DNA from: Bacteroidia bacterium
Lineage (GTDB): Bacteria > Bacteroidota > Bacteroidia > Bacteroidales > JAPLDU01
Length of the DNA: 46,230 nucleotides
Direction of reading: 5' to 3'
Assembly (NCBI GenBank): GCA_026391255.1
Contig: JAPLDU010000065.1
Coordinates: 1-46,230 of the forward strand
How positions within the stretch are numbered: position 1 is the stretch's first letter; each line of letters starts with the position of its first letter. Below, piece after piece: positions 1-46,230 of this stretch. A program made the translations under genes and the position numbers. The notes under the pieces were generated by a model that did not search any database, was not told where the DNA came from, and saw only the letters and a list, made by a program, of their open reading frames with translations.

Positions 1-143
1 GATTTCTGCTAAATTATAACATATTACATAGCGGACAATCCCCTCCCTGCCAGCAGGGAGGGGAAAAAGGGGAGGGTAAATAAATTAAATTATACGCTAA
101 TAATCAAACTCTTAATAAAATTCAAAACAGTTTCTTAAAGTTT
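1..143 (-). repeat. Repeat family L, copy 1 (truncated by window edge)
   Basis: An 11-bp perfect palindrome arm pair (CCCCTCCCTGC at 40-50, GCAGGGAGGGG at 53-63) lies in a unit ending in AAAATTCAAAACAGTTTCTTA-like sequence near 120-140. The same unit occurs in opposite orientation at 31581-31812, in altered form at 40331-40535, and interrupted at 23640-24296. It is non-coding. Confidence 0.8.
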
Positions 144-162
144 GATTAAAATTTGTCAACTT

Positions 163-341
163 GTAACTTTCAGGTTGTTTAGACTATAGACTGTCAGACT
201 TTTAGGAAAATTGAATTCAATTACTATTCCTGTTTTCACCATTTGTCCTGTTACCTGATCCGCCGTGGCGGATTGATACCGGATATATATTCATATAGCT
301 GACAGTCTAAAAGCCTACAGCCTAATGGCCTGAGTAGTTAC
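163..341. repeat. Repeat cassette F, copy 1
   Basis: Inverted ends GTAACTTTCAGG (left) and CCTGAGTAGTTAC (right) enclose phrases of the type TTTAGACTATAGACTG and GCCTACAGCCTAATGG. A CCTGA phrase in the middle is split by the palindrome TCCGCCGTGGCGGA at 259-272. A second cassette with the same ends but different cargo is at 41226-41398, and a related one is at about 6480-6625. Confidence 0.7.
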
Positions 342-362
342 CTTTTCTTAAATACTACAATC

Positions 363-749
363 TCAGATTGTCCGGTGGAAGGTATAAAAATAATTTACAG
401 TAAAGTTCCAGATCAGGGTGACCCCGATGGCAAATACCTTGGCAAGGTAAAAGTTTAGTTTGAATCTGCCGTGTAACAGCCAGATCACTGAGTTATTGAT
501 GAGCAATCCAAACATTGATACTGTGAAAAATTTTGAAAATTCATTGAAAACGTGCGGATTTTCGCTATGAAAAGTCCAGATGCGGTTCAGGAAATAATTT
601 GAAACTGCGCCCAATGCAAAACCGGTTGAATTGGCAAGGTATTTATAAATCTTTGCCTTTTCCTTCAGCAGCCAGGTAGTTCCAAAATCAACGAAGGTGC
701 CCGAAAAACCGACCACACAGAACTTGACTATTAACCAGTAAATCCCCAT
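363..749 (-). CDS. GtrA-like family membrane protein
   Basis: This 128-residue protein has four predicted membrane helices, at roughly residues 5-25, 37-57, 70-90 and 98-120. It carries the family signature NYFLNRIWTF in the second helix region and WNFTVNYFYTF at the end. GtrA-like proteins are thought to move lipid-linked sugars (polyprenyl-phosphate monosaccharides) across the inner membrane for glycan modification. The ATG at 749 is preferred over an in-frame TTG six bases upstream. A Bacteroidota-type -7 box (TAGGTTTG) lies about 33 bases upstream. The neighbour, transcribed divergently, is a GT-C type membrane glycosyltransferase, which would be a natural user of such a lipid-linked sugar. 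The family call is firm; the substrate is unknown. Confidence 0.9.
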   Translation of the reverse strand: MGIYWLIVKFCVVGFSGTFVDFGTTWLLKEKAKIYKYLANSTGFALGAVSNYFLNRIWTFHSENPHVFNEFSKFFTVSMFGLLINNSVIWLLHGRFKLNFYLAKVFAIGVTLIWNFTVNYFYTFHRTI

Positions 750-781
750 TTGCAATATTACTTTTCTTATTAAAAACGCTG

Positions 782-789
782 CAAACCTA
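782..789 (-). promoter_or_regulatory. Candidate -7 promoter box for the GtrA-like gene
   Basis: TAGGTTTG on the minus strand matches TAnnTTTG, the Bacteroidota -7 consensus, 32 bases upstream of the ATG at 749. No convincing -33 element was seen. Confidence 0.55.
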
Positions 790-854
790 CATTATTTTTC
801 AGGATGACAAAGCAGTATCTCTCTGAAAGCAGGTTTCATCCTTAATTTAAGGAA

Positions 855-952
855 TAGAACACAGATGACACAGATACTTCGTAGCGCTGATTTTCACGGA
901 TTATTAATCTGCGTAAATCTGCGGTGTTTACATCTGTGTCATCTGCGTTCTA
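855..952. repeat. 98-bp palindromic element (ACACAGAT type)
   Basis: The outer 21-bp arms at 855-875 and 932-952 are inverted copies with one mismatch (arm core ACACAGATGACACAGAT). The inside holds CACGGATTATTAATCTGCG-like sequence. It sits in the divergent intergenic region between two promoters. Similar 'ACACAGAT...ATCTGTGT' palindromes are common in many bacterial genomes; a faint relic (GAACGCTGATGACGCTGAT) is near 35033. Confidence 0.75.
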
Positions 953-1006
953 GTTGGTTACATGACCAATTTGGGGCTAGGTCAAATGAAAAATAATTGA
1001 TTCCGT

Positions 1007-1014
1007 TATCTTTG
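1007..1014 (+). promoter_or_regulatory. Candidate -7 promoter box for the glycosyltransferase gene
   Basis: TATCTTTG lies 43 bases before the ATG at 1057. Because this box falls downstream of an in-frame TTG at 997, it argues that translation starts at 1057. Confidence 0.6.
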
Positions 1015-1056
1015 CTGCAAATCAATGCAAACCGGTATGTAATAAAAATTCATTCT

Positions 1057-2553
1057 ATGGATAAGGTTTTTGGTTTATTGTTTCAAAAAAAGTTTCTGAT
1101 CATTCTTCTGGTCATGAATGTGATACTTTTTTGTATCAGTCTGTGGCACAGGTATATTTATATTGACGATGCATGGTTCGGCGAACAGGCTTATTCGTTT
1201 GCAAAATTTGGATTCGTAAAAACACTCACCATACCTGGTTTCCTTGGATGGGACAGGCATTTATTCGTGTATCATAAACTGAATATCATGATGGGAGCGG
1301 CCGTGATCAGCCTTTTCGGCTTCTCGGTCTATTACCTCAAATGTATTTCGCTTGTTTTCTTCCTGGTTTTCCTGTGGAGTATGTTCAGATATCAGAAGAC
1401 TTTAAGTAAATCAAAGGATGAGAATAATTTGTTTCTTATTTTTCTATTGGTAATTGTCAATCCGCTGATTGTTGAGTATAGTTATACTTTCCGTACAGAA
1501 ATTCCGATGATGTTTTTTGGATTCATTTCTTTCTGGTCGCTTGAAAATTTCCTGGCCGACGGTAAATCAAAGTGGACGGCTCTTTCCGGGATATCGTCAG
1601 GACTGGCTTTCCTGGTACATCTGAACGGAATAGCTATTGTTGCTGCAGGTTTTATTTATCTTGTTCTGAAAAAGAAATTCAGGGGACTGGTCGTATATAC
1701 CATTACATCTGTGCTGACCTGTTCCCTGTACTTTTATGATCTCTGGCAGAAAGGGAATTTCCACACGTTTATTTTCCAGATGACCCACTGGCCTGATAAC
1801 GTTGCCCAGAGCTATTCCTCTCATGGTATATGGTCGCTGATCTCTAATGTTGTGGTAAAGATGACGGAAGAACACCAGCGCTTCTTCTGGAGCCCTAATT
1901 CGGCGGTCTTTTCCGTTCTTTTTTTCATCATCCTGATCTCTTGTTTTAAATTCCTGTGGAAAGAGTACCGGAATTTATTGACTTATACATTTGTTCTGAT
2001 CTTTTCGATGAATGTGTTCGGCTCTCACATTGCCGAACGATATTTACTGACATATGTTCCTTTCATGATCCTGATCATTGCCGCCGGACTTCATCATTAC
2101 AAAGAACTGCAATCAAAAACCGCCGGAATTATGAAGCCTGTTCTGGTAGTTGTGATCATTGCCCTGTTTGCGGTTACCGGCATGAAGTACGCCCGCATAT
2201 ATTCCCTGAATGACAATTATCCTGTCATCTATCACCGGGTGTTATCTAATATTAAAGATCAAAATGCCAGGATACTGGTTCCCTATGAATTTGTTTTTAA
2301 TGAACTGCCGGCACATGACCTGGTTTCCTACCAGGCAATAAAATACTACCAGGGCACTCTGCCAAAGATGCTTACTCAACAGGAAATGCTGGAGAAAATC
2401 AATTCTATGGGCATTGATTACATCGTGATTGACAAATATCTTCCAATTGATGATTATTTCACCTGGTTTTACGGCGGGGTGATTCATGAAAATCCCTGGT
2501 ACAAAGAATTCTACCGGGAAAAAGATTTTATCATTTTACAACGGAAAACCTGA
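1057..2553 (+). CDS. Polytopic membrane glycosyltransferase (GT-C fold, ArnT/PMT-like)
   Basis: The protein has 498 residues with a hydrophobic N-terminal anchor, then an acidic loop YIDDAWFGEQAYSF. That loop is typical of the first periplasmic loop of GT-C glycosyltransferases, which use polyprenyl-phosphate sugars. About ten further hydrophobic helices follow up to residue ~390, then a soluble C-terminal domain of ~100 residues. It probably transfers a sugar on the periplasmic face of the inner membrane; donor and acceptor cannot be told. The start at 1057 was chosen because it is an ATG preceded by a -7 box; the longer TTG-started version would begin upstream of that box. It is divergent from a GtrA-like protein, a frequent functional companion of such enzymes. 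Confidence 0.8.
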   Translation: MDKVFGLLFQKKFLIILLVMNVILFCISLWHRYIYIDDAWFGEQAYSFAKFGFVKTLTIPGFLGWDRHLFVYHKLNIMMGAAVISLFGFSVYYLKCISLVFFLVFLWSMFRYQKTLSKSKDENNLFLIFLLVIVNPLIVEYSYTFRTEIPMMFFGFISFWSLENFLADGKSKWTALSGISSGLAFLVHLNGIAIVAAGFIYLVLKKKFRGLVVYTITSVLTCSLYFYDLWQKGNFHTFIFQMTHWPDNVAQSYSSHGIWSLISNVVVKMTEEHQRFFWSPNSAVFSVLFFIILISCFKFLWKEYRNLLTYTFVLIFSMNVFGSHIAERYLLTYVPFMILIIAAGLHHYKELQSKTAGIMKPVLVVVIIALFAVTGMKYARIYSLNDNYPVIYHRVLSNIKDQNARILVPYEFVFNELPAHDLVSYQAIKYYQGTLPKMLTQQEMLEKINSMGIDYIVIDKYLPIDDYFTWFYGGVIHENPWYKEFYREKDFIILQRKT

Positions 2554-2576
2554 TTCAATGATTAATGAATATTAAT

Positions 2577-2641
2577 CTTTTTCTTAGTCTTAGTCTGAAT
2601 TTTGACCAGGACAAGGACTAGGACAAGGACAAAGACTAGGA
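2577..2641. repeat. Phrase repeat A, copy 1
   Basis: TTAGTCTTAGTCTGAATTTTG is followed by the inverted-sense phrase GGACAAGGACTAGGACAAGG. The two halves are loosely complementary (CTTAGTC / GACTAGG). Further copies at 3113-3232 and 4211-4322 bracket the radical SAM gene. Confidence 0.75.
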
Positions 2642-2753
2642 AATAAAATTAGAAACTGTTTTGAATTTTAATTATTTCTGTTAAATAATTCATATTCAAC
2701 TTCTTTTGCTTGCCCAAAAGTATACTCTGTCATTTGCAAAAATTCAAGCGACA

Positions 2754-2940
2754 TTTTTTATTTGTCTTGGTTCAAGAAGCAAAAGGGCACCACGAACGAG
2801 ACGTTTCGACAAGCTCAACGCCCACTTCTTTTGGTAACCGGCCATTGAGCCTGTCGAAATGGCATGTTGTATTCCACACCGTAAGTTACTCACCCCGACA
2901 AGTCGGGGTTCGTGAGATCGCTTCGCTCTTAATAAATGGA
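2754..2940. repeat. Mosaic hairpin block (TTTCGACAAGCTCA type)
   Basis: TTTCGACAAGCTCAA (2804-2818) pairs with TTGAGCCTGTCGAAA (2845-2859) with one mismatch. ACCCCGAC (2892-2899) pairs perfectly with GTCGGGGT (2902-2909). Open frames on both strands here are by-products of the repeats. The block runs straight into repeat M copy 1. Confidence 0.65.
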
Positions 2941-2941
2941 T

Positions 2942-3094
2942 GCGAAGCATAAAATTAAAAATTCCATATCAACGAATTGCTGTTTGAGTGAAGTCGAGGA
3001 ACGAGACGGAACGAGTTCAATTCGTTAAGTCTTTTTTGCATACTTTTTGTGACGACAAAAAGTATGAAGAAACAAATACAAAAATATCATCTGG
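2942..3094 (+). repeat. Repeat family M, copy 1
   Basis: The order is GCGAAGCATAAAA, then ACGAATTGCTGTTTGAGTGA, then CAATTCGTTAAG, then a perfect 12-bp hairpin at 3039-3066 (CATACTTTTTGT, loop GACG, ACAAAAAGTATG), then ATCATCTGG. The ACGAATTG / CAATTCGT arms form an outer stem. Other copies are at 11246-11421 (inverted) and 15207-15382. This copy lacks an internal segment (TGGTGTCTGAGCTTGCCGAA) present in copies 2 and 3. Confidence 0.8.
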
Positions 3095-3112
3095 AAAAAA
3101 TTCAAAATAATT

Positions 3113-3232
3113 ACTTAGTCTTAGTCCTAATCTTAGACTTAGTCTGAAATTTGAAAATGACTAGGACTAAGTCAAGGACAAGGACATGACTAAGAAGGAA
3201 AATTAGTGGTTAAACTTAAACTTAGTCGTATT
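3113..3232. repeat. Phrase repeat A, copy 2
   Basis: CTTAGTCTTAGTCCTAATC and GACTAGGACTAAGTCAAGG phrases run up to about a dozen bases before the radical SAM start codon, so that gene has no normal leader. Confidence 0.7.
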
Positions 3233-3245
3233 TTTGACCCCTGAA

Positions 3246-4226
3246 ATGAATAACATCGTCATACCAGAAAAGGATTTTAAGAGATTACTACTCCCGCTCG
3301 AAGAACTGCATGACTGCCGCATATGTCCGCGTAACTGCGGCGCCGACAGGTTTACCTCGAAAAAAGGATGGTGCCTGGCCGATGCATCTTTCAATATAAG
3401 TTCAATAGTGATACACAGGGGTGAAGAGCCGGTCATCGGAGGTGAACAGGGTATTTGCAATGTTTTTTTTACTCACTGTAACCTGCAATGTATTTATTGC
3501 CAGAATTACCAGATCAGCAGAAATACATCAGCCTTAACTGACAATCAGCCTGAATTTATTCAGATACTTGAACAAATTACCGGTATCCTCGACAGCGGAA
3601 TCGAAGCGGTCGGGTTTGTTTCACCATCTCATATGGTTCCTCAGATAAAAGCGATCATTAACGCTTTGCATTATCTGAGGTATTTCCCGACAATAGTTTA
3701 TAATTCCGGTGGATTTGATAAAGTGGAAACATTAATGACCCTGGAAGGGCTGATTGATGTATATCTTCCGGATTTTAAGTATTTTAATGCGTCATTAGCC
3801 AAACTCTGCTCCGGTGCAGATGACTATCCTGCAGTCGCTGTAAATGCCCTTAAAGAAATGTTCAGGCAGAAAGGTTCGACTTTAGTTTGTAACGAAGAGG
3901 GCAGGGCAGTATTTGGTATGGTCATCAGGCATCTTGTATTGCCGGGTCATGTTGAGAACAGCCTCAATATTCTCCGGTTTATTGCCGGCGAATTATCACC
4001 ATTGCTGCATATTTCGCTGATGTCACAATATTATCCGACTGACCATGTTACAGGTCGTAAATTGCTCGGAAGAACAATTTATCCTCAGGAATATCACTTG
4101 GTAGTTGATGAAATGGAGAAATTGGGCTTAAATAACGGATGGATTCAGGAAATGAATAGCAATATGAATTACCGCCCTGATTTTCAGGGTGTGCATCCCT
4201 TTGAATCAAATGAAAGTCAGACTTAG
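3246..4226 (+). CDS. Radical SAM protein, PflX/COG1313 type (PFL-activase homologue)
   Basis: This 326-residue protein has the radical SAM cluster motif CNLQCIYC (Cys 78, 82 and 85, CxxxCxxC) followed by QNYQIS. An N-terminal Cys-rich segment (CRICPRNCG and a later GWC) is typical of this subgroup. Relatives resemble pyruvate formate-lyase activating enzyme and are predicted to cleave S-adenosylmethionine at a 4Fe-4S cluster. The physiological substrate is not established. The ATG at 3246 is preferred over an in-frame TTG at 3234. The gene stands alone, bracketed on both sides by phrase repeat A, and its stop codon lies within that phrase (CAGACTTAGTTCTG). No glycyl-radical enzyme is nearby. 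Confidence 0.88.
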   Translation: MNNIVIPEKDFKRLLLPLEELHDCRICPRNCGADRFTSKKGWCLADASFNISSIVIHRGEEPVIGGEQGICNVFFTHCNLQCIYCQNYQISRNTSALTDNQPEFIQILEQITGILDSGIEAVGFVSPSHMVPQIKAIINALHYLRYFPTIVYNSGGFDKVETLMTLEGLIDVYLPDFKYFNASLAKLCSGADDYPAVAVNALKEMFRQKGSTLVCNEEGRAVFGMVIRHLVLPGHVENSLNILRFIAGELSPLLHISLMSQYYPTDHVTGRKLLGRTIYPQEYHLVVDEMEKLGLNNGWIQEMNSNMNYRPDFQGVHPFESNESQT

Positions 4227-4322
4227 TTCTGATCTGAGTCTTAGTCGTATTTTTAACCAGGACAAAGACAAGGACTAGTAAAGAAAATTAGTCTTTGTTC
4301 TAATCCTTGACTTAGTCTTCAT
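4211..4322. repeat. Phrase repeat A, copy 3, overlapping the end of the radical SAM gene
   Basis: Phrases CTGAGTCTTAGTC, GGACAAAGACAAGGACTAG and CTTGACTTAGTC. The TAG stop of the preceding gene is part of a CTTAGTT phrase. Confidence 0.7.
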
Positions 4323-4394
4323 GATTTATTTTACTACCGTCAGGTAAACTATCTGTTAAATGTAGTAGTTCTTTATTATTACCGGGTAACAGGA

Positions 4395-4546
4395 ATATCT
4401 CGCCCACTACGGGGCTTAGTTTTTAAGGAATCATTATTTCTACCGATATTAAGTCACTACGTGACTATCCCGTTAGGGATAATATATTGGTAGAAAATAA
4501 TTAGCTCCTGAAAGTCAAGTTCCGTAGGAACGAAATATTAAAATTT
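4395..4546. repeat. Repeat family K, copy 1 (triloop hairpins)
   Basis: An outer stem TTTCTACCGATATT (from 4437) / AATATATTGGTAGAAA (to 4496) encloses GTCAC-TAC-GTGAC (4453-4465) and ATCCC-GTTA-GGGAT (4467-4480). A further hairpin GTTCC-GTA-GGAAC is at 4519-4531. Related hairpins with different but complementary stems are at 21524-21690 and 42279-42388. Confidence 0.75.
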
Positions 4547-4618
4547 AACAGACAACAGTAAATAAAGGGCCAGATAGAAATAAAAAAACTGAATATTTTT
4601 TATATATTAAATAAAATA

Positions 4619-4626
4619 TATCTTTG
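4619..4626 (+). promoter_or_regulatory. Candidate -7 promoter box for the rplM operon
   Basis: TATCTTTG, followed by CAACC, lies 62 bases before the GTG start of rplM. This exact -7 sequence recurs before other genes in the window (1007, 38090). Confidence 0.7.
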
Positions 4627-4688
4627 CAACCCACAAATTTTCCTGGTGAATATTTGTATTTAGTTATTAATTAAAAACTTAGACTAAA

Positions 4689-5144
4689 GTGAATACTTTA
4701 AGTTACAAGACTGTATCGCTTAATAAAGAAACCATATCGAAGGAATGGTACCTGATTGATGCAGAGAACGAGGTTCTCGGGCGTTTATGTTCCCGTGTTG
4801 CTTTGATATTAAGGGGTAAACACAAGCCATCATATACACCACATGTTGATTGTGGTGACAATGTAATTGTGATAAATGCCGATAAGGTCAGAATGACAGG
4901 AAAGAAATTCAATGAATATATTTACCTGAGTCATACCGGTTATCCGGGAGGTCAGAAAGCAAAGACGCCGAAACAGATGCTGGCCAACAATCCACGTTCG
5001 CTGGTAGAACATGCCATCAAAGGGATGTTACCTAAGAACCGTCTTGGCAGTCAGTTATTCAGGAATATTTATGTATATGCTGGTTCCGAACATCCTCACC
5101 AGGCTCAGCAACCCAAAGAAATAAATTTAAATTCGATCAGATAG
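4689..5144 (+). CDS. rplM: 50S ribosomal protein L13
   Basis: The 151-residue product begins at GTG and shows the L13 hallmarks WYLIDAENEVLGRL, LRGKHKPSYTP and VINADKVRMTGKK. It ends with GMLPKNRLG and a short variable tail. L13 is an early-assembly protein of the large subunit, and its length fits bacterial L13 (about 140-150). rpsI follows after only 4 bases, the conserved arrangement in most bacteria. GTG is used because no ATG occurs near the expected start. A clear -7 box lies 62 bases upstream, so this is probably the first gene of the ribosomal operon. Confidence 0.98.
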   Translation: MNTLSYKTVSLNKETISKEWYLIDAENEVLGRLCSRVALILRGKHKPSYTPHVDCGDNVIVINADKVRMTGKKFNEYIYLSHTGYPGGQKAKTPKQMLANNPRSLVEHAIKGMLPKNRLGSQLFRNIYVYAGSEHPHQAQQPKEINLNSIR

Positions 5145-5148
5145 AATT

Positions 5149-5535
5149 ATGGAAATTATCAATGCTATAGGAAGGCGTAAGGCATCCATTGCAAGAATTT
5201 ATCTCAGTGAAGGGAAAGGAAATATTACCGTTAACAACAGGGATTTCAAGGAATATTTCCCGGTAGTTACCCTTCAGCACTCCGTATTACAACCTCTTAA
5301 AGTTTTAAACGTTTCTGAAACCTACGACATCAGCGTTAATATGTATGGAGGTGGTATGAAAGGACAATCTGAGGCACTTCAGCTTGCCATTGCCCGCGCT
5401 CTTGTTAAAATAAATGCTGAAGATAAACCCGCTTTACGAGCTGCCGGCTTGCTTACACGTGATCCCCGCGAGGTGGAACGTAAGAAACCCGGACAAAAGA
5501 AGGCCCGTAAGAGGTTCCAGTTCAGCAAACGTTAA
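5149..5535 (+). CDS. rpsI: 30S ribosomal protein S9
   Basis: The 128-residue product contains INAIGRRKASIARIYL at the start, the GGGMKGQSEALQLAIARAL core and the classic basic C-terminal tail KKPGQKKARKRFQFSKR. The terminal Lys-Arg reaches the P-site tRNA in known ribosomes. It is co-transcribed with rplM (4-base gap). A 105-base gap without obvious repeats separates it from rpsB. Confidence 0.98.
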   Translation: MEIINAIGRRKASIARIYLSEGKGNITVNNRDFKEYFPVVTLQHSVLQPLKVLNVSETYDISVNMYGGGMKGQSEALQLAIARALVKINAEDKPALRAAGLLTRDPREVERKKPGQKKARKRFQFSKR

Positions 5536-5640
5536 GAGCTGTCTTCCGGTTGTTTAGTATCTAAACTGGCTGGACCTGTAGAATTACTCAGCTACCTGCC
5601 GGTTGCTAAAATAAGAAGGTAAACAATTAATTTTTATTTC

Positions 5641-6462
5641 ATGTTACATACAAATTTTCAGGAATTACTTGATGCCGGTGTACATTTCGGGCATCTGAAA
5701 AGAAAATGGAATCCCAATATGGCTCCTTATATTTTTATGGAGCGAAACGGGATACACATAATCGATCTTCACAAAACCATTGCCAAGCTTGACGAAGCTG
5801 CCGCTGCCGTTAAGCAGATTGCAAAATCAGGACGTAAAATCCTGTTTGTCGCTACCAAAAAGCAGGCAAAGGACATAGTTGCCGAAAAAATCAAATCTGT
5901 CGGTATGCCATATGTTACAGAAAGATGGTCCGGCGGGATGTTGACTAATTTCCCGACTATTCGTAAGGCTGTTAAAAAAATGGGTTCCATCGATAAAATG
6001 GCCAAGGATGGTACTTTTGATAACCTTTCCAAACGTGAAAAACTCCAGGTTACCCGTCAGCGTGCCAAATTAGAGAAAAACCTTGGCAGTATTGTTGATC
6101 TGTCGCGCCTCCCGGCCGCCATGTTTATTGTTGATGTGTCAAAAGAATACATTGCCGTTTCAGAAGCCCGTAAACTGGGTATCCCTGTTATTGGCATAGT
6201 GGATACAAACTCCGATCCGGAAATTATTGATTTCCCAATTCCCGCAAATGATGATGCTACCAAATCCATCTCACTCATTATTGATGTGATGACCGCTGCC
6301 ATTAGGGAAGGTGTTTCCGAAAGAAAAGTGGATAAGGACAAAGACCTGGATCAGGAAGATAAAGATCAGGTGACTAAAGGTGAAACCAAAAAATCAGGCG
6401 CACGTAAGATGAGAAAAAGAACGGTTCAACCCGAAGGCTCATCTCATGAAGCGGAGGAATAG
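5641..6462 (+). CDS. rpsB: 30S ribosomal protein S2
   Basis: The 273-residue product starts with the S2 signature LLDAGVHFGHLKRKWNP. The core includes TERWSGGMLTNFPTI, SRLPAAMFIVDV and GIPVIGIVDTNSDP, all near-invariant in S2. The last ~45 residues are a highly charged extension (KDKDLDQEDKDQ and RKMRKR) longer than the E. coli protein (241 residues), as is common in Bacteroidota. S2 normally lies tightly upstream of tsf. Here 515 bases of repeat DNA separate the two genes, so tsf may need its own promoter. Confidence 0.98.
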   Translation: MLHTNFQELLDAGVHFGHLKRKWNPNMAPYIFMERNGIHIIDLHKTIAKLDEAAAAVKQIAKSGRKILFVATKKQAKDIVAEKIKSVGMPYVTERWSGGMLTNFPTIRKAVKKMGSIDKMAKDGTFDNLSKREKLQVTRQRAKLEKNLGSIVDLSRLPAAMFIVDVSKEYIAVSEARKLGIPVIGIVDTNSDPEIIDFPIPANDDATKSISLIIDVMTAAIREGVSERKVDKDKDLDQEDKDQVTKGETKKSGARKMRKRTVQPEGSSHEAEE

Positions 6463-6479
6463 CCTGTTTTCATCTGTTT

Positions 6480-6625
6480 TATAAGGCTTATAGACTATAG
6501 ACTGTTAGGCTATTAGGAAAAATTTCATTATCTCACAATAATTATTGTTTTTCCTGATACCTGATCCGCCACGGCGGACTGATACTTTTTCTAATAGCCT
6601 ACAGCCTAAAAACCTACAGCCTGTT
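6480..6625. repeat. Repeat cassette F, copy 2 (with TCCGCC/GGCGGA insert)
   Basis: Left half ATAGACTATAGACTGTTAGG and right half CTAATAGCCTACAGCCT are inverted relative to each other. The centre holds CCTGATACCTGA split by TCCGCCACGGCGGA (6565-6578), then CTGATAC. It is homologous to the cassette at 163-341. It lies directly downstream of rpsB. Confidence 0.7.
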
Positions 6626-6631
6626 TACCTA

Positions 6632-6908
6632 ACCTGGACAAGCCAAAACCAAACAAGAAATCACAAATCTCAAAATACAAATAACAAATAAATACCAATC
6701 GACAAAATGACAAATTCAAAACCGGTGTATGATTAAGAAGATTTACTTTTCAGTTTGCAAAGCGAGTAAGGTTATATAAAGAAACTTCCAAATAATATTT
6801 CGAACATTGAAAAATCAAAGTAATTTGTTTCGTATTTGAAATTTTGATATTGTTTATTATTCGTTTTTTGTAATTTGTTTTTTGGAATTTTTTGCCAAAA
6901 CGTGTCAG
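6632..6908 (-). repeat. Repeat family P, copy 1 (inverted)
   Basis: This is a palindromic, very AT-rich unit made of AACAAAT / ATTTGTT words. Read on the minus strand it runs from TTTTGGCAAAAAATTCC to GGCTTGTCCAGG. It is a close, oppositely oriented relative of the copy at 7846-8078, so tsf is bracketed by a P inverted pair. It is longer than copies 3 and 4 because of a central segment containing GCAAACTGAAAAG, shared only with copy 2. Confidence 0.8.
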
Positions 6909-6977
6909 GATTCTTGAAATAAAATACTATATATTCAAATTTATTCATGATATTCATTAAATTTAAATTGTAAAGAT

Positions 6978-7808
6978 ATGGCTCAGATAACAGCATCAGA
7001 TGTTGCAAAACTCAGGAATATCACCGGCGCCGGTATGATGGATTGTAAGAATGCACTTATCGAATCGGACGGTAATTATGAAACCGCGGTCGAAATTATC
7101 CGTAAAAAAGGGAAAGCCGTTGCCATTAAACGTGCCGACCGCGAAGCCAGTGAAGGTGTGGTACTTGCCACAACCACGGCTGACGGCAAAAGAGGTGCAA
7201 TGGTAGTGTTGAATTGCGAAACCGATTTCGTCGCTAAAAACGAAAAATTCATTGAATTTGCCCGCAGGATATTGGCAATAGCTATCGAAAAGAATCCCGA
7301 AAACCTCGATGCTTTGAAAAACCTGAAAATGGATGGCAGAACGGTGGCTGAGATTGTTACGGAACAAATCGGCATTATCGGTGAAAAATTAGACTTACCC
7401 CACTACGATAAAATTGAAGCCGGGAGTGTGATTGCTTATATCCACCCTGGCAATAAACTGGCTGCATTGGTCGGACTTAATAAATCAGCTGATGATCAGC
7501 AGGTAGGTAAAGACATGGCAATGCAGGTAGCTGCAATGAACCCTGTAGCTGTAGATATTTCCGACGTTCCCAAAAGTGTGGTCGATAAAGAAATTGAAAT
7601 AGGTATAGAACAGGCAAGAACCGAAGGGAAACCGGAAAATATGCTCGAGAAAATAGGACAAGGTAAACTCCAGAAATTTTACAAGGAAAGTACCCTCCTT
7701 AACCAGGAATTCATAAAAGACTCAAAACTAACCGTGAAGCAATATCTCCATGGTGTTGATAAAGAACTGACTGTTACGGGTTTTAAACGTTATACTTTAA
7801 ATATCTGA
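6978..7808 (+). CDS. tsf: Elongation factor Ts
   Basis: The 276-residue protein begins MAQITASDVAKLRNITGAGM, followed by MDCKNAL: the N-terminal UBA-like domain of EF-Ts. The EF-Tu contact sequence CETDFVAKN follows, with AVDISDVPKSVVD and the C-terminal module after it. EF-Ts exchanges GDP for GTP on EF-Tu. Length matches the family (about 280). The gene order rpsB-tsf is conserved in bacteria, but here the pair is separated by repeat cassettes F and P, and another P copy in the opposite sense follows the gene. No clear TAnnTTTG box is visible between the P repeat and the start codon. Confidence 0.98.
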   Translation: MAQITASDVAKLRNITGAGMMDCKNALIESDGNYETAVEIIRKKGKAVAIKRADREASEGVVLATTTADGKRGAMVVLNCETDFVAKNEKFIEFARRILAIAIEKNPENLDALKNLKMDGRTVAEIVTEQIGIIGEKLDLPHYDKIEAGSVIAYIHPGNKLAALVGLNKSADDQQVGKDMAMQVAAMNPVAVDISDVPKSVVDKEIEIGIEQARTEGKPENMLEKIGQGKLQKFYKESTLLNQEFIKDSKLTVKQYLHGVDKELTVTGFKRYTLNI

Positions 7809-7845
7809 TCAGGGAAATAGGCATAAGTACCTTATTTTTGAAACC

Positions 7846-8078
7846 TTGACGAGTATTGGCAAAAAACTCCAAAAAACAAATAACAAAAAACAAATAATTA
7901 ACAATATCAAAATTTCAAATGCGAAACAAACTACTTTGATATTTTGCAAACTGAAAAGGCCGTTCTTCTATATAATACACCGGTTTTGAATTTGTCATTT
8001 TGTTAATTGAAATTTATTTGTTATTTGTATTTTGAGATTTGTGATTTTTTGTTTGGTTATGACTTGTCCAGGTTTGGC
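7846..8078 (+). repeat. Repeat family P, copy 2
   Basis: It runs from TTGACGAGTATTGGC through words such as CAAATAACAAAAAACAAAT to GACTTGTCCAGGTTTGG. The ends are imperfect inverted repeats of each other. Other copies are at 6632-6908 (inverted), 10384-10574 and 35931-36127. Confidence 0.8.
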
Positions 8079-8166
8079 ATTTGGGTTCAAAATATCGACA
8101 TACAACTATAAACTGACAGCATTAATCTGCAGTTGAATGATCTGAGTGTTACTAATCGGTTAATTC

Positions 8167-8206
8167 AAAAAAAAAGCTCTGAATATCCAGGGCTTTTTTT
8201 ATTTTT
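8167..8206 (+). terminator. Probable rho-independent terminator after tsf
   Basis: An A-rich run is followed by GCTCTG, loop AATATC, CAGGGC and a T-rich run (CTTTTTTTATTTTT). It lies 360 bases past tsf because repeat P copy 2 intervenes. Just before it, 8142-8160 resembles a 23S rRNA 3' tail (see findings). Confidence 0.6.
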
Positions 8207-8224
8207 GTTATTAACCATTCTTTT

Positions 8225-8306
8225 ACCTAATACCTAGTGCCTAATGCCTAATGCCTATTGCCTATTGCCTATTGCCTAATGCCTATTGCCTATTGCCTAT
8301 TGCCTT
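8225..8306 (+). repeat. Phrase repeat B, copy 1
   Basis: About eleven drifting 7-bp units of GCCTATT / GCCTAAT. The reverse-complement phrase (GGCATTAGGCACTAGGCACC) occurs at 29739-29770, with short pieces at 10366-10380 and 29848-29868, and one at the end of eno. Confidence 0.8.
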
Positions 8307-8369
8307 GATTATGTTTAATAGCATAAAAATATAATGTTATGTAACCTGTATGTCACAAAAAAAATATCA

Positions 8370-8377
8370 TAAATTTG
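8370..8377 (+). promoter_or_regulatory. Candidate -7 promoter box for the Omp28/T9SS gene
   Basis: TAAATTTG lies 27 bases before the ATG at 8405. It lies beyond the longer open-frame start at 8375, supporting the later ATG. Confidence 0.6.
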
Positions 8378-8404
8378 CCCATTATTAATCTTAAAAATTC
8401 TAAT

Positions 8405-10288
8405 ATGAAAAAAATTTTATCATTATTTTGTTTCCTGGCATTTATTACTATATTAAATGCTCAGACTCAGCGTCTTGTGCTTGTTGAAGAGTTTACCCAG
8501 GCCAGTTGTGGTCCATGTGCTTCCCAGAACCCTGGTTTTGATGCTCTTTTACAGGCAAATCCAACCAAGGTTTGTGTTATTAAGTATCATACAGTATGGC
8601 CAGGTGTTGATCCTATGAATGCCCAGAATCAGTCCCAGGTTGCAACAAGGGTTACTTATTATGGTGTCGATGGTGTTCCTATGGGAATGTATGATGGTAA
8701 AATAGATAGTTCGTTTGCCAATTATCCGGGTTCCCCTGGTAATTTTACCCAGGCTATAATTGATAATGCATATGCAGTTCCATCTCCTTTTACTATTACG
8801 GTTAACCACAATTTATCCTCTGACCTGGATTCAGTTTTTGCTACTGTTACTGTTACTGCTGCCGAGGCTGTTTCAGTAGGAAACCTGAAACTTCATGTTG
8901 TTTTGGTTGAAGATCCAATTACTTTTAGTGTTGAACCCGGGACAAATGGTGAAACCACCTTCTATAATGTAATGAGGGAAATGTTTCCCAGTGACCAGGG
9001 TACTGCAATAACAAACACCTGGACCAGCGGTCAGTCACAGGTATTCAATTTTGCTGAAGCTTTACCATCTTATATCTATAACCTGAGTAAGCTGAGTGTT
9101 GTTGCTTTTATCCAGGACAACAATAATAAAAATGTGAAGCAGGCAGCTAAAACTGCACCAATTCCTGTTAATGTTGACGCTACTGTTACTGCAGTTAATA
9201 ATTTGCCTCCTTTTCCTCAATGCGACGCTACTCCTTTTACTGCAAGCTGTACATTCAAAAATTTCGGAACAACTGCTCTTACTTCATGCACTTTAAATTT
9301 CCAGGTTGATAATGGTACTATACAACAGGTAAACTGGACTGGTAACCTTGCAAGTGGTGCAACCGCAACTTATAATCTCCTTCCTGTAGTACCTGCTCCG
9401 GGTTCACATACATTCACCGTTTATATTACCAATCCGAACGGGATTGCAGATTATGCACCTGCCAATGGGAAAAAGCAATTTAGCTATATAATATTATCAG
9501 TATTCGTGCAAGTTCCGTTAGTTGAAGGATTTGAAGGGGCTACTTTCCCTCCGGCTGGTTGGACTATTGTCAATCCCGACGGTAGTTATACCTGGTCACA
9601 CGTAACGACGACCGGTTCACAGGGTAGTTCTTCAGCATGCTATATCTTAGATTATCTCAATCCTACAGGATCTCTTGATGATCTTTATGCTAAACCCCTT
9701 GATTTAAGTACAACCGGATACCTGTCTTATTCTCTTACTTTTGATGTGGCTCATGCACAGTATGCCACTGCATACACTGACCGCCTGCAGGTTCAGGCTT
9801 CTTCCAATTGCGGAAGCACCTGGTCAACCGTTTATGATAAAGTAGACCCGGCCCTGGCTACCGCTCCGATTGATACTAACTCATATGTGCCATCAACCGC
9901 TGCCGAATGGAGAACTGAAACTGTTAACCTGAGCGCATTTGTCGGCCAGTCACAGGTATTGGTTCGTTTCCATAGTATCAGCGGTTACAGCAACAACCTT
10001 TTCATTGATAATATTAATATTACCGGTAGTACTCTTGGAATCCCTGTTGTAAATAACAACAGCAGGATTTCTGTTTACCCGAATCCGAGTACTGGCCTTC
10101 TTAACATTGTTAATGCAGAGAATTCAGGCATTAAAGTTTACAATATCCTTGGCGAAGAAGTGGCTTCTGTCAATTGTGCCGGACAATCCGAAAGTATTAA
10201 TCTTTCTGCTTTTGCAAATGGTACATATACCATAAGGATTGTGAATGACAATAATGTGTTTGTACAGAAAGTTGTGTTAAACAGGTAA
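8405..10288 (+). CDS. Secreted Omp28-like thioredoxin-fold protein with T9SS sorting domain
   Basis: The product has 627 residues. A signal peptide (KKILSLFCFLAFITILNAQ) is followed by an Omp28-type thioredoxin-like domain with an intact CGPC in the context QASCGPCASQNPGF. Next come a beta-rich CARDB-like stretch and a choice-of-anchor J-type domain (LVEGFEGATFPPAGWTI). The C-terminal type A sorting domain (ISVYPNPSTGLLNIVN to the final KVVLNR) marks export by the type IX system and probable attachment to the cell surface. The role is inferred: an extracellular or surface thiol-redox or adhesion function. The ATG at 8405 was chosen over one at 8375 because a -7 box overlaps the latter. A strong terminator follows at 10312, so it is likely monocistronic. 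Confidence 0.88.
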   Translation: MKKILSLFCFLAFITILNAQTQRLVLVEEFTQASCGPCASQNPGFDALLQANPTKVCVIKYHTVWPGVDPMNAQNQSQVATRVTYYGVDGVPMGMYDGKIDSSFANYPGSPGNFTQAIIDNAYAVPSPFTITVNHNLSSDLDSVFATVTVTAAEAVSVGNLKLHVVLVEDPITFSVEPGTNGETTFYNVMREMFPSDQGTAITNTWTSGQSQVFNFAEALPSYIYNLSKLSVVAFIQDNNNKNVKQAAKTAPIPVNVDATVTAVNNLPPFPQCDATPFTASCTFKNFGTTALTSCTLNFQVDNGTIQQVNWTGNLASGATATYNLLPVVPAPGSHTFTVYITNPNGIADYAPANGKKQFSYIILSVFVQVPLVEGFEGATFPPAGWTIVNPDGSYTWSHVTTTGSQGSSSACYILDYLNPTGSLDDLYAKPLDLSTTGYLSYSLTFDVAHAQYATAYTDRLQVQASSNCGSTWSTVYDKVDPALATAPIDTNSYVPSTAAEWRTETVNLSAFVGQSQVLVRFHSISGYSNNLFIDNINITGSTLGIPVVNNNSRISVYPNPSTGLLNIVNAENSGIKVYNILGEEVASVNCAGQSESINLSAFANGTYTIRIVNDNNVFVQKVVLNR

Positions 10289-10311
10289 TAAATATATTAC
10301 AGATATTTACA

Positions 10312-10343
10312 GTAACCCGGGTAATGCCGGGTTACTTTTTTTT
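10312..10343 (+). terminator. Strong rho-independent terminator
   Basis: A perfect 9-bp stem (GTAACCCGG / CCGGGTTAC) with a 6-base loop is followed by eight T residues. It is 24 bases past the stop of the Omp28/T9SS gene. Confidence 0.92.
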
Positions 10344-10383
10344 GTACCTGTACGATATCATTCATAAGGCATTAGGCGCTTAT

Positions 10384-10574
10384 TTCTGAAATTATGACGC
10401 GTTTCGGCAAAAAAATCCAAAAAGCAAATCACAAAAAACAAATAATAAACAATATCAAAATTTCAAAGACGAAACAAATTATTTTGAATTTGTTATTTTG
10501 TTGATTGATATTTATTTGTAATTTGTATTTTGAGATTTGTGATTTCTTTTTTGGTTCTGGCTCGTCCAGTTTGG
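10384..10574 (+). repeat. Repeat family P, copy 3
   Basis: It runs from TTTCTGAAATTATGACGCG to GGCTCGTCCAGTTTGGG. It has the same word structure as the copy at 35931-36127. A GGCATTAGGCGC scrap of phrase B precedes it. Confidence 0.8.
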
Positions 10575-10589
10575 GTATCAGGTATTAGG

Positions 10590-10678
10590 CAATATGAATT
10601 ATAAGTCACGAATTATAAGTTGTGACTTTATGAACTTTACTAACTTTATAAACTTTATAACTTTATAAACTTATACAC
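10590..10678 (+). repeat. Phrase repeats D and E, upstream of the TlpA-like gene
   Basis: AATTATAAGTCACGAATTATAAG (D phrase) is followed by drifting units of AACTTTATAA (E phrase), ending just before a -7 box. The reverse complement of E is repeated at 45880-45948. Confidence 0.75.
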
Positions 10679-10686
10679 TACTTTTG
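10679..10686 (+). promoter_or_regulatory. Candidate -7 promoter box for the TlpA-like gene
   Basis: TACTTTTG lies 32 bases before the ATG, immediately after the phrase E array. Confidence 0.6.
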
Positions 10687-10718
10687 ATTTTCATTTTTAA
10701 CAGTAAAATTTCAGGAAC

Positions 10719-11228
10719 ATGAGAAAATATTTTATCATTACCGTCATGGTTCTCTTTGGTTTTGAATGCTTTGCACAACAGAAAGGTATTCCCATGGTTG
10801 AGGTGAAAAACCTGGATAACAAAACAGTTAAAACTACAGATATCAGCAATAATGGAAAGCCCATTATTCTTGATTTCTGGGCAACATGGTGCAAACCTTG
10901 TGTAAAGGAACTCACGGCAATTTCCGAAAATTATGAAACATGGCAGAAAGAAACCGGCGTCAAGCTTGTTGCTGTGTCAATTGACGATGCCAGGACCATG
11001 AGTAAGGTTGCTCCTTTTGTAAACGGGAAAGGATGGGAATATGAGTTTTACCTTGATCCGAACAGCGACTTTAAAAGAGCAATGAACGTGGTGAATGTCC
11101 CTCATACCTTCCTGCTCGATGGCAAGGGAAATGTCGTGTGGCAGCACACCACCTATGCCGATGGCGATGAAAATGAATTGTTCGAAATGGTTAAAAAAGT
11201 AGCTAAAGGAGAAGAAATAAAACAATAA
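10719..11228 (+). CDS. TlpA-family exported thioredoxin-like protein
   Basis: The 169-residue protein has a signal peptide ending near FECFAQQ, then a thioredoxin fold with the active site WATWCKPCVKEL and the cis-proline region VVNVPHTFLLDGKG. TlpA/ResA-type proteins are periplasmic thiol-disulfide oxidoreductases. They reduce disulfides in apo-cytochromes or other exported proteins. It starts a run of exported redox-like genes: a DUF6029 protein and an Omp28-like lipoprotein follow on the same strand, after a 532-base gap filled with repeats M and N. In related genomes these three types of gene are often adjacent, so the gap may be a later insertion. Partner proteins are not known. Confidence 0.9.
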   Translation: MRKYFIITVMVLFGFECFAQQKGIPMVEVKNLDNKTVKTTDISNNGKPIILDFWATWCKPCVKELTAISENYETWQKETGVKLVAVSIDDARTMSKVAPFVNGKGWEYEFYLDPNSDFKRAMNVVNVPHTFLLDGKGNVVWQHTTYADGDENELFEMVKKVAKGEEIKQ

Positions 11229-11245
11229 ACTGTTATGAGTTTTCA

Positions 11246-11421
11246 CCAGATGATTTTCTGCATTTTTTTCTTCATACTTTTTGTCGTCACAAAAAGTAAG
11301 CAAAAAAGACTTAACGAATTGAACTCGTTCCTTCTCGGTCTTCGGCAAGCTCAGACACCATCCTCGACTTCACTCAAACAGCAATTCGTTGATAAGGAAT
11401 TTATTTTTTATGCTTCGCATT
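11246..11421 (-). repeat. Repeat family M, copy 2 (inverted)
   Basis: This is the full-length version on the minus strand. It includes the 12-bp hairpin ACAAAAAGTATG and the segment TGGTGTCTGAGCTTGCCGAA missing from copy 1. It lies 17 bases after the TlpA stop codon and could act as a transcription-ending hairpin there. Confidence 0.8.
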
Positions 11422-11501
11422 TAAATATTATGGTTTGTAAAAAAGATTTGACTATTTCAGCTATCCCAAATAATTGCAATTCACATCGGGCACCTGGGAA
11501 A

Positions 11502-11677
11502 CCGCCTCAGATTAATTTGCGTAGAATTCAAAGAAAATTTGTGTGCGAAGGGACTGGCAAGCAGCCCACGAGTACCGGCGGAAGAATTAATATTTATAGG
11601 AACTTGCAAATTCCGGTACGGCTTGGGCTGCGTGAAGACAAATTTTCTGTAGAATTCAGCAAATTCATCTGTAACGG
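11502..11677. repeat. Repeat family N, copy 1 (176-bp long palindrome)
   Basis: Terminal arms of about 40 bp are inverted copies (CCGCCTCAGATTAATTTGC at the left, GCAAATTCATCTGTAACGG at the right; each arm also contains GAATTC and AAAATTTG). An inner hairpin pairs GCAGCCCA and GTACCGG with their complements. A second copy of exactly 176 bp is at 23916-24091. The continuous open frame across it is shared by both copies, but the palindrome can explain it. Confidence 0.85.
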
Positions 11678-11760
11678 TGACTTTTCTTTGATTACTTTCG
11701 TGGGTAAATGAACAATTTATATCACAAATCTGAAAATATTTATTTCCAAACATCAATTTG

Positions 11761-13428
11761 ATGAAACATAATTTTATTTTTACTATTATCTTTTTTGTAG
11801 TTACTGGAACTTATGCACAGACAGAAAACCAGGGACAGTTTCATGGTAATTTCCAGACGGATATACAGACTTATTATAAAGATACAACCATTGGGGCGAA
11901 TACTGTTCCGGCTGAGAAAATGCTGATGAATTCCTATGCCAACTTTAATTATACCAACGGTCCGATTTCTGCCGGTGTGCGGTTTGAAGCCTGCCTCAAT
12001 CCGCTGGAGGGTTTCTCGAAGAACAACAATGGCGTTGGTTTCCCGCATAAATATATAACTTACAACAAAGACGATATTGAAATTACGGCAGGTAGTTTCT
12101 ATGAACAGTTTGGCAGCGGCCTCATTCTGCGCTCCTATGAAGATAAAACCGTTGATATAGATAACTCACTCGAAGGTTTTTCCATGAAATTCTCCCCGGT
12201 GAAGGGAGTACTGTTAAAAGGTGTTTACGGCAAACAACGGTCATATTTCTCTGACGTGAACGGAAATTCACAACTGATTACCGGTCCTGGTATTGTCCGT
12301 GGCTTTGATGGGGAAATAAATGTGAATGATATATTTCCTAAACTTGAAAACAAACGTACGCAGGTAATTCTTGGAGGCAGCTTTGTGAGCAAGTTCCAGG
12401 AAGATCAGAACCCTTCCTTTGTCCTTCCTCAGAATGTAGGCGCCTGGGCCGGAAGGATAAATATCAATTCAGGAAAAGTGAACTTTTCTGCCGAGTATGC
12501 CAATAAGATGAATGATCCAACGGCCGATAACAATTATATTTATAAAAACGGGGAAGCTTTGTTACTGAACATATCCTATTCGAAAAAAGGACTGGGAGCT
12601 TATCTATCTGCCAAACGCGTTGATAATATGTCGTTCCGGTCAAACCGTGACGCAACTTTAAATAACCTGCTGCTGAACGTGCTTCCTGACATCACCAAAG
12701 AACAGACTTATACCCTGAATGCCATGTACCCATATGCCACACAGCCAAATGGAGAAGTCGGGTTTCAGGCCGATGTGAGTTATAAATTTAAAAAAGAAAG
12801 TCCTGTAGGTGGAAAATACGGAACAAATATATCTCTTAACTTTTCCCGTGTTAACAGCATAGATAAACAAGCCATCAACGATACCACCGCCATCGGGCAA
12901 AAAGGCACGCTGGGCTATTCTTCTGATTTTTTTAAAATAGGTAATGAATTATATTACCAGGACATTAACCTGGAAATAAATAAAAAACTTTCGGAAAAAT
13001 TAGTAGTGGTGCTTACTTATATGGACCTTTTTTATAATTTCAATATAATCCGAGGTATGACAGGTCATGAAAATGTTAAAGCCAATATCGGACTTGCAGA
13101 TATTACTTACCATATCAATTCAAAAAACACGATCAGAACTGAGTGGCAGGCTTTATTCACCAAGCAGGACCAGGGTAGCTGGGCTATGGGTCTCGCCGAG
13201 TACTCCATTTCACCGCATTGGTTTTTTGATGCCTATGATCTTTATAATTACGGAAACCAGGATCAAAAGGTGCATTACTTTACTGCTGCTACTGTCTATG
13301 TAAGGGGTACTAACCGGTTTCAGCTTAGTTACGGAAAGCAACGAGCAGGTATTTTGTGCGTTGGGGGCGTATGCCGCCAGGTGCCTGCTTCCAATGGTTT
13401 TGCAATTTCAGTGACAAGTAGTTTTTAA
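11761..13428 (+). CDS. DUF6029 family outer-membrane-type protein
   Basis: The 555-residue protein has a signal peptide (MKHNFIFTIIFFVV, cleavage near TYAQ) and is rich in alternating beta strands ending in an aromatic residue. It contains ITAGSFYEQFGSGLILRSYE and LLKGVYGKQRSYF, which I recognise as DUF6029-family features. The family is restricted to Bacteroidota, is probably a beta-barrel, and has no assigned function. The ATG at 11761 is preferred to the TTG just before it. The next gene, an Omp28-like lipoprotein, starts 10 bases after the stop, so the two form an operon. The conserved pairing suggests a joint role at the cell surface or outer membrane. Confidence 0.82.
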   Translation: MKHNFIFTIIFFVVTGTYAQTENQGQFHGNFQTDIQTYYKDTTIGANTVPAEKMLMNSYANFNYTNGPISAGVRFEACLNPLEGFSKNNNGVGFPHKYITYNKDDIEITAGSFYEQFGSGLILRSYEDKTVDIDNSLEGFSMKFSPVKGVLLKGVYGKQRSYFSDVNGNSQLITGPGIVRGFDGEINVNDIFPKLENKRTQVILGGSFVSKFQEDQNPSFVLPQNVGAWAGRININSGKVNFSAEYANKMNDPTADNNYIYKNGEALLLNISYSKKGLGAYLSAKRVDNMSFRSNRDATLNNLLLNVLPDITKEQTYTLNAMYPYATQPNGEVGFQADVSYKFKKESPVGGKYGTNISLNFSRVNSIDKQAINDTTAIGQKGTLGYSSDFFKIGNELYYQDINLEINKKLSEKLVVVLTYMDLFYNFNIIRGMTGHENVKANIGLADITYHINSKNTIRTEWQALFTKQDQGSWAMGLAEYSISPHWFFDAYDLYNYGNQDQKVHYFTAATVYVRGTNRFQLSYGKQRAGILCVGGVCRQVPASNGFAISVTSSF

Positions 13429-13438
13429 TACATTGAAG

Positions 13439-14287
13439 ATGAAAAGCATATATTTATTTTTCTGTATTGTGATCTTATTTATCTCCATGAATTCGTGCGA
13501 TAAGATCAATCCGCCCTACATGGTTTCAAATGATCAAACCGTTGATACAGGTTCAAACCAGGGAAGAAAGGTTCTTATCGAAGATTTTACCGGTCATCAT
13601 TGCGGAAACTGCCCTGCAGCTCATGAACTCTTAGCCCAGTTAAAAGCGAAATACAATGAAAAACTGGTACCAATTAGCATTCATGCCGGCTTTTTCGCCG
13701 ATACCATCTGGCCCGGTTATCATATTGATTACAGAACTATTGAAGGCGAGGAGCTTATGACTGCATTTAACATTGAGGATAACCCAAAAGGATTGGTCAA
13801 CAGAACAGTGTTTGATAATGCAACTGTTCTCTCACCTGAAAGCTGGGATGCTGCAATTGAAAATCAACTGGAAAAATCTGTGCCGGCTCATTTTAATATC
13901 TTAGCAACATTTCAGAAAGATACACGTAAATTATATGTACAGGCAGAAGCCATTATGCTTACCGACCAGAACAGGAATATGAATTTATCAGTTTATCTGG
14001 TTGAGGATAGTCTTATTTCAGAACAATTGGATTATAATGCCAATCCGCAGGATATTCCAAATTATATACACCGTCATGTTTTCAGAGGTTCACTGAATGG
14101 TACCTGGGGTGAATTGGTTTCTGCAGGTAAAATTTATAAAGGAGATATTATTGAAAGAAATTATTCGATGACTCTTCCTTCTAAATACAATGAAAAGCAT
14201 TGCGGTATAATCGTTTTTCTTTCTGATGCCGATACCAAAGAGGTCCTGCATGTTCAGGAAAGCGATCAGTTGTTATTAATTGAATAA
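13439..14287 (+). CDS. Omp28-like lipoprotein with CxxC thioredoxin motif
   Basis: The 282-residue product begins with a lipoprotein signal: a hydrophobic stretch followed by MNSCDK, whose Cys would be lipidated. It then has an Omp28-type thioredoxin-like domain with the motif FTGHHCGNCPAAHELL. The CxxC pair is intact, so redox activity is possible. The rest is beta-rich, as in Omp28 family members. The true start is the ATG at 13439; an in-frame TTG six bases earlier is less likely. It is the second gene of an operon with the DUF6029 protein (10-base gap). The partners and substrate are unknown; the thiol-related role is inferred from the motif and from the TlpA-like gene upstream. Confidence 0.85.
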   Translation: MKSIYLFFCIVILFISMNSCDKINPPYMVSNDQTVDTGSNQGRKVLIEDFTGHHCGNCPAAHELLAQLKAKYNEKLVPISIHAGFFADTIWPGYHIDYRTIEGEELMTAFNIEDNPKGLVNRTVFDNATVLSPESWDAAIENQLEKSVPAHFNILATFQKDTRKLYVQAEAIMLTDQNRNMNLSVYLVEDSLISEQLDYNANPQDIPNYIHRHVFRGSLNGTWGELVSAGKIYKGDIIERNYSMTLPSKYNEKHCGIIVFLSDADTKEVLHVQESDQLLLIE

Positions 14288-14299
14288 TCGTTACTATTC

Positions 14300-14450
14300 A
14301 GATAGATAGGCTATAGACTATTAGACTGTAGGCTGTTAGAAAAGTATCAGGTATCAAGATATGTTGAAATTTGAGGATTTGAAAATTTGAAAATGTTAAT
14401 GTCCCATTTATTACTCATAACTCATAACTCATAATTTCTACTTAAATTCG
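14300..14450 (+). repeat. Mixed phrase repeats (F, C, D)
   Basis: In order: GGCTATAGACTATTAGACTG, AAAGTATCAGGTATCAAG, TTGAGGATTTGAAAATTTG, then three units of ACTCATA. The block ends about a dozen bases before the start of the next gene. Confidence 0.7.
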
Positions 14451-14451
14451 T

Positions 14452-15042
14452 ATGAGAGCATTTATAGTTTTACTGGTCTTTTGGGGAATCTCATTCACTG
14501 TTTTTTCCCAGGATTTTAAGGGAGGCTTATTGTTCGGGTTGGTAAGCAGCCAACTGGACGGGGATACCCATGCAGGATATGACAAAGCTGGTATTCATTT
14601 TGGTGGATTTGTAAGCCACCCTTTTTCCGGAAAATATTCCGGCCAGCTTGAATTAAAGTACATTCAGAAAGGCTCTTATAACGATGGCAAATCGCAAAGT
14701 GACCCGCTCTATTACAAGTCAAAGATCAATTATATTGAAATGCCTGTGCTTTGCGAATACAAATTCAGGAAAATTGTTATTGAAGCTGGCATTTCAGCCG
14801 GTTACCTCATTAAAGCCACGGAGGATAAGGATGGTTATGGAGATTTACCTGCAGATCCTCCATTTAAAAAGTACGAATTTAGTGGCATTGCTGGATTAAA
14901 TTATTTGTTTGCAGAAAAATGGAAAGCTAATTTCAGGTTCGAATATTCAATCATTCCGGTTCGCGACAACCCGGGTAGTCTTTATTTTAACGGCAACCAG
15001 TTTAATAATGTCCTGTCCTTTGCCATTTATTATCAGTTTTGA
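14452..15042 (+). CDS. Small outer-membrane beta-barrel protein
   Basis: The 196-residue protein has a signal peptide (RAFIVLLVFWGISFTVFSQ) followed by about eight amphipathic strands. It begins DFKGGLLFGLVSSQLDGD and ends with an aromatic residue (YYQF), typical of small outer-membrane barrels. It belongs to the porin-like 'outer membrane protein beta-barrel' class common in Bacteroidota, which also includes PorT. There is no specific reason to call it PorT, and none of the type IX secretion genes are nearby. It has its own upstream region of phrase repeats and is probably monocistronic. Function unknown. Confidence 0.8.
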   Translation: MRAFIVLLVFWGISFTVFSQDFKGGLLFGLVSSQLDGDTHAGYDKAGIHFGGFVSHPFSGKYSGQLELKYIQKGSYNDGKSQSDPLYYKSKINYIEMPVLCEYKFRKIVIEAGISAGYLIKATEDKDGYGDLPADPPFKKYEFSGIAGLNYLFAEKWKANFRFEYSIIPVRDNPGSLYFNGNQFNNVLSFAIYYQF

Positions 15043-15043
15043 T

Positions 15044-15145
15044 GATTAAGGCATTTAGGCTGTAGGCTATTAGAAAAAGTAGCAGGTATCAGGAATCAGG
15101 TATCAGGAATCAGGTATCAGGTATCAAGAATCAGGAATCAGGAAC
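15044..15145 (+). repeat. Phrase repeats F and C
   Basis: GGCATTTAGGCTGTAGGCTA is followed by about eight drifting units of CAGGTAT / CAGGAAT. It begins a few bases after the stop of the barrel gene. Confidence 0.8.
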
Positions 15146-15206
15146 AACTTAATTAGGTTCACTGTTTAAGTAAAATTCTTAAGAGACAATAATCAAATTT
15201 TCATGA

Positions 15207-15382
15207 GTGCGAAGCATAAAATATATATACCATATTAACGAATTGCTGTTTGAGTGAAGTCGAGGATGGTGTCTGAGCTTGCCGAAGACCGAGACGGAAC
15301 GAGTTCAATTCGTTAAGTCTTTTTTGCATACTTTTTGTGACGACAAAAAGTATGAAGAAAAAAATTCAGAAAATCATCTGGT
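15207..15382 (+). repeat. Repeat family M, copy 3
   Basis: Full-length direct copy with the segment TGGTGTCTGAGCTTGCCGAA, the CAATTCGTTAAG arm and the 12-bp CATACTTTTTGT hairpin. It ends about 40 bases before ubiX. Confidence 0.8.
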
Positions 15383-15422
15383 AAAAATTTAGAACAGTTT
15401 CTAATTTTAACAAGCTTGAAAA

Positions 15423-15998
15423 ATGGAACACAAAAAAATTAAAATAATAATAGCCATTACCGGCGCCAGTGGTGCGCCCTATGCGCTCAGGCTCATTGAA
15501 AAGATTGAATATTACAGGGAACAGACAGAAGATGTGGCTATTGTTTTTTCAGAAAACGGAAAACTGGTATGGGATTTTGAAATAATTTCTCATGCGCAAT
15601 ATTCAATCCCTTTCAGAATATACCGGAACGATGATTTCTTTGCTCCCTTTGCTTCCGGTTCAGCCGGATTCTATACTATGATCATTTGCCCGTGTACCAT
15701 GGGCAGCATGGGAAAAATCGCCAATGGAATTTCTGATGATCTGATCTCGAGAGCCGCCGATGTTATTCTGAAAGAACGCAGGAAACTGATACTCGTTACC
15801 CGTGAAATGCCCCTCAACCTGGTGCATATCGAAAATATGAAGAAAATTACAATGGCAGGAGGGATTATTTGTCCTGCCAGTCCGTCATTCTACAGCAAGC
15901 CCGAATCCATTGACCAGCTTATTGACACAGTGGTGAACAGGGTATTATCCCTTGCCGGATTTGACATTGAATCATTTCGTTGGGGCGACCATGCCTGA
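15423..15998 (+). CDS. ubiX: Flavin prenyltransferase
   Basis: The 191-residue protein has the UbiX/Pad1 signatures ITGASGAPYALRLIEK (FMN phosphate site) and CPCTMGSMGKIANGISDDLI. LVTREMPLNLVHIENM and PASPSFYSKP follow. UbiX prenylates FMN to make the cofactor of UbiD-type decarboxylases. No ubiD is in the window, so its client enzyme must lie elsewhere; in Bacteroidota this may be a menaquinone-pathway or aromatic-acid decarboxylase. The last codons overlap the start of dprA by 8 bases, indicating translational coupling. Length is typical (about 190). Confidence 0.95.
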   Translation: MEHKKIKIIIAITGASGAPYALRLIEKIEYYREQTEDVAIVFSENGKLVWDFEIISHAQYSIPFRIYRNDDFFAPFASGSAGFYTMIICPCTMGSMGKIANGISDDLISRAADVILKERRKLILVTREMPLNLVHIENMKKITMAGGIICPASPSFYSKPESIDQLIDTVVNRVLSLAGFDIESFRWGDHA

Positions 15999-17115
15999 TC
16001 GGGATTTAAAATATAAAATCGGTATCAGCCTGATTCCAAATGTAGGCCCTGTGGTTGCCAGGAGACTCATTGCCTACCTTGGCAGTATTGAGGCCGTTTT
16101 CAGGGAAAGGAAAGACCGCTTGTTGAAAATTCCTGGAATCGGAAAAGTGATTGCGGGCAGTGTGGTGTTCCAGGATGTGTTGTCACGTGCAGAGGAAGAA
16201 GTAAAATTCATTGAGCGAAATGAAATTACCCCCGTTTTCTATCTCGATGATGACTACCCTGAACGGCTCAGGTTGTGCGAGGATGCACCTGTGATACTCT
16301 TTACCAAAGGAATAACCGGATTCAACTCTAAGAAGATTATCAGTATTGTGGGCACCAGGAAAGCCACAACATATGGTAAAGAGATATGCCGCAAATTTAT
16401 TAAAGACATTGCTGCCAGTCATCCCGGTATGATCATTGTGAGCGGACTGGCTTATGGTATTGATGTTACCGCTCATAAAGCAGCGCTGGATAACGGACTG
16501 CAGACCATAGCGGTTCTTGGACACGGACTTGATACCATATATCCTCCGCTACATACACATGTGGCTGAGGCAATTACTCATCAGGGTGCGTTGGTTACAG
16601 ATTTTATGAGCAAGACTTTACCAGATAGACAGAATTTTGTAAAAAGAAACCGGATTATTGCAGGTCTGGCCGATGCAACAATTATTATCGAATCTGGTCT
16701 GAAGGGAGGTTCTCTCATCACGGCCGAAATGGCAGGTTCTTATAACCGTGATGTATTTGCATTTCCGGGCAGAGTGAATGATCCGGCTTCCATTGGATGC
16801 AACTGGCTGATAAAAAATAATAAAGCAGGACTGATCGAATCACTCCAGGATCTTGAATATTTCATGAGATGGGACCAGACAACCAAAGTGCCATCTGATG
16901 GGCAACATACATTGTTTCCTGAACTTACTTCTGATGAAAAAGCAATTCTTGAATTACTGAAAGAAAACGGTGATCTTGAAATAGATATGATCGTGTACAA
17001 AAGCGGGTTCCAACCTTCCATGGTTTCAGCCATGCTGCTCAATCTCGAATTTTCCGGTTTAGTCAGATGTTTGCCGGGTAAAGTATACTCCCTTTACAGG
17101 CCGTTCTACCAATAG
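15991..17115 (+). CDS. dprA: DNA-processing protein DprA
   Basis: The 374-residue protein has an N-terminal helix-hairpin-helix region (IPNVGPVVARRLIAYLG, IPGIGKVIAG). The DprA Rossmann fold follows, with SIVGTRKATTYG, VSGLAYGIDVTAHKAAL, VLGHGLDTIYPP and GGSLITAEMA. A C-terminal winged-helix module comes last (about 310-374). DprA loads RecA onto incoming single-stranded DNA during natural transformation. The ATG at 15991 is preferred; a TTG further upstream would overlap ubiX deeply. The overlap with ubiX by 8 bases makes a two-gene operon. No other competence genes are nearby, so its use in uptake here is inferred. Confidence 0.96.
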   Translation: MPDRDLKYKIGISLIPNVGPVVARRLIAYLGSIEAVFRERKDRLLKIPGIGKVIAGSVVFQDVLSRAEEEVKFIERNEITPVFYLDDDYPERLRLCEDAPVILFTKGITGFNSKKIISIVGTRKATTYGKEICRKFIKDIAASHPGMIIVSGLAYGIDVTAHKAALDNGLQTIAVLGHGLDTIYPPLHTHVAEAITHQGALVTDFMSKTLPDRQNFVKRNRIIAGLADATIIIESGLKGGSLITAEMAGSYNRDVFAFPGRVNDPASIGCNWLIKNNKAGLIESLQDLEYFMRWDQTTKVPSDGQHTLFPELTSDEKAILELLKENGDLEIDMIVYKSGFQPSMVSAMLLNLEFSGLVRCLPGKVYSLYRPFYQ

Positions 17116-17162
17116 GATCAGGCTATTCAGCCAACCTCTTATGTGATTTGATTGTAACAACC

Positions 17163-17291
17163 TGAATTACAGCCAATAATTACTACTTTATTTCAAAAGT
17201 GATTCAACGTATTTCAATTGTATTTCAATTGTATTTCAACATATTTCTACTGTATTTCTATAATATTTCAACGTATTTCTACTGTATTTCT
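17163..17291 (+). repeat. Phrase repeat J, copy 1
   Basis: TGAATTACAGC is followed by about eight drifting units of GTATTTCAATT / GTATTTCTACT. The same 11-base lead plus the same phrase occurs at 35080-35146. Both arrays sit upstream of a membrane-protein gene. Confidence 0.75.
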
Positions 17292-17369
17292 GAAAAGAGT
17301 ACATGAATTCTTTATAAAATATTTATACATCAGGTAATTGCTTTTATGTCATTTTTATAATACTTGATA

Positions 17370-17377
17370 TAATTTTG
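17370..17377 (+). promoter_or_regulatory. Candidate -7 promoter box for the kinase-regulator-kup operon
   Basis: TAATTTTG lies only 10 bases before the ATG at 17388, which would give a very short or absent leader. Confidence 0.5.
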
Positions 17378-17387
17378 CAATTTATTT

Positions 17388-18533
17388 ATGAAAAAGTCAC
17401 GCCTGCATGATTTGAAGCCCGGCTGGCAATACCTGCTCAGTTTAATGCTGATCAGTATTGTTTCTGTTATCGGTTATCTCACTTCCGATTTGTTTGGCTA
17501 CCGGGTAGTTGCCCTTTTACTGCTTATGTCGGTCTCATTACTTTCCATGTTTTTCGGGATAGCGCCTGTGCTTTTCTCAGCTTTTTGCAGCGCTCTTATC
17601 TGGGATTATTTCTTTATTCCTCCCCGTTTTACCTTACAGGTCGGGAATACCGAAGATACCCTGATGTTGCTGATGTATTTTGTTATTTCTTTAGTAAATA
17701 CGGTACTTACAAATAAGATCAGGGAAGCGGAAAAGCTTGTTTTGCAAAAGGAAGAGAAAGATAAAACCATCAGACTTTATAATACTCTTCTTAATTCGCT
17801 TTCTCATGAACTTCGCACCCCGATTGCTACCATCATAAGTGCGACGGATAACCTGCAGGCAGATAATAAAAAACTGAGCGACGATATCAGGAAAGAACTG
17901 ATGCAGGAAATATCGGATGCAGCGCTCCGGTTGAACCAACAGGTAGAAAACCTGCTTAATATATCGCGGCTCGAGTCGGGGATTATTAGACCCAGACTGG
18001 ACTGGTGCGATATGAACGAACTTATTTATTCGGTCGTTAATAAATTCAATGATAATCCAAAAAAAATATCAATAAAAGTGGAAGTCAGGGAAAATATCCC
18101 CCTGGTAAAACTGGACTTCGGACTGATGGAAACAGTACTTTTTAACCTGATAAACAACGCCATACAATATACGCCCGAACACAGTATTATCAGCATATCT
18201 TCCTTTCTTTCCACTTCTGTAGAAGGGCATTTTGAAGAAAGTGATAAAAAACTGGAAACTATTACTGATTCGGTGCAAAATTCGATAGTGATAGTGGTTT
18301 CCGACAATGGGCCTGGTTTTCCTCCTGATGAGACTGACAGGGTATTTGATAAATTTTATCGTATGAATACCGTGCGGACAGGAGGAACAGGACTGGGATT
18401 GTCCATAGTAAAGGGTTTTGTAGAAGCTCATAACGGTACTGTTCATTTAGATAACCAGTTTACAGGTGGCGCAAGGTTTACAATTGAAATACCAACACAG
18501 ACATCATATATTAATGCTTTGAAAAATGAATAG
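17388..18533 (+). CDS. KdpD-like sensor histidine kinase lacking the N-terminal KdpD/USP domains
   Basis: The 381-residue protein has four membrane helices in residues ~15-105, matching the DUF4118 membrane domain of KdpD. A HisKA domain follows with the phospho-acceptor His 140 in SLSHELRTP, then a HATPase domain with NLINNAIQYTP, DNGPGFP and GGTGLGLSIVKGF. Classical KdpD is about 900 residues with a cytosolic KdpD and USP part before the membrane domain; that part is missing here. It overlaps the response regulator gene by 8 bases and is followed by kup, so it probably senses potassium or ionic state. The exact signal is inferred from KdpD homology. Confidence 0.9.
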   Translation: MKKSRLHDLKPGWQYLLSLMLISIVSVIGYLTSDLFGYRVVALLLLMSVSLLSMFFGIAPVLFSAFCSALIWDYFFIPPRFTLQVGNTEDTLMLLMYFVISLVNTVLTNKIREAEKLVLQKEEKDKTIRLYNTLLNSLSHELRTPIATIISATDNLQADNKKLSDDIRKELMQEISDAALRLNQQVENLLNISRLESGIIRPRLDWCDMNELIYSVVNKFNDNPKKISIKVEVRENIPLVKLDFGLMETVLFNLINNAIQYTPEHSIISISSFLSTSVEGHFEESDKKLETITDSVQNSIVIVVSDNGPGFPPDETDRVFDKFYRMNTVRTGGTGLGLSIVKGFVEAHNGTVHLDNQFTGGARFTIEIPTQTSYINALKNE

Positions 18534-19221
18534 TCCTGAGATTCTGATCATAGACGATGAACCTCAGATTCGAAAGCTTTTGAGGATCACTCTTCAGAGC
18601 AATGATTATGTTGTAAGGGAAGCGGCCAACGCAAAAGACGGAATGATCATGGCATCCAGCCATCCTCCGCAACTCATATTGCTTGATCTTGGGCTGCCTG
18701 ATAAAAATGGCCACCAGGTGCTGGAAGAACTCAGGGTATGGTTCAGCAATGTGATCATCATACTGTCAGTTCAAAACTCCGAGGAAGATATTATCAAAGC
18801 TCTCGACAATGGCGCTGATGATTACCTGGTGAAACCTTTCCGGACAGGCGAGTTGCTTGCACGCATACGCAGCGCCCTGCGTAAGTCTCTTAAGGAGGAT
18901 AACGATCCTGTGCTTGATCTCGGAGACCTGAAGATTGATCTCGTTTCGAGGGTTGTGAAGAAAAATAATGAGGTGATTAAGCTCACCTCTACCGAATATT
19001 CGCTCTTTTCATTATTTGCAAAAAACGAAGGTAAGGTACTTACACACCAGTACGTCCTTAAACAGGTATGGGGCCCGTCATACGTAAATGAATCCCAGTA
19101 TTTGAGGGTATTTGTGGCACAACTCAGGAAAAAAATAGAAAAGGATTTTAATAAACCAACTCATATCCTCACAGAATCAGGAGTAGGATACAGGTTTGTT
19201 GGAAGGACAGAGGGAAACTAA
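18526..19221 (+). CDS. KdpE-like OmpR-family response regulator
   Basis: The 231-residue protein has a receiver domain with the acidic pocket IIDDEPQIR, phospho-acceptor Asp 54 in LLDLGLPDKNG and the conserved Lys 103 in DDYLVKPF. It is followed by a C-terminal winged-helix DNA-binding domain (TSTEYSLFSLF, RVFVAQLRKKIE, GVGYRFV). The gene overlaps the sensor kinase by 8 bases and abuts kup with no gap: TAA ends at 19221 and the kup ATG starts at 19222. KdpE normally activates kdpFABC, which is absent in this window. Control of kup or of its own operon is a reasonable inference. Confidence 0.92.
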   Translation: MNSPEILIIDDEPQIRKLLRITLQSNDYVVREAANAKDGMIMASSHPPQLILLDLGLPDKNGHQVLEELRVWFSNVIIILSVQNSEEDIIKALDNGADDYLVKPFRTGELLARIRSALRKSLKEDNDPVLDLGDLKIDLVSRVVKKNNEVIKLTSTEYSLFSLFAKNEGKVLTHQYVLKQVWGPSYVNESQYLRVFVAQLRKKIEKDFNKPTHILTESGVGYRFVGRTEGN

Positions 19222-21196
19222 ATGAGATCAAATCCTATTACTCATGAACGGGTAACATTTGCTTCACTGGTTGTTACTTTAGGAATCTGTTATGGCGATA
19301 TCGGCACAAGTCCTTTATATGTGCTGCGTGCAATAGTCGGCGACCGTACCATCACCGAAACCCTTATTTATGGCGGTGTTTCCTGTATCTTCTGGACACT
19401 TGTTTTTCAAACCACTTTGAAATATATTGTTCTCACCCTGATGGCTGATAACCAGGGTGAGGGCGGAGTTTTCTCACTCTACGCATTGGTCAGGCGATAT
19501 GGAAAGAAACTGTTAATCCCTACTAGCCTCGGAGCTACTACACTTCTTGCCGATGGCATTATCAGCCGATGGCATTATCACACCTCCGATCACCGTTACT
19601 TCTGCCATTGAAGGTATGAATGTTTCGATGCCTAACCTGCCCGTTGTTCCGATTGTTGTGGTTATACTCACCCTTCTTTTCTTTTTTCAGCGGTTTGGAA
19701 CTTATAAGGTTGGCAGCGCTTTTGGTCCGTTTATGATCCTGTGGTTCCTGATGCTGTTCGTAATCGGTGGTATTGAGATCATTCATTATCCTTCGGTGTT
19801 AAAAGCCATCAATCCTTATTATGCATTTACCCTGTTATCAAAATATCCCAACGGCTTCTGGTTATTAGGCGCTGTTTTCCTTTGTACCACGGGCGCTGAA
19901 GCCTTATACTCCGACCTTGGACATTGCGGACGGAAGAATATCAGGCTGTCCTGGACGTTTGTCAAGACCTGCCTGGTGGTCAGTTATTTCGGTCAGTCGG
20001 CATGGATCATGCATTGCGGCAAGACAAACCTCACAGGACTGAATCCCTTCTTTGACATGATGCCCGGCTGGTTCCTGCTTACCGGTGTTCTGATTGCAAC
20101 TGCTGCATCCATCATTGCATCCCAGGCTTTGATAAGCGGTTCATACACGCTGATCAGCGAGGCCATGAGCCTGAACTTCTGGCCAAGGGTAAGAGTCAAA
20201 CAACCCACCGAGCTGAAAGGACAGATATATATTCCCAGTGTAAATACTATATTGTGGATAGGCTGTATTCTCATGGTTCTGTATTTTCAGAATTCAGCCC
20301 ACATGGAAGCGGCTTATGGGTTTTCTATCACCGTTGCCATGTTGATGACTACCTTTCTGCTCAGCTACTTCCTCATTTACAAGAAAAAATGGAATATATT
20401 CCTTGTGTTAGCCATCCTCCTTGTGTTTGGTATCATTGAATCATCATTTTTCATAACCAATGTGGCTAAAATCAAACAGCGGTGGATGTTTCTTTTCTTT
20501 GAGCTGTTCATTTTCATGACGATGTATGTCTGGTATTTTGCACGTAAGATCAACAACCGTTTTATGCGGTTCGTTGAACTTGGGAAGCACATACCAATGA
20601 TCAGGGAACTAAGCGAAGACGATGGTATTCCCAAGTTTGCCACTCATCTTGTCTATCTTACCAAGGCCAACAACAGGGAACATATCGAAGAAAAGATCAT
20701 TAAATCTATTTTCTCCAAAAAGCCCAAACGAGCAGATGTCTACTGGTTTCTGCATATTAACAGGACTGATGAACCATATACTCTTGATTATGAGGTAAGC
20801 GAGCTGATGGAGGATAAGGTCATCAAGGTGACCATTAATATCGGGTTCCGTGTTCTTCCGAGATCGGAGTTATTTTTTAAGAAGATAGTCAAAGACCTGG
20901 TGTTGAACAAGGAACTGAACCTGCATATCAGGCCTGATGGATCAACCAAATACAATCCTGAACCCGATCTGAAATTCGTAGTGATTGAAAGGTTTTTATC
21001 GGTCGAAAATGAGTTCACCATGCGCGAGGGATTGTTGTTGAATGGGTATTTCTTCCTTAAGAACCTGGGCCTTAGTGACGAAAAAGCTTTCGGACTGGAT
21101 AAAAGCGATGTTGAAGTGGAATATGTACCATTGATATATCAGCCGGTTCAGAAGATAGAACTCGTGAGGTATCACAGGAATGGGACACATCCCTGA
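19222..21196 (+). pseudogene. kup: Kup potassium uptake transporter, frameshifted by a 16-bp tandem duplication
   Basis: The first frame (19222-19611) gives the Kup N-terminus: FASLVVTLGICYGDIGTSPL, then ADNQGEGGVFSLYALVRR, up to TTLLADGIIS, then nonsense to a stop. The second frame carries ADGIITPPITVTSAIEG onward through twelve-helix-type membrane sequence to a hydrophilic C-terminal domain ending at 21196. The break is exactly explained by the 16-bp word GCCGATGGCATTATCA occurring twice in tandem (19549-19564, 19565-19580). Removing one copy restores LLADGIITPPITV and a protein of about 652 residues, close to E. coli Kup (622). As read, the transporter is broken. It could be a recent mutation, a reversible on/off switch, or an assembly error. 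It is transcribed with the KdpD/KdpE-like pair. Confidence 0.93.
19549..19580 (+). repeat. Perfect 16-bp tandem duplication inside kup
   Basis: GCCGATGGCATTATCA occurs twice back to back. The bases before and after the two copies differ, so the unit is exactly 16 bp, which is not a multiple of three. It shifts the kup frame. Confidence 0.97.
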
Positions 21197-21229
21197 TGGC
21201 GGTTATTTATTTATTAAATTTGTATGATC

Positions 21230-21300
21230 CAATCCCCAAGACCCCTTCACCAAGCGGGAGTAAGCATATGATTCTTCTTTAGAAAAGGGGATTCAGGGAG
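21230..21300. repeat. Loose inverted sequence after kup
   Basis: AATCCCCAAGACCCC and AAAAGGGGATT are inverted relatives about 40 bases apart. It could be a degenerate L-like unit or a weak terminator; there is no T-run. Confidence 0.35.
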
Positions 21301-21521
21301 ATTGAAAATAATGAGATTTTGGTAATGCCTCAAATTGAATGAGCCTGTTTTGATTAAATCATTTATTATTAATCTGATTTTTGGGCAACCATTTCAAAAT
21401 AGCAGTGTATTATTATATAGAAAAACCGGTGTTCAGATAATGAAAAGACTTAAATTAGATCATGCTCAGATACATTTTATTATTTATTGCAAATTATATA
21501 AAGAAACAGGCTAAGTTCGTT

Positions 21522-21690
21522 ATGTCCCGTAGGGACAAAATATCGGTAGAAAACAATCGCTGACTTAAAAAAAAAAAGTTCCGTAGGAACGTAATATTAA
21601 ATCAATAAATTGGTAAAATATTTCGTGCCTACGGCACTTAAAATATTTACGGATTTTATTATTCTACCGATATTCAGTCCCTACGGGACT
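21522..21690. repeat. Repeat family K, copy 2 (four triloop hairpins)
   Basis: In order: GTCCC-GTA-GGGAC (21524-21536), GTTCC-GTA-GGAAC (21578-21590), GTGCC-TAC-GGCAC (21625-21637) and AGTCCC-TAC-GGGACT (21676-21690). The first is followed by TATCGGTAGAAAA and the last is preceded by TTCTACCGATATT, so the block is an inverted pair. Stems differ but stay fully paired. Confidence 0.8.
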
Positions 21691-21786
21691 ATAATAATTC
21701 CCATGTACCGCATGAGATGAACATAATAGAAATTGATAATTTTCAGAGACAATTGACCATTTATAATTGCGATCTGAAATTTAACC

Positions 21787-21792
21787 GGAGGG
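21787..21792 (+). promoter_or_regulatory. Strong Shine-Dalgarno that decides the start of the next gene
   Basis: GGAGGG lies 7 bases before the ATG at 21800 but only one base before the ATG at 21794, so 21800 is favoured. Such a strong site is unusual for this group. Confidence 0.6.
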
Positions 21793-21799
21793 CATGAAA

Positions 21800-23047
21800 A
21801 TGTTTAAAATTGTTTCAAAACTTCCATATATCAAAAGAACCACATTGTGTCTTGCCTTATCATTACATGCTTTTTGGTGTTCATCCCAGACAACTCCTCA
21901 TTGGTATACAACCAATACTAGTGCTTCTTATGATCATACAATTTTAATTCTTTCTACAGTTTCAGTTACCGGAAATATTCAAATAGAACCAGGTGATTAT
22001 CTTGGTGCTTTTTATGATTCACTTGGAATCCAGGCCTGCGGTAGCGGGGCAGGTTGTTGTATCAATTTTCAGGGTGGAACCCCATGGACAGGAATTAATC
22101 TTGGTATTCCCGTCTGGGAAGATAGTCCTTTGACACCTTATAAAGATGGCTTTACAGTAGGTGAATTGTTAAAATGGAAACTATGGCGGGTACTGGATAA
22201 TACGGAATATCATATACATGTTACTTACGATTTGACTTGGCCCAGTGATAGTCTTTTTGTAGCATCCGGAATCAGTAAAATATGGCAGATCGAAGCTATC
22301 ACCAGCAATAACCTTGAATTAAAAGCCTGGGTATTTCCTCAGACTGCCTGTGATTTTTCCGATACCACACATATCACCGTTTCAATTATTAATGATGACA
22401 CTGAACCTGTGGCGAATTTCCCTGTTTCATATTCCATTGATGATGGCCAGACCTGGGTTACTGATACTGTACCGACTTCCATTCTTCCGGGTGCATCCAT
22501 GATATATACTTTTAACCAGACAGTAGTTATGTCGCCTTTGCAGGATTATCACTGCATTGCCACCGTTAATCTGAACGGTGATATTAATACAGGGAATGAT
22601 ACGGTTTATTTTGATATTTACGGATTGAACCTCGGAGACAGCATTGCCACTGAGCATCCTGACACTGTTGTCCTATCTGCCGGTAATCACTTCGATTCGT
22701 ATAACTGGAGTGATGGTTCATCAGGCCAGGATTTACATGTTACCGGTTACGGTTCCTATTCCGTAACATTGACATATGATAGCTGTGTTCTGGTTGACCA
22801 GGTAGTTGTTTATCATCCTTTATCTGTAGGGCATCAGATGATCAGTGAAATATCCTTATATCCTGATCCTGCCAGTGAAACCCTGAATATCCGGGGTATT
22901 GATGATCCTGAAATTAGTATCTTTTCAATAACCGGACGGCAATTAATAACAGAAAAAGGAAACCATATTAATATCAGCTCTTTGCCCCAGGGAATCTATT
23001 TCTGCAGAATAATAAACATAAATTACAAATTGCTGATAATCAGGTAG
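21800..23047 (+). CDS. Secreted protein with T9SS type A sorting domain, function unknown
   Basis: The product has 415 residues. A signal peptide with hydrophobic core TLCLALSLHAFWCSS is followed by a domain beginning THWYTTNTS-like (PHWYTTNTSASYDHTILI) and containing GDYLGAFYDS and FTVGELLKWKLWR. A beta-rich segment and a C-terminal sorting domain follow (SLYPDPASETLNIRG, ISIFSITGRQLI, SLPQGIYFCRI). The C-terminal signature shows export by type IX secretion and surface display or release. No catalytic motif was recognised; six Cys occur, including CGSGAGCC. The upstream region holds triloop hairpin repeat K, and no terminator-quality hairpin precedes it. Confidence 0.8.
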   Translation: MFKIVSKLPYIKRTTLCLALSLHAFWCSSQTTPHWYTTNTSASYDHTILILSTVSVTGNIQIEPGDYLGAFYDSLGIQACGSGAGCCINFQGGTPWTGINLGIPVWEDSPLTPYKDGFTVGELLKWKLWRVLDNTEYHIHVTYDLTWPSDSLFVASGISKIWQIEAITSNNLELKAWVFPQTACDFSDTTHITVSIINDDTEPVANFPVSYSIDDGQTWVTDTVPTSILPGASMIYTFNQTVVMSPLQDYHCIATVNLNGDINTGNDTVYFDIYGLNLGDSIATEHPDTVVLSAGNHFDSYNWSDGSSGQDLHVTGYGSYSVTLTYDSCVLVDQVVVYHPLSVGHQMISEISLYPDPASETLNIRGIDDPEISIFSITGRQLITEKGNHINISSLPQGIYFCRIININYKLLIIR

Positions 23048-23076
23048 TGATAATAATTATATAAGCTAAACCGATT

Positions 23077-23098
23077 TGCCCCAAATTATTCAGGGGCA
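23077..23098 (+). terminator. Weak hairpin downstream of the T9SS gene
   Basis: TGCCCC (23077-23082) pairs with GGGGCA (23093-23098) across a 10-base loop, with no T-run after it. A possible rho-independent terminator, but weak. Confidence 0.3.
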
Positions 23099-23310
23099 GT
23101 AGAAATTATATTATAAAAACCATTGTGCATTATCTGTCTGCGAATTGATCTGAAAATTATATTTACAGAGCCGATTTCAGAGATGTGTGTAAAAATTGTA
23201 ATTTTTTATTACGTGCCTATAATCACTGATATTTAGTATTATATAATTCTATTTGCATATTTGGAACCAAATTTATCATTCTTTTATACCCAGGACTCCA
23301 ATGCTATTCA

Positions 23311-23318
23311 TATATTTG
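23311..23318 (+). promoter_or_regulatory. Candidate -7 promoter box for the 72-residue protein
   Basis: TATATTTG lies 16 bases before the ATG at 23335. Confidence 0.55.
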
Positions 23319-23334
23319 CATAAAAGATACGCCT

Positions 23335-23553
23335 ATGCAAACGATATCAATTCCTGTTAATGAGTTTGAAGCTTTAAAAAAAGAACTTGAATTGCTTCGT
23401 AATTCACCTTTACTTGAAAAATTAAATAACCTGATAGATTTGTTGTATGAGGAAAAGTACGGGCTTTACATGCATGATTTTACTGATGATATGACAGAAT
23501 ATAATATTGACAAATCATGGAATGATGACACAAACGTCTGGAATTCAATATAA
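23335..23553 (+). CDS. Small acidic protein of unknown function, antitoxin-like
   Basis: The product has 72 residues. The N-terminal half (QTISIPVNEFEALKKELELL) looks like a short beta strand followed by a helix, the layout of a small dimerising antitoxin-like domain. The C-terminal half is acidic and aromatic (YEEKYGLYMHDFTDDM, then SWNDDTNVW). I do not recognise a named family. It has its own -7 box and no obvious toxin partner; the nearest downstream open sequence is repeat DNA. A role as a solitary antitoxin is a guess from composition only. Confidence 0.6.
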   Translation: MQTISIPVNEFEALKKELELLRNSPLLEKLNNLIDLLYEEKYGLYMHDFTDDMTEYNIDKSWNDDTNVWNSI

Positions 23554-23763
23554 TCAGAATCTATATTAAATCAACTTATTACGAGTAAAAAAGCAATCTG
23601 AAAGATGAATTATTTAGTACCAGTATTTGAATTGAAAAAAATTCAAGATTTAGATACATTCAATTTTTACCCGCCCCTAACCCCTCCCTGCGAGCAAGGA
23701 GGGGAACTGATCCCTGCGAATTTCAGGCATATAACATAACGGACAATCCCTTCCCTGCTAGCA

Positions 23764-24181
23764 TACTCTTTATATATCAGCTTACATAATACTAAGGTTC
23801 AATTCTATTTGTTGATCGTTCTTGGACAGCAACCGCATTATGGTTTTGATGCTTAGATTTTGCCAAATTTTGAATAATGACTGATAAGTTCAAATCTCTT
23901 AGGGCTGAAGGATTTCCGCCTCAGATTAATTTGCGAAGAATTCAAGGAAAATTTGCGTGTGGTTGGTCATGCAAGCAGCCCACGAGTCCCGGCGCAGAAA
24001 GGATAAATAAAAGTCAAAAACAAAATCCGGGACGGCTTGGGCTGCGTGAAAGCAAATTTTCCGTAGAATTCAGCAAATTCATCTGCAGCGGAGATTTTTC
24101 TTTGTTACTTTCTTTTGATGGTTGCAAAAGAAAGTAATAATCAGTACTTTAGTATATATGAAAATATGTGTATAAAGAGTA
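23764..24181. mobile_element. Non-coding inserted element with 13-bp terminal inverted repeats
   Basis: Ends are TACTCTTTATATA (23764-23776) and TGTATAAAGAGTA (24169-24181), inverted with one mismatch. The flanks CCTGCTAGCA and CCTGCCAGCA look like a ~10-bp target duplication with one difference. The element carries repeat N copy 2 and no transposase, so it would be non-autonomous. Its neighbours on both sides align to the two halves of repeat L. Confidence 0.6.
23916..24091. repeat. Repeat family N, copy 2 (176-bp long palindrome)
   Basis: It has exactly the same length as the copy at 11502-11677. The ends CCGCCTCAGATTAATTTGC and ATCTGCAGCGG are matching inverted arms, and the inner hairpin uses GCAGCCCACGAG / GGGCTGCGTG. 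The inside differs by substitutions and matched small changes. Confidence 0.85.
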
Positions 24182-24389
24182 ACCTGCCAGCATGGAGTGG
24201 ACAAATGGGAGAGTATAAGATACAATTAATATAATAATAACTAAGCATATAGGATGTTTTATTCAACTTAATTATAAAATTCAAAACAGTTTCTTAACTC
24301 ATTTTTTAGGAAACTTGCTCCTGAATAATGATTAAATTATTGCTTTTTTTGCAGAATGAATAATCATTTATGATATTCATTTAATCCTT

Positions 24390-25754
24390 ATGTTTTCCGT
24401 TATTGACATTGAGACCACCGGGGGCAGCTACCTGAACGACAAGATCACGGAGATTGCCATTTACATACACGACGGCGAAAAGATCGTGGATGAATACTCA
24501 ACCCTCATCAATCCTGAGAAGTACATCCCTAATTTTATCACTGCAATGACGGGTATTTCCAACGAGATGGTGGCAGATGCTCCCAAATTCTTTGAAGTGG
24601 CGCGCCACATAGTGGAACTGACAGACGGGAAAGTGTTTGTTGCCCATAATGTAGGATTTGATTACAACTTTGTCAGGCATGAATTTAAAAGGCTTGGATA
24701 TGAATATACCCGTAAGCAGTTATGCACGGTAAAGCTCAGCCGCAAGCTGATCCCGGGAAAAAGATCATACAGTCTCGGCAACTTGTGCAATGACCTGGAC
24801 ATCAGGATTGAAAACCGCCACCGGGCAGCCGGAGATGCTCTTGCAACGGTTAAATTGTTTGAACTCCTGCTGAAGACTAATGGAAAAGATTCACCCAATT
24901 GTTTTAATGATCCTTATCTTCTGAAAGGACTGAATCCTTCTATTAACGAGGCTTTGATAGATAAACTGCCCGAAGATACCGGCGTATATTATTTTTATAA
25001 TCAGAAAGGAGATATTATTTATATCGGTAAAAGCAAAAATATCAGGAAACGGGTGCTGACACACCTGGCCAATAACAAACTGTTAAAAGCAATGGAGATG
25101 AAGAACCAGTTGCATGACATCAGCTATGAAATTACCGGTAGCGAACTCATTGCATTACTGATGGAATCGGAGGAGATCAAGACCCACAGGCCGGTATTCA
25201 ACCGTAGCCAGCGACAGGTTTCATTTCATTATGGTCTGTTTTTTTCTGAGAATGAGCAGGGTTATCTATGTCTGAATATTGCCAGGAACAATCGTAAGAA
25301 TTTACCGGTTACTACTTTTATCAGTTCATTCGAAGCCAGTGACTTTATGTTTTATGTTACGGAGAAATTCCATCTGTGCCAGAAACTGAACGGATTGTAC
25401 GAAAGCCAGGGCTCCTGCTTTCAGCATGGCATCGGGCAATGCGCGGGTGCATGCATCGGTAAGGAACCCGTGGATGAATATAACCAACGGGTACAGGCTG
25501 CCATTGATTATTACCGGGTGAAGCAGGGTAATATGCTGATATACGACAAAGGCAGAAACAACAATGAAAAATCAGTGGTGATGATAGAAAATGGCAACTA
25601 CCTTGGTTATTGTTATATGGATTATGATTCGGTCACAACTGACCCTGAATTTGTCAGGGATTGTATCAGATCATACAGGGATAACCGTGATGTACAGGCC
25701 ATCATCCGTAATTATCTGAACCAGCATAAAGTGGAGAAGATCATTCGGTTCTGA
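24390..25754 (+). CDS. DEDDh exonuclease fused to UvrC-like GIY-YIG nuclease domain
   Basis: The 454-residue protein has an N-terminal DnaQ-type exonuclease with Asp 6/Glu 8 (VIDIETTGG), Asp 91 (HNVGFDYNFV) and His 144/Asp 149 (HRAAGDALAT), completing the DEDDh set. A GIY-YIG domain starts near residue 193 (LPEDTGVYYFYNQKG, DIIYIGKSKNIRKRV), as in UvrC and Cho. A C-terminal region has two Cys in QCAGACIGK, resembling the UvrC middle region. Proteins of this architecture are thought to act in DNA repair or damage processing, with combined 3'-5' exonuclease and incision activities. It stands alone, with no uvr genes nearby. The fusion is established in several bacterial groups; the precise role is not known. 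Confidence 0.9.
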   Translation: MFSVIDIETTGGSYLNDKITEIAIYIHDGEKIVDEYSTLINPEKYIPNFITAMTGISNEMVADAPKFFEVARHIVELTDGKVFVAHNVGFDYNFVRHEFKRLGYEYTRKQLCTVKLSRKLIPGKRSYSLGNLCNDLDIRIENRHRAAGDALATVKLFELLLKTNGKDSPNCFNDPYLLKGLNPSINEALIDKLPEDTGVYYFYNQKGDIIYIGKSKNIRKRVLTHLANNKLLKAMEMKNQLHDISYEITGSELIALLMESEEIKTHRPVFNRSQRQVSFHYGLFFSENEQGYLCLNIARNNRKNLPVTTFISSFEASDFMFYVTEKFHLCQKLNGLYESQGSCFQHGIGQCAGACIGKEPVDEYNQRVQAAIDYYRVKQGNMLIYDKGRNNNEKSVVMIENGNYLGYCYMDYDSVTTDPEFVRDCIRSYRDNRDVQAIIRNYLNQHKVEKIIRF

Positions 25755-26097
25755 TATAATCTGAAAACCGGAAATTATTTTGAAGTTCTTCAGTTTCCTA
25801 ACGGATAAGGATTTTGTAGAAAAGATATTTTACCCCGAATGATGCAAAAGTCTATTATTTGCTGAAAACTTTCAGGCAATAGTAAAATAATCAGATGACA
25901 CCCAAATATTTCACATCATTAGGTGGATAACATCTTTTTTGTGAATTATTTCTTGTATATTTACATGAAATAATTTCTTGTTGTTGAAATCTGTTTCCAA
26001 CATATAGATTACAGGAGTTTCATACTTTTCTTTTCGCTGAATTATTTGATTTGATAAAGTTCTTTAAGCAAGACAAGCACAAAAATAATTATTGGTG
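25755..26097. other. Intergenic, no feature recognised
   Basis: AT-rich sequence without recognised repeats, hairpins or a clear TAnnTTTG box. This is one of the few long gaps in the window free of the repeat families. Confidence 0.6.
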
Positions 26098-27939
26098 ATG
26101 GGAAAATTTGAATTACTAAAGAATGGCATATTATTACTGACATTAATTTTTGTCAGTAATGTTATTTTTGCTCAGCAAATTCGCTTCAATGTAAACTATA
26201 CTATTGAGGATGGATCAATCTTGTGGGATATTAATGAAACTGATTCAGGTTACAACGCAATTGGAAATTCTGGTATTAGTCCTAATTATTCGCTATCATA
26301 CGCTGGTATATATTATTTATATTTACCTGGATCAAGAAGAAATCTGTGTGTAAAATTTGATAAATTCGGTAATCTGATTCAAGAGTATCAATATAAATAT
26401 CAGAATGATTGGCTTTTCAGTGAACAGGCACATTTTTGTATGACATATTCAAAAGAATTCATCAGTTGTGGTACAATGAATAGTCAACCAAGTGCTCAAA
26501 TGCAATACGCAGGGTTAATCGTTAAATATGATTATGATTTGGATACGTTATGGACCAGAACTTATTTTCAACAGGATCAATATTTAACATTCTGGGATTG
26601 TGTTGAAGCGCCTGATCATGGTTATGTAGTAGCAGGAACCAGATATACCAGTAATATTAACTCAAATGATATTATGATTATGAAAATTGATAATAATGGT
26701 AATTATCAATGGCAAAACATTGTTTCATCACCTGGTGTCGATTATGGGTTAAAAATAATTAATACATTTGATAAAGGTTATTTAATATATGGACAAAAGG
26801 ACTTCTTCAACAATCGTAATCCATATATTGTAAAATTCGATAGTTCCGGATCATTTATTTGGGATCGGACATTTGGTAATCCAAACATTTCTGATGGTAT
26901 GTCATTGAATGGATTAATTAGCACAAAAGATTCAAATTATGTGATAGCATCAGATTTTGGTGTTCATGAAACCGTAAATGGCACAGATACATTTTGTGGC
27001 TACTTGGTTAAGTTCAATGATTCCGGAAATATTATTTGGGAAAAGAAGTACAAAAATAATTTGAGAATTTATTTATTTAATTCCCTTGCAGAACTTGATA
27101 ACTCAGATATGATAGTAGTTGGACTTAAAGATTCCGGTTCTGGCTATTTTGTTGATGGAGAATTGGTGAAACTCACTCCGGATGGTGAGATATTATGGAA
27201 ACGAACCATAAATGATAATGAAATTTCTCCAAGTATATATGAGTGCAGTCTTATGAGCATAAAAAAAACTGCCGATGGAGGATATGCTATGGCAGGTTGG
27301 CTTTTTATTGACACTATTAATCCATTGCCATTATACAGGATGTGGTTTGTAAAAACAGACAGTATGGGTTGTGATGGGGTAAACAGTTGCATAGATACTG
27401 CTTTGGCCTTCACAACCCGTTATTCTCAAGATATTGTTTTTGAAGGAGATTCGGTACTTGTTATGGTCGATATTAACAACGGAAATGGACCATTTTCTGC
27501 TCTACTGCCTGATAGTAATATTCTTAATCCCTTGTATATTTTCAGGGATTCCTGCTCGTTTGGTTTTTATGCACATCCAACTGTACAATACAACCATCTT
27601 CCTCTGACGGTGTTTAACAATTATACACAGACAGTCACAGATACTTTGTACTTTTATGTTCTCCCTAATAATGATATTAGCAGACTTGATGCAAATAATT
27701 ACAAGGTAAATATCAGCCCTAATCCTGCATCAAACCAGGTGACTTTTGAGTTATCCCCACAGATTAAATCCGAAATTAAAATTACGATTTTCAATTCATA
27801 TGGACAGGCAATAGCGGATTATCACACTTTGAACTCCAGTCTACTACTTGATGTAAGAAGCTATTCAAATGGAGTATACTATCTACGCATTAATAGTCAA
27901 TACATTACACTGGTAAAGAAATTTGTCATATTCAAATAA
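26098..27939 (+). CDS. Secreted beta-propeller-like protein with T9SS type A sorting domain
   Basis: The product has 613 residues. The signal peptide region (LLLTLIFVSNVIFAQQ) is followed by repeated blade-like units with motifs such as YIVKFDSSGSFIWDRTFG, YLVKFNDSGNIIWEKKY and LVKLTPDGEILWKRTI. These match the delta-60 or quinoprotein-like propeller repeats often seen in surface proteins of Bacteroidota. The C-terminal sorting domain is VNISPNPASNQVTFEL to SNGVYYLRI and LVKKFVIFK. The start at the ATG 26098 is chosen over in-frame TTG and GTG codons just before it. Codon use is clearly more AT-rich than neighbouring housekeeping genes, suggesting recent acquisition or relaxed selection. Confidence 0.82.
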   Translation: MGKFELLKNGILLLTLIFVSNVIFAQQIRFNVNYTIEDGSILWDINETDSGYNAIGNSGISPNYSLSYAGIYYLYLPGSRRNLCVKFDKFGNLIQEYQYKYQNDWLFSEQAHFCMTYSKEFISCGTMNSQPSAQMQYAGLIVKYDYDLDTLWTRTYFQQDQYLTFWDCVEAPDHGYVVAGTRYTSNINSNDIMIMKIDNNGNYQWQNIVSSPGVDYGLKIINTFDKGYLIYGQKDFFNNRNPYIVKFDSSGSFIWDRTFGNPNISDGMSLNGLISTKDSNYVIASDFGVHETVNGTDTFCGYLVKFNDSGNIIWEKKYKNNLRIYLFNSLAELDNSDMIVVGLKDSGSGYFVDGELVKLTPDGEILWKRTINDNEISPSIYECSLMSIKKTADGGYAMAGWLFIDTINPLPLYRMWFVKTDSMGCDGVNSCIDTALAFTTRYSQDIVFEGDSVLVMVDINNGNGPFSALLPDSNILNPLYIFRDSCSFGFYAHPTVQYNHLPLTVFNNYTQTVTDTLYFYVLPNNDISRLDANNYKVNISPNPASNQVTFELSPQIKSEIKITIFNSYGQAIADYHTLNSSLLLDVRSYSNGVYYLRINSQYITLVKKFVIFK

Positions 27940-27998
27940 AACATTCAGAAAAAATCTGAAAGTCTCTGATCATATTTTATCCCATTCAAACAGCATTA

Positions 27999-28265
27999 AT
28001 GAAAATGATTAAAGTAACACAAGCAAAATATATTGAGGGATTTATATTGGAAATAAAATTCAGTGACGGTAACACAAAGCTGGTAGATTTCAAAAATGAA
28101 TTATGGGGGGAAATATTTGAACCATTGAAAGATATAAATTATTTTAAAAAATTTTCATTAAATCCGTTTACTATTGAATGGGCAAACGGAGCTGATTTTT
28201 CTCCGGAATTTTTATATGGATGTAATGAAAGTAAAGCAGAAACAGAGATGATTCCACGAAAATAG
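27999..28265 (+). CDS. DUF2442 family protein
   Basis: This 88-residue protein has the pattern of DUF2442: VTQAKYIEGFILEIKFSDG, FKKFSLNPFTIEWANGADF and the terminal SPEFLYG. Such proteins often neighbour DUF4160 proteins in toxin-antitoxin-like pairs. No DUF4160 gene is seen here, so this copy appears solitary. Two ATGs lie six bases apart (27999 and 28005); the first is given. It follows the T9SS propeller gene by 59 bases on the same strand and converges on citrate synthase across a phrase repeat H block. Confidence 0.78.
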   Translation: MKMIKVTQAKYIEGFILEIKFSDGNTKLVDFKNELWGEIFEPLKDINYFKKFSLNPFTIEWANGADFSPEFLYGCNESKAETEMIPRK

Positions 28266-28289
28266 GAATAAATTTATTTTTCGGGTTTA

Positions 28290-28333
28290 TCCCAATTTTC
28301 AAATTTTCAAATCTCCAAATTTTCAAATTATAT
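28290..28333. repeat. Phrase repeat H, copy 1
   Basis: Drifting units of TTTTCAAA / TCTCCAAA between the convergent DUF2442 and citrate synthase genes. The same phrase is at 29930-29962 and inside the start of the DUF5686 gene (32446-32480). Confidence 0.75.
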
Positions 28334-29641
28334 TCAAACTCCTGCTTTCGTCTTGAACCATTCCAGTGTCTGCGATGACGGACGTTCGATTGGCAAGCCG
28401 TAGGCCCTGTCCCAGATCATCTGTGCCAGCACGCCCAATGCCCTTGATACGCCAAACAAAACTGTATAGAAAGTGTGTTCTTTAATTCCATAGTGCAGGA
28501 GGACGGAACCCGAGTAGGCATCCACATTCGGCCATGGGTTTTTGATCTTGCCGACTGAACCTAATATCGGGGGGACAACCTCGTACAAAGTATCCACCAC
28601 CCTGATCAATGAGTTATCAGGGGCATATTTATGGGCAAATTCCTGAAGTACCAGGAACCTTGGATCGGTTTTACGAAGAACGGCATGCCCGTAACCTGGC
28701 ACCACCTTACCGTCGTCGAGAGTCTGGTAAATGTAAGATATGATCTTTTCCCTGGGCGGATTATCTCCTTCGCCTATTTCTCTGATCATATCAAAAATCC
28801 ATTGTATGACTTCCTGGTTGGCATAACCGTGCAACGGGCCTGCCAGACCTGACATACCTGCCGAATATGAATAATATACGCTGCTTAGTGCAGAAGATAC
28901 CAGGTGGTTGGTATGAGCTGAAACATTACCGCCTTCGTGATCGGCATGTATCACCATGTACAAACGCATCAGTCGTTTCACTTCCTCACTCTGGTAGCCC
29001 ATCATATGGGCCAGGTTGCCCGCCCAGTCAAGGTAAGGATCCGGCTCAATCTGATCATTGCGATAGAAAAGTCTCCGGTAAATGTAGGACGCTATCCGCG
29101 GCAGACGGGCTATCAGATTCATAGCATCCTCATAAGTGGTGTCCCAGTAATCTTTTTTATTTAGTCCGGTTTGGTGGGCCTTCTGAAATTTTGACTCGGT
29201 AGCCAGTGCAAGAATGGCAAGGCTGAAAATGGTCATCGGGTTTGATGTCATTGGCATGGAATCAATCACATTAAAAACATGCTTTGGAACAAATGAACGT
29301 TTTTGCCAGTCGCTGCTCAGGTAATCAACATCCTGATGGCTGGGTAACTCTCCTAAAAGCATAAGATGAAACAAACCTTCAGGCAATGGTTCTCCGTCCG
29401 GACTTTTGCGTGGAAGTTTCTCCTGTAGTTCAGGAATCGAATATCCCCGGAAACGTATACCTTCTTCTGCATCAAGCTTTGAGGTAACAGTCAGAAGCCC
29501 CGTCATTCCTTTCATGCCGGAAAGAACCTGGCCGATATTGTATTGTCCTAAAACAACCTCGCTGTGGTTTGCCAGCAGGTTTTTTACTTCCGCTGCCTGG
29601 GGTAATGCAATTTCAATGAACTTTTTCTTTAATTGTTCCAT
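28334..29641 (-). CDS. gltA: Citrate synthase
   Basis: The 435-residue enzyme has all three catalytic residues of the pig mitochondrial type: His 271 in LAGPLHGYANQ, His 319 in VPGYGHAVLRKTDPR and Asp 374 in NVDAYSG. These positions closely match 274, 320 and 375. It therefore belongs to the eukaryote-like citrate synthase branch found in some Bacteroidota rather than the E. coli hexameric type. It condenses oxaloacetate and acetyl-CoA in the TCA cycle. The ATG at 29641 is preferred over a TTG ten codons upstream. Enolase lies downstream of it in the sense of the window but on the same strand, 337 bases apart across phrase repeats. Confidence 0.95.
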   Translation of the reverse strand: MEQLKKKFIEIALPQAAEVKNLLANHSEVVLGQYNIGQVLSGMKGMTGLLTVTSKLDAEEGIRFRGYSIPELQEKLPRKSPDGEPLPEGLFHLMLLGELPSHQDVDYLSSDWQKRSFVPKHVFNVIDSMPMTSNPMTIFSLAILALATESKFQKAHQTGLNKKDYWDTTYEDAMNLIARLPRIASYIYRRLFYRNDQIEPDPYLDWAGNLAHMMGYQSEEVKRLMRLYMVIHADHEGGNVSAHTNHLVSSALSSVYYSYSAGMSGLAGPLHGYANQEVIQWIFDMIREIGEGDNPPREKIISYIYQTLDDGKVVPGYGHAVLRKTDPRFLVLQEFAHKYAPDNSLIRVVDTLYEVVPPILGSVGKIKNPWPNVDAYSGSVLLHYGIKEHTFYTVLFGVSRALGVLAQMIWDRAYGLPIERPSSQTLEWFKTKAGV

Positions 29642-29731
29642 CTGATTGACAAAATAAGTTGATGCATGCAAAAAACATAAACACTTGATACATTTGGTTG
29701 TTCAGCATTTTGAAAAATATTGTAATTATCA

Positions 29732-29868
29732 GGATACTCAGGCATTAGGCACTAGGCACCAGGCAATAGATTAAATATAAACCTTTATAAATTTTATGAA
29801 CATTTAGCAGAACTTTATTGTATTAATAACCGTCAACCTAAAAACATAATGCCTATTGCCTAGGTACT
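29732..29868. repeat. Phrase repeat B, copies 3-4
   Basis: CAGGCATTAGGCACTAGGCACC at 29739-29762, and ATAATGCCTATTGCCTAGG at 29848-29866 in the opposite sense, separated by AT-rich sequence with TTTATAAATTTTATGAAC. They form a loose inverted pair. Confidence 0.65.
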
Positions 29869-29978
29869 AAATATAGCAAACTTACCAACATGTTGTCGCT
29901 AATTTTATTTTCGTGAAACGGATATAATTTTCAAATTTGCACATTTTCAAATTTTCAAATTAATTTAGTGCCTGGTGC

Positions 29979-31277
<1,299 letters not shown>

Positions 31278-31292
31278 TTAAAAAATGAACTG

Positions 31293-31300
31293 CAAAAGTA
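31293..31300 (-). promoter_or_regulatory. Candidate -7 promoter box for eno
   Basis: TACTTTTG on the minus strand, followed by CAG, 24 bases before the ATG. Confidence 0.6.
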
Positions 31301-31370
31301 AAAAAATGCAGGTCATCTGAGAAAAATCCTTTTTATAAAAAATATCATTGTTGTCCGGTTAAGATGTTTG

Positions 31371-31510
31371 AGATTCTTCGTTTCGCTCGGAATGACAAGC
31401 ATTTAATAGGTGGAAGAGTGGGGTTACTGGCGGCTTCGCCTGCAGTAACCCCACTCCCTTATTAATCAACAAAACAGCTTGTCATTCTGAGCGAAGCGAA
31501 GTGCAGCGAG
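31371..31510. repeat. Large palindromic element (TTCGTTTCGCTCGGAATGACA type)
   Basis: The outer arms are TCGTTTCGCTCGGAATGACA at about 31378-31397 and TGTCATTCTGAGCGAAGCGA at 31480-31499. A perfect 14-bp inner stem GAGTGGGGTTACTG / CAGTAACCCCACTC (31416-31429, 31443-31456) is nested inside. The outer sequence is a well-known kind of repeat in many bacterial genomes; the nested inner stem is specific to this copy. Confidence 0.8.
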
Positions 31511-31580
31511 GAAACTAAGGTTTATTTTGTTATTTTTACCAGACAACAATGAATAAATATATGCAATTTTGTAAATAAAT

Positions 31581-31812
31581 TTAGAAACTGTTTTGAATTT
31601 TATTAAGAATTTGATTATTAGCGTATAATTTAATTTATTTACCCTCCCCTTTTTCCCCTCCCTGCTGGCAGGGAGGGGATTGTCCGCTATGTAATACGTT
31701 ATAATTTAGCAGAACTCTATTCCCCTCCTTGCTCGCAGGGAGGGGTTAGGGGCGGGTAAAAATTGAATGTTTCAATAACTTGAACTTTTTTAAAATTCAA
31801 AACGGTTTCTTA
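31581..31812 (+). repeat. Repeat family L, copy 3 (complete, with both ends)
   Basis: The left end TTAGAAACTGTTTTGAATTT and right end AAATTCAAAACGGTTTCTTA are terminal inverted repeats with few mismatches. Two internal GC-rich blocks, CCCCTCCCTGCTGGCAGGGA and CCCCTCCTTGCTCGCAGGGA, are each palindromic. The size (232 bp), terminal repeats and lack of coding potential fit a MITE-like element. It ends 27 bases before the TonB-like gene. Confidence 0.75.
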
Positions 31813-31838
31813 GTCATTTACTTTTAAAAATAAAGATA

Positions 31839-32342
31839 ATGAAGAAGTCAGAATTAAAACCACCGTTTCAGGCAGTATGGAAGTACCTGTTTGTGATTCC
31901 TGCAATAGCACTGATTGTATTGTTATCTGACCTGAATTGTTCGGGTATTGGGATGGTTTTTTCCCTTTCTAATAAAATTACATGGACAGAAATGTCGGAT
32001 TACAGACAAACAGATTCTACTATATTTACCATCGTTGAACAAATGCCGCAATTTAAAGGCGGAGATGATTCACTCAGGCGTTTTCTGGCAAAAAATATTC
32101 ATTACCCTGATAATGCCCGTCAGAATAATATTGAAGACAAAGTGTATGTTTCCTTTATTGTCGGAAGTACGGGAAAAGTCAGGAACGTGAAAGTAGTAAG
32201 AGGGATATATCCTGATTTGAATACCGAAGCTATAAGAGTGATAAAATCAATGCCAGACTGGATTCCGGGTAAACAAAGAGGAGAAGCAGTAAATGTAATG
32301 TACACCATTCCTATCAGTTTTAAATTAGAAACTGATAAATGA
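31839..32342 (+). CDS. TonB C-terminal domain protein
   Basis: The 167-residue protein has one membrane helix at about residues 13-33 (YLFVIPAIALIVLLSDL) and a periplasmic TonB C-terminal domain from about 65. The latter includes FIVGSTGKVRNVKVVRGI, NTEAIRVIKSMPDWIPGKQRG and the final YTIPISFKLE. It lacks the long proline-rich spacer of classical TonB. Such short proteins, common in Bacteroidota, may drive TonB-dependent receptors or act as sensor-like partners. The next gene on the strand encodes a carboxypeptidase-regulatory plus DUF5686 outer-membrane protein, which could be its partner; this is inference. Confidence 0.85.
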   Translation: MKKSELKPPFQAVWKYLFVIPAIALIVLLSDLNCSGIGMVFSLSNKITWTEMSDYRQTDSTIFTIVEQMPQFKGGDDSLRRFLAKNIHYPDNARQNNIEDKVYVSFIVGSTGKVRNVKVVRGIYPDLNTEAIRVIKSMPDWIPGKQRGEAVNVMYTIPISFKLETDK

Positions 32343-32417
32343 ACAATCGAACAATCGAACATTTGAATAATCGACAATCGAATAAACAAATAAACAAACA
32401 TTCGAACAATCAAACAA
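32340..32417 (+). repeat. Phrase repeat I, upstream of the DUF5686 gene
   Basis: Drifting units of GAACAATC, TAAACAAA and TCGAACAATC run up to the ATG at 32418. Confidence 0.7.
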
Positions 32418-34994
32418 ATGATTAGTTGTAGTCCATATTTGATTTTCAAATTTTCAAATTTTCAAATCTTCAAATTATTATTCTGCTTCATCCTGTTATT
32501 TTCATGTAACTTCGTTTCGGCCCAGAACTTTGTCATTTCCGGAAAAGTTTTTGATGCTGAAACCAAAGAGCCACTGGCCTTCGTAAATATTATCTATAAC
32601 AACCAGAACCAGGGTACCACTACAGGTATTAACGGGGAATTCAGTATCAAAACATCTGCACCGGTCAGCTTCCTGAAATTCAGCTATGTAGGCTACGAGC
32701 AGCAGACCATCGGTATTTCTCCGGCTGACAATGGACGGAAACTGACCATAAAACTCAAGGGGAAAATAATTGATATTGCAGAAGTGACCGTATTTCCCGG
32801 TGAAAACCCTGCACACAGGATTATCCGAAAAGTTCTTGAGAACCGCGACCTGAACAATCCTGAAAAGATGACTTCTTTTTCCTACACTTCTTACAATAAA
32901 ATGATCTTTACAACCAATATTGACAGCCTGAAATCATCTGATACCACAATTACACTTACAGACGACAGCATCAAAAACAGGAAATCTGATTCAAGCCTGA
33001 TAAAAGTCAAAAAGTTTCTTAAAAGGCAAAACTTTTTTCTTATTGAATCTGTAAGTGAAAGGCAGTACCTTTATCCTGACAGAAACAAAGAAACGGTGCT
33101 GGCCTCAAGGGTTTCAGGTTTACAGAGCATGACCTTTGCTCTGCTGGCCACACAGATGCAGTCATTTTCTTTTTATAAAGAACTCATCATGATCTTTGAC
33201 AAAATGTACCTGAACCCCATCAGTTCAGGCAGTACCCGCAAGTATTTTTTCCTGATAGAAGACACTACTTATACAGAACAGGGCGATACAGTATTTGTCA
33301 TTTCTTTCCGTCCCAGGAAAGGTACCAATTTCGACGGATTGAAAGGAGTGCTAAATATCAATACCCGGAATTATGCCATCCAGAACGTGATAGCAGAACC
33401 AATGATGCAAAGCCCCGGCATTGGAATAAAAATACAACAGAAATATGAATATATTGAGAATAAACAATGGTTCCCCGTTCAGTTGAATACTGAACTGACC
33501 ATGAGTAATTTCAATATACAGGCTGGTAAAAAGCGGCTTCCCATTATTGGAATCGGAAAAAGCTACCTGAAAGATATCAAACTGAATCCGGAGGTTGATA
33601 AATCAAAATTTGGTCATGTTGAAGTTAAAATGGAAGATGATGCCGCAAAAAAGCCAAAGGAATACTGGGATAATTTTCGCTATGAACCCCTGTCAGCAAA
33701 GGATACAATGACTTATCACGTAATCGATAGTATCAGCAAAGCCGAAAAGATTGAAAAAAAGATAGGTATTTTCGAAACCCTGATGAATGGATATATTCCT
33801 TTTTATTTCCTGAATATTGATTATACCAGGGTTTTGTCATACAACCGGTATGAAGGTTTCCGCACGGGATTGGGATTGGTGACCAACAAAAAACTATCAG
33901 AATATTATTCATTGGGAGGCTATGCCTGTTATGGCTTTAAGGACAGGAAATTCAAATATGGCGGGGAAGCAGCAGTTGTTCTTGATGAAGACATTGAAGC
34001 AAATTTAAAACTGATCTGGTCAAGGGATGTGGAAGAATGGGGAGGTCTGAATTTCTACATGGATAAACCATTTCTATTGTCTACAAGTACCTACAGGAAT
34101 TACATGGTAGACATGATGATTCCTGTAAAATTACTTAAAGTATCCTATAGCCAGAGGGCTTTCGAGTATCTCAATATTCTTGTTTTTGCAGAAAGGCAAC
34201 AGTATCCCGAAGCCAATTCTATCTATGCATATAATAATGGTGGGAATGTTTTAAATAATATGATTTTTGTATCTGATTATTATACTGATTTTTTTGAGAC
34301 CGGTATCAACCTGAGATATGCCTTCAGGGAAAAGTACATGCAGACCCCGAATGGTAAATATTCTATGGGATCAGATTATCCTCTGGTTTATGCAAATGTT
34401 GTTTATGGCATTAGCGACCAGACAACCAACCAATATTTTAAATTTGAATCAAAGATTACCAAAGCATTGATTAATAAGAATATCGGGAAGACGTATATTG
34501 CAATTACCGGTGGAATTAACGTTATTCTATCAAATGAAGAATCAGAAAAATTACTACCAGTACAAAAGCTTTACAATGGAAACGGAAGTTACTATAAAGA
34601 ATATCCTTTATGGTCAGATAACAGTTTTAATACCATGGGCATTGATGAGTTTTATGCCGATCGCTTTGCTTCATTATATTTCAGGCAGGACTTCGGTTCC
34701 CTGTTGTTCAGAACCAAACACTTTGCACCTGAACTGAACCTAATTACCAATATCGGAATTGGTAAGCTGTCGAAAGATTACAGCTTTTACAGTCCGGACA
34801 ATCTTAATATCCTGCAGCATTTGAAATCATACGAAAAAGGATATTATGAATCCGGTGTTGTGGTTAATAATATCCTCAGACTCTCCGGCATGGTTGCCTG
34901 CGGAATTGGAGTGTTTTACCGTTATGGCCCTTATGCATACCAGAGGATATCTGAAAATTTTGCCTATAAATTCAGTATCACATTTGAGTTTTGA
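32418..34994 (+). CDS. Carboxypeptidase-regulatory-like domain plus DUF5686 outer-membrane protein
   Basis: The 858-residue protein has a signal peptide whose core is LLFCFILLFSCNFVSAQ. A carboxypeptidase regulatory-like beta domain follows (residues ~38-115: FVISGKVFDAETKEPLAFV, then KFSYVGYEQQT). A long DUF5686 region ends in the aromatic outer-membrane signature YKFSITFEF. DUF5686 proteins are large beta-barrel-like outer-membrane proteins of Bacteroidota with unknown substrate. The N-terminus (residues 8-19, LIFKFSNFQIFK) is encoded by the phrase repeat H (TTTTCAAATTTTCAAATC). The start codon is next to phrase repeat I, so repeat DNA has become part of this reading frame. Confidence 0.85.
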   Translation: MISCSPYLIFKFSNFQIFKLLFCFILLFSCNFVSAQNFVISGKVFDAETKEPLAFVNIIYNNQNQGTTTGINGEFSIKTSAPVSFLKFSYVGYEQQTIGISPADNGRKLTIKLKGKIIDIAEVTVFPGENPAHRIIRKVLENRDLNNPEKMTSFSYTSYNKMIFTTNIDSLKSSDTTITLTDDSIKNRKSDSSLIKVKKFLKRQNFFLIESVSERQYLYPDRNKETVLASRVSGLQSMTFALLATQMQSFSFYKELIMIFDKMYLNPISSGSTRKYFFLIEDTTYTEQGDTVFVISFRPRKGTNFDGLKGVLNINTRNYAIQNVIAEPMMQSPGIGIKIQQKYEYIENKQWFPVQLNTELTMSNFNIQAGKKRLPIIGIGKSYLKDIKLNPEVDKSKFGHVEVKMEDDAAKKPKEYWDNFRYEPLSAKDTMTYHVIDSISKAEKIEKKIGIFETLMNGYIPFYFLNIDYTRVLSYNRYEGFRTGLGLVTNKKLSEYYSLGGYACYGFKDRKFKYGGEAAVVLDEDIEANLKLIWSRDVEEWGGLNFYMDKPFLLSTSTYRNYMVDMMIPVKLLKVSYSQRAFEYLNILVFAERQQYPEANSIYAYNNGGNVLNNMIFVSDYYTDFFETGINLRYAFREKYMQTPNGKYSMGSDYPLVYANVVYGISDQTTNQYFKFESKITKALINKNIGKTYIAITGGINVILSNEESEKLLPVQKLYNGNGSYYKEYPLWSDNSFNTMGIDEFYADRFASLYFRQDFGSLLFRTKHFAPELNLITNIGIGKLSKDYSFYSPDNLNILQHLKSYEKGYYESGVVVNNILRLSGMVACGIGVFYRYGPYAYQRISENFAYKFSITFEF

Positions 34995-35079
34995 ATAACA
35001 TATTATAATTGGAGTTTTCAATAAACAGAATAGAACGCTGATGACGCTGATTGTTCGATTATTAAAGATTTTAATGACA

Positions 35080-35146
35080 TGAATTACAGCTATTTATTTC
35101 TATTGTATTTCTACAGTATTTCTATTGTATTTCTATTGTATTTTAT
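35080..35146 (+). repeat. Phrase repeat J, copy 2
   Basis: TGAATTACAGC followed by drifting GTATTTCTATT units, with the same 11-base lead as the copy at 17163. Confidence 0.75.
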
Positions 35147-35188
35147 GATATTATTTTTTAGTTTTTCTTTGAACCTTTAATTTTACAT

Positions 35189-35890
35189 ATGAAGAAACAA
35201 GATGTTTACTTTTTAGGTTTTGTCATCATGTTTTTTGCGCTAATTTTTCAGTACCATGCTCTGTTTGGCGGGTATGAAAAATTTAACCACGACCATGGCA
35301 TGTTGATGAGTTTTATCAAGTTTGCAATACTTGCGACTCTTGGTGAAGTGATAGGATTAAGGATCAAGACAGGTTCTTATTATAAAAAAGGTTTCGGTAT
35401 AATTCCCAGGGCAATTGTCTGGGGCTTCCTGGGACTCGCCATCAATGGAGCATTTATAATTTTTTCTACCGGTACCCCTTCATTACTCGCTTCTCTCGGA
35501 ATTGATAATGCAGATCAGTTATTGAAAGGTCCGTTCTGTGCTGCTAAAATTCTGGCAGCTTTCTCGGTAAGCGCTGCATTGAATCTTGTTTTTGCACCTG
35601 TTATGATGACCATTCATAAAATTACGGATACTCATATTATCAGTACAGGTGGTACTGTTTCAGGGTTTTTCAGCCCGATCAGGTTTGGTGAAAATATGAT
35701 GAAATTAAACTGGTATGTTCAATGGAATTATGTGTTCAAAAAAACCATTCCTTTTTTCTGGATACCGGCTCATACCATTACATTCCTTTTACCTCCCGAC
35801 TACAGGATTCTATTTGCTGCTTTACTGGGAATAATACTGGGCGTTATTTTATCTGTCGCCAACCTGACAAAAACCACGGCGGTACTTTAA
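35189..35890 (+). CDS. Multi-pass membrane protein of unknown function
   Basis: The 233-residue protein has about five membrane helices (residues ~5-25, 42-58, 72-92, 120-142, 195-225). The C-terminal stretch NWYVQWNYVFKKTIPFF-WIPAHTITFLLPPDYRILF reminds me of the Mpv17/PMP22 family signature, where a WxxWPxxQxxNFxxVP-like pattern precedes a YR. The match is weak, and I do not assign the family. No operon partner is present; it is flanked by phrase repeats J and F/P. No signal-type or catalytic motif was seen. Confidence 0.6.
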   Translation: MKKQDVYFLGFVIMFFALIFQYHALFGGYEKFNHDHGMLMSFIKFAILATLGEVIGLRIKTGSYYKKGFGIIPRAIVWGFLGLAINGAFIIFSTGTPSLLASLGIDNADQLLKGPFCAAKILAAFSVSAALNLVFAPVMMTIHKITDTHIISTGGTVSGFFSPIRFGENMMKLNWYVQWNYVFKKTIPFFWIPAHTITFLLPPDYRILFAALLGIILGVILSVANLTKTTAVL

Positions 35891-35930
35891 TAAAGAATTA
35901 GGCTTTTAGGCTGTAGGTTATTAGTATCTT

Positions 35931-36127
35931 ATTTCTGAAATCTAAACGCATTTTGGCAAAAAATTCCAAAAAACAAATCACAAAAAACAAATAATAAACA
36001 ATATCAAAGTATCAAATAAGAAACATACTAATTTGAATTTGTTATTTTGTTGATTGATATTTATTTGTCATTTGTATTTTGAGATTTGTGATTTTTTGTT
36101 TGGTTCTGATTCGTCCAGGTTGGGCTA
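35931..36127 (+). repeat. Repeat family P, copy 4
   Basis: It runs from TCTGAAATCTAAACGCATTT through AACAAATCACAAAAAACAAAT-like words to GATTCGTCCAGGTTGGG. A phrase F scrap (AGGCTTTTAGGCTGTAGG) precedes it directly. Confidence 0.8.
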
Positions 36128-36139
36128 TATTCTTAAAAA

Positions 36140-36205
36140 AAAGTATCAGGTATCAGGATTAATTCGTAATTCGTAATTCGTAACTCGTAATTCATAAACA
36201 CCTGA
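36140..36205 (+). repeat. Phrase repeats C and D after P copy 4
   Basis: AAAAGTATCAGGTATCAGG is followed by units of AATTCGTAATTCGTAACTCG. The C and D phrases are the same as at 14340-14440, 40590 and 41260-41340. Confidence 0.75.
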
Positions 36206-36449
36206 ATTTTCAACATATTTAATAACATTAAAAAAAGAATTATTTAAAGTAAAGTTATTGATTATTAAAAAAAAAGCTGTTATTTTGCAATAAAATAATT
36301 TGTATGATAGCGGTTATCAGGCATATTAATTTAAACAAGAGACTTTTCCTGAATATCAAGTCCCGCGATGGTTTTAATTATTAAACGTATATTCTGAAAA
36401 TAGTTCAGAATTTACTTCACTTCTTCATTTTTCATAATTAAAAGAAATT

Positions 36450-37826
36450 ATGCAATTACCGTATTCAGAATCATATAAAATCAAGATGGTGGAAACCATC
36501 AGAAAAAGCACCCGCGGCGAAAGGGAAAAGTGGATCAGGGATGCCCGGTACAACTTGTTTAATCTGAATAGTGACCAGGTGTTTATTGACCTGCTTACAG
36601 ATTCAGGTACAGGCGCCATGAGTGATATTCAATGGTCAGAAATGCTGTTGGGTGACGAGAGTTATGCCGGCGCAAGGTCATATTATAAAATGAAATCTGC
36701 CATTAAGGATATTTTTGGTTTTGATTATTTTTTACCAACCCACCAGGGCAGGGCAGCGGAAAATGTCCTGTTTTCAACGCTTGTAAAAGAAGGCGATGTG
36801 GTTCCCGGCAACTCACATTTTGATACCACCAAAGGTCATATTGAATTACGAAAGGCAATTCCTATAGACTGTACCATCGACGAAGCCTTTGATACAGAAC
36901 TGATACATCCATTCAAGGGGAATGTCAACCTGGATAAACTGGAAGAAGTACTTAAATCAAACCGTGCAGAAAATATACCCTTCATTGTCATTACGGTTAC
37001 CTGTAACTCAAGCGGAGGTCAGCCCGTGTCAATGAAGAACCTCAGAGATATATATTCCCTCGCACAGAAATACCACATAAAAGTATTATTTGATGCAGCC
37101 AGGTTTGCTGAAAATGCTTATTTTATAAAAAAAAGAGAAGAAGGTTACCAGGATAAAACCATCGGTGAGATTGTGGCTGAAATGTTTGGTTATGCTGACA
37201 TGATGACCATGAGCTGTAAGAAAGATGCCATTGTAAATATTGGTGGTTTTATTGCCCTCAGGGATGAAGAGCTTTTCAAGAGAGCATCGGTTTATAATAT
37301 TCTATTTGAAGGGTTTATTACCTATGGTGGTATGTCAGGCCGTGATTTATCAGCCGTTGCACAAGGCTTATATGAAGGTACTGATTTTAACTACCTCGAA
37401 ACACGTATCAAACAAGTTGAATATCTTGGCGGTAAACTGATCGATGCCGGTGTGCCTATCCAGATGCCAATTGGTGGCCATGCTGTATTTGTTGATGCAA
37501 AACGGTTTCTTACCAAAGTACCTAAAGAAGAATTCCAGGCTCAGACCCTTGCTGTTGAATTGTACATTGAGTCTGGTGTGCGTAGCGTAGAAATAGGAAC
37601 TCTTCTGGCCGACCGTGATCCTGTGTCCCGCGAAAACCGTTTCCCGGATCTCGAATTTCTCAGACTGGCTATTCCCCGCAGAGTTTATACCAATAACCAT
37701 ATGGATGTAGTTGCAGTTGCTCTCATAAACGTTTGGGAAAGAAGAAACTCCATCACCCACGGATTCAAAATAATCTCAGAAGCACCTATTCTCAGGCATT
37801 TTACAGTTGAATTGGACAGAGTCTAA
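36450..37826 (+). CDS. tnaA: Tryptophanase (tryptophan indole-lyase)
   Basis: The 458-residue PLP enzyme of the beta-eliminating lyase family contains LLTDSGTGAMSD, FLPTHQGRAAEN, the PLP-lysine motif MSCKKDA (Lys 258) and LRHFTVELDRV. Tryptophanase is separated from tyrosine phenol-lyase by Asp 125 in SHFDTTKGH (Thr in the tyrosine enzyme) and by His 450 in LRHFT (Phe there). Both here are of the tryptophanase type. It cleaves tryptophan to indole, pyruvate and ammonia. No tnaC-like leader peptide or tnaB permease is seen next to it, so regulation probably differs from E. coli. It stands alone between repeats and a T9SS protease. Confidence 0.94.
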   Translation: MQLPYSESYKIKMVETIRKSTRGEREKWIRDARYNLFNLNSDQVFIDLLTDSGTGAMSDIQWSEMLLGDESYAGARSYYKMKSAIKDIFGFDYFLPTHQGRAAENVLFSTLVKEGDVVPGNSHFDTTKGHIELRKAIPIDCTIDEAFDTELIHPFKGNVNLDKLEEVLKSNRAENIPFIVITVTCNSSGGQPVSMKNLRDIYSLAQKYHIKVLFDAARFAENAYFIKKREEGYQDKTIGEIVAEMFGYADMMTMSCKKDAIVNIGGFIALRDEELFKRASVYNILFEGFITYGGMSGRDLSAVAQGLYEGTDFNYLETRIKQVEYLGGKLIDAGVPIQMPIGGHAVFVDAKRFLTKVPKEEFQAQTLAVELYIESGVRSVEIGTLLADRDPVSRENRFPDLEFLRLAIPRRVYTNNHMDVVAVALINVWERRNSITHGFKIISEAPILRHFTVELDRV

Positions 37827-37862
37827 ATATTTCACATTGAGAAAAAACCGTTCGGAGAGAAT

Positions 37863-37910
37863 CAATTTACGAATTACGATCCGCCTGAGGCGGAACGATT
37901 TACGAATCAA
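37863..37910 (+). repeat. Phrase repeat ACGAATT with TCCGCC/GGCGGA palindrome inserted
   Basis: TTTACGAATTACGA, then TCCGCCTGAGGCGGA (37880-37894), then ACGATTTACGAATC. The palindrome splits a drifting ACGAATT phrase. Confidence 0.75.
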
Positions 37911-38089
37911 AATACAACATATTGATAAGTTTTGTTTCTTAAGCGTCCGAGATCGTGTTTCCTTGAATTAAGTAATTATTTGTATCATCTGCAACTAATT
38001 TCCCTTTTCCTTCGTCATATTTTGGATAATTTGACGAAAATCAATACCAGTATTTTTAATCCCTTCCTCATTGTAATAACTATTAACAG

Positions 38090-38097
38090 TATCTTTG
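38090..38097 (+). promoter_or_regulatory. Candidate -7 promoter box for the C10 peptidase gene
   Basis: TATCTTTG followed by CAGCC, 66 bases before the ATG at 38164. It overlaps the longer open-frame start at 38095, arguing against that start. Confidence 0.65.
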
Positions 38098-38163
38098 CAG
38101 CCGGAACGGGACAATGCTTATTTATTTAATTTATTGAATAACATCTCTTATAATTTATTTTTA

Positions 38164-40257
38164 ATGCAAAAACTTATTTTAGTTGCCCTGGTAATTATCT
38201 TCAGTGTCAACTTTTCATCAGGAAAACCGGTCAATTTTTCAAAAGCAAATTCAGTTGCAAAGAATTTCTGGTTTGAAAAATCATATTCAGTTACAAAAAT
38301 AGGATATGATCAGGTAATGCCGGAAAGAGTGTACTCTAAAACTGAATTGAATGATACTCTGTACAATGTTTTTAATATAGGGAATGATGGATTTATCATT
38401 GTTTCCGGTGATGATGCATGTATCCCGGTACTTGCATACTCATATGAAGGAGGATTTAACAGCGTAAATATTTCACCATCCCTGATGTCAATGCTCTGGC
38501 ATTATGCTAACGAAATCAGGTATATACGCAATAACCGGTTGGAAGCAACTGATGATATTGCTGCTTCGTGGGCAAAATATTCCTCTGTATCATTTCATCT
38601 ACTGAAAAATTATGATACTCCTTCGGTTCCGTTAATTCTGACCAAATGGGACCAGGGATTTCCGTACAATGAGTATTGTCCTGTTGATGCTGCTGGCCCG
38701 GGTGGGCATGCTGTAGTCGGATGTGTTGCCGTTGCTTTTGCACAGATCATGAAGTTTTATAATTATCCTGCCTATGGCACCGGTAATCATTCGTACATGA
38801 CCCAGTCATACGGCGATCTCTACGCCAATTTTAATTCAGTCATTCATTGGACCAATATGCCATATTCCATTACCCAAAGTAATTATGATGTATCCTCGCT
38901 TCTTTACAATGTTGGTGTTATGGCGGAAATGGATTATAGCGCCACCGGTTCGGGCGCTGATATCGGAACAGCAGTACAGGGATTGAAAAATTATTTTAAA
39001 TACTCTAATTCTATTCAATATGTCAAACGACATAATTATAACGATACTCAGTGGAAATCCTTAATAACTACTGAAATTGATGCCGGTCGTCCTGTAATTT
39101 ATGAAGGATTTGATTCGACCGGTGGTGGACATGCATGGAATTGTGATGCTTATCAGAATGGTTATTTTCATATGAACTGGGGATGGGGCGGCAATTCAAA
39201 TGGTTTTTTCAATCTTAATTCGTTATCAGCAGGAGGATACTTATTTAATAATAGCGAGGGTTTAGTGACAGGTATTTATCCGCTTGGAAATTATCCGGGT
39301 TATTGCTCTGCAACCGAATATATTACAGGCAACGAAGGAACTTTCGACGATGGCAGCGGTGCAGGAAAATATGAGAATAATATCAACTGTATGTGGAAAA
39401 TCACCCCACAATGCGGCAGTAAGATACAACTGAGTTTTGATTTGTTTAATGTTGCTTCCGGCGATACTTTATATGTTTACGATGGTCTTACTATTTATAA
39501 TAACGTACTGGCTCATTTTACTGAAGGAGACAGTTTGTATGTGATTATTTCCACATCAAACAATTTGTTGGTAAGGTTTGTCACCAACGGAAGTAATGTT
39601 GCAGATGGATGGAGCGCCAGCTATAAATCAATATTCTGTGCAGGGACTGAAGTTCATACCGAAGTTTCGGGTACCCTTAATGATGGTAGTGGCACATGCG
39701 ATTACAAGCCGTCCACAAATTGCAAATGGAGCATTGAACCCCCGGGAGCCACTTCTATTACTCTGAACTTTACAGCATTTGATCTTTATAATGATATTGA
39801 CAACGTGTTAATTTATAAAAATGAATTTGCTGATACAAACCTGGTGGCAAATTTAAATGCAAATACTCCGCCAACCGGGCCCATCACTGTGAATGCACCA
39901 AAGGTGATCCTGAAGTTTTTTACCACCAGCATGAACAATGCCGGTGGCTGGTCAGCCAGTTATTCTTCCGTGATCAATCCACAGGGTATTGCTGAACAGG
40001 AAAACATAAAATTTGCCATGTATCCCAATCCCGCAGGTGATAAAGTGATGATTGAATTTCATGCAAAGGATGTCATCAAAGGAAGTATCAGTATTTCTGA
40101 CATTACTGGCAGAATCGTTGTTGAAGTACCTGTTTCAGGAGGAAATGGTAAACTCAGCACGTCAATACAAACGGCTGATTATCCCGACGGCCTCTATTTT
40201 GTCAAAGTCAGTGCAGGAACATACTCAGATTGCCGGAAACTCATCATCCAACATTAA
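38164..40257 (+). CDS. C10 family cysteine peptidase with CUB domains and T9SS sorting domain
   Basis: The 697-residue protein has a signal peptide (KLILVALVIIFSVNFSSG) and a propeptide-like region. A C10 (streptopain/interpain) peptidase domain follows, with catalytic Cys 187 in GCVAVAFAQIMKF and His 323 in GGHAWNCDAY, then MNWGWGGNSNGFF. Two CUB-like domains start near GYCSATEYITGNEGTF and at CAGTEVHTEVSGTLND. A T9SS sorting domain ends the protein (KFAMYPNPAGDKVMIEF). It is a secreted protease of the type found in Bacteroidota. The ATG at 38164 is chosen because a -7 box lies at 38090. Its function in protein degradation outside the cell is inferred. Confidence 0.92.
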   Translation: MQKLILVALVIIFSVNFSSGKPVNFSKANSVAKNFWFEKSYSVTKIGYDQVMPERVYSKTELNDTLYNVFNIGNDGFIIVSGDDACIPVLAYSYEGGFNSVNISPSLMSMLWHYANEIRYIRNNRLEATDDIAASWAKYSSVSFHLLKNYDTPSVPLILTKWDQGFPYNEYCPVDAAGPGGHAVVGCVAVAFAQIMKFYNYPAYGTGNHSYMTQSYGDLYANFNSVIHWTNMPYSITQSNYDVSSLLYNVGVMAEMDYSATGSGADIGTAVQGLKNYFKYSNSIQYVKRHNYNDTQWKSLITTEIDAGRPVIYEGFDSTGGGHAWNCDAYQNGYFHMNWGWGGNSNGFFNLNSLSAGGYLFNNSEGLVTGIYPLGNYPGYCSATEYITGNEGTFDDGSGAGKYENNINCMWKITPQCGSKIQLSFDLFNVASGDTLYVYDGLTIYNNVLAHFTEGDSLYVIISTSNNLLVRFVTNGSNVADGWSASYKSIFCAGTEVHTEVSGTLNDGSGTCDYKPSTNCKWSIEPPGATSITLNFTAFDLYNDIDNVLIYKNEFADTNLVANLNANTPPTGPITVNAPKVILKFFTTSMNNAGGWSASYSSVINPQGIAEQENIKFAMYPNPAGDKVMIEFHAKDVIKGSISISDITGRIVVEVPVSGGNGKLSTSIQTADYPDGLYFVKVSAGTYSDCRKLIIQH

Positions 40258-40259
40258 AC

Positions 40260-40328
40260 ACTGGTATCAGGTATCAGGAGTGATGAACAATTGAACTCCG
40301 CCTCCGGCGGACGAACTATCGAATAATA
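40260..40328 (+). repeat. Phrase repeat C with TCCGCC/GGCGGA palindrome
   Basis: GGTATCAGGTATCAGGAGTG begins a few bases after the peptidase stop codon. GAACAATTGAAC is then split by TCCGCCTCCGGCGGA (40297-40311) before GAACTATCGAATAAT. Confidence 0.75.
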
Positions 40329-40330
40329 CT

Positions 40331-40535
40331 TAGAAACTGTTTTGAATTATTAAAATTTCAAGCTATTGATGCATTCAATTTTTACCCACCCCTAACCCCT
40401 CCCTGCAAGCAAGGAGGGGATTTGATCCACGCGAATTTCAGACATAAAACATAGAGGTCAATCCCCTCCCTGCCAGCAGGGAGGGGAAAAAGGGGAGGGT
40501 ACGAAAAACTTTATAATATAATAATAATCAATCAT
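40331..40535 (+). repeat. Repeat family L, copy 4
   Basis: The left end TAGAAACTGTTTTGAATTA is followed by two GC-rich palindromic blocks (CCCCTCCCTGCAAGCAAGGA-like and CCCCTCCCTGCCAGCAGGGA). The right terminal repeat is not preserved. Confidence 0.65.
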
Positions 40536-40564
40536 ATAAGAAGATTAATCACTTCATCACTTCA

Positions 40565-41209
40565 TCACAGATTGAGGAGATAATTTTGTCCTGATACCTG
40601 ATACCTGATACTTGATTCTTCAAGTTCCAGCAGCGCCTTCTTTCTGCGAATCCCGCCTCCGTATCCTACCAATTTTCCATCTTCTCCAATAACACGGTGG
40701 CATGGAATAATGATAGATACACGGTTATTCCCGTTGGCTCCTGCCACAGCCCTTACCGCAGCCGGGTTCCCGATGGCAATGGCTTGTTGCTTATAAGACC
40801 TGGTCTGCCCGTAGGGTATTTCTCTCAACTTATCCCAGACCAGTTTCTGAAAATCAGTGCCCGGGGTATCCAGTGGAATATCGAATGACTTACGTTCTCT
40901 GCTGAAATATTCCGTTATTTGTTGCTCAACGACAGGTAACAAAGGATGCAGATCAAAGGAATAATTTGATTTCAGTAATTTCTTCAGGTCTTTTAATTCT
41001 GTCTTCAGCATCCGGCGGTCAGTAAATTCAAGGAGACACAAGCCTGCCGCAGAGGCACCGGCTACCATGAAGCCTAATGGTGTCATGATCTGATGGAGAT
41101 AAATGATGCCGGGATATTTATCATTGAACGGATTGCTACCTATGAATTCTTCAAATATATTGTTGAAATAGCTGAACCCTTCATCCTCATTATGTTTTGA
41201 CATTCCCAT
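40565..41209 (-). CDS. ogt: Methylated-DNA--protein-cysteine methyltransferase (Ogt type), with repeat-derived tail
   Basis: The 214-residue protein contains the active-site motif IIPCHRVIGEDG with acceptor Cys 170, preceded by IPYGQTRSYKQQA and VRAVAGANGNN. It repairs O6-methylguanine by taking the methyl group onto the cysteine. An N-terminal region precedes the catalytic domain. The last ~17 residues, after ALLELE, are encoded by phrase repeat C (TATCAGGTATCAGG read on the minus strand) and the bases beyond it, so the original stop codon seems to have been lost and the repeat is read through to a stop at 40565. The reaction is firm; the tail is unusual. Confidence 0.93.
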   Translation of the reverse strand: MGMSKHNEDEGFSYFNNIFEEFIGSNPFNDKYPGIIYLHQIMTPLGFMVAGASAAGLCLLEFTDRRMLKTELKDLKKLLKSNYSFDLHPLLPVVEQQITEYFSRERKSFDIPLDTPGTDFQKLVWDKLREIPYGQTRSYKQQAIAIGNPAAVRAVAGANGNNRVSIIIPCHRVIGEDGKLVGYGGGIRRKKALLELEESSIRYQVSGQNYLLNL

Positions 41210-41225
41210 TGTTTCAGATAAAATT

Positions 41226-41398
41226 GTAACTCTTCAGGTTGTTTAGACTATACAGTGAAGTCATAAGTCGTAAGTCATAAGTCATAAGTCATAAGTCGTA
41301 AGTCGTAATTCATAACTTATAACTTATAACTCATAACTTTTTACCTGATACCTGATACGTATTCTTATAGCCTACGGTCTAATAGCCTGAATAGTTAC
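41226..41398. repeat. Repeat cassette F, copy with D-phrase cargo
   Basis: The ends GTAACTCTTCAGGTTG and CCTGAATAGTTAC match the cassette at 163-341. The cargo is a long D-phrase array: about eight units of AAGTCAT / AAGTCGT, then ACTTATA and ACTCATA, then CCTGATACCTGATACG. The outer frame is thus the same but the inside differs. Confidence 0.75.
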
Positions 41399-41405
41399 AA
41401 AATTT

Positions 41406-41945
41406 CTAATTTTTGATAGTCCGGATTTCTCCTGTATTTAATTTGAATTGCAACACACCGTATTTTGGACTGAATAATAATTCTGTAATATTTCCGCCCT
41501 GTACCGGGTTAACAATTTTATAACAATCATCATAAGTGACATTCCCCAATAGAACCGGACCGGATAATTTATCTGAGCTGCTACCGGTTAATTCGCTTCC
41601 TTTCAGATAAATGGTAATACCAAGCCCTGTATCAGTTACACCCTGGTCAATCGTGATCTTCTTATTAAAATCCGCTGAAGCCGGGATAGGATAAAAATAA
41701 GTACTCTGAACCTGTTGAAACATATAACCGCAGCCGCTGCTTTTATTATTATAATGAAAAGCATTATTGACACAGATAAAAGTATCAGCATCCCCTGATT
41801 CATTCAGGTAATACAGGGTATCGCCGGGAACATTCAATGATTTATCATTATTGTCGAGATACTGATACTTGTCCTTACAATTGCATGATTGCAATAATGC
41901 AATGATTAACGGCATAATACAGAATATAATAATGGCTCGCTTCAT
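41406..41945 (-). CDS. Hypothetical lipoprotein
   Basis: The 179-residue product has a lipoprotein signal peptide (RAIIIFCIMPLIIALLQSC, Cys 21 as the lipidation site) followed by CKDKYQYLDNNDK. The mature part is beta-rich with a Cys pair (FICVNNAF and SSGCGYMF). I do not recognise a named family. A perfect AAGGAGG stands 21 bases upstream of the ATG (41967-41973 on the minus strand), which is too far for a normal ribosome site. The gene is solitary on the minus strand, next to repeat cassette F. Confidence 0.75.
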   Translation of the reverse strand: MKRAIIIFCIMPLIIALLQSCNCKDKYQYLDNNDKSLNVPGDTLYYLNESGDADTFICVNNAFHYNNKSSGCGYMFQQVQSTYFYPIPASADFNKKITIDQGVTDTGLGITIYLKGSELTGSSSDKLSGPVLLGNVTYDDCYKIVNPVQGGNITELLFSPKYGVLQFKLNTGEIRTIKN

Positions 41946-42265
41946 GATAATTATAAATTAATAAGACCTCCTTAACAAACCTGAATAATCCATTAATTCA
42001 TCTTTTTAGTTCTTAACGAATGACTTTGCGATTTTGAGGTTAAACTATTTATCTCTTAGAAAGCAATAATTACGCATAGTGCACAAAGTTTATGTATAGA
42101 TTAAGTTAATTCATGTAAGCAAATGCGTTAGATTACTATCCGAAACAAATATAATTCAAAATGACAAATAATAGATCAATCTTCAAAATATCTTTGTGTT
42201 ACTAACTGAAACCCATTGAGCACTTTGTGATCAGACTTCTTCCCACATTATAAAGGAAAATTACA

Positions 42266-42450
42266 ATTTTGATATGTCGCCACTACGTGGCTTTGGTTTG
42301 TGGCATGTTCTTTTTCTACAAAGATGCCGTCACTACGTGACTGGATTTTCAATTCATCATTCATCATTCTTCACGCATGCCATGCGTGACTACAGTGACA
42401 TTTCCTAATACCTGATATATCTCATAACTCTTCACTCAGGCCCTGCGTGA
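42266..42450. repeat. Repeat family K, copy 3 and related hairpins
   Basis: GCCAC-TAC-GTGGC (42279-42291) and GTCAC-TAC-GTGAC (42329-42341), then CACGCATG-C-CATGCGTG (42372-42388). A partial TTCACTCAGGCCCTGCGTGACTAC follows. The remaining part of this 660-base gap holds phrase C/D scraps (CCTGATATATCTCATAACTC) and ACTTTCGACTTACGACTGTC. Confidence 0.75.
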
Positions 42451-42573
42451 CTACATTAATATTTTCTGATACCTTGTATACCATATTACGATCAACTAAT
42501 GACTTTCGACTTACGACTGTCGACTATTTATCAGATTATTATCAACCAGTGTGTTTTGAACAAAAAAATCTTT

Positions 42574-42581
42574 TATGTTTG
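42574..42581 (+). promoter_or_regulatory. Candidate -7 promoter box for the NlpC/P60 gene
   Basis: TATGTTTG overlaps an in-frame ATG at 42575 and lies 23 bases before the ATG at 42605, which is therefore preferred as the start. Confidence 0.55.
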
Positions 42582-42604
42582 AAGCCCAAACAACTGAAAG
42601 GTCT

Positions 42605-43405
42605 ATGAAACATGGAATTGCAACCCTGAGCATCATACCGGTCAGAAAAGATCCTTCTGAAACCTGTGAAATGGTGACTCAGCTTTTGTTCGGCGAATTA
42701 TTTGAAATCCTGAAAGGAAATAACAAATGGCAATATATCCGGACGCTTCAGGACGACTACCTTGGATGGATAGATGCAAAGATGAGCACTGTTCTCGATA
42801 AACGACACTTCAACAGGATCATTAAAAACAAACCCTTTATCAGCAATGATTTGTTTTCGACCATCACAGATCAGGGAAACAGCAGGCAGACCATAGTCGC
42901 TGGTAGTTCCATTCATGGTTATAACGGGAAAAAAAGTTTCAGGTTCAATAATATTTCATACCGCGTACTGAATAATTTTTCACACCCTGGCCAGCATGAT
43001 GCGAGGAGCCTGATAACATCTAATGCACTTAAATTCCTTAATTCACCGTACCTCTGGGGAGGCAGGTCGCCCGTGGGAATTGATTGTTCAGGATTTACAC
43101 AGATTGTATATAAAATGTCCGGTCTGAACATTCCTCGGGATGCCTCCCAACAGGTCAGACATGGCGTGGCTGTAGACTTTGTGAACGAGGCACATCCGGG
43201 CGACCTTGCCTTCTTTGATAATGCTGATGGTGTGATCATACACACAGGCATCATCCTTGACCAGGGAAGAATCATACATGCGTCAGGAAAGGTTCGTATC
43301 GATATGATTGACCACGAAGGTATAAATCATTCCGGAACCAGACGTTATACTCATCAGCTCAGGGTTGTGAAAAATATCATTGATCATGCCGACACCCGGT
43401 CTTGA
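42605..43405 (+). CDS. NlpC/P60 (C40) cell-wall peptidase with SH3-like domain
   Basis: The 266-residue protein begins with an SH3-like segment (AATLSIIPVRKDP-type sequence at residues ~3-60, including NKWQYIRTLQDDYLGWID). A C40 peptidase domain follows, with catalytic Cys 161 in VGIDCSGFTQ and His 213 in GVIIHTGIIL. His 225 in IIHASGKV would be the third polar residue. These enzymes cut the gamma-D-glutamyl-diaminopimelate bond of peptidoglycan. No signal peptide is evident, so it could be cytosolic and act in recycling of wall peptides, as YkfC-like enzymes do; this is inference. Confidence 0.9.
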   Translation: MKHGIATLSIIPVRKDPSETCEMVTQLLFGELFEILKGNNKWQYIRTLQDDYLGWIDAKMSTVLDKRHFNRIIKNKPFISNDLFSTITDQGNSRQTIVAGSSIHGYNGKKSFRFNNISYRVLNNFSHPGQHDARSLITSNALKFLNSPYLWGGRSPVGIDCSGFTQIVYKMSGLNIPRDASQQVRHGVAVDFVNEAHPGDLAFFDNADGVIIHTGIILDQGRIIHASGKVRIDMIDHEGINHSGTRRYTHQLRVVKNIIDHADTRS

Positions 43406-43452
43406 TTGCTGACTCATTTCTTGTGGCATATTTCATTAATGGGTGTTTTTTG

Positions 43453-43460
43453 TAACTTTG
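43453..43460 (+). promoter_or_regulatory. Candidate -7 promoter box for the LysM gene
   Basis: TAACTTTG followed by TCCC, 19 bases before the ATG at 43480. Confidence 0.65.
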
Positions 43461-43479
43461 TCCCAATAATCAACAGACA

Positions 43480-45702
43480 ATGAAAAGAACAGCTCTGATT
43501 TTCAGCCTGATTCTGATATTGACCATGCATTATACTGTCATTGCCCAGGACAAAAGCAGTGAAGTAACCCGTTCAGCTGACAAAGTGCTGATCTCAGGCA
43601 AACAATATTACCTGCATGTGGTAAAGCCCGGCCAGACACTTTATGCGATTGCCAAAGCATATAATGTGAGAGAGGAGGACATTATTGCTGAAAACCCGGA
43701 TGCAGCCGATGGGCTGAAAGAGGGAAAATCGCTGAAGGTACCGGTGCTCAAAGGAAGAAACAGTAATGAAAAAGAAATATCTGAAGCTGACTTATTTTAT
43801 TATCATATTGTTGAAAAGGGCCAAAACCTCGATTATCTGTGCAAAACCTACAAAACCACTATACAAAAGATCAAAGAAGCCAATCAGGGATTGGATGATA
43901 AACTTCGATCAGGGATGATCGTACGGGTTCCCAAACCGGATGAAGTCATTGCTGCCGAAAAACAGAAGAAGGAGGCAGAGGAAGCTAAAAAAGCTGCAGA
44001 AAACGAGCCCATCAAATATAAGGTTGAGAAAGGACAGACACTGTATTCGATAGCAAAAAAGTACAATGTTAGCATGGATGATATCAAAAAGCTGAATCCG
44101 GGAATTGAACATGGTTTGAAAATTGGCCAGGAACTGAAGATACCTGTAGTGAAAAAGACAGGCACTGAAGCAAAACAAGTCGCTGATAAAAAAACAAAAC
44201 CGGTTGAACAGGAGCATATTAAATCTGCTGACAATGGAGATAAAACTGAATCCGGGAAATTTAAAAACGAAACCGGCTATTCCAGTTATGAAGTAAAGAA
44301 AAAAGACAGCTACGAATCTATTGCAAAAGCCAATAATACTGAGGTGACAGAAATCAAAAAAGCCAATCCGCAACTCGCAGGAAAAGAACTGAAAAAGGGA
44401 GACATCATTAATATTCCCATAGCAAAAATGGCCGTCCGCAAAGATGCACAGATGGAAGAAGCAGTGGATAAAACCCCGGCGTCAGTAGTTCCCTGCGGTA
44501 AGTTTGACTATAAAAAAACCCCCGTCACTTTTAAAATCGCACTAATGTTGCCCTTGTATCTGAAAGAATTCGATTCAATCAAAAATCTGGATACATCGCA
44601 GATTAAAACGGGCAGTAATAGTGAAGCAGAAGAGATATTTCAAAAATCAAGGGTATTTGTAGAGTTTTACGAAGGATTGCTTCTGGCTGCCGATTCATTG
44701 AAAAAAGAAGGATTGTCCCTTGATATTCATGTGTATGATAGTGAGCGGGATACCAATATTGTTAAAAAACTCATCAAAAATCCGGAATTAAAGGAAATGG
44801 ACCTGATCATCGGCCCTGTGTACAGCTCCTGTTTCGATATTGTTTCGCAATTTGCGGCACAGCATAAGATCAATATCGTTTCACCCTTGTCCTCAAGAAA
44901 CCAGTCAATACATTCCAATCCCTGGATTTTCCAGGTAATCCCGTCGGTCAAAGAACAGGTCGTTCAGCTTATTCATTCACTGTCTGCTTATCATGATCAA
45001 AAGGTGGTGGTCATTCACAGTGAGATGAAAGAGGAAAAGGAACTGGGACAGATGTTTAAAAAAGAGTATACTGCCGCCATGGGAACAGGCTTTAATCCCG
45101 AACTATATAAGGAAATTCCCATCACCATCGACAAAACCATCCAGATGGGCAACGAAAGCAATCAGAAGGTCATGGCCACAATTAAAAAACAACTTTCATC
45201 TACCACAGGAAACCTTATAGTCATTCCATCTTCTGATGCAGCTTATGTGACCGAGATTATCAATCAACTGAATAATATCAACGGAGAAAATGGTGATCTT
45301 TTCAATCTGACAGTTTGCGGTTTTCCAAACTGGCAGAAGATTGACAATATTGAGATTGAATCACTTCACAATCTGCAATTGATTACTTTATCCTCCAATT
45401 ATATTGATTATTCGCTGGCTGAAGTAAAACAGAGCGTGTTGAAATACAGGAACCAATTTAGTGCCGAGCCGTCGCAGTATAGCTTTCAGGGCTTTGATGT
45501 CGGTATGTTTTTCTTTTCTGCCCTGAAAAAGTACGGCCGTAATTTCGGGGATTGTCTGCAGGAATCAGGCAAGCCTTTTCATGGTTTACAAACTGATTTT
45601 TCGTTTAAAAGGATTGGAAAATCAGGAGGTTTTGAAAACCAGTCAATACCGGTAATTCAATATACCCATGACCTGAATATTATCCGGTTGAACAGGGAAT
45701 AA
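43480..45702 (+). CDS. LysM-repeat protein with periplasmic-binding-like domain
   Basis: The 740-residue protein has a signal peptide (ALIFSLILILTMHYTVIAQ). Four LysM-type repeats start near residues 47, 108, 181 and 268 (motifs HVVKPGQTLYAIAKAYNV, HIVEKGQNLDYLCKTY, YKVEKGQTLYSIAKKYNV and YEVKKKDSYESIAKANN). A Lys/Glu-rich linker lies between the second and third. The region from about 350 to the end resembles a type I periplasmic-binding fold (IALMLPLYLKEFDS, LIIGPVYSSCFDIVSQFA). It probably anchors to peptidoglycan and may sense or bind a ligand. This architecture is recurrent in Bacteroidota and no ligand is known. A short minus-strand gene starts its stop 4 bases past this one's stop. Confidence 0.88.
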   Translation: MKRTALIFSLILILTMHYTVIAQDKSSEVTRSADKVLISGKQYYLHVVKPGQTLYAIAKAYNVREEDIIAENPDAADGLKEGKSLKVPVLKGRNSNEKEISEADLFYYHIVEKGQNLDYLCKTYKTTIQKIKEANQGLDDKLRSGMIVRVPKPDEVIAAEKQKKEAEEAKKAAENEPIKYKVEKGQTLYSIAKKYNVSMDDIKKLNPGIEHGLKIGQELKIPVVKKTGTEAKQVADKKTKPVEQEHIKSADNGDKTESGKFKNETGYSSYEVKKKDSYESIAKANNTEVTEIKKANPQLAGKELKKGDIINIPIAKMAVRKDAQMEEAVDKTPASVVPCGKFDYKKTPVTFKIALMLPLYLKEFDSIKNLDTSQIKTGSNSEAEEIFQKSRVFVEFYEGLLLAADSLKKEGLSLDIHVYDSERDTNIVKKLIKNPELKEMDLIIGPVYSSCFDIVSQFAAQHKINIVSPLSSRNQSIHSNPWIFQVIPSVKEQVVQLIHSLSAYHDQKVVVIHSEMKEEKELGQMFKKEYTAAMGTGFNPELYKEIPITIDKTIQMGNESNQKVMATIKKQLSSTTGNLIVIPSSDAAYVTEIINQLNNINGENGDLFNLTVCGFPNWQKIDNIEIESLHNLQLITLSSNYIDYSLAEVKQSVLKYRNQFSAEPSQYSFQGFDVGMFFFSALKKYGRNFGDCLQESGKPFHGLQTDFSFKRIGKSGGFENQSIPVIQYTHDLNIIRLNRE

Positions 45703-45706
45703 CCTG

Positions 45707-45859
45707 TTATTTTTTAAAAGAACAATCAGTATCACATCCACCACAGGAATGTATTCCTGTTTTGTTTCCGTCTGCTGCAAACAATGGCCTGAATACTTTG
45801 AAAATAACCGAAGCGACGGTTATTCCTACAATAATTAACACAATTACATCCTGAAACAT
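45707..45859 (-). CDS. FeoB-associated Cys-rich membrane protein (50 residues)
   Basis: The product has 50 residues: one membrane helix (VIVLIIVGITVASVIF), a basic step (KVFRPLF) and a Cys-rich end CGGCDTDC. This fits the small FeoB-associated Cys-rich proteins encoded next to ferrous-iron transport genes. The ATG is at 45859 and the TAA ends at 45707. It was easily missed because it is short. It ends 4 bases from the stop of the LysM protein on the other strand. A feoA/feoB gene would be expected upstream on this strand, beyond the window's right end; none is visible here. Its role in iron handling is by family resemblance. Confidence 0.8.
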   Translation of the reverse strand: MFQDVIVLIIVGITVASVIFKVFRPLFAADGNKTGIHSCGGCDTDCSFKK

Positions 45860-45879
45860 AAAATCATTAGTTTGTAAAG

Positions 45880-45948
45880 TTCATTAAGTTTATAAAGTTC
45901 GTAAAGTTCATAAAGTTTGTAAAGTTCATAAAGTTTATAAAGTTATAT
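45880..45948 (+). repeat. Phrase repeat E, reverse-complement copy
   Basis: Drifting 10-bp units of AAAGTTCATA / AAGTTTATAA; the reverse complement (AACTTTATAA) fills 10625-10678. Confidence 0.8.
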
Positions 45949-45954
45949 CCATCG

Positions 45955-46230
45955 ATTGTCCCTTAGTCTCTTAGTCTCTCAGTCACTTAGTCTCTTCGTC
46001 GCCCGGTCGCTTAGTTCGTCAAATCTCTTCGTCCCTCAGTCGCCCTTTCGTCCCGTCGCTTAGTTCGCCAAGTCTCTTAGTCACTCAGTCTCTTAGTTTC
46101 TTCGTCGCCCGGTCGCTTAGTTCGTCAAATCTCTTCGTCCCTCAGTCGCCCTTTCGCCCCGTCGCTTAGTTCGCCAAGTCTCTTAGTCACTCAGTCACTT
46201 AGTCTCTTCGTCGCCCGGTCGCTTAGTTCG
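45955..46230 (+). repeat. Higher-order phrase repeat G with exact 106-bp period (continues beyond window)
   Basis: Drifting words CTTAGTCT, CAGTCACT, TTCGTCGCCCGGTCGC and TCAAATCTCTTCGTC form a block that repeats exactly every 106 bases. The landmark TCTTCGTCGCCCGG starts at 45993, 46099 and 46205. The two complete copies differ by only a few bases. It has no long open frame and is GC-richer than other intergenic DNA. Confidence 0.9.

Follow-up and report, generated by a model that had tools for sequence, protein, structure and literature searches.

With high confidence, the gene-less element described here is a non-autonomous passenger: it depends on an insertion sequence (IS) of the same genome that belongs to the IS4 family (IS50/Tn5-like), moves by cut-and-paste, targets dyad-symmetric GC hairpins and generates 10-bp duplications. 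It lies in a window of 46,230 nucleotides, the whole stretch of DNA that was analysed, which is the entire contig C24 of a draft genome of 4.08 Mb in 161 contigs from a Bacteroidia bacterium. The original prediction, made from the letters of the window, was that a transposase-less mobile element had inserted into another repeat, the palindrome L. It is supported by empty sites, many copies, perfect 10-bp duplications and transposase gene ends located in the same termini.

The passenger was probably moved by the IS4-type transposase of this genome, and the mode of transposition was presumably cut-and-paste. The transposase would bind the ~19-bp ends (CTACTCTTTATACA..) on the IS and the passenger alike, excise the element and insert it at target cuts staggered by 10 bp, which would account for the 10-bp duplications. 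The target would be a dyad-symmetric GC hairpin, cut at most about 2 bases from its axis, so that each insertion would split the hairpin into halves. On this reading the window copy is an old insertion of this hairpin-splitting kind.

Window element, copies and empty sites

The element has a length of ~419 bp and, as a whole, a fold z-score of -6.8 (Table 1). The predicted terminal inverted repeats, TACTCTTTATA (23764-23774) and TATAAAGAGTA (24171-24181), are inverted copies of each other without a mismatch, and the flanking sequences CCTGCTAGCA and CCTGCCAGCA, described as a duplication of ~10 bp with one difference, are identical at nine of ten positions. Boundaries were slightly reset by comparing copies, which gave CTACTCTTTATACA...TGTATAAAGAGTAG as the true ends of the non-autonomous family and an outermost C and G as the normal limits of its termini (CTACTC...GAGTAG). 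The window copy is decayed, since the outer left C is missing and the outer right G is now A (24182). It is an old and internally deleted copy of a non-autonomous family of ~600-640 bp. An Rfam search of the window gave no matches.

Table 1. Features of the window element, its flanks and the related repeats.
Feature	Position	Strand	Remarks
Left half of the interrupted L repeat	23601..23763	+	
Left target duplication CCTGCTAGCA	23754..23763	+	9/10 match to right copy
Non-autonomous element, decayed and internally deleted	23764..24182	+	ends and interior match copies on C88, C55 and C10; aligned
Left terminal inverted repeat TACTCTTTATA, usual outer C lost	23764..23774	+	
N palindromic repeat inside the element	23884..24104	+	N free-standing also at about 11470-11700
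Right terminal inverted repeat TGTATAAAGAGTA + A, the last A replacing the usual outer G	24169..24182	-	
Right target duplication CCTGCCAGCA	24183..24192	+	
Right half of the interrupted L repeat	24183..24304	+	
Intact L repeat, paralogous empty site	31573..31824	-	alignment to joined flanks
Intact L repeat, paralogous empty site	40327..40549	+	alignment to joined flanks

The flanks had been read as the two halves of L, and joining them restores an uninterrupted L. The joined sequence aligns through the junction with two intact L copies, at 80% with 2 gap positions (40327-40549) and at 74% with 25 gap positions (31824-31573). The insert is absent from both, which are paralogous empty sites, as the original prediction had expected of an alignment of L copies. 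The L palindrome, CCCTCCCTGC-NN-GCAGGGAGGG, is the commonest target hairpin in this genome. L itself (31581-31812 and about 40 genome places) is repetitive, ~230 bp long, and consists of two GC hairpins enclosed by terminal inverted repeats (AGAAACTGTTTTGAATTTTAT...); it looks like a mobile or REP-like element. Four Y1-type (PF01797, RAYT/IS200-like) transposase genes are located on contigs C66, C82, C160 and C108 and may have a connection with the 125 hairpins of L type counted below.

A BLAST comparison of the window element with the genome returned 28 matches. Its 11-mer end occurs 27 times, versus 7 for the reversed control pattern, and the 13-mer TACTCTTTATACA occurs 22 times, versus 0 for a control pattern; the search for second copies of the ends, on which the prediction depended, thus returned many. 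In genomes of the same order the 13-mer end gave isolated matches only, 0-2 per genome. End matches on contigs C77 and C117 were dismissed as chance, since no other part of the element is present there. The fuller copies on C88 (643 bp), C55 (593 bp) and C10 (about 640 bp) mutually align end to end, and the fresher copies carry perfect 10-bp duplications. The complete C88 copy matches 51 places in the genome, many of which are independent repeats carried inside it.

The N palindrome reported aboard the element is real. The interior is composed of other repeats, N and a second one of ~150 bp, and what the passenger has in common with the autonomous IS is limited to roughly the last 20 bases at the ends. 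The free-standing N and the N carried by C88 are 96% identical, and the free-standing one has no such element ends. Like bacterial MITEs, the passenger is short, gene-less and multi-copy, with a target duplication and with terminal inverted repeats that an IS in this genome also has. It differs from them in its interior: because N also stands alone without the ends, the element is regarded as a patchwork of other palindromes bounded by IS ends and not as a simply deleted IS.

Transposase gene ends and a complete relative

Four contig ends carry the start or the end of a transposase gene within termini common to the passenger. Contigs C10 and C133 stop about 139 bases into a copy, with an ORF start (MEPKQLEIDFEINFDGMFKDKRLE) behind the left end, and contigs C63 and C90 end in coding sequence (...LGGWKGYNSTALPGPITYKRGLDKF...) running into the right end; frames were read by eye in both cases. 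The IS4-type fragment at C63/C90 was recognised by NCBIfam NF033590 (E=3e-5), and a Pfam search with the short end fragments gave 0 matches. In this genome the gene is assembled as both ends only, broken by assembly gaps. A PF01609 search of the genome returned two genes (C137 and C3), neither of which is the transposase sought.

Where collapsed copies have broken the assembly, the two contig ends that flank one copy are expected to carry the same duplication, and this was observed. Identical duplications (10/10 in each case) pair the contig ends C10/C90 (CCCTGCTAGC) and C133/C63 (GGCTTCAGCC), which are autonomous IS copies, as well as C41/C30 (GTCTTAAGGC) and C158/C137 (CCTAAAACAG), which are passenger copies. 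Each pair presumably represents one single copy. The duplication of contig C113 also fits C137, but its arm does not extend the palindrome. Such identical 10-bp duplications pair draft contigs across missing IS or MITE copies, which makes them a simple scaffolding trick.

The relative L084, which belongs to another family, was found by searching 393 genomes from this order. It is a complete element of 1522 bp with ends as in the element of this genome and a perfect 10-bp duplication (CTGCCAGCAG). Its transposase is a single ORF of 473 aa (NF033590, E=4e-95), which aligns with the Tn5 transposase (E=6e-27) so that the catalytic residues D, D and E coincide and YREK is conserved, and which contains the IS4-family signature Y-(2)-R-(3)-E-(6)-K (YCFRWQIEQFFRITK). 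When this protein was compared with the present genome, only two contig-end fragments matched, and no complete autonomous copy is assembled, so that the reading frame may not be intact here. This counts against the passenger reading, as do the short stretch in common between passenger and IS and, in the window copy, the lost outer bases and the imperfect duplication. The proposed search for a transposase with matching termini was thus answered by the gene ends inside the same termini and by L084. Judged from these sequences, the mobilising enzyme is likely an IS4-family, Tn5-like transposase. The stop codon TAG of the transposase forms the last three bases of the terminal repeat GAGTAG (L084:1621-1635; C63 and C90 ends).

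The duplication expected of the IS4 family, about one helix turn or ~10 bp, is 10 bp in L084, in C88 and in the four paired contig ends, and 9-11 bp in most of the clade of L084. Members of the IS50 subgroup have ends of the pattern CW------Y---CA-A--W-, a length of 1350-1550 bp and direct repeats of 8-9 bp (PMC2266710). The 19-bp end of L084, CTACTCTTTATACACATCT, agrees with this pattern (compared by eye) and with 14/19 positions (hand count) of the Tn5 mosaic end, CTGTCTCTTATACACATCT (PMC3347997). L084 resembles IS50/Tn5 in this end, in its homologous transposase, which has D, D, E and YREK, and in its length, which falls within the subgroup range. It differs in the CTA ends, the insertion at hairpin axes and the direct repeats of 10 bp instead of 8-9 bp; because of the last of these it is named IS50-like and not a standard member of the subgroup.

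Target choice

Nearly all of the ~27 insertions in this genome sit in GC hairpins (flanks read by eye), about 15 in the L type and about 12 in other types (CCCCGGGCTTCAGCCCGGGG, CCCCGGTCTTAAGGCCGGGG, CCCCTCCTAAAACAGGAGGGG and variants, a few of them decayed); L was therefore not a chance target. Allowing up to three mismatches, there are 125 L-type palindromes in the genome, versus 0 for the reversed pattern. They make up 0.07% of the genome, yet received about 15 of the ~27 insertions (binomial P about 5e-41, assuming independent insertions). The 10-bp duplications lie at most about 2 bases from the symmetry axis, and those in the L hairpin show two registers that mirror each other, each displaced by two bases from the axis (+2 in C10/C90, -2 in C88). 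In the five empty sites that were rebuilt, 9-12 of 11-12 positions are complementary, versus the usual 4-6 at random window positions.

Public genomes were scanned for relatives, which yielded 80 loci; those without convincing termini (e.g. L160, L170, L174, L175, L187, L192 and L197) were omitted from the target analysis. The CTA-ended relatives and L084 fall within one clade, which comprises 22 rows and is supported at 100/100. CTA-ended elements whose termini and duplication could be set are located in hairpins in a gammaproteobacterial MAG (CCTTCCCCCATCGGGGGAAGG), Bradyrhizobium (CTCCCCTTGTGGGGGAG) and Rhizobium (CTTCTCCCCTCGGGGAGAAG), and likewise in Prevotella (CCCCTCCTGTAGGAGGGG) and Flavobacterium (ACAGCCCATAAAAGCTGT), the hairpin sequences being different. 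Four more genomes from this order (G012, G191, G027 and G284) have right flanks that mostly form a CTGCC(N)GGCAGG hairpin of variable loop length; L090 and L093 are among the few there with no clear hairpin at the flank. At the right flanks of L082, L083, L085 and L088-L100 the duplication begins at a constant place on one arm whatever the length of the loop, a hint that a single hairpin arm anchors the cut in related genomes.

The hairpin arms vary by lineage (CCTTC/GAAGG, CTTCT/AGAAG, ACCCC/GGGGG, ACAGC/TGTTT), yet pair within each site. Across 32 sites 106 arm pairs were counted, versus 58 with swapped arms and a maximum of 80 in 5000 shuffles; the 11 non-redundant CTA sites gave 45 versus 29 (P 0.0002). 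This covariation of arms across lineages favours, without proving, recognition of a symmetric structure.

It is nearly an even question whether the target is instead chosen by sequence, with a transposase dimer reading the symmetric double-stranded motif CCC-N12-GGG around the 10-bp cut, which hairpins merely satisfy. All five two-sided sites resolved in this genome have a C-run to the left and a G-run to the right of the cut at a nearly fixed distance, and for this reason recognition of sequence and of shape are indistinguishable here. The right flanks in G012, G191 and G027 mostly start with CTGCC/CTACC followed by GGCAGG, which also suits a sequence motif. The more distant IS50 relatives are mixed: L176, L183, L201 and L199 sit in hairpins, and the CTTNCAATTACCC group prefers the plain flank GTAAGCG, after which it is mostly inserted with no hairpin. 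Against a sequence motif stands the pairing of lineage-specific arms beyond the level of arm swaps, although specificities particular to each lineage could still explain it. A proteobacterial IS50-like group (L157, L163, L173 and L189), with ends CTTNNNATTACCCAC or CTTGCAACTACCCAC, inserts directly after GTAAGCGT in four species, an apparent second target specificity in the IS50 subgroup.

We consider it possible, though rather unlikely, that a widespread Tn5-like branch picks its targets by shape, namely an extruded cruciform or single-stranded hairpin, with an axis cut that is largely independent of sequence. If so, hairpin repeats would be landing pads for IS and their gene-less passengers.

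Insertion anywhere, with survival only in harmless intergenic hairpins, is very improbable. The hairpin repeats are indeed intergenic in the ORF map of the window, but even with ~15% of the genome assumed to be tolerated, L palindromes would account for well under 1% of that portion, compared with their share of about half of the insertions. The cut, too, falls at most 2 bases from the axis. That the insert is part of L, or a product of recombination between repeats and not of transposition, is hardly credible: many copies do adjoin or sit inside L repeats, but there are intact L copies without the insert, the same ends occur in several unrelated hairpins with 10-bp duplications, and copies with the same ends and a transposase exist.

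Comparison with other palindrome-targeting elements

Insertion at a palindrome axis is already known for other IS. ISRm22 (IS4 family) of Sinorhizobium meliloti has every copy at the palindromy axis of a REP hairpin (PMC1525189) and was assigned to subgroup IS4Sa (PMC2266710). It shares with the passenger and its IS the IS4-family affiliation and the position at the axis of a repeated hairpin, and differs in its subgroup, its 6-bp duplications and its single REP sequence, in contrast to the 10-bp duplications and several hairpin sequences within one genome reported here. Specific insertion into repeated palindromes, REP or palindromic units, was also described for IS1397, ISKpn1, IS621, ISPsy8 and ISPpu9/10 (PMC1525189); these belong to the IS3 or IS110 families, with other chemistry and duplication lengths. 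The present clade combines IS50-type ends and protein, mostly 10-bp duplications and several hairpin sequences. Our search of mainly open-access literature found no hairpin-targeting IS50 element, though a paper on one may exist.

The transposase of Tn5, which serves as a tagmentation tool, is one of the best understood DDE enzymes. Its natural cousins described here, which settle at hairpin axes, offer a defined enzyme clade and a solved structural template for studying palindrome recognition. The finding also helps to explain the build-up of insertions in the hairpin repeats of such genomes and the breaks of draft assemblies there.

At the end of the contig, the window additionally contains a tandem array (45965-46225) with a spacing of ~49 bp and a higher unit of ~106 bp.
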